Assembly (NCBI GenBank): GCA_947463125.1
Contig: CANHQZ010000009.1
Coordinates: 1 to 62,637, forward strand
Direction: 5' to 3'
DNA from: Flavobacteriales bacterium
Lineage (GTDB): Bacteria; Bacteroidota; Bacteroidia; NS11-12g; UBA955
Length of the DNA stretch: 62,637 nt
Part shown: positions 1-62,637 of the stretch, one piece after another
Layout: every line of letters begins with the position of its first letter
Position numbering within the stretch: the first letter of the stretch is position 1
Position numbers and translations under genes: made by a program
The notes under the pieces: generated by a model
What the model was told of the DNA's origin: nothing
Database searches by the model: none
The model's input: only the letters and a program-made list of their open reading frames with translations

Positions 1-939
1 GATGGCATTGATGCGGCCGGTAAATCTTTGCTGGAAAAGGCCGGTTTTATCATTGATACACAAAAAATACCGCAGGCCGACCTGGCAGCTAATATCATGA
101 ATTATGATATTCTGATTGTTCGCAGCGCTACCAAGGTTACAGCCGATATCATGAACGCCGGAAACCTGAAACTGATTGCAAGGGCAGGTGTGGGGCTTGA
201 TAACATTGATATCAAGCATGCAGGCATTAAAAACATACCTGTGGTAAACACCCCCAATGCGAGTAGCAGATCAGTAGCAGAACTTGTTTTTGCCCACATT
301 TTCTCGTGTTACCGCTACCTGTACCATACCAACCGCGAAATGCCAACCAACGGCAAGAAGGATTTTAACGACCTGAAAAAGCTTGCCGGTAAAGGTTTTG
401 AGGTTCAGGATAAGAAAATAGGAATCATCGGTTTTGGAAGAATAGGACAGGAGGTAGCCAGAATGGCTGTGGGTCTGGGAATGGAGGTGCTTGCAAGCGA
501 TTACAAAAAAAGAGAAATCGAACTGACATTGTCTTTTCACCGAAAGTATGCTTTCAACAATTTCAAAATCACCATTCCCGGCATGAGCATGGAAGATGTA
601 TTGAAAAACAGCGACATTATTACTGTGCATACCCCGGGAAGTGAGGAAGTTATTGGAGCAAAGGAACTGTCTCTGATGAAGGATGGGGCTGTACTGATTA
701 ATTGTGCAAGAGGCGGAGTAGTAAATGAGATCGAACTAAAAAATGCTGTACAGTCGGGAAAAATAGCCTTTGCCGGTGTGGATGTTTTTGAACAGGAACC
801 ACCCGTAAATGATGATATGCTTCATATGGCCAATACCTCTCTGTCTCCGCACATTGGCGCAAGCACAGCAGAAGCCCAGGAACGCGTTGGAATTGAATTG
901 GCTGAACGTATCATTCAGTTTTTTAATACCAAAAGGTGA
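1..939 (+). CDS. serA: D-3-phosphoglycerate dehydrogenase (5' end outside window)
   Basis: This enzyme oxidises 3-phosphoglycerate with NAD+ in the first step of serine synthesis in the cytosol. The frame is open from base 1, so the gene is cut by the window edge; a TTG at 28 is not a credible start because coding continues upstream of it. The visible 312 residues show the D-2-hydroxyacid dehydrogenase fold: the NAD-binding GFGRIG motif, the arginine-containing CARGG motif, the acidic DVFEQEPP segment and the catalytic histidine in SPHIGAS. The protein ends soon after this, so it is the short form without a C-terminal ACT regulatory domain. The stop overlaps the start of the next gene by four bases (GTGA), so the two are translationally coupled. 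Confidence 0.93.
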   Translation, partial: DGIDAAGKSLLEKAGFIIDTQKIPQADLAANIMNYDILIVRSATKVTADIMNAGNLKLIARAGVGLDNIDIKHAGIKNIPVVNTPNASSRSVAELVFAHIFSCYRYLYHTNREMPTNGKKDFNDLKKLAGKGFEVQDKKIGIIGFGRIGQEVARMAVGLGMEVLASDYKKREIELTLSFHRKYAFNNFKITIPGMSMEDVLKNSDIITVHTPGSEEVIGAKELSLMKDGAVLINCARGGVVNEIELKNAVQSGKIAFAGVDVFEQEPPVNDDMLHMANTSLSPHIGASTAEAQERVGIELAERIIQFFNTKR

Positions 940-2111
940 TTCATATAAAGCCTTTCGCCGCCCTCAGACCTGCAGCAGCCCATGTGGATCAGGTGGTTTG
1001 CGGCAAACATGGCAGCAGGCTGCACTTTGGCAATGTTATAAGGTCACTGGTGGGAATTACCTTGCAAAACCATAGTGAAGAAGATTACAGCGATGCACTT
1101 CACTATTTCGAAAAACTGCAATCAGGCAAGGTATTGGTAAGAGAGGCTTGTGAGGGAATTTATATTTATAAACAGACGCATCCCGACGGTAAAGAATTTC
1201 ATGGAATAGTAGCCTGCCTGGCTTACGAGGATTATGTAAACGGAGATATCTGTAAACACGAAAACACCCTTACATCAAAAGAAACGCTGATGGTTAAACA
1301 TATTGAAGCCATCCGCAAGGTGGGAGAGCCGGTGTTGCTCGCCAATCCCAACGATGAATTCATGAACGATTGGATTCAGCAACATGAAAATGCCGATATT
1401 ATTTTTGAATTCAAAGATAGCAGCGGAAAACACCATGAAATATGGTTTGTAAATGAACCCGAGGCAATAGATAATTTACAAATCAGCTTTCTGAAAACTC
1501 CCCGGCTTTATATTGCTGACGGACACCATCGAATCGCTTCAGTGGCATCATATCTCAATCTCCATTCGCAAAAGGCTGAGAATGGCGGTATCATGGCCTA
1601 CATTCTTCCGGAGTCTGCACTTCAGATTAAGCCCTTTCACAGGCTGCTGAAGCACACAGACAGAGAGGAATGGCTCGACATGATTCACAATGCATCTGAA
1701 GATTTTTATGTGGATTTACTCGGTAAGCCTGAAAGACCCGAAAAGAAAGGAGATATTGTTGCACTCACACCCATGGGCTGGTACCGACTTCGGCTTAAGC
1801 CGGGCCATACCCGCCCAAATCCATCAGAAAACCTGGATGTTTTCAGGCTGGAGGAGTATGTGTTTAAAAAGTTCTTTCATATCAAGGATTCTAAAAACGA
1901 CAGCCGCCTGGAATTTGTGCGTGGTGATGAAGATTTAAATACGCTTCATCAATGGAAAAACAGGGGTGAAATTGATGGTGCTTTTGTTTTGTATCCCAAT
2001 ACCATTAAAGAAATCAAAGATGTGGCGGATGCCTGTGAAACCATGCCACCTAAAAGCACCTGGATAGAACCCAAAATTCCGGCCGGAATGCTAATTAATG
2101 TATTTGATTGA
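936..2111 (+). CDS. DUF1015 family protein, coupled to serA
   Basis: A 391-residue protein of the DUF1015 family. The N-terminus (IHIKPFAALRP) matches the usual family opening, which supports the GTG start at 936 inside the serA stop. A DGHHR motif lies at residues 195-199, the family hallmark. A similar D-G-H-x-R motif occurs in the ParB/sulfiredoxin-like fold, which includes an archaeal free-serine kinase. No signal peptide or membrane segment is seen, so it should be cytosolic. Overlap with serA places it in serine metabolism; a role such as serine or phosphoserine handling is inference from the motif and the neighbour. The gene converges on arsR across an AT-rich inverted repeat. Confidence 0.85.
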   Translation: MIHIKPFAALRPAAAHVDQVVCGKHGSRLHFGNVIRSLVGITLQNHSEEDYSDALHYFEKLQSGKVLVREACEGIYIYKQTHPDGKEFHGIVACLAYEDYVNGDICKHENTLTSKETLMVKHIEAIRKVGEPVLLANPNDEFMNDWIQQHENADIIFEFKDSSGKHHEIWFVNEPEAIDNLQISFLKTPRLYIADGHHRIASVASYLNLHSQKAENGGIMAYILPESALQIKPFHRLLKHTDREEWLDMIHNASEDFYVDLLGKPERPEKKGDIVALTPMGWYRLRLKPGHTRPNPSENLDVFRLEEYVFKKFFHIKDSKNDSRLEFVRGDEDLNTLHQWKNRGEIDGAFVLYPNTIKEIKDVADACETMPPKSTWIEPKIPAGMLINVFD

Positions 2112-2130
2112 TTTATAGAGCTTTAAATTA

Positions 2131-2159
2131 TTTTAATTAAATAATTAGTTTAATTAAAA
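2131..2159. terminator. AT-only 11-bp perfect inverted repeat between convergent genes
   Basis: TTTTAATTAAA at 2131-2141 and its exact reverse complement at 2149-2159 are separated by 7 bases. The repeat lies between the DUF1015 stop (2111) and the arsR stop (2154-2156), overlapping the latter. It has no GC in the stem, so it would be a weak bidirectional terminator. It could instead be a protein-binding palindrome. Confidence 0.4.
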
Positions 2160-2489
2160 CATACTCAGTTGCCTGTCTTGTTTTTTGATTCCAAAGACTT
2201 CCTGAAAAAGAATCTGAAATTCTTGAATAGCGCCATTTTTGAGACTGTAAATCGTGCTGGTTTTAAATCCTTTACTCTCCAAAAAACCTGCACTTACCAG
2301 AGCATACAAATGCTGCGAGACAGTGCTTTGTGTAAATGGCAACTGAGCAACCAGCTCCTTGCATGTCTGGTTCTTGTTTGATTGCAGTGACAACAGTATA
2401 AGTATGCGTGCAGGGTGACCTAGTGCCTTTGCTTTATTGCTGTATTCCTCAGCTTTGGAATCAAATTTAGGTTTGCTTTTTCTTGCCAT
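2154..2489 (-). CDS. ArsR-family winged-helix transcriptional regulator
   Basis: A 111-residue protein with a winged helix-turn-helix of ArsR type. The segment ALGHPARILILLSL begins the DNA-binding domain, TQSTVSQHLYAL is the recognition helix, and the following AGFLESKG region forms the wing. The cysteine pairs that bind metal in ArsR/SmtB sensors are absent (one Cys, in TCKEL), so this is more likely a metal-independent member. The first 15 residues are basic. A -7 box TAATTTTG lies 11 bases before the ATG, so the gene can be transcribed alone, although it also lies 46 bases after the acyltransferase gene on the same strand. Its targets are unknown. Confidence 0.85.
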   Translation of the reverse strand: MARKSKPKFDSKAEEYSNKAKALGHPARILILLSLQSNKNQTCKELVAQLPFTQSTVSQHLYALVSAGFLESKGFKTSTIYSLKNGAIQEFQILFQEVFGIKKQDRQLSMF

Positions 2490-2500
2490 TTTGTTAAACG

Positions 2501-2508
2501 CAAAATTA
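2501..2508 (-). promoter_or_regulatory. -7 promoter box for arsR-type gene
   Basis: TAATTTTG on the minus strand, matching the Bacteroidota TAnnTTTG element, ends 11 bases before the ATG at 2489. No clear -33 box was assigned. Confidence 0.45.
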
Positions 2509-2535
2509 CAATGAAATCAAATAAAATAAAACTGT

Positions 2536-3402
2536 TTAATGGTCTCGTTTATGTTTCCAGCGACGGTGACTCCACAGCCAGAATTCAGGCTGACTTAGAA
2601 TATCTTCCTCAGTAGCCCTGGCAAGCATTTCTGTAATTTCACCCTCTTTGGTTTCTGCAGGCTTTTCACAAAGCAGACGGGTGTGAACTTCGTAATAGCC
2701 ACGCCTGATTTTTCTGATTTGCATGTACCACACTTCAAAATTGGTCTTTCGGGCTATCTTTTCGGTGCCCTTCATAAATGCAGTGTCCTGATTTAAAAAC
2801 TTTGTCCAGTAGGCATTCTTGCCATTGGATGGGTTCTGGTCTCCCATAAAAGCAGTGGCTGTTACCAAATCCGTTTGCGAAGCCAAAACCCTTAAGGTTT
2901 GTTCCATGGGAATGAGCATTGTTCCAAATTTAGTCCTGATTCCCAGCATTAACTTTTCAAAGAATGGATTTTTGAGCTGCTTGTATATAGACTGGGCTTT
3001 TTGTTTTGCATGCAGCTGAGCAGACATACATACCCACTCCCAGTTGCTGGTATGGCTCATAATGATAATGCTGTTTCGCTTGTCTTCAAATGCTTTATCG
3101 TAAAAACCCTGTGAAACATTCTTCATTCTGGCCTTCAGTTCTTTCCCACTCAGACTCATCCCTTTGAATGTCTCCAGTATTAAATCGGCTAAATGACGAT
3201 AAAATTTTCTTTCAATATCCCTGCACCAGCTCTCCGCTTTTTCCGGAAAAGCATTTTGAAGGTTGTTCCTTACTACTTTTTTCCGGTAACCGGCCACATG
3301 GTACAAGATAAAATAAAGGACATTCGAGAATCCATATAAAATGGGGAAGGGCAACAATGAAATGCCTTTCAGCAGAGGATATAGAAAAATTCGGTAAGCC
3401 AA
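2536..3402 (-). CDS. HtrB/LpxL-type lysophospholipid (lipid A) acyltransferase
   Basis: A 288-residue inner-membrane acyltransferase of the LpxL/HtrB family, which transfers acyl chains to lipid A precursors or related lipids. The catalytic H-x4-E motif is at H117-E122 (SHTSNWE). The first 35 residues contain a hydrophobic membrane anchor (LLPFPILYG to VLYFILYHV). The family's FMGDQNP-like segment (here AFMGDQNPSNGK) is present. Length fits the short Bacteroidota members. It starts 10 bases after the M42 peptidase stop, so the two are probably one transcript. The substrate cannot be read from sequence. Confidence 0.88.
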   Translation of the reverse strand: MAYRIFLYPLLKGISLLPFPILYGFSNVLYFILYHVAGYRKKVVRNNLQNAFPEKAESWCRDIERKFYRHLADLILETFKGMSLSGKELKARMKNVSQGFYDKAFEDKRNSIIIMSHTSNWEWVCMSAQLHAKQKAQSIYKQLKNPFFEKLMLGIRTKFGTMLIPMEQTLRVLASQTDLVTATAFMGDQNPSNGKNAYWTKFLNQDTAFMKGTEKIARKTNFEVWYMQIRKIRRGYYEVHTRLLCEKPAETKEGEITEMLARATEEDILSQPEFWLWSHRRWKHKRDH

Positions 3403-3412
3403 AAACCGGAAA

Positions 3413-4483
3413 TTATGTGAAATATCTGAAATCCTGACCTGCTTTCAGGGTAAGCAGTGTTTCGTACATAAGATTAATGCAGCTTTCAATATCATCTTCA
3501 TGCACCATTTCCACGGTGGTATGCATATATTTAAGGGGCAAAGAGATGAGGGCTGAGGCCACACCGTGCGCACTGTAAGCAAAACTATCGGTGTCGGTGC
3601 CTGTGCTTCTGCTTACCGCATTGCGCTGAATATCAATTTTCTTCTTTTTGGCAGTCTGAATCATCAGTTGCAGTAGGTTGTTTTGAACAGCGGGGCCGTA
3701 AGTAACCACAGCGCCTTTTCCACACTTGCATTCTCCCTGCTTTTTCTTGTTGTAGAGGGGAGAAGCAGTATCATGGGTCACATCGGTACAAATAGCCACA
3801 TCCGGCTGTAAACGACGGCTGATCATTTCTGCGCCCCGCAATCCTATTTCTTCCTGAACACTGTTTACTACGTAAAGGGTGTACGGCAATTTCTTTTTAT
3901 TATCCTTCAGTTTTTTAACTACTTCAGCAATGATAAAACCACCCATTCTGTTATCGAGAGCCCTGCCCACAATGTATTTTTCATTCAGCCACATGCAATC
4001 GGCTTCAAAAACAGCCACTGCACCGACGTGTATACCCAAAGCTTCCACTTCTTTTTTGCTGTTGCATCCCACATCAATGAAAACACTGTCCTGCTTTGCT
4101 TCAGGATCTTTTCCCTCTCTTACATGAATAGCAGGCCAGCCAAAAATTCCCTTTACAATATTGCCGTTTTCGCAATAAATATGGCAGCGCATGCTGGGTG
4201 CAATCTGAAAGTCGCTTCCGCCATTCCTGATAACATAGATGTACCCATCTTCGGTTATGTAATTCACAAACCAGGAAATTTCATCGGCATGCGCCTCAAT
4301 TACTACTTTATAGGGTTGACCTGGGTTAATAACCCCAACGGCGGTGCCGTAGGTATCCACAATGGTTTCATCTATTTCAGATTTGATGTAATCCAACCAA
4401 ATTTTTTGTCCGGAACTCTCAAAACCGGTGGGAGATACATTATTCAGGTATTTTTCTAGGAATTTTTTGGCCTCTTTTCGCAT
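3413..4483 (-). CDS. M42 family metallopeptidase (glutamyl-aminopeptidase type)
   Basis: A 356-residue cytosolic metallo-aminopeptidase of family M42, a two-metal enzyme that trims peptides. The ligand set is complete: H65 (EAHAD), D177 (RALDNRMGG), catalytic E211 with metal ligand E212 (VQEEIG), D234 (CTDVTHD) and H321 (KYMHTTVEMVH). Length is normal for the family. There is no signal peptide. It heads a minus-strand unit with the acyltransferase 10 bases downstream. A -7 box TAGTTTCG ends only 4 bases before the ATG, which implies a leaderless or nearly leaderless mRNA. Confidence 0.92.
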   Translation of the reverse strand: MRKEAKKFLEKYLNNVSPTGFESSGQKIWLDYIKSEIDETIVDTYGTAVGVINPGQPYKVVIEAHADEISWFVNYITEDGYIYVIRNGGSDFQIAPSMRCHIYCENGNIVKGIFGWPAIHVREGKDPEAKQDSVFIDVGCNSKKEVEALGIHVGAVAVFEADCMWLNEKYIVGRALDNRMGGFIIAEVVKKLKDNKKKLPYTLYVVNSVQEEIGLRGAEMISRRLQPDVAICTDVTHDTASPLYNKKKQGECKCGKGAVVTYGPAVQNNLLQLMIQTAKKKKIDIQRNAVSRSTGTDTDSFAYSAHGVASALISLPLKYMHTTVEMVHEDDIESCINLMYETLLTLKAGQDFRYFT

Positions 4484-4487
4484 GTCA

Positions 4488-4495
4488 CGAAACTA
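4488..4495 (-). promoter_or_regulatory. -7 promoter box abutting the M42 start codon
   Basis: TAGTTTCG (a TAnnTTTG variant) is followed by TGAC and then the ATG at 4483. With the start point expected a few bases after the box, transcription would begin at about the start codon. Confidence 0.45.
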
Positions 4496-4618
4496 CAAAA
4501 AAATATGGAGTGAAAGTTACAGACTGCCGGTAAAATATTGTTTTAATGCCTTTCTGTTGGTTGTTTCCTCCATTCCTTCAATACATTCTCAGCATTCGTC
4601 TGTAACATGCCATAAACA

Positions 4619-4644
4619 AAAAACCCGAACTGTTGTCCGGGTTT

Positions 4645-4645
<1 letters not shown>
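4619..4645 (-). terminator. Terminator hairpin after the tRNA-like tail (left copy)
   Basis: On the minus strand AAAACCCGGAC, a short loop and GTTCGGGTTTTTT form a GC-rich stem followed by a T-run, directly after the CCA of the tRNA-like fragment. It is a copy of the terminator after tRNA-Val. Confidence 0.75.
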
Positions 4646-5063
<418 letters not shown>

Positions 5064-5077
5064 ATATTTTGGGACTG

Positions 5078-5085
5078 CAAATATA
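5078..5085 (-). promoter_or_regulatory. -7 promoter box for tRNA-Val
   Basis: TATATTTG on the minus strand, an exact TAnnTTTG match, is 14 bases before the tRNA 5' end. The remaining bases up to 5256 hold no gene that I can see. Confidence 0.5.
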
Positions 5086-5256
5086 GTACTTTTTTGTTAC
5101 TCGCCAACATGTCCACAGATTTTTTTCAGTCAAAAATGAATCCGTTCGCCATAGCAAAGAACTACACAAGCACAAGTATCTGATTTCAAATCAACAGGGG
5201 TTCTTTGTTGTTAATCAACCCCTTTAGATTTCTTAGAAAGATAGAAGTGACTTCGT

Positions 5257-7347
5257 TTAACGTATTAGGTTTATGGAGCCGGTAACCCTTTTCTCGGTAT
5301 CGGTTTCCTTATCAAAGCAGCGCAATGTATAAAAATAGGTGCCTTCGGGAAGTGGATTTCCCTTGTTCATTACCTTGCCGTTCCAGTGATCTTCGGAAGG
5401 GAGCCCGTAGCTTGCCACCCGCACTCCCCAGCGCGAGTAAATTTCTACATCAATGGTATCCCAGCCTTTGAAGTAAATTTTCCAGGCGTCATTTTTTTCG
5501 TTTTCATCCGGCGTGAACACATTCGCCAGGCGCAAATCTCGCTCATCGCAATTTTTAAACCTTACATCAATGGTGTCCTTCACCTCACAGCCATTGGTAT
5601 CGCGTATGGTAAGCACCGCTTTTCTGTTGGCCAAAATAGTTTGCAAAACAGATTTCGATCCGTTTTCCCACGTGTAGTCAATCTGATCTATGACAGGCAA
5701 TTGTATTCTGAAAACACTGCCAATGCACGGCTGTGTGTCTCTGGGAAGAAAGAAATCAGGCACTCCGGTAACCCATACCGTGCGTTCAACTGTATCTGCC
5801 GGACAGGCATTCCCTGTGGTATTCACCATTTTTACTTTGTGAAACCCGTTTTTGCCAAATGACCTATTGACCGGATTACCGGTAACACTGCTGCCATCTT
5901 CAAAAAGCCAGATTAAATTGTTTAAATTATTCCCGGTCGCTTTAATCAAAGCTTGCTGACTGCCTCGGCAAAGAGGAGAGGGGCTGATGCTGAAATCACC
6001 ACGATTGTTTGTCAACGCAGCACCCAGGCAGGTAGAAAATGCCTCAAAATCTGCAAGGCTGTGCTGGTATACGATCATTCCACTGTCGCTTTCCAAAACA
6101 CCTGCATTCAACGTGGCCGCCGGAACTTCAAACCAGCTCCACAGATATTTTTTTCCCGAACCCAGCGTGACAAATGTCCAGGGAGCATTCATGGTCAGCG
6201 GCTTTCTGTTCAGGGTGATTTTTGGTACGGCAGGGCTGGTTGTAACTATGCTAATAAAGTGATTGTATCTAACATCGCCATCCATGGCAAATGCGATCTT
6301 TTTAGCTTTACAGGCAAGCTCTACAGGTGCTATGTTTAAAATAGATGCATCGCCTTTGTTTGTAATGCTGCCATTGCAACCGCTGCTATTGGTGGCCTGC
6401 AGGCAAGAAATAGGTTTATCTGCATAAACAACAGTGGCGGCGTTGCTTATGATGCGGGTTCGGTATACACCTCCGCGGTTAAGCAAAACGTTGCCTGCAG
6501 GAAACTTTACTGTGGTATTGTCCTCCGATGCTACCACACTTATTTGGAAACGGTCATTCTTCTGAACCGGCGGAACCACAAAATCAGTACCCCAGTATAC
6601 CGTTGGCCAGGCCTGCTCATATAAATGGTCATAGGTAATGCAGCTGCTGCTGTAGCCGATACGGGCACTTTTCACACCCTGAAAAACCGCCAGCCGTTTA
6701 CAACCCTGCGTAACTTTAATGATGGTTCCACTCAGGTTTTGGGTATCAAGGGCCTGTAACAAGTATACCTGTCCTCGTTGTAAACTAAGGTTGAGCACAC
6801 TGCCCTGGCCTTGTCCGGTAAACAAATCCGCAGATAAGCTTACCGAAACTTTCGTAATCCCCGTATCAATCGCCATAATGGCTACCTGCGACTCCTTATC
6901 ACGGTGGCCACTCCATATATTGACGATGTATTCCTGTGCATTTTTCAGGTTTTCTGATGGCAAAACAGCCGTAACCTCACGGCTCTCCATGAGTATATTG
7001 GCTGCAAACACCTGCACCTCGCGCTTTGAACGCAACACCACACCGGTTCCCTGAGGGCCAAAAGCAAGAACGCTGTAAGCCATATTCACGGGAATCAATA
7101 TAGGATTCCAGATGCCGGGCTTTACCACGGCAGGGGCTATGGAAAAATTGGTTTGCGGATTGAAAATACTAATAGTATCTACTGTTTCAGGTACAACGTA
7201 TACGAGCAGATTATTGGGACTATAAAGATTCTGTGTGTAGGTAAACCAGAACTCTCTACCGTAAAAGCCTTTGTATGACTGGGAGCGAATATCCTGCAGC
7301 ATCAGCAACATGCCGACAAAGAACAAGTACTTTTTCACTCCTTTCAT
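5257..7347 (-). CDS. Secreted T9SS type B protein with IgGFc-binding-like region
   Basis: A 696-residue exported protein. Residues 1-22 form a signal peptide ending near IRSQ. Residues about 25-430 resemble the IgGFc-binding N-terminal module of Bacteroidota surface proteins (opening GREFWFTYTQN; VVASEDNTTVKFPAG near the middle). A PKD-like region follows at about 445-525. Residues 609-696 are the gliding-motility-associated, type B T9SS sorting domain (NVFTPDENEKNDAWK; YSRWGVRV; HWNGK; GTYFYTL). The protein should cross the outer membrane by T9SS and be released or anchored. The gene stands alone, with a -7 box TAAATTTG 5 bases before the ATG. Its ligand is unknown. Confidence 0.88.
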   Translation of the reverse strand: MKGVKKYLFFVGMLLMLQDIRSQSYKGFYGREFWFTYTQNLYSPNNLLVYVVPETVDTISIFNPQTNFSIAPAVVKPGIWNPILIPVNMAYSVLAFGPQGTGVVLRSKREVQVFAANILMESREVTAVLPSENLKNAQEYIVNIWSGHRDKESQVAIMAIDTGITKVSVSLSADLFTGQGQGSVLNLSLQRGQVYLLQALDTQNLSGTIIKVTQGCKRLAVFQGVKSARIGYSSSCITYDHLYEQAWPTVYWGTDFVVPPVQKNDRFQISVVASEDNTTVKFPAGNVLLNRGGVYRTRIISNAATVVYADKPISCLQATNSSGCNGSITNKGDASILNIAPVELACKAKKIAFAMDGDVRYNHFISIVTTSPAVPKITLNRKPLTMNAPWTFVTLGSGKKYLWSWFEVPAATLNAGVLESDSGMIVYQHSLADFEAFSTCLGAALTNNRGDFSISPSPLCRGSQQALIKATGNNLNNLIWLFEDGSSVTGNPVNRSFGKNGFHKVKMVNTTGNACPADTVERTVWVTGVPDFFLPRDTQPCIGSVFRIQLPVIDQIDYTWENGSKSVLQTILANRKAVLTIRDTNGCEVKDTIDVRFKNCDERDLRLANVFTPDENEKNDAWKIYFKGWDTIDVEIYSRWGVRVASYGLPSEDHWNGKVMNKGNPLPEGTYFYTLRCFDKETDTEKRVTGSINLIR

Positions 7348-7352
7348 TTTTG

Positions 7353-7360
7353 CAAATTTA
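7353..7360 (-). promoter_or_regulatory. -7 promoter box abutting the start of the 696-residue T9SS protein
   Basis: TAAATTTG on the minus strand is followed by CAAAA and the ATG at 7347, so the predicted leader is almost absent. Confidence 0.5.
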
Positions 7361-7468
7361 GTATTAATTCAAATTAAAACAGGTGCGCACTGACCATGAT
7401 TGGTTTCTATTTACCGAAGAGTTGACAGGGTTTGGTCTAATTGGCATGATTATTTCTGCGGGTGTGAT

Positions 7469-7476
7469 TATATTTG
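7469..7476 (+). promoter_or_regulatory. -7 promoter box for M16 peptidase
   Basis: TATATTTG ends 15 bases before the ATG at 7492 and is an exact match to TAnnTTTG. Confidence 0.5.
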
Positions 7477-7491
7477 TAATCTTAATCATTT

Positions 7492-10410
7492 ATGAAAAAG
7501 ACGCTTTTTGTCCTCGCTACGTTGTTTAGCGGAATCATGGCCGTTCAGGCCCAGGCCCAGCTGATTGAAAAAGTAGAAGCACAGCCCGGCAAACTCATCA
7601 TTCCTTATGAGAAGTACCAGTTGCCCAATGGGCTAACCCTCATTGTAAGTGAAGACCACAGTGATCCTGTAACTCACATGAACGTTACATATCATGTTGG
7701 GTCTGCACGTGAGTTGCCCGGAAAATCCGGTTTTGCGCATTTTTTCGAGCATATGCTTTTTCAGGGATCCAAACATGTAGCCGATGAAGAACATTTTAAG
7801 CTGATTCGCCAGTATGGTGGTGATGTAAACGGAAACACTACCCGTGACAGAACTGTATATATTGAAACTTTCCCTTCCAACTTTACCGAAACTGCTTTGT
7901 GGATGGAAGCGGATCGTATGGGTGTTTTTCTGGAAGCGTTTACCCAGAAAAAATTCGAAATACAGCGCAGCACGGTTAAAAATGAAAAAGACCAGCGCTA
8001 CAATGTGCCTTATGGTTTTCTCATGGAGGTAAAAGATCAGAATCTTTATCCTGAAGAACATCCTTACAGCTGGAGTACTATTGGCTATGTAGATGATTTG
8101 AACCGTGCCGATAGCAGCGATTTGAGAAATTTCTTCCTGCGCTGGTATGGCCCTAACAACGCCTGCGTAATCGTAGTTGGAGATGTAAATACAGCTGATG
8201 TTGTAAAATGGACAGAAAAGTACTTTGGCAGCATTCAGCGTGGTCCGGAAGTGAAGAAAAAGCGGGTTCCGCCTGTAGTATTGACAGAAAATAAGGTAAA
8301 AGGCTACCCTGATCCCAACGCATCTTTACCGCTGGTTTACACTACATTTCCTGCGGCTCCCGTTGGTCACCCCGATGAAGCTCCACTGGATGTGCTGGCA
8401 TATTTGATGGGCGGCACCCGAAATTCATCTATGTACAAACGCTTTGTAGAGAATGAATCCGCCCTGCAGGCGAGCTCAAACAACAACCCTATGAGCACGA
8501 TTAACCATGAGCTTGCGGGTGAATTTTCGTTCCTCATGGTTGCATATCCCTGGGATAAGGATGTGAAGTTTCTGCAGAACAAACTGAAGGTAATGCTTGA
8601 CTCTTTTGAGTATGATAATTTTTCAGATGACGACCTTGCACGTGCCAAAGCCAACATTCTTAGCAATTACAGCAGTGGCCTGGAAGATGTGAGCACCAAG
8701 GCCAACTATCTTTCGAATTTCTGGTACCTCGATATTAAGAACCCTGAGGGGAAAATGGCCAATCTGGAAGACGATGCAAATCGTTACAGAAACATCACGC
8801 GTGATGATATCATGCGGGTTTATCGCAAATACCTAAAAGGCAAAAACTCCAGCACAATCGTAATCGAGCCCATGGATGTGGCAGATGGGGAGAAGAAGCC
8901 TCAGTATCAGAGTTTCAACCCCAACGCCGGCAAGAAAAATCCTGTGGCTGAGGCTGAATACAGCAACCTGGTTCACAAACCTACTGTCGATAATTTTGAC
9001 AGAAGTAATCGCCCTGTACCGGGTCCTGCAAAAACAGTTAAAATTCCTGGCATTTACCGTAAAAAACTGGATAACGGCCTCGAAATTCTGGGCTCTGTAA
9101 CCACCGAAACACCTCAGGTACTTATTTCTATGAGTATCGATGGCGGACGCCTGCTTGAAGGAAATGAAGTGCCTTTCGGCACTGCCGATTTGATGGTTAA
9201 TGCCATGAATGTGGGAACAGCAAAACGCACTGCCAAAGAAATTGAAAATGAACTTGAAAAACTGGGAGCAAGCATTCGTTTTGGAAGTAGCAGCACTTCC
9301 ACTTCCGTCTTTTTAAGTTGTGAAAAGGACAAACTGGATGCCTCGCTGGCACTACTCGAGGAAATGATGTTCCAGCCCCGCTGGGATGCTGAAGAATTCA
9401 AAAAAGACAAAAAACGTATCCGTGAAAATGCAAAAAGCGGATTGCGCGACCGCAGCACCGGTGCATCTAACGCCATAAGGGCTCTGCGCTATGGCCAGAC
9501 CAGCCTGGGCATGTATGTAGGTGCCGGTGAGTATGAAGCAGTCACCCTAGAGCACTGTAAAAAATACTATGAACAGTATTTTGTTCCCGATGTTTCTCGT
9601 TTGGTGGTTGTAGGTCCTCTCAGCGCGGAAGAAACCTACCAAAAACTTTCATTCCTGAATAAATGGACTCGGAAAAATGTAGTTATTCAGAAACCTACCG
9701 AATTCCCTCAATTTAAAACATCACAGATATTCGGTGTTGAATATGTGGATGCAGACCAGAGCGATCTTATCATCAGCATGCCCGGTCTGGCCTACGATGC
9801 CACAGGGGAGATGTTCAAGAGCAATGTGATGAACTTTGCCCTTGGTGGAAACTTCAACAGCCGACTGAATCTAAAAATAAGGGAAGATAAGGCCTGGACT
9901 TATGGTATCAGAGGCGGTTTCAACGGGTCTTATGAAGATATCAAAGGCCATTACGGAATATCAGCAGGCATCAAAGCTAACGCTACCGACAGCGCTATTG
10001 TAGAGATTGTAAATGAATTGAATAAGTATAAAAACGAAGGCATCAGCGAGGAAGAGTTTAAATTCACTAAAGATGCTTTGCTGGCCAGTGAAGCACTGGA
10101 GTATGAATCCAATGGACAGAAAGCTTCCTATATTATGCAGATGGCCATGCGCAAACTGCCTGAAAACTATGCCGAGCAACAGCAGGAAGTTTTGAGAAAA
10201 CTCACCCGCGAAGAGTTGAATGCACTGGCAAAGCAGAATTTGCAGACCGACAAAATGACAATTCTGGTTGCTGGCGACATGCTTTTGCTGAAAGAAAGAC
10301 TCGATAAACTGGGGTATGGAAAAGTTCAGATGCTGGATCCTACCGGAAAAGGCAAATACAAAATTCTGGAAGCACCCAAAGGAACCAAGCACGATAAAAA
10401 CTATCGTTAA
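7492..10410 (+). CDS. Exported M16 family zinc metallopeptidase (two M16 modules)
   Basis: A 972-residue periplasmic insulinase-type peptidase. Residues 1-22 are a signal peptide (MKKTLFVLATLFSG to AQAQ). The N-terminal module carries the inverted zinc motif HFFEH at 83-87 and the distal glutamate E165 (STVKNEKDQR). The C-terminal module, from about residue 510 (GIYRKKLDNGLEILG), has the fold's later segments but no HxxEH, so it is the inactive half that completes the chamber, as in PqqL/YhjJ-like enzymes. It probably degrades short peptides. It has its own promoter box and a strong terminator, so it is monocistronic. Confidence 0.93.
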   Translation: MKKTLFVLATLFSGIMAVQAQAQLIEKVEAQPGKLIIPYEKYQLPNGLTLIVSEDHSDPVTHMNVTYHVGSARELPGKSGFAHFFEHMLFQGSKHVADEEHFKLIRQYGGDVNGNTTRDRTVYIETFPSNFTETALWMEADRMGVFLEAFTQKKFEIQRSTVKNEKDQRYNVPYGFLMEVKDQNLYPEEHPYSWSTIGYVDDLNRADSSDLRNFFLRWYGPNNACVIVVGDVNTADVVKWTEKYFGSIQRGPEVKKKRVPPVVLTENKVKGYPDPNASLPLVYTTFPAAPVGHPDEAPLDVLAYLMGGTRNSSMYKRFVENESALQASSNNNPMSTINHELAGEFSFLMVAYPWDKDVKFLQNKLKVMLDSFEYDNFSDDDLARAKANILSNYSSGLEDVSTKANYLSNFWYLDIKNPEGKMANLEDDANRYRNITRDDIMRVYRKYLKGKNSSTIVIEPMDVADGEKKPQYQSFNPNAGKKNPVAEAEYSNLVHKPTVDNFDRSNRPVPGPAKTVKIPGIYRKKLDNGLEILGSVTTETPQVLISMSIDGGRLLEGNEVPFGTADLMVNAMNVGTAKRTAKEIENELEKLGASIRFGSSSTSTSVFLSCEKDKLDASLALLEEMMFQPRWDAEEFKKDKKRIRENAKSGLRDRSTGASNAIRALRYGQTSLGMYVGAGEYEAVTLEHCKKYYEQYFVPDVSRLVVVGPLSAEETYQKLSFLNKWTRKNVVIQKPTEFPQFKTSQIFGVEYVDADQSDLIISMPGLAYDATGEMFKSNVMNFALGGNFNSRLNLKIREDKAWTYGIRGGFNGSYEDIKGHYGISAGIKANATDSAIVEIVNELNKYKNEGISEEEFKFTKDALLASEALEYESNGQKASYIMQMAMRKLPENYAEQQQEVLRKLTREELNALAKQNLQTDKMTILVAGDMLLLKERLDKLGYGKVQMLDPTGKGKYKILEAPKGTKHDKNYR

Positions 10411-10429
10411 TTAACGATAAAAACAAATT

Positions 10430-10466
10430 AAGAAGGTCGTACATCAGTGTGCGACCTTCTTTTTTT
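10430..10466 (+). terminator. Terminator of M16 peptidase
   Basis: AGAAGGTCG and CGACCTTCT form a 9-bp stem around a 12-base loop, followed by a run of seven or more T. It lies about 20 bases after the stop. Confidence 0.85.
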
Positions 10467-10575
10467 GGGATGTATTTATGGGATTGAATCTGCGTTCGTG
10501 AATGTCCATAAATTGTGGGCAAAACCACACCTGTAATGGGGTGTTTTCATGTAAATTGCATCGAGTTGTCAATAC

Positions 10576-13116
10576 ATGGATAATAACGAAGAACTGAATG
10601 AGAGAATCATCCCGATAAACATTGAGGATGAAATGAAAACCGCCTACATCGACTATTCGATGTCGGTAATTGTATCCCGTGCGCTTCCGGATGTGCGGGA
10701 CGGTTTGAAGCCTGTACACCGCAGGGTTTTATATGGAATGGTTGAGCTGGGTCTTGCTTCCAACAGGCCGTACAAAAAGTCAGCGAGAATTGTGGGGGAG
10801 GTGCTGGGAAAGTATCACCCACACGGCGACAGCAGCGTATACGATACCATGGTGCGTATGGCCCAGGACTGGAGCCTGCGCTATCCCATGGTGGATGGCC
10901 AGGGAAACTTTGGTTCTATTGATGGTGATCCTCCCGCAGCGATGCGTTATACCGAAGCCAGGCTGCGCAAGCTGGCAGAGGAAATGATGACCGATATTGA
11001 CAAGGACACGGTTGATTTTAGGCCAAACTTCGACGAAAGCCTTGAAGAGCCTACCGTAATGCCTGCCAAAATCCCCAATTTGCTTGTAAATGGAGCCAGC
11101 GGTATTGCTGTAGGTATGGCCACCAATATGGCACCCCACAACCTTACGGAGGTTTGCGACGGTATTTGCGCCTACATTGACAACAACGACATTGAAATTT
11201 CTGAACTGATGCAGCACGTTAAAGGACCGGATTTTCCGACCGGAGGCGTGATTTACGGTGTAGAAGGACTTAAAGATGCATTCGAAACTGGCAGGGGAAG
11301 GGTTGTAATTCGCGGAAAAGCAGAGTTTGAAACCAGCTCAACCGGAAAAGAAATGATTGTGGTAACCGAAGTTCCCTATCAGGTTACCCCCTCGCAAATC
11401 ATTATCAAAACCGTTGATTTAATCAATGAAAAGGTCATTGAAGGCATATCGGCAGTTCGCGATGAAAGCGGCAGGCAAGGGATGCGCGTGGTATTTGATC
11501 TCAAGCGCGATGCCATTCCCAATGTTATTCTCAACCAGCTATACAAATACACACCCCTGCAAACCAGTTTCTCGGTAAACAACATTGCACTGGTGCATGG
11601 TAAACCGGAAATGCTCAACCTCAAGGATATGATTCGCCACTACGTGAATCACCGCCATGAGATTGTGCTTCGCAGAACAAACTACTTGCTGGCAGAAGCC
11701 AGAAAACGCATCCACATACTCGAAGGTCTGCTTATAGCTCTGGATCATCTGGATGAGGTAATTGCTTTGATACGCAGCAGCAGAACACCGGAAGAAGCCA
11801 GAGACGGTCTAATGTCTAAGTTCGGCTTATCAGAAATTCAGTCAAAAGCCATTCTGGATATGCGTTTGCAGCGCCTCACCGGCCTGGAACGCGATAAAAT
11901 CCGCGATGAATACAACGAGGTAATGAAGGAAATAGAATACCTGGAAAGCATTCTCGCAAGCGAAGAAATGCGCATGGGTATTATCAAAACCGAGTTGCAG
12001 GAAGTGAAAGAGAAATATGGTGATGAGCGCAGAACCCGAATTGAATTCAATGCGGAGGAAATCAACATTGAAGACCTGATACCCAATGAGGAAGTGGTTG
12101 TTACCATCAGCCATATGGGTTACATCAAGCGCACCAGGCTTGAAGAATACAAAGAACAAAACCGCGGTGGCAAAGGTCTGCGGGGAGTTGCGCACAGAGA
12201 TGAAGACTTTGTAGAGCACTTATTTGTGGCAAGCACCCACAACTACCTGTTGCTGTTTACAGAGCAGGGAAGGTGTTTCTGGTTGAAGGTATATGAAATT
12301 CCGGAAGGACAGAAAGCCACTAAAGGTCGTCCTATTCAAAACCTCATTCAGATTCCGCAGGATGATAAAATCAAGGCTTACCTGAACGTGATAAACCTGA
12401 AAGATGAAGATTACCTGAACAATAACTTCATCATCATGGTTACCAAAAAGGGTACAGTTAAAAAGACTTCACTCGAAGCATACAGCCGCCCCAGAACCAA
12501 TGGTATCAATGCCATAACTGTTAGGGAAGGGGATGAACTCCTTCAAGCTTGCCTGACTGACGGCAACAGCGAAGTTTTGATTGCCAAAAAGAGCGGAAAA
12601 GCCATTCGTTTCTCTGAAAAAACTGTTCGCCCGATGGGCCGAACCGCTGCCGGAGTGAGGGGTGTAACGCTTGAAGGTGCCAAAGACGAGGTAATTGGCA
12701 TGGTTTGTGTTAATCCTGATAATAAGGAAGCAACCATGCTGGTAGTTAGCGAAAAGGGATATGGCAAACGAAGCGATCTGGATGATTATAGAATCACCGG
12801 TCGTGGAGGCAAGGGAGTTAAAACCATTCAGGTTACCGAAAAAACCGGTGATCTGGTTGGAATCCTCTCCGTAACCGACGCTGACGGTCTCATGATCATC
12901 AATAAAAGCGGCATGACCATTCGTATGGCCGCTGATAAACTGAGAGTTATGGGCAGGGCAACACAGGGTGTGCGCCTAATAAATATTAAAGAAAAAGACA
13001 GTATTGCGGGTATTGCGGCTGTTCCTCGCGAAGACGATGACGAGGAACTGACCGAAGGGGGCGAAACCTCAGATGCCGGTGATGCTATCACACCCGAAAA
13101 CCAAGACAATGCATAA
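10576..13116 (+). CDS. gyrA: DNA gyrase subunit A
   Basis: The 846-residue breakage-reunion subunit of DNA gyrase, which with GyrB introduces negative supercoils. The catalytic tyrosine is Y125 (AMRYTEARL). The quinolone-resistance region reads GDSSVYD at 84-90, with Ser and Asp at the two positions usually changed in resistant strains, so no resistance change is seen. The C-terminal wrapping domain has a GyrA box QNRGGKG at 528-534, which separates it from topoisomerase IV ParC. The protein ends in an acidic tail. The start at 10576 fits the conserved N-terminus ([19 protein letters not shown]). The next gene begins one base after its stop. Confidence 0.97.
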
Positions 13117-13117
13117 T

Positions 13118-14344
13118 ATGAAAAAACTGAGTTTAATCGTGGTCGCCTGCTTTATGGCAACCCTAAGCTGGGCACAGATATCTAAAGTAAAGAGTGCTTT
13201 CTATGCGATTGAAGGAGAAAAAGGCAACAGCGCTGCGGATGTGCTTGAAGGCAAAAATTACATAGACGACGCCTTTAAGGATCCGAAAACATCCAACAAC
13301 AACCGCATGTGGCTGGCCCGTGCCATGGTTTACAGCCGTGTATTTAATATGCGCGGAAACGAACTGCTGAAAGATTCGGCTGTGAAATCAGGATTCAAAT
13401 CCGGCTATAGCATGATGCAGTTTATCAAATCTACGGAGAAAAAATCACCCGACGATATTGATGTGGCGGCCCTTGAATGCGCTACCAGCTTTGGTGTGGC
13501 ATTCAATGAATCGGAAGAATTGCTGGGAGAGAAGAAGTATGATGATCTGCTGGAATATTACAAGATTATCATTTTTCTGTACGACGAGATGGTAAAAATA
13601 GATACTGCAACCATCAATTCTCTTGAGCGCCAGAACATCAAGCGTAAATTTCTGGTGGAGCGCTATGCTAATCTAGCCATGGTATCTACCAATCCTGCCG
13701 TTAAAAAGGAAATTCTGCAGTCATTAATTGATCAGGGTTCAAATTCTACCGTTGTTTTTGATGCCATGAGCAAAGTTTACATGGAGGCCGGAGACACTGC
13801 AGGAGCAGAACGGATAATACGCTTGGGGATGGAAAGGGCGCCAGGCGACAACAATATGTTCCAGGTACTGGTAAATTATTTTGTTAGCATCAACAAAGTA
13901 GATAAACTGATGGAAGATGTAAACAAACAGATTGAAACCAACCCTGATTCAAAATGGTACTACACAAGAGCCTATTTGAACGAGCAGGGCGGAAAGTACG
14001 ACGCTTGTATTGCCGACTATCAAAAAGCCGTAGAACTGGACGAATTCAACTATGATGCGCAGTTTAACCTGGGGCTGGCCTTAATGAAGTATGAAAGCAA
14101 AAAGTTTTATGACCAGATGGCTAAGGCAAACGCTGCCAAGATGAAAGAGATTAACGCCGGTCTCAGCGCTTTATTTGGCCGTGCAAGAACACATCTTGAA
14201 AAAGCGAGTGAAAATGCTGCCTATGGTATTTCAGACCAAATCAATATTTACAAGGCATTGAAACAATGTGCCGTTGAAATGGGAGATAAGGCTTCAGCTG
14301 ATGCATATGGAGCGCAGGTAAAGAACCTGGAATCTGTTAAGTAA
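13118..14344 (+). CDS. Exported TPR-repeat protein downstream of gyrA
   Basis: A 408-residue protein with a signal peptide at residues 1-20 (MKKLSLIVVACFMATLSWAQ). Helical repeats of TPR type fill most of the rest, clearest at about residues 220-320 (KVYMEAGDTAGAERIIRLG; WYYTRAYLNEQGGKYDACI; YDAQFNLGLALMKYESKKF). The ATG at 13118 is preferred over in-frame ATGs at 13073 and 13109 because it begins exactly at the signal peptide and directly follows the gyrA stop. It is probably cotranscribed with gyrA. It should sit in the periplasm as a scaffold or partner-binding protein; its specific role is unknown. Confidence 0.85.
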   Translation: MKKLSLIVVACFMATLSWAQISKVKSAFYAIEGEKGNSAADVLEGKNYIDDAFKDPKTSNNNRMWLARAMVYSRVFNMRGNELLKDSAVKSGFKSGYSMMQFIKSTEKKSPDDIDVAALECATSFGVAFNESEELLGEKKYDDLLEYYKIIIFLYDEMVKIDTATINSLERQNIKRKFLVERYANLAMVSTNPAVKKEILQSLIDQGSNSTVVFDAMSKVYMEAGDTAGAERIIRLGMERAPGDNNMFQVLVNYFVSINKVDKLMEDVNKQIETNPDSKWYYTRAYLNEQGGKYDACIADYQKAVELDEFNYDAQFNLGLALMKYESKKFYDQMAKANAAKMKEINAGLSALFGRARTHLEKASENAAYGISDQINIYKALKQCAVEMGDKASADAYGAQVKNLESVK

Positions 14345-14359
14345 ATTATATAAAGAAAC

Positions 14360-14387
14360 ATTAAGGGGAATGAGAGTTCCCCTTAAT
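14360..14387. terminator. Bidirectional hairpin between convergent genes
   Basis: ATTAAGGGGAA at 14360-14370 pairs perfectly with TTCCCCTTAAT at 14377-14387 around a 6-base loop. It lies between the TPR gene stop and the convergent binding-protein gene. T-runs are short on both strands. A smaller 7-bp inverted repeat (ACATAAT/ATTATGT) follows at 14405-14422 and overlaps the stop of the convergent gene. Confidence 0.65.
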
Positions 14388-14416
14388 TCAAAAACAATTA
14401 CTTAACATAATGTAAA

Positions 14417-15272
14417 TTATGTAACGATTAGATTACTAAGGCCCGGAACATGGCTCAACATGCCATTTCCATGCATAATCACGGCCGCAGCCACAATTCT
14501 ATCTTTCCAGTAATGGTTACCGTCGTAATATTTTATCCTTCCAAGCCAATGAATAGCGCTTTCCTCCGAAAGTTCATATTTTTCTGCCAACGGCTTAATC
14601 CAGTCATAAATATTCCCACTGTAAAAATTTTCTACCGAAATATTTAAGGATTCTGCAATCGCTTCAAATTCTAAAAACTCATTTGTGCGTGTAACGAATA
14701 GAAATGCAGGCCACGGCGCTGTAACCTCACTTATTTGCCGAAATTCCCCCTTTTCTACCCACTGGGCTGTCATATACTTCTCCCAGAGAAAATAATCAGC
14801 AGTGCCCTCGGCCAACACCTTTCTGGCGCCGTCTATATGCCTACTTACCACAAACTGTTCATCGCGAAGAGAAACGCCGGACTCACGCCGGGCATAAAAT
14901 TTTGCCATGAGATGACTTCCGCTCTGTAACCTGCTTACAGCAAATTTTGCCTGCTCCAGTGCCGGTAAATCATCTTTTTCCTTTTTCGCATTGACAAAAA
15001 CACCCCAGATTAGCGGCGATATTACAAAAGGCAAACGAATTCTGAAATTTTCACCTCCGGCAATGGCTGAAACTGGCTGAAACTGCGCCCTCCGTAAGCA
15101 TAATGGCAACATCTAGCTCTCCGTTGCGCAAGGCCTCAACCATGGCGCCTGTGCCACCCGGATAATCAATCCATTCGTAAATAATACCCTTGCTTCTGAA
15201 TACCTCTCTCGTATATGGCATTTGCCATAAGAGGTTAAAGTGTTCGGGAACGCCCCCTATTTTTATTCTCAA
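14417..15272 (-). pseudogene. Ca3427-like periplasmic-binding-fold protein, frameshifted by a 10-bp duplication
   Basis: Two overlapping frames together make one protein. The first (15272 to 15051) encodes GGVPEHFNLLW, WIDYPGGTGAM and ALRNGELDVAIMLTEG, then shifts and stops. The second (to 14417) continues with PFVISPLIWGVFVN, SRLQSGSHLMA, DGARKVLAEGTADYFLWEK and PWPAFLF. These segments match the type 2 periplasmic-binding fold of the Ca3427-like group, which has no signal peptide. The break is at a perfect tandem 10-mer; removing one copy restores an open frame of 281 residues (GAVSAIAGGENF across the join). It is probably the last gene of the hmgA unit, 3 bases after the T9SS gene. It may be inactive, phase-variable, or an assembly error. 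Confidence 0.8.
15065..15084 (-). repeat. 10-bp tandem duplication causing a frameshift
   Basis: GGCTGAAACT occurs twice in direct succession (15065-15074 and 15075-15084, plus-strand reading). It sits exactly where the two coding frames of the binding-protein gene meet. Confidence 0.9.
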
Positions 15273-15275
15273 AGA

Positions 15276-18200
15276 TTATTCTTTTATGAATCGGTATGTC
15301 TTGCCCGCGCGGGTTTGAATGATGTAACTTCCAGATACCAAATCATTTATATCTAACCTAAATGCGTTATTTACAGCATTTTTAAGTATCACATTTCTTA
15401 TCAGCGTACCCTTACTGTCGAAAATGCCCGCATAAATGCTGCCCGAAGATTCCGCAGGCACCATTATATAGGAAGCAGCCGGATTTGGGAAAAGCACCTT
15501 TAAGCCGCTAATATTATTTAGGCTTAAGCTGCTAAAAATGATGGGCTGACTGGTATCGCTGGCACAGCCATTCTCGGTATAAACACAACGGTAATTACCA
15601 TTGCTTGTTGCCTTGAAAACCCTGCCACTGCCTGCCAGGGTTCCTGCCTTGAACCACTGATAGGTTCCTGCACCCAAATTCTGTGCAAACAAGGTGTCGA
15701 AATTGCGGGTTACCTGTGGTATGGCCGGTGTATTGTTTACAACCAGAATTGCCGTATCGGACTGAATGAGGTTTGAAGGCCTAACACAAGGCCCGGAAAC
15801 ATTGACAGTGGCCCAGTATTTATCCCCATTCATGGGTGCAGAAATGGTCAGTGTAGCTGCAGTTCCTGTTACAGGGGTTCCGTTCTTAAACCAGCTCCAG
15901 ACTGGACTGCTGCCTGTATTGGTCCCGGAAACTGTGAGCAGTAAAGGCCTTCCGGTGCAACCCGATCCTGCGGTAATTTTAGCCGAGGCATTCACAATAT
16001 TATTCACAGTGGGTTTAACAACAGCCGTTCGAAAAGATGTTGGGGAAACACACTTTTTGTTGCTTGTAAGCAACACGCTGAAACTGTCGTTTTTAGCGGG
16101 TGCCAGATTGTAGGTTGGAGTTGTTACAGTGTTATTGAGATTTCTGCGCCAAGTGTAGGAAGTAATGCTGCCTTGCAGGGCTGTGGGAACACCTACAGAG
16201 AGCGTAAAGGTATCTCCCGCACAGAAGTTGTTGCGACTCATCTTCACGGTTGCCATAAACGGAATGGTATCCGTTACCGCAATCCAGTTGGATTTAACAA
16301 TAAAATTGCTTCCGATACTGTTTGTCGATGTGAGTTTCACCTGGTAAATACCGCCTTTTGTAAAACGGACTACAGGATTCTTATTTGTACTGTCTGTTCC
16401 TGAAAGATAAACAACATTGCGAGGCGTTATTGCCCAGCTCCATGATGTTGGATCATTGATTGTACTATCCGTAAAAACGACAGACTGATTGGAACACACA
16501 TCCCTTGAGCTGGTTCCGAAAGCAGGAATTGGCAGATTCTTGGCCCAGGCATCGCTCGTAAAAACCCCTCTCCCATGCGTTACAGCCATAATTAATTTGT
16601 CGGAAGCTCTGTAGCGGAGGTTTCTCATTTTTACAAACCCAATGCCGGCGGTATAGGCGGTCCATACAGGGCTTGTGGCGAAAATATTGTCTGTTCCGTA
16701 AATCCCGGATTCGGTTCCTACAATGGCCTCACCGATTTTGTTGGGATTTAAAAGGATACTCCAAACCGGGATGTCAGGAAGGTTGCCTTCTTTCTGCGTC
16801 CAAGTATTGCCACCATCCAGGCTGATGTATATGTTACGCATCCCCGATCCATAATTAGAAAGTGTGACAGCCAGGGTATCTCCTCCTCTTAAAGCGTGTA
16901 TATCTGAAATGTTACCCACGTTAATCGTTCCTGTTTTCTCTGTAAATGCAGGCGTCGTGGCCCATGCATCATCAGTTACGTACAGTTTCCCGGCATCATT
17001 CCCCACCCAAAGTCTAGTTTTTCCGGTGCTTAATCTGTAGGCTTTGATAGCACTTGCAAGATTACTGCCACCGAAAGTGATAGTCTGAAGGGTTCCCGGA
17101 GCTGTAGTAAGTGTCCTGCGATACAGGGTTCCATTTCCCCTGGCTGAAAAAATTCCGCTACCGTTGTCGTCCCATTCAGCCGGATTTATAAATCGACCGG
17201 TTGTTCCATCATTTATCAATGTAAATGCGGTTGGTGTAATCCAGTTATCCAGGGTGTAATAATACTGATTGTACACATAACTGGTGATTTGCTTATTGCT
17301 GTTTGACTGGGAAATAAAACAATAGGCTCCATCACCACCGGTGAGTCCGCTTACTGCGTTTTTTCCTGCATTGGTAAACCGATGGCTTCCATTATCCTGT
17401 GCTCCGGCAATCATCAGATTGGATCCCGCTGTCTGCGACATATCACCCCAATAATATTGAACTGTGCTGTAATCAAATGTACGTTCAACAATGGCTGTGG
17501 AACTGGTTGCAGCAGCCCCGATATTATTGCTGTAAAACACCCCCCCATCATTTCCGATGATACAGGTAGAGCTGCTGCCCGGTTTGAACACAAATGCATG
17601 CTGATCGGCATGCACATATGGACAATTTAAAGTGTTCATGTTGGCATTGTTCGCCCATTTGCTGATTTGGGTCCAGGAATTACCTCCATTGGCAGATCTG
17701 AACAGGTTTATAGCGCCTGCATGCACAACCAAGGAATCATTCGGATCCACCGCCAGAATTAAATCATACCATGCCTGATTTCTTGAAAAATCAGTATTGG
17801 GTATACCATTATCGGCATCATCGGGCTCTGCTCTTGTTGTCCAGTTAGCTCCCTTGTCAAAAGTGGCAACAATCGCATCGACAGTCTGGTTGTGCTCAAT
17901 CATGGCATAGACCGTATTGCTTTTTCCGGGTGCAGTAGCAACCTCTACCCTGCCGGTTTTATTGGTATGAGAATAACTTGTTGTCCAGGTTGTACCGTTA
18001 TCGCTGAACATGACACGACCCGCGCCCCTGTCAGTGCCGGCAACAGGATTATTGCGTGTGCCTACCCAAATCCGATTGTCTGATGCTATTTCAATATCAG
18101 CGACGGCGAATCTCGCTCCATTCGGTGCATTGGAAATTACATTGGTCCAGGAAGTTCCACCGTTGGTGCTTCTAAAAAGTCCGTAATTGGAACTGCCATG

Positions 18201-18953
18201 AGTAATTCCCTGATAAAAATTGGCATCGACTGCGGCGTATACTACGCTATTCCCATTCTCATTGCGAACTGCAATATCAAGCACATAAAAATAACTGGTT
18301 GTTGAAGTAAGCTGGTTCCATGTTTTGCCGGAATCGGATGTTTTCCATATACCAAATCCACGGGAAGTACTGCTGCTGGTTCCAAACCCCTCTCCTGTTC
18401 CTACATAACAAGTTCCGGGGTTTACAGGATCCCAGGCCATGCAACTCACAGTCAGGTTGCTCCACAATGAACTTACCTGCATCCACTTGCTGTTGGCATT
18501 CGTGATGTCATTGTTATACCAAAGTCCGCCTGTGACGGCCCCTGCCCAAACCTTTTTTCCTGTTGGATCTGTCGGGTCCCAGGATAAAGCGCGGGTTCTA
18601 CCTCCCACATTATTAGGACCTCTCTCCACCCAGGGAGTTGCTGTCATGCCGGGCATTGCTCTGCGGCCAATATTTCTGCCGGCAAGGCTTTGCTGTATGG
18701 CAAGCATTACCTTTTCGGGCGTTGGTTTTCCGGTTGTCGGATCCATGGTGGCAATGTACTCCTGTGCCCAGAATAAGTCAGGTGTAGCTTTATCCGCTTC
18801 CTCCGTTACCATTTTTTGTTTTGAAGCCTGTTTTACCAGTTTCTTATAGGTTCTGTTAACCTTTTTACCGTAGTTTCGGGGAGCTTTTTGGGCATTTGAT
18901 AAGGTAAAAAAACACCCAAAAAGAACAATGCCAAGCAACTTTAAGTTATTCAT
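15276..18953 (-). CDS. Large secreted T9SS type A protein with Asp-box/BNR repeats
   Basis: A 1225-residue exported protein. A signal peptide covers about residues 1-21. From about residue 100 to 780 there are sortilin/BNR-type beta-propeller repeats with Asp-box motifs (SDSGKTWNQL, STNGGTSWTNV, SANGGNSWTQI, SLDGGNTWTQK). A PKD-like domain follows (about 810-890, SWSWAITP...GGIYQVKLTS), then Ig-like regions. The last 75 residues form a type A T9SS sorting domain (VLFPNPAASYIMVP ... GTLIRNV ... SGSYIIQTRAGKTYRFI). It is probably anchored at or released from the cell surface. It lies 17 bases after hmgA on the same strand. Substrate unknown. Confidence 0.88.
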   Translation of the reverse strand: MNNLKLLGIVLFGCFFTLSNAQKAPRNYGKKVNRTYKKLVKQASKQKMVTEEADKATPDLFWAQEYIATMDPTTGKPTPEKVMLAIQQSLAGRNIGRRAMPGMTATPWVERGPNNVGGRTRALSWDPTDPTGKKVWAGAVTGGLWYNNDITNANSKWMQVSSLWSNLTVSCMAWDPVNPGTCYVGTGEGFGTSSSTSRGFGIWKTSDSGKTWNQLTSTTSYFYVLDIAVRNENGNSVVYAAVDANFYQGITHGSSNYGLFRSTNGGTSWTNVISNAPNGARFAVADIEIASDNRIWVGTRNNPVAGTDRGAGRVMFSDNGTTWTTSYSHTNKTGRVEVATAPGKSNTVYAMIEHNQTVDAIVATFDKGANWTTRAEPDDADNGIPNTDFSRNQAWYDLILAVDPNDSLVVHAGAINLFRSANGGNSWTQISKWANNANMNTLNCPYVHADQHAFVFKPGSSSTCIIGNDGGVFYSNNIGAAATSSTAIVERTFDYSTVQYYWGDMSQTAGSNLMIAGAQDNGSHRFTNAGKNAVSGLTGGDGAYCFISQSNSNKQITSYVYNQYYYTLDNWITPTAFTLINDGTTGRFINPAEWDDNGSGIFSARGNGTLYRRTLTTAPGTLQTITFGGSNLASAIKAYRLSTGKTRLWVGNDAGKLYVTDDAWATTPAFTEKTGTINVGNISDIHALRGGDTLAVTLSNYGSGMRNIYISLDGGNTWTQKEGNLPDIPVWSILLNPNKIGEAIVGTESGIYGTDNIFATSPVWTAYTAGIGFVKMRNLRYRASDKLIMAVTHGRGVFTSDAWAKNLPIPAFGTSSRDVCSNQSVVFTDSTINDPTSWSWAITPRNVVYLSGTDSTNKNPVVRFTKGGIYQVKLTSTNSIGSNFIVKSNWIAVTDTIPFMATVKMSRNNFCAGDTFTLSVGVPTALQGSITSYTWRRNLNNTVTTPTYNLAPAKNDSFSVLLTSNKKCVSPTSFRTAVVKPTVNNIVNASAKITAGSGCTGRPLLLTVSGTNTGSSPVWSWFKNGTPVTGTAATLTISAPMNGDKYWATVNVSGPCVRPSNLIQSDTAILVVNNTPAIPQVTRNFDTLFAQNLGAGTYQWFKAGTLAGSGRVFKATSNGNYRCVYTENGCASDTSQPIIFSSLSLNNISGLKVLFPNPAASYIMVPAESSGSIYAGIFDSKGTLIRNVILKNAVNNAFRLDINDLVSGSYIIQTRAGKTYRFIKE

Positions 18954-18970
18954 ATAAAAGTTATTATGTT

Positions 18971-20128
18971 TTATTCCACCCAGCTTTTCCAGTAGGCAGG
19001 ATCTTCCAGTTTAAGGGCTTCTTCGGTAATCATCAGCGGGGCAAAGGGATCTATCATTACCGCGAGTTCTCGGGTTTCCTTCTGGCCCAGGCTCTTTTCC
19101 ACCGTTCCGGGGTGCGGTCCGTGTGGAATTCCCTTCGGGTGGAGTGTAATCATTCCCCGCTCTACATGCTTGCGGCTCATAAAGTCGCCGTCGATGTAAT
19201 ACAAAATTTCATCACTGTCCACATTGCTATGGTTGTAGGGAGCAGGCACGCTCAGCGGATGGTAATCATACAAACGTGGCACAAAACTGCAAATCACATA
19301 ACCCTTTCCTTCAAAAGTCTGATGAATGGGTGGCGGCATATGCAGCCTGCCTGTGATGGGCTCGTAATTATGTATGCTGAATCCAAACGGATACAAAAAT
19401 CCGTCCCAACCAACAGCATCAAAAGGATGTGTAGCATAGGTGTAGGGCCAAATGGATTCCTGTTTTTTAATCATCACCCGAAACTCCCCCTTTTCATCGT
19501 GGGTCTGTATACTATGAGGCAGTTTGATGTCGCGCTCGCAATAGGGAGAATGTTCAAGCAACTGCCCCATGCTATTCTGATAACGCTTGGGCGGATAAAC
19601 AGGGCTGGGCGATTCTACAAAAAAGATGCGATTATTGGTTCCATTGAAATGCAGCTTATAAATGGTGCCACGTGGAATTACCAGATAGTCGCCATACTCA
19701 AAATCAATACGGCCGTAGATTGTTTCAAGATAACCTTCACCTTCGTGAACAAACAAAACCTCGTCCCCATCTGCATTCTTAAAGAAATAATCATTCATAC
19801 TTTGGGTAGGAGCAGCTACACCAATCTGAATATCGCTGTTCATGAGCAGCACTTTCCGACTTTTTATATAATCTGCCTCTGCAGGAACATTCCATGTCAA
19901 ATAACTGCGGTGCTGCATATTTTTCTTCATGGCAACTTTCGGCTCTATGCTTATGGGTTCGCCAATATGCGAAACCAGCGTAGGCGGATAGCAATGATAA
20001 ATAAGCGAATAAATGCTGTTAAAACCTTCAGTACTAACCAGTTCTTCAGCGTACAATTCCCCATTCGGTTTGCGAAACTGGGTATGTCTTTTTGCAGGTA
20101 TCTTACCTGCTTTGTGATAAAAGGCCAT
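18971..20128 (-). CDS. hmgA: Homogentisate 1,2-dioxygenase
   Basis: This iron enzyme opens the ring of homogentisate to maleylacetoacetate in tyrosine and phenylalanine breakdown. The 385-residue protein has the family N-terminus (MAFYHKAGKIPAKRHTQFRK), the cupin core, and the iron-site region with PYNHSNVDSDE, YIDGDFMSR and LHPKGIPHGPHPG. A start 19 codons upstream is possible, but the -7 box TATATTTG lies within that extension, so the ATG at 20128 is preferred. No other gene for tyrosine catabolism is in the window; downstream on the same strand are a T9SS protein and the broken binding-protein gene. Confidence 0.93.
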   Translation of the reverse strand: MAFYHKAGKIPAKRHTQFRKPNGELYAEELVSTEGFNSIYSLIYHCYPPTLVSHIGEPISIEPKVAMKKNMQHRSYLTWNVPAEADYIKSRKVLLMNSDIQIGVAAPTQSMNDYFFKNADGDEVLFVHEGEGYLETIYGRIDFEYGDYLVIPRGTIYKLHFNGTNNRIFFVESPSPVYPPKRYQNSMGQLLEHSPYCERDIKLPHSIQTHDEKGEFRVMIKKQESIWPYTYATHPFDAVGWDGFLYPFGFSIHNYEPITGRLHMPPPIHQTFEGKGYVICSFVPRLYDYHPLSVPAPYNHSNVDSDEILYYIDGDFMSRKHVERGMITLHPKGIPHGPHPGTVEKSLGQKETRELAVMIDPFAPLMITEEALKLEDPAYWKSWVE

Positions 20129-20147
20129 TGCGTTTTTGTATTCAGCA

Positions 20148-20155
20148 CAAATATA
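20148..20155 (-). promoter_or_regulatory. -7 promoter box for hmgA
   Basis: TATATTTG on the minus strand lies 19 bases before the chosen ATG at 20128. Confidence 0.5.
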
Positions 20156-20272
20156 AGTTACAGGATTTAATTCTTTATAAAACACCCATAAATCCGACGT
20201 CGTTTAAAACCTAAACTAAACATATAATAATACGCTCACAATAAATTTTATATTAATAATTTAAAAATATTT

Positions 20273-20335
20273 TTGGCACGGTTTCGGGATGCGGATTTTT
20301 TGAATTGTCATTTTTTCTTTCTATCATTGTGATAG
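20273..20335 (+). promoter_or_regulatory. Possible regulatory region of the 20.3-28.0 kb cassette
   Basis: The 209-base gap between hmgA and the cassette is AT-rich. It contains TTGGCACG at 20273-20280, identical to the -24 half of a sigma-54 promoter, but the -12 half (TTGC expected) is not matched at the right spacing. A perfect inverted repeat CTATCA-TTG-TGATAG at 20321-20335 ends two bases before the ATG at 20338 and could be an operator or a hairpin that hides the start. Confidence 0.3.
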
Positions 20336-20337
20336 TG

Positions 20338-21249
20338 ATGAAGTTTACCCTGCCGTTCATCGCTGTTTTCGTGCTGATTTCTTCATGCACGAAAACAGAA
20401 GACATTCTTATTTCGGGCAATCAGCCGCCTGACTACCGGTCTGTGCCCACCATTAAGGTTGAAAACTATGTAAACCGATATTTTATTGACCTGCTTGGCC
20501 GTGAACCAACAGATACCGAGCGTGTTTACCACACCGAATTTCTGAAACGCAACAGGCTAAGTATTCAAGCCAGGGATACGTTGGTGAATATGCTTCTGTA
20601 TGATACCACTTTTCATCCAGGTGATTCCAGCTACCGCCATGCTGCCATTCAGCGCATCTACGACTTAAGCAAAGCTCGTTTTTTGGAAGGAGCCAGCGAC
20701 GGGGATATCGCACAGTTTATCGGAATTCTGGAATTCAGCATTACAATATCACGTCTGAATGGCGATTCAGTGGGTGTTTATTCTGCAAAAGCCGCACAGA
20801 AAAATTACCGCGACGTACTGCTGAGTCGCTACCGATTATTGAAAAACAAGGGAACCTATAATGACATGTGCGCCTACATGCTCAACAACCCCATTTATGA
20901 TCAGATCAACATGAACAGTTTTAATTACGTAAATGCCAGTTTTGATGATCTGTTTCAGCGTCAGCCACTGAAAGATGAGTTCACCGCCGCCTATGATATC
21001 ATTGACAAAAACATACCCCGTCAAATTTTCGGTCGCTGGGCAGCCAACAAAAATGAATATTGTGATGTCTTAACCCATACACCCGAATTTTACGAAGCAC
21101 AAATACGATGGGTTTATTATCTGCTCCTTCAAAGAGATGCCAACACACAGGAGGTAATCAACCTGCTCGGAAACTATATGCGAAGCGATAATCTACAAGA
21201 AGTTCAAAAAGCCGTAATAAAAACCGATGAATATGCACAATTCAGGTAA
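20338..21249 (+). CDS. Lipoprotein of unknown function, first gene of coupled cassette
   Basis: A 303-residue predicted lipoprotein with a lipobox ending at C17 (FVLISSC). ATG at 20338 is preferred over an in-frame ATG at 20305 because it gives a normal lipoprotein signal and lies after the inverted repeat. After a short linker, residues about 40-60 read YVNRYFIDLLGREPTDTE, which resembles the helical LGRxPTxxE segment of DUF1549 and DUF4214 proteins. The rest is helical and hydrophilic. I do not recognise a known family with confidence. The next gene begins inside its last eight codons, so the two are translationally linked. It is probably attached to a membrane facing the periplasm. Confidence 0.75.
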   Translation: MKFTLPFIAVFVLISSCTKTEDILISGNQPPDYRSVPTIKVENYVNRYFIDLLGREPTDTERVYHTEFLKRNRLSIQARDTLVNMLLYDTTFHPGDSSYRHAAIQRIYDLSKARFLEGASDGDIAQFIGILEFSITISRLNGDSVGVYSAKAAQKNYRDVLLSRYRLLKNKGTYNDMCAYMLNNPIYDQINMNSFNYVNASFDDLFQRQPLKDEFTAAYDIIDKNIPRQIFGRWAANKNEYCDVLTHTPEFYEAQIRWVYYLLLQRDANTQEVINLLGNYMRSDNLQEVQKAVIKTDEYAQFR

Positions 21250-21727
21250 TAAAATATCCTTACTGCTGCTGTCTGTGGCGGTTTTGTCATCATGCACCAA
21301 GGAGAAAAACGTAACATTTGGTGTAAATGATAAAATTGTTTACGAAGATAAAAGCCTCAAAACCAAGCGCAAGTCTGATGCAGAGTATATTTCTATTTTG
21401 TATACAAACCTGTATCAGGTTCCCATATCGCCTACCCAGCTTTACAAAACCCAGAATGTAATTTACAGTATTGGTGACCGCAATGTGGCTAATGAAATGG
21501 TTTTGAGCAACTATTTCAATACATCGACCTTAAAAATCCCGAAAGACAGCGAAATGCGTGCCGATGTGGCCGCATTTGTGGAGAAATGTTATAAGCGATT
21601 TTTTCTTCGTTATCCCTCGGAAGGAGAAAAAACCTTTTTTATTAATTACATAAAAAGCAATCCAAACGTGACGGTAGAAATGGTATACACCGCATTTTCT
21701 GTAAGCGATGAATACCAGTACTATTAA
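21227..21727 (+). CDS. Small lipoprotein of unknown function
   Basis: A 166-residue predicted lipoprotein with a lipobox at AVLSSC (C23 counted from the ATG at 21227; a second ATG at 21233 is possible). It overlaps the previous gene by 23 bases. The mature part looks like a shorter relative of the first cassette protein: DAEYISILYTNLYQVPISP and FVEKCYKRFFLRYPSEGEKTFF echo the IDLLGREPT region and suggest two copies of a similar helical motif. The DUF1501 gene follows 9 bases later. No function is assigned. Confidence 0.72.
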   Translation: MNMHNSGNKISLLLLSVAVLSSCTKEKNVTFGVNDKIVYEDKSLKTKRKSDAEYISILYTNLYQVPISPTQLYKTQNVIYSIGDRNVANEMVLSNYFNTSTLKIPKDSEMRADVAAFVEKCYKRFFLRYPSEGEKTFFINYIKSNPNVTVEMVYTAFSVSDEYQYY

Positions 21728-21736
21728 AACTCAACC

Positions 21737-23080
21737 ATGAACAGAAGAGATTTTTTCAAAAAGACAGGGATGGTAACCGCCGGAACGGTGGCTGCACCTT
21801 ACATACTGCCAACCGGCAGAATGTTTGCCCGAACCAATACGCCGAAAGCAGAATACGTTGTCATGGTAATGTTTGCCGGAGGTGTACGTCAGCAGGAAAG
21901 TGTATTGCAGCGTTATCTGGACGACAGTCAGGATGTGACAGGCGCAGCAGGCAATATCATGCCCAATTTGTTTACGGGAACAGCCCCCGACCGAAAAATA
22001 GTATATGGAACCGATCCGGGCGGCGGAGCTACCCGCGGAAGTGAGCCTATCCCCCGCATACTTAGTCAGAGTATGGAAGATACGGGCACGGTGTTTAAGG
22101 AAATGTCGGCCATAAGCGCAGGACATTACGTGGGACTCAACACACTGATTACGGGCAGCCTGGGCACAGCACAGGGCCTTAAAACACGCCCAAAATACCC
22201 AACCATTTTTGAATACCTGAGAAAACACGCCGGGTTTGCTGCGCTGGATACCTGGTTTATTGCCAACGGACTGGGCAACAGCACTCCCCTGCTGAATAGC
22301 AGTAAAAATCCGGATTACGGTTTGCAATACGGAGGCAACATGTTTGCAGCACCCTACACTTTTGGCAGTGTGGGCAGGGAAATACTTGGCAACGGAAAGC
22401 CTTATTCCAGAGCCGACCTGGACCCCATGTATTACATGAAGAACTTTTTGGATCAGAGTTTTGGCCTGAGTCCGGATCAGCTGGAAACGATAAAAAACAC
22501 CGATGAGGAAAAGACCAAGATCAAAGAATTTATTCGTGCGGTATTTCAGCGTCAGGACCAGGGTCTGATTCCCCGCCCGCCTGTATCCGACAATGGAGAT
22601 GCCGTAACCATAAGCTATGCCGCTGAAGTATTGCGTCATTTCAAACCCAAGTTCCTAACCTTGAATATGAGTGCAGTGGATGGCTGCCACAGCAATTTTA
22701 CAGGCTATCTCCGCAGCCTGCACCGCGCCGACCATTCCGTGGGCTGGCTCTGGAATTATATTCAGAATAATATTCCTGAAATGTCGGGCAAAACCATCAT
22801 GATTGTGGCTCCGGAATGTGGAAGAAACCTCAATCCCAATCCGATTCTGGATGAAAATGACTGGTATGCCTATGACCATAGCGATGCCAATGCCATGCGC
22901 GTCTGGTCGGTTATGGTTGGTAAAAATGTACCCAAAATGTCTGTTGGCTCCGAAGGTAACCGTGTAGGAAAACTCACAGACATTGTTCCCACCATCGCCG
23001 ATATATTCGGTGTTTACGATGAAGTGAAGGCCAGTCCATATCTTGATCCTCAGTCTAAGAGTTTATTCCTGAGAATGTGA
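21737..23080 (+). CDS. DUF1501 family exported protein (alkaline-phosphatase-superfamily fold)
   Basis: A 447-residue protein starting with a twin-arginine-like signal (MNRRDFFKKTGMVTAGTVAA), so it is probably exported folded by Tat. It matches DUF1501: the opening VVMVMFAGGVRQQESV, a DGCHSNF segment at about 315, APECGRN (the family's EFGR position), YDHSD and DIVPTIADIFGV near the end. DUF1501 proteins are related to sulfatases and alkaline phosphatases, but their substrates are mostly unknown. In Planctomycetes such genes often sit beside DUF1549/DUF1553 genes. Here the neighbours are small lipoproteins and a heme-like lipoprotein. The start of the next gene overlaps its stop (TGATG). Confidence 0.87.
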   Translation: MNRRDFFKKTGMVTAGTVAAPYILPTGRMFARTNTPKAEYVVMVMFAGGVRQQESVLQRYLDDSQDVTGAAGNIMPNLFTGTAPDRKIVYGTDPGGGATRGSEPIPRILSQSMEDTGTVFKEMSAISAGHYVGLNTLITGSLGTAQGLKTRPKYPTIFEYLRKHAGFAALDTWFIANGLGNSTPLLNSSKNPDYGLQYGGNMFAAPYTFGSVGREILGNGKPYSRADLDPMYYMKNFLDQSFGLSPDQLETIKNTDEEKTKIKEFIRAVFQRQDQGLIPRPPVSDNGDAVTISYAAEVLRHFKPKFLTLNMSAVDGCHSNFTGYLRSLHRADHSVGWLWNYIQNNIPEMSGKTIMIVAPECGRNLNPNPILDENDWYAYDHSDANAMRVWSVMVGKNVPKMSVGSEGNRVGKLTDIVPTIADIFGVYDEVKASPYLDPQSKSLFLRM

Positions 23081-24030
23081 TGAAAAAGACGCACCTAATT
23101 CCTACAATCCTGTCTGCATTGCTGGTGTTTGGTATTGCATGCAAAAAAGAGGGTTCATCCATTGACAACCCCTACGGAAAACCAATTAAAATCAACCGCG
23201 ACACCACCACATCCCGTGATTCATCTGCTGATGCAACCAGCATACAGGGATTGCACCGAGATTTGTTTGCTCCTACCTGCGCCAACAGCGGCTGCCATGA
23301 CGGTACATTTGAACCTGATTTCAGAACCGTGGAAAGTTCATTTGCCTCGCTGGTGAATGTAAAACCCATCAAAAATGACCAGGCCGGCACTTTCAATGCC
23401 AGGGTTTTACCCGGCAATGCCGATGCAAGTATGCTCATATACAGAATGACCGTGGATTTGGGAGGCAATTCGGGGATTATGCCGCTTGCACTTGAGCCTG
23501 GCAGCAACTTCCCTGCTTTAAAGGACAAGTTGATGGCCAACCTGAAACAATGGATTGATAAAGGTGCGCCCGATTCCAAGGGGAATAAACCGGGGGGTGT
23601 TAATTTTCCCCCGCAAATTCTGGGCGTACAGGCCTTAATCAACGGTTCCCCGCTGGGTCGTGGTGGTAAATACGAGCCCATTGTTGCTCAGCCCGGTCAA
23701 ATCCTGGAACTTTGGTTTTCACTGGCCGATGATGTGCTTAACCAGGAAAACCTTACAGGCATGAGTATTAACTGGTCCAACAACCCTGAAAATTTTGATC
23801 CAGCCAATGAAAAACCTTTGGTAAAAGGCACGCCTAAAAACCTGCCCGGCTTATATGCCACCTCCACCCCGTACGTTTGGTATTTTCCATTTTCTACTTC
23901 AGGCCTGCAATCTTACGATGTGGTGTGGTTCAGAATTACCTGCAGTGACAATATCAATAACAATTACCAGTTGCCCAATACCAATAGTATGTTTTTCCTG
24001 AAAAAGTACTTTGCATTGCGAATACCATGA
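23080..24030 (+). CDS. Lipoprotein with a CX4CH cytochrome-like motif
   Basis: A 316-residue predicted lipoprotein with lipobox GIAC (C21). A GTG one codon upstream is in frame, but ATG at 23080 gives the usual MKKT start and a TGATG overlap with DUF1501. Residues 62-75 (FAPTCANSGCHDGT) hold two cysteines and a histidine spaced as CX4CH, close to the CXXCH heme-binding motif. The segment continues like the small cytochrome-type domains of Planctomycete proteins (NADASMLIYRM ... IMPL ... LKQWIDKGAP). The C-terminal half is beta-rich and ends in an aromatic, surface-type region. Heme attachment through CX4CH is known but rare, so heme binding is uncertain. Confidence 0.75.
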   Translation: MKKTHLIPTILSALLVFGIACKKEGSSIDNPYGKPIKINRDTTTSRDSSADATSIQGLHRDLFAPTCANSGCHDGTFEPDFRTVESSFASLVNVKPIKNDQAGTFNARVLPGNADASMLIYRMTVDLGGNSGIMPLALEPGSNFPALKDKLMANLKQWIDKGAPDSKGNKPGGVNFPPQILGVQALINGSPLGRGGKYEPIVAQPGQILELWFSLADDVLNQENLTGMSINWSNNPENFDPANEKPLVKGTPKNLPGLYATSTPYVWYFPFSTSGLQSYDVVWFRITCSDNINNNYQLPNTNSMFFLKKYFALRIP

Positions 24031-24476
24031 GAATTATTTGCGCTTTCATATTAACCCTGGTATTCTTGCCTTTGCTGAACAGCTGTAAAGAGGTGGTAAA
24101 CAATACAGGCAATCCTGTACCCCGTATTGCATTGGTAAAAATAGAACCCACACAGGTAAAACAGTTTACCGATTCGCTAAAAATTACCTTTAACTATGAA
24201 GATGGTGATGGCGATTTGGGTAATGACAATGCAGATATAAACAGCCTTGAAGTGCAGGATGAAAGACTAACCAAAGCAGACTATTACCATGTACCGCCAA
24301 TGGCACCCGTAGATGCCCGGATTCGCATTAAAGGTCAAATGACGATGAACCTCCGAAATGTATTTCTTTTAGGTACCGGAAATTTGGAAACCACATCCTT
24401 TACGGTTAGAATAAAAGACAGGGCCGGTAACTGGAGCAATCCCATTAAAACACCGGAAATTACAATTACACGCTGA
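24027..24476 (+). CDS. Small lipoprotein with acidic DGDGD segment
   Basis: A 149-residue predicted lipoprotein with lipobox LLNSC (C20). It overlaps the previous gene by 4 bases (ATGA). The mature part is beta-rich, with an acidic stretch NYEDGDGDLGNDNAD at about residues 55-70 that could bind calcium, and an Ig-like ending (TSFTVRIKDRAGNWSNPI). Such short lipoproteins are common in Bacteroidota next to surface proteins. Its stop overlaps the start of the large T9SS gene by one base. Function unknown. Confidence 0.72.
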   Translation: MRIICAFILTLVFLPLLNSCKEVVNNTGNPVPRIALVKIEPTQVKQFTDSLKITFNYEDGDGDLGNDNADINSLEVQDERLTKADYYHVPPMAPVDARIRIKGQMTMNLRNVFLLGTGNLETTSFTVRIKDRAGNWSNPIKTPEITITR

Positions 24477-27400
24477 TGCTGAAAAAGCTGTTTTGCATAT
24501 GGGTATTGTCTTTTTGGGTTCTGGGGATGCAAGCCCAGACAGAAGTTTTCATGCAAAATGGCAGAGTAAGGGTTTGCAAAGGCCTGTTCAAAGACAGCGA
24601 AAAGGGCAAAACTAAAGGTGATTACGACCACAACGAAAACTACACCCTAACGCTCAGTGTGCCCGGAGCGAAAAACATCAAGCTAGTTTTCAAATCCTTT
24701 TGCACGGAAAAAGATCATGATATTCTCAGAATTTTTGACGGCAAAGACACTTTTGCAACCTTGATGGGGCGCTGGAGCGGGAGCAAAGGCCCGGGAACCG
24801 TTGTCAGCAAGGATAGTTTTATTACCATTCATTTTAAAACTGATAAAAGTGTTGCCTGTTACGGATGGGAGGCAGATATCATTACCACTATCATCCCTCC
24901 TCCCACACCTGTATTCACCCTAAATAGTCTTGTAAAATGCAATGCAAAGTCATTTAAAGTTAACAGCAACCGCCAGATCCCTTGTGACAGTATTAAAGCA
25001 TCGCTGGCCTCTCTCACAGGGCCTTTTGGCATAGTTGGCATAACTACAATCACCCCGGATAATTGTTCAGGAGGAAAGGCATCCATATTTACGGTAAATA
25101 CCATAAACCCACTTGCACTGAATGGTACGTACACATTTCAGTTAAATGTGTACTGGAAAGATTTTTGCGACAGCGTTTATTTAACCACCAGTAAATTGAA
25201 TTTCAGTGTCTCAGATTGTCCACTTAAAGTAATACTAAAAGCTGATTCTGATACCTTATGCAAAGGCAGCTGTACCTTTTTAAGGGCTACTGTAAGCGGT
25301 GGAAACGCATCCAAATATGTTTATACCTGGACACCGACACTCACAGGTGCCGGCCCGCACAGGGTTTGCCCCGGCATTTCTACCCGATATATTCTTAGGG
25401 TTACAGACGGCAGTTCAATTCCTGCGGAAGATACTGTAGACATTGCCGTTCTGGATCCCCCAGTAGCTATGGCAGATACGGAAGTCTGTTACTACGGCCC
25501 AAACATTTTTCTGCGTGCGAACCCTGCCGGAGGAAAATGGCTGGGAACCGGCATTGTGAATTCTACCACAGGCGAATTCAAACCATCTGTTTTCTGGGGC
25601 AAATGCAAAGTTTGGTATCAGTACGGAAAATGCGCAGACACTGTTTTTGTAAACACCACTGCGCCTTGGAACCTCGATAATGTTTTTTGTCCGGGAAAGC
25701 CACCTCAGGCTGTATGGTGGTATGGACCTGCTGGCGGAACATGGAGTGGGCCAAAAATAACACCTACCGGGATTTTCACACCGGATGTCCCCGGAATTTA
25801 CAGAGATACATACACCTGGAAAGGTTGTAAAAGCGTAAAAACAATACGGGTGGAAAAAATGGTGGTGGCTAAATATGATACCACATGTGAATCACGCAAC
25901 AGTGACACCCTCACATTTTCTCCAAAAGGTATTTACCCCGATAATTTCCCCGGTTTAATCAATTCCTACTGGGGAACATACAATCCCAGTCTGACAGGAG
26001 GCCCAGGAAACAAATTGATCATTTGGAATGGGGGCGGATGCAAAGACACTACACGCCTAACAGTCTTGCCTAGCGAAGCAGGACCCAATGACACATTCTG
26101 TCCGGCGGCAGGTTTAAAAACACTGACCAACTTCAGGCCGTCTGCAAACTATACCTGGAGTGGAAGGGGTATCACATCTCCTGTTTCTCCCAATTACGAT
26201 CCTTCTTTTTTCTTTTCACTGGGCAAACTCACTTACATAGATACGCTTACCATTCGCAGCGGTCAATGCTCCGACCGTAAGTTTGTATTTCTGATTCCTA
26301 CCAGAATCAACAAAAAAGACACCCAGTTCTTTTGCATAGAATCACCGGTAAGAGCACTAAATAACGCACTCCTTGGACTCAGTCCCGACGGCGGATTCTG
26401 GTCAGGTCCGGGAATAACCGGCGTTAACGGCTTTAATGCAAGTTTGGCCGGTTTTGGTCATCATAAAGTTGTATACAATAAGAATGGTTGCCGCGATACA
26501 CTCAATGTCTTTGTCAGACCTAAGCCGACAGCACAGAGCGATACGGCTGTATGCAACACTTCAGCGCCTTTTAATTGCAGGGCAGGCGAAACCGGGGGGG
26601 CCTTCAATGGAAAAGGAATTACAAACGCTGCACTGGGAACCTTTAATCCTGCTGTTGCAGGACCCGGAACCCATGTTATAACATTCAGAAACAAATGGGG
26701 TTGCACGACCTCCTTTAATATCAGGGTGGATGCTTCCCCTGCCCTATGGTTTGTAAATCCCGTAACTGATTATTGTTATAAAAATTCAGCAAACCCGCTT
26801 ACCGCAAATATTGCCGGGGGTGTTTTTTCCGGAAGGGGGATAAACGGAAATACCTTCAACCCCTATTTGGCCGGCAGTGGCAAACAGACGCTTGCATACA
26901 CACTAGTTTCGGGCGCATGCACAGCAACAACCACAATAGATGTGACAGTTTCGGACACCCTGAAGGTCACTGTTAATCCGCCTACAGATACCATCTGTCC
27001 CGGAGAAATCGTTTGGTTGAGGGCGTCTGCAACCGGCGGCGACAAGTTTTCATACTTCTTTTCATGGAGCAACGGCCAAACAGGAAATGGCACATTTGTA
27101 AGCCCGAACACCACCACCCTTTACAAGGTAACAGTCACCGACGGTTGCAGCGAACCGGCTACAGCAGATGTACCTGTTTTCAGACACCCTAAACCCTATT
27201 TTCTGGCTGTTACCTCCCCGCCGGTTTGCTTCGGTCAGAGAGGCTGGATAAAACTGAGGATGAAGGATGCCGATCCGTACAGATTTACCTGGGACGTAAG
27301 TCCTGTATTCAACGGAGATTCGCTGAATGCCCTAAGCGGAAATCTTTACCGGGTTACGGCTGAAAATCTTAGAACCGGATGCATTACTGACACCAGCATT

Positions 27401-27970
27401 GAAATTCCCGGATTCAAAGCCATTACCGCTGCATTCATTGGCAGTATACCCAACGGTGCCCGCTGTCTTACCCCGGTTTATCCTACCCTACGCATATTCA
27501 ACAACTGCATTGGCGCGATTACAGGAACCTGGTACTGGGGAGACGGAAGCACTGAGCCATTCGATCCGTTCAGCAGCCCAAAACATACTTACTCGGGTGA
27601 AAAAAACCGCTATAAGGTAAAACTGGTGGTTCAAAATGCAGGAGGATGCACAGACAGCTCCGAAGCAGAATTCTGCTACCGAGACACAGTAGTGTATTAC
27701 ATTCCCAACGCATTTACACCAAATAATGACGGGTTTAACGACAAGCTTGAACCCGTAGTCATTGGCGCCACAGAATTCGAGATACTCATTTACAACCGCT
27801 GGGGGCAAATTGTATTTAGAAGTGAAAACCCGGCCCAATTCTGGGATGGAACTTTCAATGGTGTGCCCTGTCAGGAGGATGTTTATGCCTATCGAATTAA
27901 GTTCAAGGGGCGCAAAACACCAAACAGACAGGACAAGGGTGTCGTTTTATTGCTGAGACCCAAGAATTAG
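24476..27970 (+). CDS. Giant secreted T9SS type B protein with CUB domain and tandem GGxWxGxGI repeats
   Basis: A 1164-residue exported protein ending the cassette. A signal peptide covers about 1-20. A CUB domain follows at about 22-140 (VCKGLFKDSEKG; YTLTLSVPGAKNIKLVFKSF; CYGWEADI). From about 350 to 800 there are six degenerate repeats built on GGxWxGxGI...F(N/K)P (starts near 353, 420, 560, 638, 707 and 780). A PKD-like domain lies at about 1020-1065. Residues about 1078-1164 are a type B T9SS sorting domain (NAFTPNNDGFND; YNRWGQIVF; FWDGTFNGVPC). It is probably a surface adhesin or matrix protein presented with the other cassette products. Confidence 0.87.
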   Translation: MLKKLFCIWVLSFWVLGMQAQTEVFMQNGRVRVCKGLFKDSEKGKTKGDYDHNENYTLTLSVPGAKNIKLVFKSFCTEKDHDILRIFDGKDTFATLMGRWSGSKGPGTVVSKDSFITIHFKTDKSVACYGWEADIITTIIPPPTPVFTLNSLVKCNAKSFKVNSNRQIPCDSIKASLASLTGPFGIVGITTITPDNCSGGKASIFTVNTINPLALNGTYTFQLNVYWKDFCDSVYLTTSKLNFSVSDCPLKVILKADSDTLCKGSCTFLRATVSGGNASKYVYTWTPTLTGAGPHRVCPGISTRYILRVTDGSSIPAEDTVDIAVLDPPVAMADTEVCYYGPNIFLRANPAGGKWLGTGIVNSTTGEFKPSVFWGKCKVWYQYGKCADTVFVNTTAPWNLDNVFCPGKPPQAVWWYGPAGGTWSGPKITPTGIFTPDVPGIYRDTYTWKGCKSVKTIRVEKMVVAKYDTTCESRNSDTLTFSPKGIYPDNFPGLINSYWGTYNPSLTGGPGNKLIIWNGGGCKDTTRLTVLPSEAGPNDTFCPAAGLKTLTNFRPSANYTWSGRGITSPVSPNYDPSFFFSLGKLTYIDTLTIRSGQCSDRKFVFLIPTRINKKDTQFFCIESPVRALNNALLGLSPDGGFWSGPGITGVNGFNASLAGFGHHKVVYNKNGCRDTLNVFVRPKPTAQSDTAVCNTSAPFNCRAGETGGAFNGKGITNAALGTFNPAVAGPGTHVITFRNKWGCTTSFNIRVDASPALWFVNPVTDYCYKNSANPLTANIAGGVFSGRGINGNTFNPYLAGSGKQTLAYTLVSGACTATTTIDVTVSDTLKVTVNPPTDTICPGEIVWLRASATGGDKFSYFFSWSNGQTGNGTFVSPNTTTLYKVTVTDGCSEPATADVPVFRHPKPYFLAVTSPPVCFGQRGWIKLRMKDADPYRFTWDVSPVFNGDSLNALSGNLYRVTAENLRTGCITDTSIEIPGFKAITAAFIGSIPNGARCLTPVYPTLRIFNNCIGAITGTWYWGDGSTEPFDPFSSPKHTYSGEKNRYKVKLVVQNAGGCTDSSEAEFCYRDTVVYYIPNAFTPNNDGFNDKLEPVVIGATEFEILIYNRWGQIVFRSENPAQFWDGTFNGVPCQEDVYAYRIKFKGRKTPNRQDKGVVLLLRPKN

Positions 27971-27981
27971 GGAAAGCGATG

Positions 27982-27989
27982 TAATTTCG
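27982..27989 (+). promoter_or_regulatory. -7 promoter box for NFACT gene
   Basis: TAATTTCG, a TAnnTTTG variant, ends 7 bases before the ATG at 27997, between the cassette and the NFACT gene. Confidence 0.4.
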
Positions 27990-27996
27990 CAGCCCG

Positions 27997-29385
27997 ATGA
28001 AGTACGCATCCGCCCTCACCTATCATACAATTGGATGCTTTCTGAAAAAACAATTACAGGAAGGACGCTTACTTGATGCATTCAGCAGCCATAAAGATGC
28101 GCTGGTGCTTGAATTTAAAACTTCCCAAAAAGGACTTTTTCAACTGGTCATTCAGTTTATGGATGGCCATATTTACTTTTTAAATCCTTCACAGCAACTG
28201 CAACCCGGGAAGAAAGCCATTACACAGTTTAAACCCCTGCACAATTTAACGGTTTCAGATATTCAGGTATTTGAAAACGAACGGCTTATACTAATTCATT
28301 TAGAGCAAAACAAACGGCTGCTGATCAAAGGTTTTGGCCGGCTTGGAAATGTGTTATTGCAGGAGGAAACAGAGCCCTATCCCACATCAGCGTTTCGTCT
28401 TTCTCTTAAATCAGACCTGGAATTGAATTTACAGGAATTGCTGGCAAACGTTACGCCGGTTGCGTGTTCAGATATCCACAATGTACCCATTTTTTCCGAC
28501 AATTCCAACATGTTCTACGAGCCTGGTGATGGCAGGCAATTTATGGGAGAAGGTGCAGCGGGGTTATTTGCCTTCGCAAGCCAATTTGTAAAAACAAGCA
28601 GACGGGCGCAATCGCGGCAGCACTGGGTAAACCATTGGACGCGTCAAATCAGCATGCACAATGCCAGGATTGCCAAGCTTCAGGAACAGCTCGAAGAAAT
28701 TGAGGGCAGACGCAGCTTCAAAGAACTGGGAGATATTGTTCTTGCCCATGCGCATCAGATAAAAAAAGGCGTTAGCACAGCACTGCTTCAGGATTTTTAT
28801 ACAAATAAACCAATTCGGATCAAACTCAATCCTGAATTAGATGCAGCTGAAAACGCAGAAAGATTTTACCGCAAAGCCAAAAATGAAGGACTGGAGAAGT
28901 CCCACCTGAAACAAAACATTGACAAAACTTCAAAGGCATTGCAGCAAGCTGAGACAGAATTAAAGGCTATTGTAAGCGCTACCGAGGAAGACAGGATAAA
29001 GCCAATAACAACTGCCCATGCTGAAAAACAGGTAGAAGGCAAACCCTACAAAACCCAGATTATAGATGGCTTTGAAGTATGGATTGGCAAAAGCGCAGCC
29101 GATAACGATGCTATGCTGAAAAAAGCGGGCAAACAAGATCTGTGGTTGCATGTGCGTGGTTTTTCAGGCTCCCATGTCATTATTAAACGAAAAGGCACTT
29201 CTTTCCCTGATAACGTGATTCAAAAGGCAGCTGAACTCGCAGCCAGAAACAGCAAAGCCAAAACCCAGAAGATGGTCCCTGTTATTTACACCGAAAGAAG
29301 ATATGTTAGCAAACCACGCAATGCTGCTCCCGGTGAAGTGGCTGTAATGAAAGAAAAGGTAATAGACATTTACTTAAACTATTAA
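27997..29385 (+). CDS. NFACT (RqcH/Rqc2-like) RNA-binding protein
   Basis: A 462-residue cytosolic protein of the NFACT group, whose best-known members bind stalled 50S-peptidyl-tRNA complexes and add C-terminal alanine tails. Residues 1-180 correspond to a divergent NFACT-N region, 200-330 are a coiled coil (QISMHNARIAKLQEQLEEI; KQNIDKTSKALQQAETEL), and about 350-462 are the NFACT-R/DUF814 domain (DGFEVWIGKSAADND, DLWLHVRGFSGSHVIIK, ARNSKAKTQKMVPVIYTER). It is shorter than firmicute RqcH (about 570), and the N-terminal domain is only weakly similar, so a full tailing function is uncertain. It converges on uvrA with 16 bases between stops. Confidence 0.87.
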   Translation: MKYASALTYHTIGCFLKKQLQEGRLLDAFSSHKDALVLEFKTSQKGLFQLVIQFMDGHIYFLNPSQQLQPGKKAITQFKPLHNLTVSDIQVFENERLILIHLEQNKRLLIKGFGRLGNVLLQEETEPYPTSAFRLSLKSDLELNLQELLANVTPVACSDIHNVPIFSDNSNMFYEPGDGRQFMGEGAAGLFAFASQFVKTSRRAQSRQHWVNHWTRQISMHNARIAKLQEQLEEIEGRRSFKELGDIVLAHAHQIKKGVSTALLQDFYTNKPIRIKLNPELDAAENAERFYRKAKNEGLEKSHLKQNIDKTSKALQQAETELKAIVSATEEDRIKPITTAHAEKQVEGKPYKTQIIDGFEVWIGKSAADNDAMLKKAGKQDLWLHVRGFSGSHVIIKRKGTSFPDNVIQKAAELAARNSKAKTQKMVPVIYTERRYVSKPRNAAPGEVAVMKEKVIDIYLNY

Positions 29386-29401
29386 ATGAGACTAATTGTC
29401 T

Positions 29402-32200
29402 TTAAAGCTTATCTTTCAAATATTTAGCCGTATAGCTTTTAGGCTCTTTGAGCAAATCTTCAGGAAGGCCTGCGAAGAGCAATTCTCCCCCATTTTCTCC
29501 GGCTTCCGGCCCCAAATCCAGCACCCAGTCTGCACATTTTACCACATCCAGGTTGTGTTCGATACAAATGATGGTATTGCCTTTTTCTATCAATGCGTTA
29601 AAGCTGTTCATCAGCTTTTTGATATCGTGAAAATGCAATCCTGTAGTTGGTTCATCAAAGATAAAAACCGTCCCGCCATCCTTGTGCGGATTGGCTTTGC
29701 TTAAATAAAATGCAAGTTTTACCCGCTGTGCTTCACCACCCGACAAGGTGTGGCTTCCCTGTCCCAGCGTAATATACCCCAAGCCTACATCCTGAAGTGG
29801 TTTAAGACGTTCATGGATGGATTTTTCATCGGCAAAAAACGATATCGCTTCATCTACCGTTAGCTGCAGAATTTCATGGATACTTTTGTCTTTGTAGGTC
29901 ACTTCCAGCACGTCATTTTTAAAGCGCTTTCCTCCACAGGCGTCGCAGGGAAGTTTAATATCTGCCATGAACTGCATCTCAATTACGGTCTCGCCTTCTC
30001 CCTGGCATGACTCACACCGCCCTCCGTCGACGTTGAAAGAAAAATGCGCCGGCTTAAACCCTTTGAACTTACTCAGAGGCTGTGTAGCAAACAGTTCCCT
30101 TATTTCATCATAGGCTTTTACATAGGTAACCGGATTACTGCGGCTACTTTTACCTATCGGATTCTGATCCACAAGCTCAACTGCCTTTACCAGTTTTTTG
30201 GCCCCTTCCAGTGTCCTGTGTCTGCCGGTTTTTGTGCTGATATACTGCCCGATTTCCTTGCTCAGCGCCGGATAAAGAATTTGCTTAACAAGACTGGTTT
30301 TGCCACTGCCACTCACACCGGTAACAGCGGTAAAAATCTCCAGGGGAAACTCCACATCCACCTCTTTCAGGTTATTGGCTTCAGCCCCCAGCAGCTTGAT
30401 GCTGTGTTTCCATTTTCTGCGGTTTTTGGGAACTTCAATCGCCTCCCTTCCGGAAAGATATTTACCTGTAAGGCTGTTTTCGTCGTTGATCAGTGCATCA
30501 TAATTGCCACTGAACACCACCTCTCCGCCAAGTGAGCCGGCAAATGGCCCCATGTCAATTACCTGGTCTGCGGCTTTCATAACTTCTTCGTCGTGTTCAA
30601 CCACAATGACCGTATTGCCTTCCTGCTGAAGCAATTTCAAAACCCCAATCAGGCGCTCTGTATCACGGCCGTGCAGTCCGATACTCGGCTCGTCGAGAAT
30701 GTACATACTCCCGGTAAGGTTGCTTCCCAGGCTGGTGGCAAGATTAATGCGCTGACTCTCACCCCCGCTAAGTGTGTTACTCAAACGGTTCAGACTCAGG
30801 TAACCCAGACCCACATTCCTCAGGAAAGACAGCCTTGATACCACCTCGTTTAAGATACGCCTGGCAATATCTGTTTCTGTTTCATCGTATTTAGCCGATG
30901 TAAAATAATCATAGGCAGCATCCACTGTCATCAGCAGAATCTCCTGCAAATTGATTCTTTCAGGTACGCACTCACCGGGATTAACGGCCCTAAGTTTTAC
31001 ATAACCTGCCTCTTTTCTCAGGCGGGTTCCCTGGCATTCCGGACACCGGGTTTTTCCGCGGTAACGCGCTGAAAGCACCCTGTATTGAATCTTATATGAT
31101 TTTTCCTCGACGTAGCGAAAAAAATCATGAATCCCCGGCAGCGATTTGGTGCCATCCCATAACAGCTTCCGCTGCTCTTTACTCAATTCTTTGTAAGGCT
31201 TATGGATTGGAAAATCAGCCGACAGCGCCAGACGGATAAAATCTTCCCGCCATGCTCCCATGGTTTCGCCTTTCCAGGGTGCGACGCAACCCTCATAAAC
31301 GCTCAGTGTTTTGTCAGGAACAACAAGATCCTCGTCAATTCCCAGCACACTGCCAAAGCCTTCGCACTTGCGGCATGCACCATACGGATTGTTAAAACTC
31401 AGGAAATCGCGAGTTGGAACCTCAAAGTTGATACCGTCCCGCTCAAAGCGATTGCTGAACTCCTGCAAATGTCCGTCATCTAGCCTTATAGCGCAGGCGC
31501 CCTGACCTTCCCAAAAAGCAGTTTCAATGGCATCGGTGAGGCGGCTGATAAACTCTTCATCTTTCAAATCCACCGATAAACGGTCGAGCACAAGAAAATT
31601 ATCTCCTTCCTCTCCATGTCCTTTTTCAAGCAAATCTTCGATTTTTTGAATACGGCCATTCACCAAAACCCTGCTAAAACCATTCTGACGCAGCAATTCA
31701 AGCTTTTCCTTCCGAAGTTCTTTATCGTTTAAAGGTGACAATATTAGCACCGAAGTATCTTCCGGAAGCGCTGAAACATATCTTACAACATCGTTAATAT
31801 CATCGCGCTTTACCTCCATGCCACTGACAGGGGAATATGTATGACCAATGCGGCTGAAAAGAAGCTTCAGATAATCATATATTTCGGTTGAAGTAGCTAC
31901 GGTACTTCTGGGATTGCGGGTATTTACCTTTTGTTCTATCGCTATGGCCGGACAAAGACCCAGAATGTAATCCACCTCGGGCTTTTTCATTCTGCCCATA
32001 AATTGGCGGGCATAGCTGCTAAGGCTTTCCACATAACGCCTCTGACCTTCTGCAAACAGGGTATCAAAAACCAGGCTACTCTTGCCTGAGCCGGAAACAC
32101 CTGTAACCACCGTAAAGCTATTATGCTGAAAAGAAGCATCTACCCCACGCAGATTGTGCTGACGGGCGTTTTTAAGATGTATGGCAGGTTGTTTTGACAA
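29402..32200 (-). CDS. uvrA: Excinuclease ABC subunit A
   Basis: The 932-residue damage-recognition ATPase of nucleotide excision repair. Both ABC modules are complete: first Walker A GVSGSGKSSL at 34-43, second Walker A GVSGSGKTSL, and the signatures LSGGESQRI and LSGGEAQRV. Zinc-site cysteine pairs are seen (CRKCEGFG, CPECQG, CESCQGEGE and CDACGG). The start is a TTG at 32200; it gives the family N-terminus (AIHLKNARQHNLRGV) and no in-frame ATG is nearby. A near-match -7 box (GAACTTTG at 32218-32225, minus) lies 17 bases upstream. The gene is 74 bases after the DUF4249 gene and probably has its own promoter. Confidence 0.97.
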   Translation of the reverse strand: MSKQPAIHLKNARQHNLRGVDASFQHNSFTVVTGVSGSGKSSLVFDTLFAEGQRRYVESLSSYARQFMGRMKKPEVDYILGLCPAIAIEQKVNTRNPRSTVATSTEIYDYLKLLFSRIGHTYSPVSGMEVKRDDINDVVRYVSALPEDTSVLILSPLNDKELRKEKLELLRQNGFSRVLVNGRIQKIEDLLEKGHGEEGDNFLVLDRLSVDLKDEEFISRLTDAIETAFWEGQGACAIRLDDGHLQEFSNRFERDGINFEVPTRDFLSFNNPYGACRKCEGFGSVLGIDEDLVVPDKTLSVYEGCVAPWKGETMGAWREDFIRLALSADFPIHKPYKELSKEQRKLLWDGTKSLPGIHDFFRYVEEKSYKIQYRVLSARYRGKTRCPECQGTRLRKEAGYVKLRAVNPGECVPERINLQEILLMTVDAAYDYFTSAKYDETETDIARRILNEVVSRLSFLRNVGLGYLSLNRLSNTLSGGESQRINLATSLGSNLTGSMYILDEPSIGLHGRDTERLIGVLKLLQQEGNTVIVVEHDEEVMKAADQVIDMGPFAGSLGGEVVFSGNYDALINDENSLTGKYLSGREAIEVPKNRRKWKHSIKLLGAEANNLKEVDVEFPLEIFTAVTGVSGSGKTSLVKQILYPALSKEIGQYISTKTGRHRTLEGAKKLVKAVELVDQNPIGKSSRSNPVTYVKAYDEIRELFATQPLSKFKGFKPAHFSFNVDGGRCESCQGEGETVIEMQFMADIKLPCDACGGKRFKNDVLEVTYKDKSIHEILQLTVDEAISFFADEKSIHERLKPLQDVGLGYITLGQGSHTLSGGEAQRVKLAFYLSKANPHKDGGTVFIFDEPTTGLHFHDIKKLMNSFNALIEKGNTIICIEHNLDVVKCADWVLDLGPEAGENGGELLFAGLPEDLLKEPKSYTAKYLKDKL

Positions 32201-32274
32201 GGCAGAAATAGAAACCGCAAAGTTCGTTTATTTCAACCCATTTAAATTAGAATAACACAAAAAAACAGTTAAAA

Positions 32275-33129
32275 TCAGCGAATGGTATCCCTAGATATAC
32301 TGCTGCCTGCCCAGATTCCCACACCATTTCGAATATTGGAGTAAACCGGAGTGGCTTCACCGAATACGCCTGCCCCGGCTTTGTAGTTTTCTATGCTTTT
32401 AAAATACTTGAAATACGGATCGTTCAAACTCTCCGTAACCACCAGGTATTTGGGTGTTCCCAATGCATATCCAAACGGCGTAATAAAATCAACACTCTTT
32501 TGCTGCCCATTGAAACTCCTGTCTGAAAATACCCAGGAGCCATTATCACTAACAATAGCCTCGTTCTCGATAGCCGCATCTTTTGTGACAGGCTGCAGGG
32601 TGTTCCATGTTGCCGTTATATCATCGTAATAAAACAATGAAATACGATAATAGTTATCTTCTGTTCCTTTATCATTCAGAATTAAGCTCAGGGTTCCGGT
32701 CGGAAATCCTGAGGAATCCTGATCTGTTGAATCTTTCCAGGTAGAGGGATTTTTGGATGCTTTATCAGGCATCACCATTTCAGCAAAAACCTCATCAAAC
32801 CCGGACGCTTTCACACTCACGCTGTAATATTTACCGGCAACCGCTCTGAACACGGGATTTTCATATTTGTCGGTACCCACATTGTACGAAAAACCTGCCG
32901 AATTACCGTTCTCATCCCTCACCACAACAACTGCATTTTTAACAAATTCTACAGCACCGGTGCTCCCCAGCGGTATGGTTTTGCTAACCTGTATTTCAAT
33001 TTTATCCTGATCATTGACAAGGGCATTTACCACCAGTCGGGTGCGGCCACTTACTTCGCTCAAATCAAGTTTGGTTTCGCAGGCTAAAAGCCCCAAAACA
33101 GTCATTGTTACTATTATAAAATTTTTCAT
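32275..33129 (-). CDS. DUF4249 lipoprotein, partner of TonB-dependent receptor
   Basis: A 284-residue lipoprotein with lipobox GLLAC (C17). The opening ETKLDLSEVSGRTRLVVNALVNDQDKIEIQVSKTIPLG is typical of DUF4249, a beta-rich family found only with TonB-dependent receptors in Bacteroidota. It begins 3 bases after the receptor stop, so the two form one transcript. It probably works as an outer-membrane accessory of the receptor; the cargo is unknown. Confidence 0.87.
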   Translation of the reverse strand: MKNFIIVTMTVLGLLACETKLDLSEVSGRTRLVVNALVNDQDKIEIQVSKTIPLGSTGAVEFVKNAVVVVRDENGNSAGFSYNVGTDKYENPVFRAVAGKYYSVSVKASGFDEVFAEMVMPDKASKNPSTWKDSTDQDSSGFPTGTLSLILNDKGTEDNYYRISLFYYDDITATWNTLQPVTKDAAIENEAIVSDNGSWVFSDRSFNGQQKSVDFITPFGYALGTPKYLVVTESLNDPYFKYFKSIENYKAGAGVFGEATPVYSNIRNGVGIWAGSSISRDTIR

Positions 33130-33132
33130 GGC

Positions 33133-35472
33133 TTAAAATACGATTCTGTAAAATCCGGATGGTATGAATGGGAAATAGGAAATTCCGAAAGCCTGAACAG
33201 CTTGTCCAACAGGCTGATCAACCCTAACCAGTAAAGGATTATTTCTGGAAGCAATATTATATACGTTCACTCCGTAATAGGAATTGTAGGGCCTGCGCAG
33301 ATGGGGTTTTAACTTTTTGGTAAACCCAAAATCAAACCGGCTGTAAAATGGCATTCTGTAATTGTTTTTGGCGGTGTAATCCAACACCAGCATTCCATCT
33401 GCCGACAAATATTGTCCGGTAGGAACTGTTACTGCATTGCCTGTCATCCAAACACCGCCAAACTGAATGGTCCAGTGCTTGTGCAGTGCATACACACCCT
33501 GAAAGGAAATTTTGTGCCTGCGATCCCAGCGAAATGGATAAGGATCCCCGAAATTTATATCGGCAATCATACGATCGCTGCGAGAAAGAGTATATCCGGC
33601 CATACCATTGAGTCTGCCAATCTTTTTCATGAGCAGAAACTCAATGCCATAGGCGCTTCCTTTGCCTTGCGCCAGCATACGCTCCCAGTAGCGGGGTTCG
33701 AAGTCATTTTCATCCTGTCCGGTCAAGTCAGTAATACCATCAAATGATTTGAGATACAATTCCATGCTGAATTCCAGTCCTTTCTTCCATGGCTGATAAA
33801 AGCCGCCTGTAATTTGCATGGTGCGCTGGGGGCGAATAGCACCGCCTGTGGGAAACCAGATATCACCCGGCAGATTGGCGTTCACACTACTTAGGCGATG
33901 CACACCCTGATTGGCAATGCTGAAACCGAGTTTAAGGGCTTTCTGACCTTGTAAAATCTGACTGATAAGTATGCGGGGTTCTGGCCTTATCCAGGTTTTT
34001 CCGTCACCAAAAAACGACCATATACGCCCACCAAGATTCACTTTCAAGCCACCGCCCAGGTTATTTTCATATTCGCCATAAACGCTTACCTCAGGTGAAA
34101 TGCTCTTATTGTCTAGTCCAAAAGTAGTGTCAATCCCGGTCGATCCTGAACCACTCAGCCCAATGTATAAAGTAGAAGGATTGAAGGAATGCAACACCCA
34201 TTCACCGCCATAACGCAGATGAGCATTTGTTTTCAACCGATACTCCAAATTGGCTTTTCCAATAACATTGGTTATGGCATTTGCTGTTTCAGTCTTGATA
34301 TTAAATGAAGAAAAGGAAGTATCTGATTTAATGCTGCCTCCAAATTCGAATGGAACACGGTAAGTTGCGCGTGTCATACCCAGCATAAAATTACCATAAT
34401 GCCGGTTGTTTATTTTTCGGGCCCAGTTTACACCAAACAGGTTATTTTGCCAGTTAAAGCCCAGCTTTATGTTGGTTTCGATCTGGCGGTTAAGTGAATC
34501 AACATCACTGGAACTGAAAAAACTTGACAATTTATCCCGGCCGCTGTAAGCAAAGAAACTCAGTTTATTGCTTTCATTGACCCTCCAGGTTACTTTCCCA
34601 TTCAGGTCATACAAGCTGTAGAAGGCAAATACATCGCCTTCCTTGGGCAATAACATATCCAGCCAGGTGCGTCGAAGTCCGAAATTGCCGGTGACCGAAC
34701 CGCTGCGATTAAGAGGTCCATTGGCAGTAGCATTAAACAAAAGTAAATCCTGGCTGTATGTGCCTGTCCATTTTTTCGTATTGCCTTCGGACATACCCAC
34801 ATCCAGCACAGCTCCTGCCCTGCCTCCATAGCGTGCAGGGGCTACTCCCCTGTAAAAATCAGTACTTCCCAGCAATTCGGGATTGTACGAACTTAAAAAA
34901 CCAAAAATATGACCATTCCCATAAATGGGCAATCCATCCATCATCATGAGGTTTTGATCGCTGTTGCCGCCGCGAACATACATTCCGCTGAGTCCTTCAA
35001 TTCCACCGGAAACACCTGGCAGGAACTGCAGCAGCTTCACCGGATCGGGAATGCTGAGCAAAGAGTTCATCTGCAGGGATTGCTTGCGTGTGGGACTGAT
35101 ATGCCCGCTGCGCAAATCAAAGATGGCATGATATTTATTCCAGGTCGTGTCGTTCTGATTGGCCGCCAGTGGCATGAGCTGAATGTTAATGGGGGTTGAT
35201 GAATAAACATCTTCCACCATTCGCATGGCATTATAACCGGCTGCTGCAAAAATCAGCACATGCTTACCGCTCCCAACACCCATGTTATAGTAGCCATCGC
35301 GGTTGGAGTAGGTATACTGCAGATCGCTGCTGTCAATAATCAAAGCATTCTCTATGCGCTCACCCGTTTCCTTGTCCTCAATCCAGCCATAGATACCGGG
35401 TACATTTTGCTGTGCGTGAAGCATTTGTAAGGCAAAAAAGCACAACGAAGCAAAAACACATTTTAAGTTCAT
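33133..35472 (-). CDS. TonB-dependent receptor with carboxypeptidase-like regulatory domain
   Basis: A 779-residue outer-membrane transporter. After a signal peptide (MNLKCVFASLCFFALQMLHAQ), residues about 25-100 are the carboxypeptidase-like domain (GIYGWIEDKETGERIENALI), about 110-220 the plug (PVKLLQFLPGVSGGIEGLSGMYVRGGNSDQN), and the rest a beta-barrel ending in an aromatic residue (FYRIVF). ATG at 35472 is preferred to the in-frame ATG at 35487 because the -7 box TAACTTTG at 35485-35492 overlaps the longer start. There is no SusD partner; the DUF4249 lipoprotein takes that position. Substrate unknown. Confidence 0.9.
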   Translation of the reverse strand: MNLKCVFASLCFFALQMLHAQQNVPGIYGWIEDKETGERIENALIIDSSDLQYTYSNRDGYYNMGVGSGKHVLIFAAAGYNAMRMVEDVYSSTPINIQLMPLAANQNDTTWNKYHAIFDLRSGHISPTRKQSLQMNSLLSIPDPVKLLQFLPGVSGGIEGLSGMYVRGGNSDQNLMMMDGLPIYGNGHIFGFLSSYNPELLGSTDFYRGVAPARYGGRAGAVLDVGMSEGNTKKWTGTYSQDLLLFNATANGPLNRSGSVTGNFGLRRTWLDMLLPKEGDVFAFYSLYDLNGKVTWRVNESNKLSFFAYSGRDKLSSFFSSSDVDSLNRQIETNIKLGFNWQNNLFGVNWARKINNRHYGNFMLGMTRATYRVPFEFGGSIKSDTSFSSFNIKTETANAITNVIGKANLEYRLKTNAHLRYGGEWVLHSFNPSTLYIGLSGSGSTGIDTTFGLDNKSISPEVSVYGEYENNLGGGLKVNLGGRIWSFFGDGKTWIRPEPRILISQILQGQKALKLGFSIANQGVHRLSSVNANLPGDIWFPTGGAIRPQRTMQITGGFYQPWKKGLEFSMELYLKSFDGITDLTGQDENDFEPRYWERMLAQGKGSAYGIEFLLMKKIGRLNGMAGYTLSRSDRMIADINFGDPYPFRWDRRHKISFQGVYALHKHWTIQFGGVWMTGNAVTVPTGQYLSADGMLVLDYTAKNNYRMPFYSRFDFGFTKKLKPHLRRPYNSYYGVNVYNIASRNNPLLVRVDQPVGQAVQAFGISYFPFIPSGFYRIVF

Positions 35473-35484
35473 AAAACAAGATTT

Positions 35485-35492
35485 CAAAGTTA
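35485..35492 (-). promoter_or_regulatory. -7 promoter box for TonB receptor/DUF4249 unit
   Basis: TAACTTTG on the minus strand lies 12 bases before the ATG at 35472. It decides against the longer start at 35487. Confidence 0.5.
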
Positions 35493-35496
35493 CCGT

Positions 35497-35859
35497 TTAT
35501 TGCTGACAATCGCATGTATATTCTACTCCACAGGCCTTTGCATTATACCCTTCGTGGGGAATTTGGGGCTTTTCAATCCGGATATGGATATTCTCAATAC
35601 CCTTGGGCGATTCCTTTTGTAAAGCAGCGGCAATGTCTGAGGCCAGCGTTTCGAGCAAGTGTCGCTCTTTTCGTGCTTCACTTTCAACAATATCTACCAG
35701 ATGCGTGTAATCAAGTGTGCGGGAAATATGATCCGAATCAGCTGCCATGCGAAGTTTTACACGAACACTGATCAGCAGCTTTACCCCTGATTTTCGCTCA
35801 AATTCATGCACGCCGATAGGACTATGCACTTCCTGACTGTCTAAAAAAACAACAAACAT
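35497..35859 (-). CDS. folB: Dihydroneopterin aldolase
   Basis: FolB makes 6-hydroxymethyl-dihydropterin in folate synthesis. The 120-residue form starting at 35859 (MFVVFLDSQEVHSPIGVHEFERK) has the normal length; the upstream extension to 35982 overlaps the divergent acyl-CoA dehydrogenase gene and is not coding. Conserved features are GVHEFERKSG near the N-terminus, LDYTHLVDIVE, LLETLASDI and the C-terminal lysine region RIEKPQIPHEGYNAKACGVEY. No other folate genes are nearby. Confidence 0.9.
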   Translation of the reverse strand: MFVVFLDSQEVHSPIGVHEFERKSGVKLLISVRVKLRMAADSDHISRTLDYTHLVDIVESEARKERHLLETLASDIAAALQKESPKGIENIHIRIEKPQIPHEGYNAKACGVEYTCDCQQ

Positions 35860-35905
35860 GCTATCAATGTAGTTAAGTATTGATGTACAAAAAAACGGAA
35901 CAATG

Positions 35906-35913
35906 TACCTTTG
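35906..35913 (+). promoter_or_regulatory. -7 promoter box for acyl-CoA dehydrogenase
   Basis: TACCTTTG ends 16 bases before the ATG at 35930. It overlaps an in-frame ATG at 35903, which rules that ATG out as a start. Confidence 0.55.
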
Positions 35914-35929
35914 CAAACAAATAAACGAA

Positions 35930-37147
35930 ATGCAGGCACAAAATCTCGACGAACTGTATGCCTCGAACAGAGGAAAAGACAACTACCAGGCACCCGACTT
36001 TATCGGAGTGGATGATTTGCTTAGTGAAGAACAGAAGCTCATTCGTGCTTCGGTTCGTGACTGGGTAAAAAAGGATCTGTCACCCATTATTGAGTACTAC
36101 GCGCAGCGGGCAGAATTTCCGCACCATATCATTCCCGGACTTGCCGGTGTAGGCGCTTTTGGTCCACAGCTTCCCGCGGAATATGGATGCGGAGGTATGG
36201 ATTACACCACCTACGGCATTATCATGATGGAACTGGAAAGATGCGACAGCGGCATTAGAAGCACGGCCAGCGTTCAGGGAAGCCTAGTAATGTATCCCAT
36301 CTACAAGTTCGGCAGCGAAGAGCAGAAAAGAAAATACCTGCCCAAGCTCGCCTCAGGCGAAATGATGGGCTGTTTCGGACTTACCGAACCCGATCACGGA
36401 AGCAATCCCGGTGGCATGACCACAAACTTTAAAGATGCAGGCGATCATGTGATACTTAATGGTGCCAAAATGTGGATATCCAATGCACCTTTTGCCGATG
36501 TAGCCGTTGTGTGGGCAAAAAACGAAGAAGGGAAAATTCACGGCCTGATAGTTGAAAGAGGCATGGAAGGATTCACCACTCCTGAAACCCACAATAAATG
36601 GAGTTTAAGAGCCAGTGCAACCGGCGAACTCGTTTTTAACGATGTGAAAGTTCCCAAAGAGAATATTTTACCCGGTGTAACCGGCCTCAAAGGTCCGCTT
36701 ACCTGCCTCAACAGCGCGCGCTATGGTATCAGCTGGGGTGCACTGGGCGCTGCTATGGATTGCTATGACACAGCTTTGCGTTACAGCAAACAAAGACATC
36801 AGTTTGGCCGTCCCATTGCAGGGTTCCAGCTTCAGCAGAAAAAGCTGGCCGAAATGATTACCGAAATTACCAAAGCACAACTGCTGGTATGGCGCCTGGG
36901 ACAACTCATGGACGCAGGTAAAGCCACGCCTGCCCAGATTTCGATGGCCAAAAGAAACAATGTGGAAATAGCCTTGAATATAGCCCGCGAAGCCCGCCAG
37001 ATGCTGGGTGGAATGGGTATTACAGGCGAATATCCCATCATGAGGCACATGGCCAACCTGGAAAGCGTGGTGACCTATGAGGGTACCCATGACATCCATC
37101 TGCTGATACTGGGTCACGAAATTACCGGCGAAAACGCTTTCACCTGA
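35930..37147 (+). CDS. Acyl-CoA dehydrogenase, glutaryl-CoA dehydrogenase type
   Basis: A 405-residue flavoenzyme. The segment GCFGLTEPDHGSNPGGM and the C-terminal YEGTHDIHLLILGHEITG, which carries the catalytic glutamate, match the glutaryl-CoA dehydrogenase branch; that branch oxidises and decarboxylates glutaryl-CoA to crotonyl-CoA in lysine and tryptophan breakdown. Other markers are SARYGISWGALGAA and RQMLGGMGITGEY. Substrate choice cannot be proven by eye, so a related short-chain acyl-CoA is possible. The gene is divergent from folB and followed 10 bases later by a hypothetical exported protein. Confidence 0.88.
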   Translation: MQAQNLDELYASNRGKDNYQAPDFIGVDDLLSEEQKLIRASVRDWVKKDLSPIIEYYAQRAEFPHHIIPGLAGVGAFGPQLPAEYGCGGMDYTTYGIIMMELERCDSGIRSTASVQGSLVMYPIYKFGSEEQKRKYLPKLASGEMMGCFGLTEPDHGSNPGGMTTNFKDAGDHVILNGAKMWISNAPFADVAVVWAKNEEGKIHGLIVERGMEGFTTPETHNKWSLRASATGELVFNDVKVPKENILPGVTGLKGPLTCLNSARYGISWGALGAAMDCYDTALRYSKQRHQFGRPIAGFQLQQKKLAEMITEITKAQLLVWRLGQLMDAGKATPAQISMAKRNNVEIALNIAREARQMLGGMGITGEYPIMRHMANLESVVTYEGTHDIHLLILGHEITGENAFT

Positions 37148-37157
37148 CAGCACTGAT

Positions 37158-38258
37158 TTGCGGTTTAGCTTGCCATATCGATGCCTAGGCATTATTGCGG
37201 TTCTGCTGACTACCGAAGCATTCGCTTACACCAACAAACCTGTGCTGGTGAATTTAAACATCAACAGGCAAAGTGATTCTATGGGGTTTAATGTGGTATA
37301 TGAACTGCAAAACCATTGCTATAAATATATCCTAAGCGGATCACTCAAATTGTGGGATTCTCCTCAGAAAAATATACGCATCTCTCCTGCTGCACTTCAG
37401 GCAATCGAACAGTCTTCCGACACCCGCTTTAATAAGACTGCCAATGTTTTTCTGCACGAATTCTGGAGCAGCGGCAGAAATAAAACAACCTTCACCATAA
37501 CCGGGATTTCATTTATCAATGACGGGCCAAAGGGAAAGGTAAGTTACGGTTACATCGATCTTCAGGAAAGCTGGAACCTGCTGGCAGGCGTTATACTGGA
37601 ATGCAATGTGAATGGACCTGCCCGTATTAAGCTCACCGACGCTCTCTACAGTAGAAACTACAACTTTAATGTAGTGCAGTTTGGAAGGCAAACATTCAGC
37701 AAAAATCCGGAAAGCGCCATAAAGACACGCGACAAAGCATTTTATGGCAGACGTGAAATTGAAGGGTTGTATACCATTCCGCAAACCAAGGATGTCTATT
37801 ACAAAATCATCGCACATGCAGAAGATTCGGATGATCCGGGAACCATGATCGTTTCTAATTTACAGCGTTTTCTGAATGAAAACAGGGATGTCCTGTTCAA
37901 TATGGGAGCCGATAAGTATTATGACTACAAAACCTTAAAAACAGATGTAATGGTTACCGGTGTTGAATTCCACGAAGAGTGGAAACAGCGTTCAACAGGA
38001 ATTGAATACGAAGTAAAGAACATTACCATCTACATCAACAACAAACCTCTGAATACGGTAGCGGCTAACGTTATTTACAGCTGGGGTTTGCTTTATCGTT
38101 TTAAAACAATGGAAGATCTCGTTCAGGAAAAATCCTATGATCTGGTGCTTACCCGAATTAACAGCACTCTCATCCCTGAATGGGATTCACACAAGTACCT
38201 GAAAGCCCTGAATGTTTACAACTGGTCTCAGGTAAGCAGATATGTTCAATTTTATTAA
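37158..38258 (+). CDS. Hypothetical exported protein
   Basis: A 366-residue protein I do not recognise. A TTG at 37158 gives a credible signal peptide (RCLGIIAVLLTTEAFA) ten bases after the upstream stop; no usable in-frame ATG occurs before the middle of the mature N-terminus. The mature part has a repeated beta-rich appearance (LQNHCYKYILSGSLKLWDSP; VYYKIIAHAEDSDDPG) and few cysteines, with no membrane segment after the signal. It may resemble gliding-motility or envelope proteins but no motif settles this. It lies in a row with the phosphohexomutase gene 15 bases downstream. Confidence 0.72.
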   Translation: MRFSLPYRCLGIIAVLLTTEAFAYTNKPVLVNLNINRQSDSMGFNVVYELQNHCYKYILSGSLKLWDSPQKNIRISPAALQAIEQSSDTRFNKTANVFLHEFWSSGRNKTTFTITGISFINDGPKGKVSYGYIDLQESWNLLAGVILECNVNGPARIKLTDALYSRNYNFNVVQFGRQTFSKNPESAIKTRDKAFYGRREIEGLYTIPQTKDVYYKIIAHAEDSDDPGTMIVSNLQRFLNENRDVLFNMGADKYYDYKTLKTDVMVTGVEFHEEWKQRSTGIEYEVKNITIYINNKPLNTVAANVIYSWGLLYRFKTMEDLVQEKSYDLVLTRINSTLIPEWDSHKYLKALNVYNWSQVSRYVQFY

Positions 38259-38273
38259 AAAGTAGAAACACAC

Positions 38274-39674
38274 ATGTACAAAATCAAATTTGGAACCGAC
38301 GGCTGGCGTGAAATTATAGCCGATCAATTCACCACTGCCAATGTTCGCAAGGTCGCCATGGCTACAGCCAAATGGCTGCTGAAGCAATCCGATAAACCTG
38401 TTTGTGTTGTAGGACACGATTGCAGGTTTGGTGGCGAAATGTTTGCCGAAGAGACCGCACGAATCTTGGCCTCTCAGGGTATAACCGTACATCTGGCCAA
38501 AGGGTTTGTGAGTACACCCATGGTCAGCCTGGGCGCAAGAAACATGAATGCACATGCGGGAATAATTATCACTGCGAGCCACAACCCGCCGTCATACAAT
38601 GGCTACAAAATCAAGGCCGGCTATGGTGGTCCGGCAACCCAGTCTGTAATCGATGAAGTGGAAAATCTCATTGGCGACAGGGAAATTTCGCCTGCCCTTC
38701 CGCTCATGCATTATGAAAAAATGGGAGAAATTGTATGGATTGATCTAGAAAGTCAGTACCTCGATCATGTAAGAAACCATTTTGATATGGATGCCTTGCA
38801 GTCCGTTTCTTCAGGACTGGTGTATGATGCCATGTATGGCGCCGGACAAAATGTAATAAAGAAGCTGCTGCCGGCCGCTACCCTGCTGCATGCTACACAC
38901 AATCCCGGATTTGAAGACCGCGCTCCTGAACCTATTTCAAAAAACCTGCCCGAAATTTCGGAATTAATTGCCTCAAACGACAAGTTCATCTGCGGCCTTG
39001 CTACCGATGGAGATGCAGACAGAATTGGTTTTTTTGATGAAAAAGGCAGGTTTGTGGACAGCCATCACCTTATATTGCTGCTGATCAATTACCTTACCGA
39101 TTACAAAGGGTTTTCAGGGAAAGTAGTTAAGAGTTTCAGCGTAAGTGACAAGGTAGAGCAATTATGCAAACTGAAAGGTTTGGAAAGCATTACCACAAAA
39201 ATCGGATTTAAATACATTTGTGAGTACATGGTTACCGGTGATGTCCTCATTGGCGCTGAAGAAAGTGGCGGTATTGCCATAAAAGGACATATTCCTGAGC
39301 GCGACGGAATCTGGATGGGGCTTGTTTTGCTGGAATATATGGCCAAAACAGGTAAAAGCATATCGGCACTTATCTCAGACATATACAGTTCCATCGGTTC
39401 TTTTGCGGTAGAACGCTACGACCTGCATTTGGATCAGGAAACAAAGGACAATATTGTAAACCAGTGCAAAGCCGGCGACTACGCAACTTTTGGAAGCTAC
39501 ATTGTTCAGTCTATTGAAGATACCGACGGTTTTAAATTCAGGTTGGGCGATGCCGGCTGGGTAATGATTCGTCCAAGCGGCACCGAACCAGTGCTGAGAG
39601 TATATGCGGAATCTGTGAATTCTGCTGCCGCTTTTACCATACTTGATGCGGTAAAAAATGCCATTTTAAGCTGA
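38274..39674 (+). CDS. Phosphoglucomutase/phosphomannomutase family protein
   Basis: A 466-residue alpha-D-phosphohexomutase, interconverting hexose 1- and 6-phosphates. All four active-site loops are present: phosphoserine S102 (TASHNPPSYNG), metal loop DGDADRIG at 245-252, sugar-specificity loop GAEESGG at 327-333, and phosphate loop RPSGTEP at 433-439. The GEESGG-type loop is found in both glucose and mannose enzymes, so the sugar is unresolved. It starts 15 bases after the hypothetical gene and its stop directly abuts the next start codon, indicating a shared transcript. Confidence 0.92.
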   Translation: MYKIKFGTDGWREIIADQFTTANVRKVAMATAKWLLKQSDKPVCVVGHDCRFGGEMFAEETARILASQGITVHLAKGFVSTPMVSLGARNMNAHAGIIITASHNPPSYNGYKIKAGYGGPATQSVIDEVENLIGDREISPALPLMHYEKMGEIVWIDLESQYLDHVRNHFDMDALQSVSSGLVYDAMYGAGQNVIKKLLPAATLLHATHNPGFEDRAPEPISKNLPEISELIASNDKFICGLATDGDADRIGFFDEKGRFVDSHHLILLLINYLTDYKGFSGKVVKSFSVSDKVEQLCKLKGLESITTKIGFKYICEYMVTGDVLIGAEESGGIAIKGHIPERDGIWMGLVLLEYMAKTGKSISALISDIYSSIGSFAVERYDLHLDQETKDNIVNQCKAGDYATFGSYIVQSIEDTDGFKFRLGDAGWVMIRPSGTEPVLRVYAESVNSAAAFTILDAVKNAILS

Positions 39675-40598
39675 TTGCAAAAAAATTTCAAGTATATCAT
39701 ATTCAATATTTTATTGGCTTTAGCTTCAATAAATAATACATGTTACGGAGATAGTGCATGCAGTATAAAGAAATTACCCCGAAAAACGTGGATTGGACTT
39801 TCCTGCATGACGATTGGCACACATGTGGCACTATACCAAACCTGGTACAAAAACGAACAACAAAGCAGGTTTCACTGGATTAACGACAATCGAAACTGGT
39901 TGCAGATGGATAAAGCCGGACACATTTTTGGTTCCTATTTCTCCGCAACTGCAACCTCCGCAGCATTCAGACACGCTGGGTATAATCATCGAAAGAGCGC
40001 CTTACTTGGAATGGGTTTCAGTCTTGCTTTTCAAATGCCTATTGAGTATTTTGATGGTAAAAGCAGTGCCTGGGGCGCCAGTAGCGGAGATATGATTGCC
40101 AATACCGCCGGAACATTGGCTGCAGGAATTCAAAACTGGCTATGGGGCAACCCGCGCATTCCCATCAGGGTAACTTTTCACAAGTCCCCATTTGCCTCGC
40201 AAAGACCCGAAATGCTTGGCAGCATTATACCTGAAAGAATGCTGAAGGACTACAACGGTCAAACCTACTGGCTTGATCTGAATCCGGAAAGAATGAAAAT
40301 CAGGCCGGGATTTTGGCCGCGCTGGCTGGGTGTCAATCTAGGTTACGGTGCAGAAGGAATGCTTGGCGGTAATGACAACGTATGGACCGCCGCAGATGGC
40401 AATATCAGGGATTACAGCCACATTAGCCGCTACAGACAATATTATGTGGGACCAAGCATTTCACTGGGTTACCTGAAAAAACATCCTAAAAAAGCTGTAA
40501 GGATTATAGCGCATATTACCGATAAAATAAGATTACCACTGCCAGTGATTGAATTTAATGGCAAAAGAGGTCTGAATTTCCACCCGCTCTACTGGTGA
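39675..40598 (+). CDS. DUF2279 family membrane/envelope protein
   Basis: A 307-residue protein of the DUF2279 (YfiM-like) family. The TTG start at 39675 directly follows the mutase stop and gives an N-terminal signal (KYIIFNILLALASIN). The family core is WLQMDKAGHIFGSYFSATATS, GMGFSLAFQMPIEYFDGKS and GASSGDMIANTAG, which contains hydrophobic helices around conserved His, Glu and Asp. The C-terminal part has an Arg/Trp-rich amphipathic region (PGFWPRWLGVNLGYG). Function is unknown; position suggests an envelope-lipid or sugar role with its neighbours. Confidence 0.82.
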   Translation: MQKNFKYIIFNILLALASINNTCYGDSACSIKKLPRKTWIGLSCMTIGTHVALYQTWYKNEQQSRFHWINDNRNWLQMDKAGHIFGSYFSATATSAAFRHAGYNHRKSALLGMGFSLAFQMPIEYFDGKSSAWGASSGDMIANTAGTLAAGIQNWLWGNPRIPIRVTFHKSPFASQRPEMLGSIIPERMLKDYNGQTYWLDLNPERMKIRPGFWPRWLGVNLGYGAEGMLGGNDNVWTAADGNIRDYSHISRYRQYYVGPSISLGYLKKHPKKAVRIIAHITDKIRLPLPVIEFNGKRGLNFHPLYW

Positions 40599-40632
40599 TA
40601 ACTTGCCCTCAATTACCTATCATTGCAATCCG

Positions 40633-41487
40633 ATGAATGAGCCCGTACAGATAGATGTGGAAAAGGTCTTTAGAGACAAAAATCCGCGTCTGGCCCGTCT
40701 TATCCCAGGTTTTTTTTTCCGATGGATAAGAAAAACACTGCATGAATCTGAGATAAACGGCTTTCTTCGTGCTGAGTCTTCTACCACCGGGGTTGCCTTT
40801 GCCTGCAATATACTTAATGCTTTTGGCGTGCATCACGATGGTGACGGACATGAACATTTACCCGCTGAGGGCGGTGCCATCGTTGCGGCAAATCATCCCC
40901 TTGGAGGCATGGATGGTATGATTATGCTTTGTCAGGCTGCCCGCTCCCGGCAGGATGTCAGTTTTATTGTGAATGATATCCTGTTAAATTTTCCTCAATT
41001 TAATGATGTTTTTATTGGTGTAAACAAAACCGGCACCAAAGGCCGCGAACAGTTAAAGAAAATTGAGGAGGTTTACGCATCCGACAGGCTGGTACTGATC
41101 TTTCCGGCAGGACTTTGTTCCAGACGCAGCAATGGTGTAGTAAAGGATTTGGAATGGAACAAAGCTTTCATCAGCAGGGCCATAAAGTATCAAAAACCGG
41201 TAATCCCGACACATATTACGGGCCAAAACTCAAACTGGTTCTACAATCTGGCCAATTTCCGCAAACATTTGGGTATTAAAGCCAACCTGGAAATGTTTTA
41301 CCTTGCAGATGAAATGTTTAAGCAAAAGGACAAAAAAATCCATGTACGCTTTGGCAAACCCATCCCTCACACAGTATTCGACAGCCGTTACAGCCAGCAC
41401 CAATGGGCACAGCTTTTGAAAGACTATGTATACACACTTCGCGAGAATCCCTCAGATTTTGAAACCTTTATTGCCAAAAACCCATAG
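40633..41487 (+). CDS. PlsC-type O-acyltransferase (OlsA/GlsA-like, aminolipid synthesis)
   Basis: A 284-residue acyltransferase related to OlsA/GlsA and 'hemolysin-like' acyltransferases, which add the second acyl chain to N-acyl amino acids. The catalytic motif NHPLGGMDG places His and Asp at H88 and D94 (HX5D, as in this subgroup rather than the HX4D of PlsC). Further motifs are FPAGLCSRR and VIPTHITGQNS. ATG at 40633 (MNEPVQIDVEKVF) is preferred over a TTG ten codons upstream. It is followed 35 bases later by an OlsB/GlsB-like N-acyltransferase, which strongly suggests a joint aminolipid pathway. Confidence 0.85.
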   Translation: MNEPVQIDVEKVFRDKNPRLARLIPGFFFRWIRKTLHESEINGFLRAESSTTGVAFACNILNAFGVHHDGDGHEHLPAEGGAIVAANHPLGGMDGMIMLCQAARSRQDVSFIVNDILLNFPQFNDVFIGVNKTGTKGREQLKKIEEVYASDRLVLIFPAGLCSRRSNGVVKDLEWNKAFISRAIKYQKPVIPTHITGQNSNWFYNLANFRKHLGIKANLEMFYLADEMFKQKDKKIHVRFGKPIPHTVFDSRYSQHQWAQLLKDYVYTLRENPSDFETFIAKNP

Positions 41488-41522
41488 CCATTTGGTGTTT
41501 CTTTCTTAAACTTGCAAACAAG

Positions 41523-42476
41523 ATGATGCCAATCATACAAAAAGTGCCCCTGGAGAACCTGCTCGAAGAATTGACTGAGGACATTTTTGTCAGGCCAACC
41601 AACAATATTGGCAATCACATATATATTTTCGACGGCAACAGTAAACCTGCCCTGATGCAGGAAGTTGGCCGCCTCAGAGAATGGAGTTTCAGGGAAGCCG
41701 GCGGAGGCAGCGGAAAACCCACTGATATTGATGAATTTGACCTGGGCGAAAAACCCTACAAACAACTCATTGTGTGGAATCCGGAGGATAAAGAAATTGT
41801 GGGAGGCTACCGATTTCAGCTTTGTGAAGATGCCCGTAAAAACGACGGCAGCTTTCACCTGAGCACCACAGAAATATTCGAATTCAGCCACTTATTAAAA
41901 GAACGCTATTTTCCTTACACCATAGAACTGGGAAGAAGTTTTGTTCAACCACAATATCAACCCAGCGCAGAGAACCGGAAAGGATTATTTTCACTGGACA
42001 ACCTGTGGGACGGTCTTGGGGCCCTTGTAGTCATTTATCCCCATATTCAGTATTTTTTCGGTAAGGTAACGATGTACACCCATTTCAACCGAACCGCCAG
42101 GGATTTAATACTATGTTTTATGCACCACTATTTTCCGGACAAAGAGAATCTGGTAAAGGTACCCAGCCCGGTCGTAAATGAAACTGATTGTTCTGCCTTT
42201 CTCACTGAAATCGCAAACTTGCCATACAAAGATGGCCACCGTCTTTTAAATCAAAAGGTCAGAGAGCTTGGTGAGAACATTCCGCCCCTGTTCAACTCCT
42301 ACATGAACCTGAGCCCCAGCATGCGTACTTTCGGCACCGCTATCAATCATCATTTTGGCGATGTGGAGGAAACCGGAATTATGGTAAATATTGAGGATAT
42401 CTATCCTTCGAAAAAAGACAGGCACATTAAATCCTATCTTGATTACATCGCCGGTGCTATGGATGCCGGACAATGA
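41523..42476 (+). CDS. GNAT-fold N-acyltransferase (OlsB/GlsB-like, aminolipid synthesis)
   Basis: A 317-residue protein of the acyl-ACP-dependent OlsB/GlsB group, which N-acylates ornithine or glycine with a 3-hydroxy fatty acid. Characteristic segments are VGRLREWSFREAGGGSGK, YKQLIVWNPEDKEIVGGYRF, YTIELGRSFVQPQYQ and the LWDGLGALV/FGKVTMYTHFN region. Two adjacent ATGs begin the gene; the first is used here. Together with the preceding O-acyltransferase it forms the two-enzyme set that makes diacylated amino lipids. Glycine is the more likely head group in Bacteroidota, but this is inference. Its 3' end overlaps that of the convergent subtilase gene by 20 bases. Confidence 0.85.
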   Translation: MMPIIQKVPLENLLEELTEDIFVRPTNNIGNHIYIFDGNSKPALMQEVGRLREWSFREAGGGSGKPTDIDEFDLGEKPYKQLIVWNPEDKEIVGGYRFQLCEDARKNDGSFHLSTTEIFEFSHLLKERYFPYTIELGRSFVQPQYQPSAENRKGLFSLDNLWDGLGALVVIYPHIQYFFGKVTMYTHFNRTARDLILCFMHHYFPDKENLVKVPSPVVNETDCSAFLTEIANLPYKDGHRLLNQKVRELGENIPPLFNSYMNLSPSMRTFGTAINHHFGDVEETGIMVNIEDIYPSKKDRHIKSYLDYIAGAMDAGQ

Positions 42477-44694
42477 TTTGTCCGGTCTGCAGATAATCCT
42501 GCTTCTGAATCCGGTACACATACATTCCATTGCTGATTTCGGAAATATTTACTGATAAGTTTCCGTTGCCGGGGATTGACTTCGCTGCCTGTGTTATCCT
42601 TCTGCCCTGCATGTCAAACAGCTCAAGGTTCACTAATCCTTCATTTCCTGTCAAATTACTAATGTTTAAAACACTGCCCGCCGGATTAGGATACAACAAA
42701 AAGCGTTTATCATTGCTGCCGGATTGCCTTGTGTGATTCATACTCAAACCCATTTTAACAGCGTCCAGCGCATTGATGCGGCCATAGCCGAAATTGTTGT
42801 TGCTGTCATTTCCGGTAAGATTATCGCGAATGGCTGTAGCACGAAGAATCAGACGAACGTCATTCAGATTTAGTTCCGGGTTGGCTTCCAGCATCAATGC
42901 CACAATACCGGCTACATGCGGTGCAGCCATACTCGTTCCGCTAAACATGGTCCAGTATTGTGTTTCTCCGTTAAACTGACTTTGATACAAGGTGCTTTCA
43001 GCCATCCAGGGTGCAAATTGTTTATTATTGACAGCGGATGCAACCAGCTGTCCGGGTGCACCGATGTCAGGCTTCATTCGTCCATCGGGTGTAGGACCTC
43101 TGCTGCTGAAACCGGATATTTCACCTACTTTAAGCCAGTTTTGGGCACGGTATGTTCCTGAAAAATCTATCCAGTTATTGCGATTCACATAAGATCCTAC
43201 CGACAGCGTCTGTTTTCCGGTACCGCCATTCTCGCTCATGCTTCCGGCTGAGGTCCCGCTAAGATATTTGCCGGAATAATCGTTTCCTTTTACCCTGTCG
43301 AGAAATGAACCGCTGGTCCAGCGATAAACCTGGCCGCTATTCCAGCCGTGCACGGTACCCTTGCCCGTTACACCAAGTCTGATGCGGCATTTTGCTGCAT
43401 TGGAGGAGGTAATCAACGCCAGAATATTCGGTTTTTGGTTATTTATATAGCTTTTCTGACACGAAAATGTGTACTCAAGGGTATCTGTTCCATTTACAAC
43501 CTTTTTTCTTACCAAAGCACCTCCGGAGGCGTAAACAAAGGGCTCTGCCACAAGAAGATTGCCCAATGTATCAAACAAGGAAATATTCAAACCCAAATCC
43601 TCGCCGGGAGCCCCCCAGAAATCGCAGTAAACACTTTCACTGCGATAATCCCTGCGGTTTCTGTCTACCACAAAAGTATAGGCAGTATCGCCCTTGAGCG
43701 AAGTACTTACGTGCATTTGATTTCCTGCGTCGTTGCCATTGGCACCCACAATGATTTTTCCTTTGCCGGAAAAGGATTCAACCGCTTTATCAAATATAGA
43801 AGTCCCGTCATGGGGGCCTGTGTGCATTCCCCAACTGAGATTGGTAACTGCCGGCTTATTTCGCGATGCGGCATAATCAAAAACATATTTGTAGGCGTCG
43901 ATGATGGTGGGATTAGCAACCACATAATCTCCCAGGGCACTGCCCTGCAAGGTATCATTGCTGTATTTGATGGTAACAAAAACCATATCGGATTCGGGTG
44001 CCATTCCCCGAAACTTCAGGAGAGGCGTGGTAAATCCTGAACCCGAAGAAATACCAGCCACATGCGTTCCATGCGTGCCATCATCGTCTCTCGCCGATTG
44101 AATAACAGAAGGCGATGAAAACTCGGTTCCATAGGTGAATCCTGCAGGCGATGTTCCGCTATTATTACCCTGATGCCAGAATTTTTTAACCCTGTATACG
44201 GTGCCATCCGAATTGTAAAACGTAGGATGATTGGTTTGAAATCCAATATCCACAATCCCAACAATCACATTTTTACCTTTGAAAGAAGCAGGCAGGCCAT
44301 TATTGAGACCGTCATGCACCTGATTAACGCGAGAATGCACCCTTGCCGTATCATTGAGCGGACGCAAAGAATTTAATCTTCCTGCTACGTCGCAATACGC
44401 TATGCAAGGATCAAAAGCAATATTCTTAAATTGCTTATAATCAGTCTTTATAAACTGTATATTTGAATAAACACTTCCGGTTCCCTGAACAATACAATCC
44501 GCTTTCTTCCATTGAATTGTAATCCAGTGTTTTCCATCGGAATCTGGTGGAAACAATCTACCCGGACCTTCCTCCAAAAACAGTGTGGCCATGGGCGATA
44601 GCGCTTCATTGACGGGCCTTGAGATTTCGTGCTGAGCAAAAATCTGCTGCCATCCAAGTAACATTAGCAGCATAAAACCAATTCTGTTGGGCAT
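42457..44694 (-). CDS. Secreted subtilisin-like S8 peptidase with T9SS type A domain
   Basis: A 745-residue exported serine protease. The catalytic triad is complete: D149 (GIVDIGFQTNHP), H208 (DDDGTHGTHVAG) and S588 (FSGTSMAAPHVAG). A long insertion between His and Ser holds a beta-rich region (about 330-450). Residues about 665-745 are a type A T9SS sorting domain (LLYPNPAGSVLNIS ... LELFDMQGRRI ... NGMYVYRIQ). The signal peptide is at 1-20. A box GAAATTTG, one base off the -7 consensus, ends 5 bases before the ATG. It probably acts on the surface or outside the cell. Confidence 0.92.
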   Translation of the reverse strand: MPNRIGFMLLMLLGWQQIFAQHEISRPVNEALSPMATLFLEEGPGRLFPPDSDGKHWITIQWKKADCIVQGTGSVYSNIQFIKTDYKQFKNIAFDPCIAYCDVAGRLNSLRPLNDTARVHSRVNQVHDGLNNGLPASFKGKNVIVGIVDIGFQTNHPTFYNSDGTVYRVKKFWHQGNNSGTSPAGFTYGTEFSSPSVIQSARDDDGTHGTHVAGISSGSGFTTPLLKFRGMAPESDMVFVTIKYSNDTLQGSALGDYVVANPTIIDAYKYVFDYAASRNKPAVTNLSWGMHTGPHDGTSIFDKAVESFSGKGKIIVGANGNDAGNQMHVSTSLKGDTAYTFVVDRNRRDYRSESVYCDFWGAPGEDLGLNISLFDTLGNLLVAEPFVYASGGALVRKKVVNGTDTLEYTFSCQKSYINNQKPNILALITSSNAAKCRIRLGVTGKGTVHGWNSGQVYRWTSGSFLDRVKGNDYSGKYLSGTSAGSMSENGGTGKQTLSVGSYVNRNNWIDFSGTYRAQNWLKVGEISGFSSRGPTPDGRMKPDIGAPGQLVASAVNNKQFAPWMAESTLYQSQFNGETQYWTMFSGTSMAAPHVAGIVALMLEANPELNLNDVRLILRATAIRDNLTGNDSNNNFGYGRINALDAVKMGLSMNHTRQSGSNDKRFLLYPNPAGSVLNISNLTGNEGLVNLELFDMQGRRITQAAKSIPGNGNLSVNISEISNGMYVYRIQKQDYLQTGQIIVRHP

Positions 44695-44756
44695 ATCTGC
44701 AAATTTCGGTTAAAAGCACTCTCCTTTCGCCGTTACCTGCTGATTTTACAAGTCAG

Positions 44757-45413
44757 TTACAATTTATCTTTAAAATAAACCATCAATGCCAGACCTTTTT
44801 TCACATAGTTGGGATCATGGGTTTTACTGACACCGCTGGCGGGCATGGTTCTTCCGGTATTGTGAAGATGAAAGGCATTTCTGTAATCTCCTTTGCGCAG
44901 AAACTTTCCGTAAGCCTCATTTATCCATTTGACTCCCCAGTAGGTTGCGTTATCCTCCCGCAAGTCTTTGATTTTAATATCGTACAGCAGACATTTATAT
45001 CCCATTAATTGAAATGGCCCCCAGCTGGTGGCCAGATTTTGCAATGCTTCATCGCCGGCGTGCTTTAAATCGGCGGTTTTTACATGTTCATACTGCTTCC
45101 TGATTCCCATTTTTACCAAACGCAGCCTGGCATATACATGTTTTTCATAGCGTGAACCTGCCGGTTTTCTTCCACCAGATTCCAGCATGCACAATGCTGC
45201 GAGATATTCCGGTGCAATATTAAATTCCTTGCCCAGCGCTTTGAAATCATCGCCATAGTTATCAATCACCGCCTGTTTTCCAAAATATTCACCTACCGGA
45301 CCATCGGCAAAGCTTCGCCACCAGTAACCCCTGAACAACACCAGCGCGAGGCATAACAACACAACCACTGCAACCAGCATTAGCCCAAGTCCTTTGTTTG
45401 TTCGGGATCCCAC
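44757..45413 (-). CDS. Membrane-anchored muramidase/lytic-transglycosylase-like protein
   Basis: A 218-residue protein with an N-terminal signal anchor (residues 10-27, GLMLVAVVVLLCLALVLF) and a periplasmic lysozyme-superfamily domain. The likely catalytic glutamate is E78 in ALCMLESGGRKPAG, and TSWGPFQLMGYK is the typical second motif of such muramidases. It should cleave peptidoglycan glycan strands. The start is GTG at 45413; a -7 box TATTTTTG ends only 4 bases upstream. It shares a 38-base divergent promoter region with tcdA. Confidence 0.8.
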   Translation of the reverse strand: MGSRTNKGLGLMLVAVVVLLCLALVLFRGYWWRSFADGPVGEYFGKQAVIDNYGDDFKALGKEFNIAPEYLAALCMLESGGRKPAGSRYEKHVYARLRLVKMGIRKQYEHVKTADLKHAGDEALQNLATSWGPFQLMGYKCLLYDIKIKDLREDNATYWGVKWINEAYGKFLRKGDYRNAFHLHNTGRTMPASGVSKTHDPNYVKKGLALMVYFKDKL

Positions 45414-45417
45414 CGTT

Positions 45418-45425
45418 CAAAAATA
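45418..45425 (-). promoter_or_regulatory. -7 promoter box abutting the muramidase start codon
   Basis: TATTTTTG on the minus strand, then AACG, then the GTG at 45413. It faces away from the tcdA promoter 14 bases to the right. Confidence 0.5.
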
Positions 45426-45439
45426 GCAAAATTGCTTGT

Positions 45440-45447
45440 TACATTTG
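45440..45447 (+). promoter_or_regulatory. -7 promoter box abutting the tcdA start codon
   Basis: TACATTTG, then CAGC, then the ATG at 45452. An inverted repeat AGCAA-AA-TTGCT lies between this box and the opposite one at 45425-45436. Confidence 0.55.
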
Positions 45448-45451
45448 CAGC

Positions 45452-46177
45452 ATGACAGACTTGGCGTGGCTGGAAAGAACCCAACTGCTGATCGGAGAAG
45501 AGCAACTCATTCAGCTCAACAGAAGCAGTGTATTGATTGTCGGGCTTGGCGGAGTAGGCAGTTATGCCGCAGAATTTGTATGCAGGGCCGGCGTAGGAAA
45601 CATTACCATTGTAGATGGCGATGTGGTAGACGTAACCAATAAAAACCGGCAGCTTCCTGCATTAAGCAGTACGGTCGGAAAATCCAAAGCGGCCATTATG
45701 GCTGAGCGGATGATGGATATTAACCCGAATCTGAAATTAACGGTGATTGACACCTTTCAGCGTCCTGAGGACACGAGTGCCATGATTAACCAGAATCGAT
45801 ATGATTACGTCATGGACTGCATTGACAGCATTTCTCCCAAAGTGTACCTTATTCGCAGCTGTGTTGAACATAAACAGCGTTTTATCAGCAGTATGGGTGC
45901 AGGCGGAAAAACAGACCCATCAGCCGTTACTGTTGGAGACGTCAGTGAGTCATACAACTGCCCGTTTGCCCGTTTGGTAAGAAAAAGACTGCACAGACAA
46001 GGTATTTATCGGGGTTTTAAAGTGGTTTACAACCATGGCCCACTCTACAGAAACAGCCTCAAGCTGACCGATGGCTCCAACTTTAAAAAATCATTTTACG
46101 GTACCATTTCATTTATGCCTGCCCTGTTTGGGCTTAGGATGGCTGCAGAAGTTATCAACGATCTGAGGGAACTTTAG
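45452..46177 (+). CDS. tcdA: tRNA threonylcarbamoyladenosine dehydratase (ThiF/E1-like)
   Basis: This E1-like enzyme uses ATP to convert t6A37 of tRNAs to the cyclic form ct6A. The 241-residue protein has the ATP-binding GLGGVGS at 31-37, the NKNRQLPAL segment that separates TcdA from other ThiF proteins, and the late RLVRKRLHRQGI region. The ATG at 45452 gives the normal N-terminus (LERTQLLIGEEQL); the longer frame from 45398 runs across the promoter and is not coding. Leader length is about zero. Confidence 0.9.
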   Translation: MTDLAWLERTQLLIGEEQLIQLNRSSVLIVGLGGVGSYAAEFVCRAGVGNITIVDGDVVDVTNKNRQLPALSSTVGKSKAAIMAERMMDINPNLKLTVIDTFQRPEDTSAMINQNRYDYVMDCIDSISPKVYLIRSCVEHKQRFISSMGAGGKTDPSAVTVGDVSESYNCPFARLVRKRLHRQGIYRGFKVVYNHGPLYRNSLKLTDGSNFKKSFYGTISFMPALFGLRMAAEVINDLREL

Positions 46178-46203
46178 ACCTAAGGTAACTTTAGAAATTT
46201 TCG

Positions 46204-46211
46204 TATATTCG
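46204..46211 (+). promoter_or_regulatory. -7 promoter box for small lipoprotein
   Basis: TATATTCG, a TAnnTTTG variant, ends 23 bases before the ATG at 46235. Confidence 0.35.
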
Positions 46212-46234
46212 CAATCGACATAATTGAAATAGAC

Positions 46235-46693
46235 ATGAGAAAAACATTCTTCCTTCTTTCTGTGAGCCTTGTTGTGTTTGCAGTAGCGTGTAAAGATGAG
46301 AAAAAAGCAGAACCCAATTACCCCAGTATTGAAGGTAAAACGGTCAGACAAATTCTGATGATGCAGGACTGGAAATTTAGTGAATGGGCCGACAGCGTGG
46401 AAAATGCGGAGGTTTGGCTGGATCAGATGGAGCCATGCATGAAAGATGACGTATTTAGCTTTATCAGCACTACAAAATATAAAGTTATCGAAAACACCAA
46501 CAATTGCTATCCTCCAGATCCCTCCTATGAAGTGAATTACAGCATGGCCTCAGATAATTCAAACATTGTAAGATTCTTCGACAACACTGACTGGGAACTC
46601 ATTTCAAAAAGCAATGCCAGATTGGTTTTCTGGAAGAGCTATAACTCCGGATTGGAACAGCACTATCAGAAATTAGTTCTTACAAGAAATTAA
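46235..46693 (+). CDS. Hypothetical lipoprotein, lipocalin-like
   Basis: A 152-residue predicted lipoprotein with lipobox AVAC (C19). The mature part has a pattern seen in small Bacteroidota lipocalin-like lipoproteins: an opening with a tryptophan (QDWKFSEWADS), a segment EPCMKDDVFSF close to the common 'C.KD..ftF' motif, then beta strands ending in ARLVFWKSY. Two cysteines (in EPCMKD and NNCYPP) could form a disulfide. Its stop codon shares the palindrome TTAA with the stop of the convergent TPR gene. Function unknown. Confidence 0.72.
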   Translation: MRKTFFLLSVSLVVFAVACKDEKKAEPNYPSIEGKTVRQILMMQDWKFSEWADSVENAEVWLDQMEPCMKDDVFSFISTTKYKVIENTNNCYPPDPSYEVNYSMASDNSNIVRFFDNTDWELISKSNARLVFWKSYNSGLEQHYQKLVLTRN

Positions 46694-47703
46694 TTACCGG
46701 TTATAATTTTCTTGCCGGTAGCGGCAGGCAAATTCTTCGGATCAATGGCTAAAGCGGCGTTGTAATCTTGCAGCGCCGCTTTTTTGTTGCCCATTTTTTC
46801 GTTTGCAGTGCCGCGCATGGCATAGGCATTGGCATTCTTCTCTTCCAGCAATATGTAGGCATTGCATAATTCCAGGCATTTGGGAAATTGTGATTTGGCC
46901 ATCGCAATAAAAGCTGTATTGTACAACGCTAGTTTATGAGCAGGGTTGATAAGACGCGCCTTGTCGTACATAGACGTTGCTTTATCGTATTCACCCCGCT
47001 GTTGCAGAAAAAAGCCCTTGCCATAGTAGGCTTCATCTGATGTTTCATTTATAGCAAGTGCTCTGTCATAATACTGCAGGGCCAAATCATTGTCCCGCAA
47101 CAAATACATGGAAGCAATCTGCATTACGGCATCGTAATGCTGCGGATTGAGCTGCAGTACTTTTTCAAAATGCTGCATGGCTCTAAGTGTATCTTTTTGT
47201 TCCTTGTAGCCCATTCCTTTAAAGAAGATTGCCTTGTCGGCATACTCCGGCTGGTTTTCAAGTTTCTCAAAAGCTTTTATGGCCTGGCCGTAATCCTGTC
47301 GGTAAAGCAACAGCTTGGCCAGGGCAAATTCAGCTTCGTAAAAATCCTTCTTAAGCACTGTGGCTTTCTTAAGATGAAACATGGTTTGTATGGGGTTGGC
47401 CGAATCCTTTAACAGACAAGTTTCACCCAGCCGGAAATGATACAGCGCGTTATTACTGTCAAGCTTAACAGCCGTTTCAAAATCAAGGATGGCGTCGTTT
47501 AGTTTTTTCTGATAGTAGAACGCATTTCCCCTTTTGTAATATAAGTCTGCATTGAAGGGATCCTGGTTTATTTTGGCGGATACGTCTCTTATATCCTTGC
47601 TGAAGGAAGTATCACTTTCAGAGATATAACGACCCGGCACATCCTGCTTGCATGAAACAAAAAGTGCTAAAGCAAAGAATACTGTAATAATCCTTGTGAA
47701 CAT
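46690..47703 (-). CDS. TPR-repeat lipoprotein
   Basis: A 337-residue predicted lipoprotein with lipobox ALFVSC (C18), then about seven TPR units from residue 50 to 325 (for example ADLYYKRGNAFYYQKKLNDAI, ALYHFRLGETCLL, KAIFFKGMGYKEQKDTLRAM and ANAYAMRGTANEKMGNKKAAL). It is probably an envelope scaffold protein. The -7 box TAAATTTG ends 4 bases before the ATG, so the mRNA is probably leaderless. Confidence 0.85.
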   Translation of the reverse strand: MFTRIITVFFALALFVSCKQDVPGRYISESDTSFSKDIRDVSAKINQDPFNADLYYKRGNAFYYQKKLNDAILDFETAVKLDSNNALYHFRLGETCLLKDSANPIQTMFHLKKATVLKKDFYEAEFALAKLLLYRQDYGQAIKAFEKLENQPEYADKAIFFKGMGYKEQKDTLRAMQHFEKVLQLNPQHYDAVMQIASMYLLRDNDLALQYYDRALAINETSDEAYYGKGFFLQQRGEYDKATSMYDKARLINPAHKLALYNTAFIAMAKSQFPKCLELCNAYILLEEKNANAYAMRGTANEKMGNKKAALQDYNAALAIDPKNLPAATGKKIITGN

Positions 47704-47707
47704 GCTG

Positions 47708-47715
47708 CAAATTTA
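47708..47715 (-). promoter_or_regulatory. -7 promoter box abutting the TPR lipoprotein start codon
   Basis: TAAATTTG on the minus strand, then CAGC, then the ATG at 47703. It uses the same CAGC spacer as the tcdA promoter. Confidence 0.55.
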
Positions 47716-47832
47716 GGTTGAGTAAGGGTAGCAATAAATCAGCCGGTTGTAATTATTGTGTATTGTTACTCAGACAACTGCACAGACCCTATAAAATTGA
47801 GAAAATATGGATATTAATTTCCTCTTTATTTG

Positions 47833-47918
47833 TGCCCGGGACGGGAATCGAACCCGTACTGCCATTGCTGACAACAGGATTTTAAGTCCTGCGCGTCTAC
47901 CTATTCCGCCACCCGGGC
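47833..47918 (-). tRNA. tRNA-Leu (anticodon TAA)
   Basis: The minus strand folds as acceptor GCCCGGG/CCCGGGC, D-arm, anticodon arm CAGGA-CTTAAAA-TCCTG with anticodon TAA, a long class II variable arm (TTGTCAGCAATGGCAG), and T-arm TACGGG-TTCGATT-CCCGT. CCA is not encoded. A -7 box TACATTTG lies 10 bases upstream. The rest of the 47704-48066 gap holds only promoter sites. Confidence 0.95.
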
Positions 47919-47928
47919 AACGCGGCTG

Positions 47929-47936
47929 CAAATGTA
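47929..47936 (-). promoter_or_regulatory. -7 promoter box for tRNA-Leu
   Basis: TACATTTG on the minus strand, 10 bases before the tRNA 5' end. Confidence 0.5.
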
Positions 47937-48051
47937 AGGCAAACAATCCAAAAAGACAGAGCGGAAACAGATTAAAGCCTACATTTATCTGTAAAAATGC
48001 AAAATTCCACATCGCTGTTCAACCCTGTGAATAGAATAAACCAATTATCGT

Positions 48052-48059
48052 TAGTTTTG
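48052..48059 (+). promoter_or_regulatory. -7 promoter box for methyltransferase/GT2 unit
   Basis: TAGTTTTG ends 7 bases before the ATG at 48067. Confidence 0.45.
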
Positions 48060-48066
48060 CAGGGCT

Positions 48067-48855
48067 ATGGATCTGGTAGAAGCAAAATTAAATAACGGAA
48101 AACAGAGGCACCCATGGGAACTGGCGCGCTTTGAGATAGTATGCAAACTCTCCGGGTCACTTCTGCAAAAGCTGAATGAAACTGGTGGGTTTTTACTGGA
48201 TGTTGGGTGCGGCGACACCTGGTTTATTGAGCAGTTGTCTTCAAAATACCCCGGTATTCAGGTGGTGGCAGTAGATATTCTCTTTACCGATGAAGACCTG
48301 AAGTATTTTAAGGAAAAATACAATGGCACTTCTATCAGTGTATTCAAAACCATGGATGATGCCCAGCGATTTCTGGGTGATAAAATGGCAGGCGCTGTTT
48401 TATTGCTGGATGTGATTGAACACATAGAAAATGACATTGAGTTCATGGAATGGCTTGGAAAATTTGCCTGCATTGGAAATGAAACTCAGTTTGTTATAAC
48501 TGTACCGGCATATCAGTGGCTATTTAGCGCCCACGATGTTTTTCTGTATCATTATCGCAGGTATACCAATACGCTGCTGAATGGAAATCTGGAGAAAGCC
48601 GGGTACACCAAACAAAAGATCGGTTATTTCTTCCTTTCTCTTTACCTCGCCAGGATCATCGTTTGGTGTAAAGAAAAAGTAATCGGACGGAAAACAGATG
48701 CTACCGGTGTGGGAGCATGGCAAGGCGGCGCCGCAATTACCGGTCTGGTAAAAACTGTGCTTATGTTTGATTTTTACTTTAGTCAGTTATTTAGGTTATT
48801 TGGCATTAGACTGCCGGGATTAAGCAATTATATCATTTGCAAAAAATCTGCGTAA
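48067..48855 (+). CDS. Class I SAM-dependent methyltransferase
   Basis: A 262-residue methyltransferase. The SAM-binding motif I is FLLDVGCGDTWFIEQL, an acidic residue follows (VVAVDILF), and AVLLLDVIEHIEND is the post-motif typical of the UbiE/Methyltransf_11-type fold. A hydrophobic C-terminal segment (VLMFDFYFSQLFRLFGIRL) may attach it to the membrane, as in methyltransferases of sugar-lipid clusters. It overlaps the GT2 gene by 19 bases, so the two act in the same pathway by inference. Substrate unknown. Confidence 0.87.
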   Translation: MDLVEAKLNNGKQRHPWELARFEIVCKLSGSLLQKLNETGGFLLDVGCGDTWFIEQLSSKYPGIQVVAVDILFTDEDLKYFKEKYNGTSISVFKTMDDAQRFLGDKMAGAVLLLDVIEHIENDIEFMEWLGKFACIGNETQFVITVPAYQWLFSAHDVFLYHYRRYTNTLLNGNLEKAGYTKQKIGYFFLSLYLARIIVWCKEKVIGRKTDATGVGAWQGGAAITGLVKTVLMFDFYFSQLFRLFGIRLPGLSNYIICKKSA

Positions 48856-49574
48856 TCATACCCTGCTACAACGAAGAAAAAAGGCTCGATACCCGCGCCC
48901 TGAAAGCCTATTTGTCGGCCAATCCGAACGTCTTTTTTCTGGGTGTTAATGATGGAAGCCGCGATGCAACGGCAGAATTACTTAAGGAATTAAACCTGGA
49001 GTTTCAGGAACAGTTTCAGTTTTTAAACCTGCCACAGAACGCCGGAAAGGCTGAAGCCGTAAGGCAAGGTATGCTCAAAGCTGCTAGAAACGAACAGTTT
49101 GACTACATTGGTTACTGGGATGCAGACTTTTCAACTCCGTTACATGAAATAAACCATTTTGTTGAATTTTCCGGTGGCCAATTGACACACGCACTTATCA
49201 TGGGCAGCAGAATTGCCCGTCTCGGAAGCAACATAAAGAGAAAACCGCACCGACATTACCTGGGACGCATTTTCTCAACACTTACAAGCCAGATGCTTGA
49301 CTTGAAGGTTTACGACACACAGTGCGGTGCAAAACTGATTGCCCGCGATTATATAGATGCGCTGCTGACCGAACCCTTTGTTTCCAAATGGTTTTTTGAT
49401 GTAGAAATACTGGCTAGACTTATCAAAAGTTACGGCAGAGACAAGACATACAAGATGGTACTTGAAATTCCCTTGCTGGAATGGCATGAAATAGGCGGAT
49501 CTAAACTAAAAATAATCGATTTCATTAAAGTTCCGCTTGAACTGTTAAAAATTAAAAGATTTTATAAAATCTGA
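48837..49574 (+). CDS. Family 2 glycosyltransferase (dolichyl-phosphate glucosyltransferase-like)
   Basis: A 245-residue GT2 enzyme. The nucleotide-sugar fold starts at once (ICVIIPCYNEEKRL), with VNDGSRDAT, the metal-binding DAD in YWDADFSTPL, and YDTQCGAKLI, the last two typical of the ALG5/DPG-synthase subgroup that loads sugar on a polyprenyl phosphate. The start is a TTG at 48837 inside the methyltransferase gene; no closer in-frame ATG exists. There is no membrane segment. The next gene is a membrane glycosyltransferase that could use the lipid-linked sugar. Confidence 0.87.
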   Translation: MQKICVIIPCYNEEKRLDTRALKAYLSANPNVFFLGVNDGSRDATAELLKELNLEFQEQFQFLNLPQNAGKAEAVRQGMLKAARNEQFDYIGYWDADFSTPLHEINHFVEFSGGQLTHALIMGSRIARLGSNIKRKPHRHYLGRIFSTLTSQMLDLKVYDTQCGAKLIARDYIDALLTEPFVSKWFFDVEILARLIKSYGRDKTYKMVLEIPLLEWHEIGGSKLKIIDFIKVPLELLKIKRFYKI

Positions 49575-49614
49575 TTTTTGAGCTAAAATAAAGTCAAACC
49601 CCATCGGGATTTGT

Positions 49615-49622
49615 TATTTTTG
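49615..49622 (+). promoter_or_regulatory. -7 promoter box for membrane glycosyltransferase
   Basis: TATTTTTG ends 10 bases before the ATG at 49633. Confidence 0.45.
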
Positions 49623-49632
49623 CCTTCCACGC

Positions 49633-52350
49633 ATGAATAAAAAAGCTCAGAATCCGGCACCCAAAGCGGCAAACATAGCCTATCCGGTCCTTCCCTTCTA
49701 CGGCAAACATGCCGGTGAAAACCAGGCTCTCTCTTTCAGCGAAAGAGCGCTTGATTTTTTATCGAATAACACCGATGAAGCTCATTTAATCATATCATTT
49801 ACGGCAGTAAACGCTCCCGGATTGTCTGATTTTTGCACAAGGCTGGAGAACATCACGGATGCTTTCGACGCCCATATAGCGATCCCGGCAAAACATAAAA
49901 ACAGCCTGTCATCGTGGACCACGGGAATTCGTGAGCAGGAATTACAAACACCTTTCATTTGCATCAGCAGGGAATTACTTGAATCGCTATGCCATTCTGG
50001 TCTGAATATCAATGAAAAATATGAATTGCTTTTTGGACTCCGAAAATCAGCCCGCGACTGGAACTTCATTGAATGCAGCCTTTCGGATAAAATGGAAAGT
50101 GCGCCCACCTGGAAAAAAAGAATTGCAGCAGTTATCAGATATGCAAATCCGCTGAATTTCAAAGGAAACCCGGCAAGGCATCTGTTCACAGCCCTTTCTT
50201 TATTGGTATTGATAACAATAACCTCCCTGAGCAAAGATGCGGGCATCAGCGGAGATGAATTTATTCAGTACAATTGGGCCGATACCGCCATTATTCCATA
50301 TTTCACGGAAGACAAAGAAGATGCACTGTACGATAAAAGCGAGCTCCACATGGAAAACTATGGCAGCAGCTTTGATACGTTTACGGCCATGCTGGTAAGA
50401 ATTACCGGCACAGATGAAATCTTTCAGCTGAGGCATTTCTGGAATGCAGTGATGGGCTTTTTATGCATTCTGTTCGGCGGACTCATGGTGCGATACCTGA
50501 CCAAAAGCTGGATATGGGGCTGCATCGGAATGGTGCTGTTATTTTTTACACCCCGGTTACTGGGTGATTCACTTAATAACCCCAAAGACATACCCTTTGC
50601 GGCAGGATACATCATTGGTTTGTATTATGCCATGTTGTATTATGGCAAAAACGGAGGAAGAATCGGACAGGCTGTCGGTATTGTTATTGGAACCGGGCTT
50701 GCCATCAGTATACGTGTGGGCGGTTTTGTGCTGATTCCTACCATTGCACTCTTTGCCGGTCTCAGATATATAGAAAATATCGGTCTGTCTAATTTCTTAA
50801 AATTTCGCTGGAAGGGCATCCTACCCTACATCCTCTCATTCGCACTTATCGGACTGGGTTCCTTTTTGGTGGGAATTGCAGCGTGGCCCTATGGCCTGGA
50901 TGATCCGTTTACCAATCCTTTCAAGGCATTGGATGCATTCACCAAATTTCCGGTAACCCTTAGGCAATTGTTCGAAGGAAAACTGACGGACAGCAGCATG
51001 CTGCCACCGTATTACCTGGTTAAATACCTCCTTATAACCACGCCATTGATTTCATTGCTCGGATTGTTGCTGTACTTCATTTTTGGATTATTCAACAGGA
51101 AAAACTATAGCCATGCCCTCATGATTGTATTTTTTGCTGCTGCATTTCCGGTTTTTTATATATGGTTCCAAAAATCCAATGTATACGGCGGCATGCGCCA
51201 GATTATGTTTGTGGTTCCCTGCATAGTTGTTTCTGCTACGGCTGGTTTTGCCATGGTAGGAAAGATGTTCACACGGATTAATATCCTAAAATGGATTCTT
51301 CCGGCACTGGTGCTGGCAGGAAGTATCCCTCCTGCCGTCCATACCATTAAAAATCATCCCCTTCAATATATCTACTTTAATGAAACCGTAGGCGGAACCA
51401 AAGGTGCATACGGTGAGTATGAAATGGATTATTACCTTGCATCGCTAAGACAAAGTACAGAGTGGTTTCTTGAAAATGTGGCGCGTAAAAACCCGGATAA
51501 AAAGTTTACCGTGCTTTCCTACGGCATGAATCACGTGAAGTATTACTGCAGAAACGATAAAAATGTGCATGTTGGTTTTACCAGAGCTGATGAGAGAAGC
51601 AGCATGAACTGGGATTACGCCATTTTTTACAATGGTTTCACCGATAAATCCAGGCTTACAAACGGGGCTTATCCACCGGTAGGAACCGTTTACGCGCCTA
51701 TGGTTGACGGTAAGCCAATGGGATGGGTAGTAAAAAGACCTTCCTTTGATGACCTGGATGGATATAAGGCACTCGAAAAAGAAAAGAATTTTGGACTTGC
51801 GCTGCAAAAATTCAAATCATATCTTACCATTGATGGCAAGAACTCTGAAGTATACCTTTATCTGGCTAATGCCTTTGCGGGTCTGAATAACCTTGATTCC
51901 GCCATATGGGCTGCAGAAAAATCGTTGTCCATTTATCCCGAATACAACAGGGCTTTGATGACCCTGAACTCATTCTACGCAGGAAAAGCGCAATGGGACA
52001 AAGCCGTAAAAACGATGGAGCGTTACACAAAAACACGTCCCATCGACCCGGATGGATGGTGGATTCTGGCACAAATGCAGTTTAATAACCGGGATTACAA
52101 AGCTGCAGAAACAAGCTTGAGAAAAACCATTTCAATAGAAGCCCGCAATCCGGATTACTACCAGGTTGGCGTAAATATTTACCAGGCGCTCCGCGATAAC
52201 TCAAATGCATCTTTATACTACGCTGCTTCCAGAGCAGGATCATCCAACCCCAAGGAGCAACAGGACGGCGTTTCGGCCATACAAAGTATTTACCTGGATA
52301 TAACCGGTAAGGAGCTGGATCTGGGAGGAAATGAAGACGAAGACGAATAA
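49633..52350 (+). CDS. Multi-span glycosyltransferase (GT39/PMT-like) with C-terminal TPRs
   Basis: A 905-residue membrane protein in three parts. Residues 1-175 are a soluble domain I do not recognise. From about 176 to 575 there are roughly ten membrane spans with the acidic pair D208-E209 (GISGDEFIQ) just after the first span, as in GT39/PMT-type enzymes that take sugar from a polyprenyl-phosphate donor. A periplasmic-type soluble region follows, then TPR repeats at about 715-850 (SEVYLYLANAFAGLNNLDSA; PDGWWILAQMQFNNRDYKAA) and an acidic end. The GT2 upstream could make the donor. This suggests glycosylation of proteins or lipids at the periplasmic face. Confidence 0.82.
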   Translation: MNKKAQNPAPKAANIAYPVLPFYGKHAGENQALSFSERALDFLSNNTDEAHLIISFTAVNAPGLSDFCTRLENITDAFDAHIAIPAKHKNSLSSWTTGIREQELQTPFICISRELLESLCHSGLNINEKYELLFGLRKSARDWNFIECSLSDKMESAPTWKKRIAAVIRYANPLNFKGNPARHLFTALSLLVLITITSLSKDAGISGDEFIQYNWADTAIIPYFTEDKEDALYDKSELHMENYGSSFDTFTAMLVRITGTDEIFQLRHFWNAVMGFLCILFGGLMVRYLTKSWIWGCIGMVLLFFTPRLLGDSLNNPKDIPFAAGYIIGLYYAMLYYGKNGGRIGQAVGIVIGTGLAISIRVGGFVLIPTIALFAGLRYIENIGLSNFLKFRWKGILPYILSFALIGLGSFLVGIAAWPYGLDDPFTNPFKALDAFTKFPVTLRQLFEGKLTDSSMLPPYYLVKYLLITTPLISLLGLLLYFIFGLFNRKNYSHALMIVFFAAAFPVFYIWFQKSNVYGGMRQIMFVVPCIVVSATAGFAMVGKMFTRINILKWILPALVLAGSIPPAVHTIKNHPLQYIYFNETVGGTKGAYGEYEMDYYLASLRQSTEWFLENVARKNPDKKFTVLSYGMNHVKYYCRNDKNVHVGFTRADERSSMNWDYAIFYNGFTDKSRLTNGAYPPVGTVYAPMVDGKPMGWVVKRPSFDDLDGYKALEKEKNFGLALQKFKSYLTIDGKNSEVYLYLANAFAGLNNLDSAIWAAEKSLSIYPEYNRALMTLNSFYAGKAQWDKAVKTMERYTKTRPIDPDGWWILAQMQFNNRDYKAAETSLRKTISIEARNPDYYQVGVNIYQALRDNSNASLYYAASRAGSSNPKEQQDGVSAIQSIYLDITGKELDLGGNEDEDE

Positions 52351-52357
52351 ACCGGTT

Positions 52358-53203
52358 TTAGGCCAGTAAATCGGACAGATTTCCCTTTTCGGCTATCACC
52401 ATTTGCCCGCGGTCATTGCGCTGCAGCTTAGCACATTCCATGGCAACATCATGCTCAAAGAAATACAGGGTGTTGGCAGCATCCATTTCGCTGTAAAGTA
52501 GTTCTTTTTCCTGCATTACAACGAGTGGCTCAATGTCATACCCCATCGTATAGTGAACAGGAATATGGGCTGAGGAAGGAATCAGATCTGCACAATAAAC
52601 CACCTTTTTCCCATTGATCGTAATTTCCGGTGTTGTCATTCCAATGGTGTGACCATTTACACTGCGAATACGCACATGGGAGGTTAGCAACTCACCGTGT
52701 TTAACAAAATTCAGCACACCGGCTTCCTGCAGCGGTAAAAAATTCTCCGGTAAAAATGAGGCCCTCTCCCGGGCATTGGGCTTTAAGGCATGATTCCACT
52801 GGGTTTCTGTCACATGATACGTTGCATTTGGAAATGCAGGCATCAATTTTCCTTCATTTGTTTTGATTACTGCACCGCCCACATGGTCGAAGTGCAGGTG
52901 AGTGAGCAATACGTCGGTAACATCATCATAGGATAAGCCAATGTTTTTTAACGATGAAACAAGTGAATAAGGACCATTTAAATAGTAATAACCAAAGAAT
53001 TTTTCGCTTTGCTTATCTCCTATCCCGGTATCGATTAAAATTCTTCTGTCGCCATCTTCTACCAGCAAACAGCGCATGGCCCAGTTACACAGGTTTTTTT
53101 CGTCTGCGGGATTCAGGGAATTCCAAATTACTTTGGGCACCACACCAAACATGGCACCACCGTCAAGCTTAAAGTTACCCGAATGAATTACATGCAGTTT
53201 CAT
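52358..53203 (-). CDS. MBL-fold metallo-hydrolase (lactonase-like)
   Basis: A 281-residue metallo-beta-lactamase-fold enzyme. The metal site is LLTHLHFDHVGG (HxHxDH), with further ligand histidines near VNGHTIGM and the aspartate of VVYCADLIPS. The layout with MRCLLVEDGDRRILIDTGIGD resembles the AHL-lactonase/quorum-quenching group, but many members act on other esters or lactones. There is no signal peptide. It starts 3 bases after the map stop, so the two share a transcript. Confidence 0.87.
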   Translation of the reverse strand: MKLHVIHSGNFKLDGGAMFGVVPKVIWNSLNPADEKNLCNWAMRCLLVEDGDRRILIDTGIGDKQSEKFFGYYYLNGPYSLVSSLKNIGLSYDDVTDVLLTHLHFDHVGGAVIKTNEGKLMPAFPNATYHVTETQWNHALKPNARERASFLPENFLPLQEAGVLNFVKHGELLTSHVRIRSVNGHTIGMTTPEITINGKKVVYCADLIPSSAHIPVHYTMGYDIEPLVVMQEKELLYSEMDAANTLYFFEHDVAMECAKLQRNDRGQMVIAEKGNLSDLLA

Positions 53204-53206
53204 AGT

Positions 53207-53971
53207 TTAAAAATCGCCGTAAACATCGGTCAGTGCCTCATATCCGGTTTCTGTTATCAGTACGGTATGCTCATACTGGGCACTGAGTTTGCCATCGATG
53301 GTGCGGGCTGTCCAGCCATCTTTGCGATCGACTTTACAACGGGCTTTGCCTGCATTAATCATGGGCTCAATCGTAAAAACCATTCCCGGCTTCAGTATCG
53401 GTCCGGTATTTTTTTCGGCAATATGCGAAACCTCCGGATCTTCATGAAACTTGAGACCCACACCATGTCCGCAAAACTCATATACCACAGAATATCCGTG
53501 CTTGTGCGCATGTTCCGAAATATGGTAACCTATGTTGTTCAGATGATTGCCGGGGAAGCACTGTTCAAGTCCTTTTCTGAGACACTCTCTGGTCACATTC
53601 ATCAGGTTCAAGGCATATTCACTGGCTTCACCTACTACATACATGCGGCAAGTGTCACCAAAATAGCCATCCAGTATGGTGGTTACATCCACATTAACGA
53701 TATCCCCCCATTTCAATTCGTAGGAATTGGGCACACCATGGCATACCACATCATTGGGAGAAATACAGGAAGCGTGCTGATATCCTTTATATCCTTTGGT
53801 GGCAGGAATGGCACCTCTTTCCCGCATGAATTTTTCTGCTAAATCATTCAATGCCAGCGTGGTAATTCCCGGTTGAATGTGCGTTTCCAGAAATTTGAGT
53901 GTTTCGGCGGCAAGCCTACTGCTTTTCCTAATTCCTTCTATCTGTTCTGGGGTTTTAATAATGATTCCCAC
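53207..53971 (-). CDS. map: Type I methionine aminopeptidase
   Basis: The 254-residue enzyme that removes N-terminal methionine from new proteins. Metal ligands are D95 (VNVDVTT), D106 (GDTCRM), H169 (CGHGVG), E202 (TIEPMI) and E234 (QYEHTV); the substrate histidine is H78 (VCHGVP). The start is GTG at 53971; an overlapping ATG one base upstream is in another frame. A -7 box TAATTTTG ends 4 bases before the GTG, so the mRNA is probably leaderless. It is divergent from hppA. Confidence 0.95.
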   Translation of the reverse strand: MGIIIKTPEQIEGIRKSSRLAAETLKFLETHIQPGITTLALNDLAEKFMRERGAIPATKGYKGYQHASCISPNDVVCHGVPNSYELKWGDIVNVDVTTILDGYFGDTCRMYVVGEASEYALNLMNVTRECLRKGLEQCFPGNHLNNIGYHISEHAHKHGYSVVYEFCGHGVGLKFHEDPEVSHIAEKNTGPILKPGMVFTIEPMINAGKARCKVDRKDGWTARTIDGKLSAQYEHTVLITETGYEALTDVYGDF

Positions 53972-53975
53972 ATTG

Positions 53976-53983
53976 CAAAATTA
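53976..53983 (-). promoter_or_regulatory. -7 promoter box abutting the map start codon
   Basis: TAATTTTG on the minus strand, then CAAT, then the GTG at 53971. Confidence 0.5.
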
Positions 53984-54048
53984 CTATTAAAACAGCCCCT
54001 CGCGCGCAATTATTCCATAGAATTAGGTGCATTTCATATAAAAAAACG

Positions 54049-54056
54049 TAATTTCG
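54049..54056 (+). promoter_or_regulatory. -7 promoter box for hppA
   Basis: TAATTTCG, a TAnnTTTG variant, ends 26 bases before the ATG at 54083. It supports that ATG rather than the longer open frame from 53873. Confidence 0.4.
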
Positions 54057-54082
54057 CACCCCTAATTTTACAAAAACTCAAT

Positions 54083-56458
54083 ATGAACACTTCAATACTG
54101 TACCTGATTCCTGCCCTTGGTCTGGTGGGATTGATTGTGATGGCGGTAAAAAGCGCCTGGGTATCCAAGCAGGATGCCGGAGATGAAAAAATGCAAAACC
54201 TGGCCGGTAAAATTGCCCGCGGTGCGATGGCATTTTTACGTGCTGAATGGAAAGTGCTCAGTTACTTCGCTGTTATTGCCGCAGCCCTGCTGGCTTACAG
54301 CGGAACCATCAAGGAAGTGAATGGTATTAAAATCCATTCCCACTGGATCATTTCCGTGGCATTCCTTATCGGAGCATTCCTGTCGGCACTAGCAGGTTAC
54401 TTTGGTATGAACATCGCCACCAAGGCCAACGTGAGAACCACGCAGGCGGCCAGAAGCAGCCTTTCCAAAGCCCTGAACGTATCTTTCAGTGGTGGAACCG
54501 TGATGGGATTGGGTGTTGCCGGTCTTGCGGTGCTGGGCCTCGGCGGACTCTTTATCGTATTTTATAACATGTTTTACGCGGGAAGCGGCGAAGCCATTAC
54601 CGGCGACAAGATGAAAACCGTTATTGAAGTACTTACCGGATTTTCACTGGGTGCCGAATCTATTGCTTTGTTTGCCCGTGTAGGTGGCGGTATTTATACC
54701 AAAGCCGCAGACGTAGGTGCTGACCTGGTAGGAAAAGTAGAAGCCGGTATTCCCGAAGACGATCCCCGCAATCCCGCCACCATTGCAGATAACGTTGGCG
54801 ACAACGTAGGTGATGTTGCCGGTATGGGTGCCGACCTTTTCGGTTCCTATGTAGCTACAATCCTCGCTACCATGGTTCTTGGACAGGAAATTTCGGTTAC
54901 CGATAACTACGGTGGAATGTCTCCTATTTTGCTGCCTATGGTGATTGCAGGTATGGGATTGATTTTCTCCATCATCGGAACTTTCTTTGTTAGAATTAAA
55001 GACGATAACGGCAATGTACAGCAAGCCCTGAATTTGGGTAACTGGTCGTCCATTATCCTCACTGCCATTGCTTCCTACTTCGCAGTTACTATGCTGCTGC
55101 CCGTAAAAATGGAACTTCGTGGTGTTGAATTCACCTCCATCAGTGTTTTTTATGCCATTATAACCGGGTTGGTGGTAGGTGCCATCATGAGCTGGATTAC
55201 AGAATACTACACCGCCATGGGCAAAAAACCCGTTCTGTCTATCGTTGAAAAATCGGGTACAGGACATGCTACCAATATTATTGGCGGTTTGTCTGTGGGC
55301 ATGGAATCAACCGTAATCCCTATTATCACCCTGGCTGCAGGCATTTTTCTTTCGTACAATTTTGCAGGTTTGTATGGCGTTGCTATTGCAGCTGCCGGCA
55401 TGATGGCCACAACGGCCATGCAGTTGGCAATTGATGCTTTCGGCCCTATTGCCGACAACGCCGGTGGTATTGCCGAAATGAGCGATTTGCCCGAAGAAGT
55501 TCGCGGCCGCACCGATATTCTGGATGCTGTGGGTAACACCACCGCTGCTACCGGAAAAGGGTTCGCTATCGCCTCAGCCGCACTAACCTCACTTGCTTTG
55601 TTTGCAGCATTTGTAGGTGTAGCAGGAATTTCCGGTATCGATATTTACAAAGCACCTGTTCTTGCCGCTCTTTTCGTAGGTGGCATGATTCCATTCATCT
55701 TCTCTGCACTGGCTATATCAGCTGTAGGTTCAGCCGCCATGGATATGGTGAAGGAAGTACGCCGTCAATTCCGCGAAATTCCCGGAATTATGGAGTACAA
55801 AGCAGAACCTGAATACGAGAAGTGCGTGGAAATAAGCACCAAGGCTTCCATTCGTCAAATGGTTGCTCCCGGTGCTATTGCGCTCCTCTCTCCTGTTTTG
55901 GTTGGTTTCCTTTTCGGACCCGAAGTCCTGGGTGGCCTTCTCGCCGGTATCACCGTTAGCGGTGTACTCATGGGTATTTTCCAGAACAATGCCGGCGGTG
56001 CATGGGATAACGCTAAGAAATCCTTTGAAAAAGGCGTTCAGATTGATGGTGAGACCTACTATAAAAAGTCAGAGCCACACAAAGCCTCTGTTACCGGTGA
56101 TACCGTGGGCGATCCTTTCAAGGATACCAGCGGCCCCAGCATGAACATCCTGATTAAATTAACATCCATCGTTTCATTGATTATTGCACCCTACATCGCA
56201 GGTGGCAATGGTATTCTGGGTGGCAGCAACGAAAAGGACTGCTGCAAGGCCAAAACCGAGCAGTGTGGTGATAACCATGCTGCAGCTGCGAAGTGCGACA
56301 TGAGCAAGTGTGCTACCATGACCAAGGATGAATGCGCAAAACACTGCGACAGCGTAGGATGCTCATCCGAAGAAAAAGCCGAATGTATGAAAATGTATGA
56401 CAATAACGGCAAATACATCGGCAAAGAGGAAAAGCCCTGCTGTAAAGAATCACACTAA
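54083..56458 (+). CDS. hppA: Membrane-bound ion-pumping pyrophosphatase with cysteine-rich tail
   Basis: A 791-residue multi-span enzyme that couples pyrophosphate hydrolysis to Na+ or H+ export. The signature [13 protein letters not shown] begins at 210 and is followed by [18 protein letters not shown]. At residue 488 ([10 protein letters not shown]) an alanine occupies the position that is lysine in K+-independent enzymes, so this is of the K+-dependent type, often Na+-pumping. After the last membrane span, residues 717-791 form a hydrophilic extension with 11 cysteines (720, 721, 728, 738, 743, 751, 755, 760, 768, 786, 787) and several histidines, which the core enzyme does not need. A strong terminator follows. 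Confidence 0.95.
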
Positions 56459-56465
56459 AATTTCA

Positions 56466-56496
56466 AAAAGGCCGCCTGCAAAAAGCGGCCTTTTTT
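56466..56496 (+). terminator. Terminator of hppA
   Basis: AAGGCCGC and GCGGCCTT form an 8-bp GC-rich stem around a 9-base loop, ending in TTTTTT. Confidence 0.88.
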
Positions 56497-56527
56497 GTTA
56501 GTACATTGTAAGACTTCATAAACCTTT

Positions 56528-57505
56528 ATGATTTATAACCCTTCGCTGCCCATCATTAAATCTGGTTGGAAAGGAAACCCACTGGACAAAAAAGGAAGAT
56601 TCCGCAATCATGAATATCCGCATATACCGAAATTCAAGGATGTGTGGCGCTGGCAAACCGGACCCAGGCCTTTCCAAAAAGAAAAGAAACTGGATTTGTG
56701 GAAGCCGGAAACGAATGCAGACAGCTTTTTCCGCAGAAAAAACGATGATTGTATTGTCTGGCTTGGGCACGCATGGTTTTTTATACGCTTAAACGGCATT
56801 TCCATGCTGGTAGATCCTGTTTTATTCAATGCGCGCTTTTTGAGACATCGGGTAAAGCAGCCCTACCCTCCCCATGCTTTTGGTGAGATTGACTACATCC
56901 TCGTTTCGCATGACCACAGGGATCACTGTGATGAAAAATCGCTAAAGAGACTGATGCGCCTGAATCCAAGAGCTACCCTGATTGCAGGTTTAAACATGGG
57001 AAAACTGCTCCGCAAGTGGGGACATAACCACATTGTTGAAATGGGCTGGTACCAGCAGTTTCAGGGATTTGACAATATCCGAATTACATACCTGCCAACA
57101 CGGCACTGGAGCCGTCGTATGCTGCGCGACACAAATAAGCGTTTATGGGGCGCTTTTACCATAGAATCCGGCTCACGAACCATTTACTTTGGCAGCGACA
57201 GCGGCTACGGCAGTCACTACGAGGAACTGAACACGCTTTTTCCAAACCTGGATTATGCCATGCTGGGAATAGGTGCATTTCAGCCTGAGTGGTTTATGCA
57301 GCCCGTGCATATGTCTCCGGCAGAAGCCGTGCAGGCTTTCCATGATTGCGGAGCCAAACACCTCATACCCATGCATTACGGCACACTCGACCTGAGCGAC
57401 GAACCTGCAGGATTGCCCATCCGATTGCTCAAAGAATCACATTCTGAAGGCAAAATCAACGGCAAACTTATTCTTCCCGGAATAGGGGAAACTTTGTGGG
57501 TTTAA
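56528..57505 (+). CDS. NAPE-PLD-like MBL-fold hydrolase
   Basis: A 325-residue metallo-beta-lactamase-fold protein of the NAPE-PLD/UlaG-like group. Motifs are CIVWLGHAWFFIRLNGISMLVDPVL, LVSHDHRDHCD (HxHxDH), LPTRHWSRR, YFGSDSGYG and IPMHYGTLDLS. Family members hydrolyse N-acyl phosphatidylethanolamine or related phosphodiesters; the substrate here is unknown. No clear signal peptide is present. It lies between the hppA terminator and mutS with no obvious partner. Confidence 0.85.
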   Translation: MIYNPSLPIIKSGWKGNPLDKKGRFRNHEYPHIPKFKDVWRWQTGPRPFQKEKKLDLWKPETNADSFFRRKNDDCIVWLGHAWFFIRLNGISMLVDPVLFNARFLRHRVKQPYPPHAFGEIDYILVSHDHRDHCDEKSLKRLMRLNPRATLIAGLNMGKLLRKWGHNHIVEMGWYQQFQGFDNIRITYLPTRHWSRRMLRDTNKRLWGAFTIESGSRTIYFGSDSGYGSHYEELNTLFPNLDYAMLGIGAFQPEWFMQPVHMSPAEAVQAFHDCGAKHLIPMHYGTLDLSDEPAGLPIRLLKESHSEGKINGKLILPGIGETLWV

Positions 57506-57542
57506 AGGGATAAAATGTTCATCGAATCCGGTGCAGGTGATC

Positions 57543-57550
57543 TATCTTGC
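57543..57550 (+). promoter_or_regulatory. Weak -7-like box for mutS
   Basis: TATCTTGC resembles TAnnTTTG with two mismatches, 13 bases before the ATG at 57564. Confidence 0.25.
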
Positions 57551-57563
57551 ACCTTCTGTATTT

Positions 57564-60164
57564 ATGTGCGCCAAAGAAAAATCAGAAACCCCGCTGATGA
57601 AACAGTATTACAGTATCAAGGGCCAATACCCTGGTGCTTTGCTCCTGTTCAGAGTGGGTGATTTTTATGAAACATTTGAAGAAGACGCACGCACAGCAAG
57701 CAAAATTCTGGGAATTGTACTTACCAAGCGCTCCAACGGTTCGGCTTCGGAAATAGACCTGGCAGGTTTCCCGCACCATAGCCTGGACGTATACCTGCCT
57801 AAATTGGTCAGAGCCGGACAAAGAGTAGCTGTCTGCGATCAGCTGGAAGACCCCAAACTTACAAAAACCATAGTAAAACGAGGCGTTACTGAGCTCGTAA
57901 CACCCGGTGTTAGCTATAATGATAAGGTACTGGAGTCAAGGCAAAACAATTACCTGTGTTGCCTTTTCTTCCATCAGGACAAAGCCGGTGTGGCCTTTCT
58001 GGATATCAGTACAGGTGAATTTATGACCACCACCGCAGATGCAGAATCGGTAAAAAGGCTCATAAACGGCTTTAAACCCGCTGAAATCATAGCACCCAAA
58101 AGCCAGCAAAAAGCGGTGAATGAATTGCTCGGTGATCAGATTTTTAGCCAGTATCTGGAAGACTGGGTATTTCAAACAGAATATGCCACCGATAAGCTCT
58201 GTCGGCAGTTTCAGGCCACCTCGCTGAAAGGATTCGGCATCGCTGAAATGCCCGAGTCCATTATTGCAGCCGGTGCCTGCCTGCAGTATCTTGACAACAC
58301 GCATCATACGCAGGTGAGCCATATTAAAGGCATTCACCGCATTGATGACAGTGAACATGTTTGGCTCGATGGATTTACGGTACGCAATCTGGAACTGCTG
58401 TATCCGATTTATCCCGGAGGAACACCCCTGATCGATATTCTAGACCATACCAAAACCCCTATGGGTAGCCGTTTGCTGAGAAACTGGCTCATTCTTCCGT
58501 TAAAAAAATCCGCTGATATTGCCTTCAGGCATGAGATTGTCGCGTTCTTCTGTAATAATCAGACCAAACTTGCTTTTTGCAGGGCTATAACCGAACGAAT
58601 AGGCGATGTGCAGCGAATCATAGGAAAGGTAGCCCTTAACCGCGTAAATCCGAGGGAAATGCTGCAGCTTGGCAGAAGCCTGCAGGCCGTAAAAGAACTT
58701 ACCAATAATTTACAGGATGCTCCCGCATCGGTTCAGGAGTTGTTGAAACTTATACAGGATGCCGATGCCATAATCACCAAGTTGCAAAGTACACTTTCCG
58801 AAGATGCTCCTGCCCTGCTCAGCAAAGGTGGCACCATCAAACCCGGCGTGCACCCGGAACTGGATGATTTGCGCAGTATTGCCTTTGGAGGAAAAGACCA
58901 CTTGCTGGAAATTCAACGGCGCGAAGTGGAAAAGACTGGAATCAGCAGCCTGAAAATCGGCTTTAACAATGTATTCGGCTACTATCTTGAAGTTACCCAC
59001 GCCCACAAAGACAAGGTGCCCGAAGATTGGATTCGTAAGCAAACCCTCACCAATGCGGAAAGATACATTACTCCTGAACTGAAAAGCTACGAAGAGAAGA
59101 TTTTAAGTGCAGAAGATAAAATACTGGCACTTGAACAGCGTCTTTGGGACGAACTGGTAAACTGGATAGGCAACTACATATCCCTTTTGCAGCAAAACGC
59201 GCTTGTCGTGTCAAAACTTGATATTCTGATGGGATTTGCCAACTTGTCTGTATCACACAGATTTACGAAACCGGAAATGACGGAGGACCGCAATTTGCAG
59301 TTGATTGGCTGTCGTCATCCCGTAATTGAAAAGCAGCTTCCTCCGGATGAAAGTTATGTACCCAATGATATATCGCTCAATACCGATGAACAACGCATAA
59401 TCATACTAACAGGTCCCAATATGAGTGGTAAAAGCGCTATCTTGCGCCAAACAGCACTCGCTGTTATTCTGGCACAAATTGGTTGCTTCGTACCATGTGA
59501 AAAAGCCATCATCGGCGTGGTTGACCGAATTTATACACGTGTTGGCGCCAGCGACAATATCAGCCTGGGTGAATCAACCTTCATGGTGGAAATGCTCGAA
59601 ACCGCCAGTATTTTGAACAACATTAGCAACCGTAGCCTTATCTTACTGGATGAAATTGGCAGAGGAACCAGCACCTATGATGGTGTCAGCCTTGCCTGGA
59701 GTATCGCCGAATACCTGCAAAGCCATCCTTCAAAACCCAAAACCCTGTTTGCAACCCACTACCATGAACTGAATGAACTGGAAAGTAAAATGGAAGGGGT
59801 GAAAAATTATCATATCGCTATCAAAGAACAGGGCAACCGAATTGTTTTCCTCCGTAAACTAAAACCGGGTGGAAGTGAGCATAGTTTTGGTATTCACGTT
59901 GCACAGATGGCAGGCATTCCCAACAAGGTGCTTTTAAGAGCCAGCGAAATCCTAAACAGACTTGAAACTGACCGATCTTCCATCAGTGGCAGAAATACAC
60001 TGAAAAACAACGCCGCCGTTCCGGTTTACCAGCTCAATATGTTTCAGGCTGAAGACCCCAAGCTTAAAGAGTTACAGGAAATCCTGAAAAAAATAGACGT
60101 GAATGCCATTTCCCCTATAGATGCATTGCTGAAACTACAGGAACTGAAAAACAAACTTTCCTAG
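57564..60164 (+). CDS. mutS: DNA mismatch repair protein MutS
   Basis: The 866-residue mismatch-recognition ATPase. The mismatch-binding F-x-E is F34-Y35-E36 (VGDFYETFEE). Walker A is GPNMSGKS at 617-624, followed by GASDNISLGESTFMVEM, Walker B LILLDEIGRGTSTYDG and ATHYHEL. A C-terminal helical tail is present. ATG at 57564 (MCAKEKSETPLMKQYY) is preferred to a GTG 11 codons upstream because homologues start here and the weak promoter box lies between them. Its stop shares the palindrome CTAG with the stop of the convergent receptor gene. Confidence 0.96.
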   Translation: MCAKEKSETPLMKQYYSIKGQYPGALLLFRVGDFYETFEEDARTASKILGIVLTKRSNGSASEIDLAGFPHHSLDVYLPKLVRAGQRVAVCDQLEDPKLTKTIVKRGVTELVTPGVSYNDKVLESRQNNYLCCLFFHQDKAGVAFLDISTGEFMTTTADAESVKRLINGFKPAEIIAPKSQQKAVNELLGDQIFSQYLEDWVFQTEYATDKLCRQFQATSLKGFGIAEMPESIIAAGACLQYLDNTHHTQVSHIKGIHRIDDSEHVWLDGFTVRNLELLYPIYPGGTPLIDILDHTKTPMGSRLLRNWLILPLKKSADIAFRHEIVAFFCNNQTKLAFCRAITERIGDVQRIIGKVALNRVNPREMLQLGRSLQAVKELTNNLQDAPASVQELLKLIQDADAIITKLQSTLSEDAPALLSKGGTIKPGVHPELDDLRSIAFGGKDHLLEIQRREVEKTGISSLKIGFNNVFGYYLEVTHAHKDKVPEDWIRKQTLTNAERYITPELKSYEEKILSAEDKILALEQRLWDELVNWIGNYISLLQQNALVVSKLDILMGFANLSVSHRFTKPEMTEDRNLQLIGCRHPVIEKQLPPDESYVPNDISLNTDEQRIIILTGPNMSGKSAILRQTALAVILAQIGCFVPCEKAIIGVVDRIYTRVGASDNISLGESTFMVEMLETASILNNISNRSLILLDEIGRGTSTYDGVSLAWSIAEYLQSHPSKPKTLFATHYHELNELESKMEGVKNYHIAIKEQGNRIVFLRKLKPGGSEHSFGIHVAQMAGIPNKVLLRASEILNRLETDRSSISGRNTLKNNAAVPVYQLNMFQAEDPKLKELQEILKKIDVNAISPIDALLKLQELKNKLS

Positions 60165-62446
60165 AAAGTGTAATTACAACCCAGCGCCGGCAATAGTGGC
60201 AGCTGATTAACCCTGACGTTGTTTATGCGGTCAAAATAGAAGATATTGTCCCGGTTGTATACGTTGGTAACACTTAATACCATCTGAAACTGTCTGCTGT
60301 CCGGCAATTTCCAGGTTCTTTTGGCAGAGAAATCAAGCCTGTGATAGTATGGCAGTCTTCCGGCATTAATGCCACTATACAGTATACCAAGATCGCCATT
60401 ACCGGAAACATAATCCGTACCCAAACCCTGCCCAAAATCAAACTTCTCATAATATCCCTGGGTCTGTGTAAACGGAAATCCGGAACCGAAGTTCCATCGC
60501 AGGCTCACCTCCGTAGATTTTGCCTTACCGGGCAAAGTGTAATTTACCAGGATATTCGCGTTGTGCCTTCTGTCAAAAATCGGCTGATAGGTGATCACAC
60601 CATCAAACCGGTTCACGTAGGTAAGGCTATATACTGCCCACACATACCAGCGCTTATCCTCATACTTTATGGTTGCATCTGCACCGTAAGCATCTCCGGT
60701 TTCAATGATAAAGTCCTGACGCAATCGGGCGGGCTTGTTCTGGTTAAATAAATCGTCATTAAAGAGTTTATCCCGGTTGATATTGGTAATCTGATCAAAC
60801 CTTTTGAAAAAGGCTTCCGTATTCACACTAATGCGCTTGGTTATCTGATACTCCATGCCTGCAACAGCATGACGGGCTTTTTGGAGCCGGTCTGTGACCG
60901 GTTTTCCGTTAAATGTGGCCGGCAAATTTTCAGGACCACTCAAAAAACCATAAAATAAATTCACCACATCCCTATCGCTGATGGCCGACAATAGATTCTG
61001 GCTGTATTTACCCACCGCAGCCTTTATGGAAAGCCATGGGAAAGGACTGTACTTGGCCTGAATTCTGGGCTCCAAACTACCATTTCCCAATGAGGCATAA
61101 TGTTGCCAGCGTATGCCCGTTTCAGTGGTAAACTTCTTTCTTATGTATTTGTAGTTAGCAAACGTGTTGATTTCTGCTGTTGATTCTTTTTGCTGAATAA
61201 GCCTACTGTTGCTGTTATATAATACAAAGTCAGTTTGAAAACTATTCATCTCAAGTCCCCACTTGAACTGATCCTTTTTAAAATTGTAGGAAAAATTCAT
61301 CCCAATATTAAAGCCACCAATACCACTTCTTCGGGGCAATCCATCCTTTTCAATCTGGTTAATTTCGTAATTGCTGTAAAGAAAATATCCGTCCAGTCGG
61401 GTTTTAGACTGATCCGGAACCACCAGGTATTTTCCGCCAAAACCACTGGAAACCCAGTTATATCGGGTAGTATTTGGAAAATCAACCCTATCAGTGAACC
61501 GAAAGCCGTATAAATTTGCATAACCGCCACCAGCACCGTTTAGGCTGAACTTGCCAAAAAGATCGCCAAAGTTGTATGGTAACTTATCAGGATTGGCATA
61601 ATTGTACAATAATCGGGATGACTGTCTCAAAAATGAATTTCGGTATGACAATACAAAAGAGCTATTGCTATTGCCTTTACTGAATTTTTTCAGTGGGCCT
61701 TCCAGCAAAAATTTACCTGTAAATGTAGTAAGTCCGGTTTTGGCACTTAGCTTTTGCTTGTTTCCATCCCGGGTTCTCACATCTACAACCGCACTGATTC
61801 TGCCACCATATTGTGCACCAAATCCGGCAGTATGCACGTCGGCACTTTTTATCAAATCAGTTTCAAACACCGAAAACAGGCCAATGGAGTGAAAAGGATT
61901 GTAAATGGTCATCCCGTCGAGCATTACCTTGTTCATTATGGGAGATCCACCTCGTATGTAGAGCTGTCCCCCTTGATCACCGGTAAAAACCACACCGGGC
62001 ATGATTTGCAAATACTGGATGATATCCGCTTCAGCACCTACCGTGGGGATTTTATAGATTTGCTTGGCCTCAATCGGTGTTCCCGTAATGCCTGCATCAC
62101 GCTTTTTTGCAACAGAAATCCGCACTTCCTCCATGCTGGTGGTTTTCTGTAAATAATGGTCTGCTTTGGTATTAGCACCATTATAAACCATAACTTCTAA
62201 CGAAGTCGTATCAAAACCTGCCGCCCATACCCATAACAACTGTTTTCCTGCAGGCAGCTTGGTTAATGAATAATAGCCGTCAGCATCCGACAATACAATA
62301 CGTCCGTCACTGCCTACTTTTATAATTGCGTTTGCCAGACGCTCACCTGATTCTGCGTTGTATACGAATCCCCTAATATCACCGGTTTGGGCATTCAATG
62401 ACTCAGCTGCAACCAAACAACACAAAAAACAAAATATTAACCGCAT
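60161..62446 (-). CDS. TonB-dependent receptor with carboxypeptidase-like regulatory domain
   Basis: A 761-residue outer-membrane receptor. After a signal peptide (1-19), residues about 22-105 form the carboxypeptidase-like domain (GDIRGFVYNAESGERLANAII), about 115-225 the plug (ADIIQYLQIMPGVVFTGDQGGQLYIRGGSPIMN), and the rest a beta-barrel ending in an aromatic residue (GCNYTF). It resembles the other receptor in this window in layout but stands alone, with no SusD or DUF4249 partner. The -7 box TATTTTCG lies 9 bases before the ATG. Substrate unknown. Confidence 0.9.
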   Translation of the reverse strand: MRLIFCFLCCLVAAESLNAQTGDIRGFVYNAESGERLANAIIKVGSDGRIVLSDADGYYSLTKLPAGKQLLWVWAAGFDTTSLEVMVYNGANTKADHYLQKTTSMEEVRISVAKKRDAGITGTPIEAKQIYKIPTVGAEADIIQYLQIMPGVVFTGDQGGQLYIRGGSPIMNKVMLDGMTIYNPFHSIGLFSVFETDLIKSADVHTAGFGAQYGGRISAVVDVRTRDGNKQKLSAKTGLTTFTGKFLLEGPLKKFSKGNSNSSFVLSYRNSFLRQSSRLLYNYANPDKLPYNFGDLFGKFSLNGAGGGYANLYGFRFTDRVDFPNTTRYNWVSSGFGGKYLVVPDQSKTRLDGYFLYSNYEINQIEKDGLPRRSGIGGFNIGMNFSYNFKKDQFKWGLEMNSFQTDFVLYNSNSRLIQQKESTAEINTFANYKYIRKKFTTETGIRWQHYASLGNGSLEPRIQAKYSPFPWLSIKAAVGKYSQNLLSAISDRDVVNLFYGFLSGPENLPATFNGKPVTDRLQKARHAVAGMEYQITKRISVNTEAFFKRFDQITNINRDKLFNDDLFNQNKPARLRQDFIIETGDAYGADATIKYEDKRWYVWAVYSLTYVNRFDGVITYQPIFDRRHNANILVNYTLPGKAKSTEVSLRWNFGSGFPFTQTQGYYEKFDFGQGLGTDYVSGNGDLGILYSGINAGRLPYYHRLDFSAKRTWKLPDSRQFQMVLSVTNVYNRDNIFYFDRINNVRVNQLPLLPALGCNYTF

Positions 62447-62455
62447 CCTACACCG

Positions 62456-62463
62456 CGAAAATA
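62456..62463 (-). promoter_or_regulatory. -7 promoter box for the 761-residue TonB receptor
   Basis: TATTTTCG on the minus strand, a TAnnTTTG variant, 9 bases before the ATG at 62446. Confidence 0.4.
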
Positions 62464-62484
62464 CGGAATTTGCGCGGCATCATT

Positions 62485-62492
62485 TAACTTTG
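62485..62492 (+). promoter_or_regulatory. -7 promoter box for the pRiA4b ORF-3-like gene
   Basis: TAACTTTG ends 7 bases before the ATG at 62500. Confidence 0.5.
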
Positions 62493-62499
62493 CATCAAC

Positions 62500-62637
62500 A
62501 TGATTTACCGTTTTAAGGTTTGGTTTGAAGATTTGGAAGATGTTGTCAGGTGGATTGACATTAAACCCTCTCATACTTTCCTGGAATTTCACAACGTAAT
62601 TCAGGATTCAATCGGGTTCGACAAAAAAGAGCCTACA
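62500..62637 (+). CDS. pRiA4b ORF-3-like protein (3' end outside window)
   Basis: The frame from the ATG at 62500 stays open to the window end (46 residues). It reads MIYRFKVWFEDLEDVVRWID, then KPSHTFLEFHNVIQDSIGFD. This matches the N-terminus of the plasmid pRiA4b ORF-3-like domain (YrF.v...d....WR.i.i....TF.dLH..Iq..fGfd), a small fold also found in IS1096-type passenger proteins. Many Bacteroidota carry it as a free-standing chromosomal gene of unknown function. The promoter box just upstream supports the start. Confidence 0.75.
   Translation, partial: MIYRFKVWFEDLEDVVRWIDIKPSHTFLEFHNVIQDSIGFDKKEPT

Follow-up and report, generated by a model that had tools for sequence, protein, structure and literature searches.

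A co-inherited cassette of lipoprotein genes in Bacteroidota with a remote relative of DUF1501 proteins

Locus and gene layout

What function could unite six adjoining genes whose products carry lipoprotein signals, a Tat-like N-terminus, or a Sec-type start combined with a T9SS C-terminus? The question was raised by six ORFs on the + strand, which span positions 20338-27970 of the window, that is, of the whole 62,637-nucleotide stretch analysed, a contig of a Bacteroidota genome assembly of 2.34 Mb. In the literature that we searched, no paper describing this cassette was found. Our ORF reading confirmed the six genes and the junctions given in the initial annotation: g1 and g2 overlap by 23 bases, g2 and g3 are separated by a gap of 9 bases, g3 and g4 overlap by 4 bases (1 base if the ATG of g4 is used), g4 and g5 by 4 bases, and g5 and g6 by 1 base. 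The genes are as follows.

20338..21249, + strand: g1, a lipoprotein of 303 aa with its lipobox cysteine at C17 and helical LGRxPT..E modules in repeats (DUF4214/phycobilisome-linker/DUF1549-DUF1553 type), probably a scaffold
21227..21727, + strand: g2, a lipoprotein of 166 aa (C23) whose C-terminal module, residues 114-164, is DUF4214-like
21737..23080, + strand: g3, a 447-aa AlkP-superfamily protein, remotely DUF1501-like, with the Tat-like N-terminus MNRRDFF
23077..24030, + strand: g4, a lipoprotein of 317 aa (GTG at 23077) or 316 aa (ATG at 23080), with a predicted PSCyt1-like cytochrome c domain and, after it, an Ig-like beta-sandwich at about residues 175-317
24027..24476, + strand: g5, a lipoprotein of 149 aa (C20), suspected to be Ig-like, in which several acidic positions are invariant
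24476..27970, + strand: g6, a 1164-aa T9SS type B surface protein with a Sec start, a CUB domain (49-133), Cys-rich repeats and a CHU_C/TIGR04131 C-terminus (1076-1157)

The overlaps suggest that the cassette is translationally coupled. Fixed stoichiometry had also been read from them, which does not follow from overlapping genes. A scan for sigma-70 promoters gave results at about chance level, and a terminator scan fell below chance level.

Export by the lipoprotein route had been claimed for g1, g2, g4 and g5, and is borne out by the lipobox cysteine, which is invariant among the homologues of g1 (C17, 74/74), g2 (C23, 78/78) and g5 (C20, 71/71), and in g4 (C22) is a Cys in every homologue apart from one masked residue. 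The Sec and T9SS route claimed for g6 is likewise upheld by its CUB domain and type B C-terminus, both above cut-off. For g3 the start of the window protein, MNRRDFFKK, contains a twin arginine; 28 of 81 homologues have Lys at position 4, so that Tat export of g3 is not certain.

When the six genes were compared with those of relatives in the same genus, synonymous sites were near saturation and nonsynonymous differences amounted to 2-12%, which indicates that all six are under purifying selection, strongest in g3.

Conservation and the two types of cassette

Matches to g3 were found in 42 of the 58 relative genomes searched, three of these having short solo versions only; no clear relics of other cassette genes were seen near the solo g3-like genes (L036-L038). 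Among relatives, the well-assembled loci with the full set have the order g1-g2-g3-g4-g5-g6. A scan of species-representative genomes returned 268 relatives of g3, 80 of which, all from metagenome-assembled Bacteroidota, were kept. All six genes are present at full length in 53 of those kept, and order and strand are preserved in 53/53. A gene-neighbourhood search had been proposed at the outset, with loss of the gene order named as grounds against the reading, and no such loss occurred in the complete loci. With the low nonsynonymous change, this places the six genes and their conservation far from chance. The genes adjoining the cassette belong to 36 families upstream and 34 downstream (67 loci), so the block holds together while its surroundings change. 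Flanking HgmA-like, NFACT and UvrA genes were considered as parts of the system and rejected, since they are constant in close relatives only. A search of a plasmid collection gave no match to g3.

Within the class, relatives of g3 occur in 84 of 396 genomes surveyed, or about one fifth, and the cassette may therefore represent an envelope function that is common, yet so far unseen, among Bacteroidota of fresh and marine waters. Two main groups could be distinguished by g3 score: type A, about 48 genomes near 385-850 bits, and type B, about 49 genomes near 270-340 bits, an assignment that is an inference from score wherever the locus neighbourhood was not read. Both types are present in 16 genomes of the same survey, and the cassette is mostly single-copy per type per genome.

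In type B loci with an intact core (14/14), g1-g5 follow one another as in type A, with no adjacent g6, and g6 is also missing from a few type A loci (L249, L137). Five separate trees, one for each of g1-g5, recover the same A/B split with no misplaced sequence and support of 0.99-1.0, from which it follows that these five genes are inherited together. The core of the cassette is thus g1-g5, to which type A adds g6 as an optional partner.

g3, a remotely DUF1501-like protein with an alkaline phosphatase fold

The initial annotation had labelled g3 a DUF1501 protein. No match to Pfam DUF1501 (PF07394) above cut-off was obtained for g3 or for 15 aligned homologues, and the single PF07394 match in the genome is a protein on contig C67. 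At the level of profiles, however, hhalign aligned g3 with DUF1501 proteins at 93.8% over 198 columns and at 95.2% over 93 columns, so the label stands in the sense of remote homology, as judged by profile comparison. One type B g3 gave weak direct Pfam matches to Sulfatase (2e-5), to Phosphodiest (6e-5, just above cut-off) and to DUF1501 (0.03).

The AlphaFold model of g3, of middling confidence (pTM 0.73, pLDDT 64.8), matched the alkaline phosphatase superfamily in Foldseek (E 3e-8) and superimposed on PafA with a VIA Z of 25.3 over 291 residues at 3.5 A. Profile alignment with AlkP-type proteins of Bacteroidota agreed (98.3%, E 1.9e-14). By this model, g3 has an alkaline phosphatase fold.

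We compared the catalytic positions using the E. coli AlkP numbering (D51, S102, D327, H331, D369, H370, H412). By alignment, D51 corresponds to Ala47 (or Gly) in g3 and the nucleophile S102 to H130; D327, H331 and H412, of metal site 1, correspond to D315, H318 and H381; and D369 and H370, of metal site 2, correspond to E360 and C361. These positions lie in the window as follows.

22124..22126, + strand: codon H130, invariant His at the AlkP nucleophile position
22679..22690, + strand: codons D315-H318 (D-G-C-H), metal site 1 ligand positions, AlkP D327/H331 by alignment
22814..22819, + strand: codons E360-C361, positions of AlkP metal site 2 D369/H370
22877..22879, + strand: codon H381, position of AlkP H412

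H130, D315, H318, E360 and H381 are invariant, in 81/81 sequences of type A and in 14/14 of type B. At position 361, 76 of the 81 type A proteins have Cys and the other 5 have His, which is also the residue in 14/14 of type B. The invariance of the ligand positions, together with the exchange of Cys and His at 361, suggests that the metal site of g3 is probably maintained. Loss of a metal site had been named beforehand as grounds for abandoning the original reading; as judged from conserved residues on the alignment, the AlkP-fold subunit retains its metal-ligand residues.

The same alignment bears on the most familiar explanation, in which the cassette would encode a conventional surface phosphatase, sulfatase or phosphodiesterase acting on a phosphorylated or sulfated polymer. 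The fold of the superfamily, and the Phosphodiest match in one type B protein, speak for such an enzyme. However, the Ser/Thr/Cys nucleophile is replaced by His, and the Asp of the first strand is lost, in 81/81 type A and in all type B sequences examined (Ala or Gly in the 81 and in 14 of type B). In characterised hydrolases of the AlkP superfamily the nucleophile is, to our knowledge, a Ser, a Thr or a formylglycine. With an invariant His at the nucleophile position and without the first-strand Asp, the standard phosphatase or sulfatase mechanism would appear closed to g3; an ordinary phosphatase or sulfatase is unlikely, and we regard a conventional hydrolase as an improbable account of the cassette as a whole. 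The earlier suggestion of a hydrolase of the usual kind for phosphate or sulfate esters is to that extent weakened. The alignment also shows that canonical DUF1501 proteins likewise carry His at the nucleophile position.

g4 and its CX4CH motif

The PSCyt1 HMM (PF07635) matched neither g4 nor 13 homologues. Alignment by hhalign of the N-terminal domain of g4 with the PSCyt1 domain of PSCyt1-PSCyt2-PSD1 proteins gave 95.3% (E 2.3e-8) over 124 columns, covering both CX4CH and the Met-Pro site, and the two domains are homologous by this comparison. The elements concerned are these.

23278..23298, + strand: CX4CH motif of g4, C68-ANSG-C73-H74
23479..23481, + strand: codon M135 of g4, invariant, candidate axial haem ligand

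All 74 type A and all 14 type B sequences share C68, C73, H74, M135 and P136. The canonical CXXCH is absent from all of these, the spacing being CX4CH throughout. As a haem motif, CX4CH is unusual. The variant has been counted as a haem site by other authors (PMC5566968). The redox-type subunit that had been postulated earlier is thus plausible from the invariant CX4CH and Met, and g4 is plausibly a haem lipoprotein by prediction from its sequence. The C-terminal half of g4 is predicted to be an Ig-like beta sandwich. Structure matches to the g4 model cover residues 175-317 only, the N-terminal domain being of moderate model confidence and without a match to a cytochrome c fold.

This last result would fit a non-catalytic complex for binding or adhesion, in which a degenerate AlkP-fold g3 binds an anionic polymer, g1, g2 and g5 are structural, the cysteines of g4 form a disulfide or a metal site, and the whole, where g6 is present, is a surface adhesin. 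The loss of the nucleophile and of one Asp ligand from g3 in both types points the same way, as do the Ig-like and CUB modules, which are typical binding folds. On the other hand, the remaining ligand positions of g3 do not vary even among very diverged homologues, and the Cys/His exchange at 361 looks like that of a maintained metal site. H74 and M135 of g4, likewise, are invariant alongside both cysteines. On balance, we consider a purely binding complex somewhat unlikely.

The lipoproteins g1, g2 and g5

Two LGRxPT-type lipoproteins had been described at this locus. The description fits the modules of g1; g2 has no literal LGRxPT motif, and its match to DUF4214 in the window protein is weak, just below cut-off. 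The window g1 itself has no Pfam match. Among family members, the best matches of g1 were to the phycobilisome linker (1e-8), DUF4214 (6e-7), PSD1/DUF1553 (0.003) and PSCyt2/DUF1549 (0.012), and those of g2 were to DUF4214 (1.7e-5) and PSD1 (0.02). At E<=0.1, DUF4214 was matched by 6/14 members of g1 and 8/14 of g2, and the phycobilisome linker by 6/14 of g1. The relation of g1 and g2 to PSCyt2 and PSD1 is limited to these weak HMM matches, with hhalign below 30%, and DUF1800 was not detected in either protein. Searched against PDB sequences, the g1 profile gave weak matches only (0.07-0.6), all of them to phycobilisome linkers or related proteins of the phycobilisome. Such modules are helical linkers in phycobilisomes, and by analogy this suggests that g1 and g2 may be helical scaffolds.

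No family match was found for g5. D59, D78 and D131 are invariant in both types, and the conserved YxDGDGDLG loop and KDRAGNxSN segment suggest a small calcium-binding Ig-like domain. The PDB sequence search returned no relative for g3, g4 or g5, and a PHROGs search gave no match for g1-g5.

g6 and the type IX secretion system

The CUB domain of g6 (PF00431, residues 49-133) scored 39.1 bits against a cut-off of 21.4, and its C-terminus exceeded the cut-offs for CHU_C (3e-16, 59.8 bits against 27) and TIGR04131 (5.5e-14, 52.1 bits against 35); the N-terminus is a Sec-type start. PorP-like proteins are believed to anchor type B-CTD cargo (PMC9143113). In some Flavobacteriales a PorP/SprF gene lies directly behind g6, which is consistent with the binding of type B cargo to PorP-like proteins. 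The cassette in the window has no PorP/SprF gene of its own, and three such genes are found elsewhere in this genome.

One might then ask whether g1-g5 are a dedicated apparatus for the maturation or surface assembly of g6. The last position of g6 in every complete type A locus would suit this, and so would the PorP/SprF gene that follows it in some Flavobacteriales. Since g1-g5 occur with no adjacent g6 in all 14 intact type B cores, and L249 and L137 lack it within type A, such a role is highly improbable. For the same reason the T9SS protein cannot be retained as the essential partner that it was first taken to be.

A proposed mechanism

As the best explanation of the whole, held tentatively and with a likelihood that we place a little short of even, we propose a metal/haem complex at the outer membrane, built on helical scaffolds, to which type A adds g6 as a surface receptor or adhesin. 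We infer complex formation, the loading of haem and metal, the membrane face, the substrate and the reaction along the following lines. The lipoproteins g1, g2, g4 and g5 would be anchored in the outer membrane, and the phycobilisome-linker-like helical scaffolds of g1 and g2 would position g3 beside g4. As an AlkP-fold metalloprotein, g3 would be exported pre-folded, probably via Tat. Its metal site 1 would be kept (D315, H318, H381) and its site 2 rewired (H130 for the nucleophile, E360, C/H361). It is therefore likely that g3 binds metal, and its role would be either to recognise a phosphorylated or sulfated anionic polymer or to carry out catalysis in which no covalent intermediate is formed. 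A single c-type haem on the CX4CH of g4, with Met as the second ligand, could pass or store electrons. In type A, the CUB protein delivered by T9SS could present the substrate at the surface, as a receptor or an adhesin. Genes for TatC and for cytochrome c assembly are present in this genome; because they are near-universal in relatives, they permit the model and do not discriminate it, and they were rejected as discriminating partners.

The block may thus mark an undescribed envelope enzyme. A bolder version of the proposal is a new extracytoplasmic metallo-haem enzyme, with an AlkP-fold subunit in which the nucleophile has become a metal-ligating His, which forms no covalent intermediate and which electron transfer couples to the CX4CH haem lipoprotein; it would be the ancient core of the PSCyt/DUF1501, the DUF1800/DUF1501 and the present sets. 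We think this unlikely. Residue-level predictions are offered by the His in place of the nucleophile, by the Cys/His ligand swap, and by CX4CH with Met.

Comparison with known systems

Related ingredients can be found in other arrangements. In two other Bacteroidota genomes a DUF1549 (PSCyt2) gene adjoins a DUF1501 gene, and one of those DUF1549 proteins, scanned at full length, has the architecture PSCyt1-PSCyt2-PSD1. The genome studied here carries, on contig C67, a DUF1800-DUF1501 pair in which the DUF1501 protein bears a T9SS tail. The cassette is therefore a third arrangement of similar ingredients, namely one or more helical proteins with an AlkP-fold DUF1501-like protein, and with a PSCyt1-type domain in two of the three. 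DUF1501 gene clusters in PVC phyla were reportedly described by Kamneva et al. in 2012. PSCyt genes are abundant in some freshwater Verrucomicrobia, where their function is unknown and some are linked to carbohydrate modules and sulfatases (PMC5615132), and a role in redox reactions has been proposed for PSC2/PSD1 proteins (PMC2754498). DUF1800-DUF1501 pairs occur in bacterial chitin synthase operons, with a twin-arginine motif in DUF1501 (PMC5122149).

With the planctomycete-type PSCyt1-PSCyt2(DUF1549)-PSD1(DUF1553) and DUF1501 set, the cassette shares an AlkP-fold DUF1501-like protein beside a PSCyt1 domain, helical LxRxPT modules and export (PMC5615132, PMC2754498). It differs in that its modules are separate small lipoproteins, mostly below threshold in Pfam, with CX4CH and with g5 and g6 in addition. 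The DUF1800-DUF1501 pair similarly couples a helical exported protein with a DUF1501 protein, but has no cytochrome or lipoprotein subunits. Like members of the AlkP superfamily (PafA, sulfatases, NPPs), g3 has the fold and the ligand positions of metal site 1, whereas its nucleophile has become His and one Asp of site 2 is lost. The C-terminus of g6, and its adjacency to PorP/SprF in some Flavobacteriales, recall type B cargo with a PorP/SprF partner, such as SprB/SprF and PG1035/PorP (PMC9143113); unlike those, g6 sits behind a five-gene lipoprotein/AlkP core.

The initial annotation had seen here a Bacteroidota version of the planctomycete-type DUF1501/PSCyt sets, and the profile matches of g3 and g4, and more weakly of g1 and g2, agree with it. 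Our preferred reading is that the set is a diverged relative, within Bacteroidota, of the PSCyt1-DUF1549-DUF1553 and DUF1501 sets and of the DUF1800 and DUF1501 sets, whose function is likewise unknown. It is a compact, co-inherited version in which the parts are split into distinct genes, and this makes the question of DUF1501 testable with five small proteins.

Apparently reduced forms of the cassette, and neighbouring genes

Solo genes resembling g3, the cassette gene for the AlkP-fold, remotely DUF1501-like protein, are diverged and short, and were seen at four loci: L036 (genome G029), L037 (G009), L038 (G021) and L252 (G354). At L036–L038, the solo gene occupies precisely the slot that the whole cassette takes in sister genomes, with the HgmA-like gene on one side and the NFACT gene on the other. 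These three loci were checked for relics of the other cassette genes, and none that was clear could be found. The solo genes look like the cassette reduced to g3 alone. In the genus that includes G010 and G029, the full cassette (g1–g6) is present in only some members. Contigs G010:C74 and G029:C12 of these two genomes encode a cytochrome c assembly protein of ~1030 aa; that of other relatives is ~880 aa and of a different type.

The window has three further features:

15276-18953 (-), gene adjoining the HgmA-like one, for a 1225-aa protein that carries Sortilin-Vps10 and PKD domains and a T9SS tail (Por_Secre_tail)
19112-20170 (+), long antisense ORF opposite the HgmA-like gene
21731-22639 (-), long antisense ORF opposite g3

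The first is co-located in many close relatives. The antisense ORFs appear to be frame shadows of the conserved genes opposite them rather than genes themselves.

Elsewhere, in some Flavobacteriales (L121:1173-7297, L199:109-7194), three lipoprotein-like genes (~458, 457 and 200 aa) and a gene for a ~845-aa protein that appears T9SS-tailed lie upstream of the cassette, and PorP/SprF lies downstream of it. The genome of the window (G000) also has, on contig C67 (L198:1683-4932), a DUF1800 and DUF1501 gene pair separate from the cassette, and the C-terminal end of this DUF1501 protein is a Por_Secre_tail T9SS signal.
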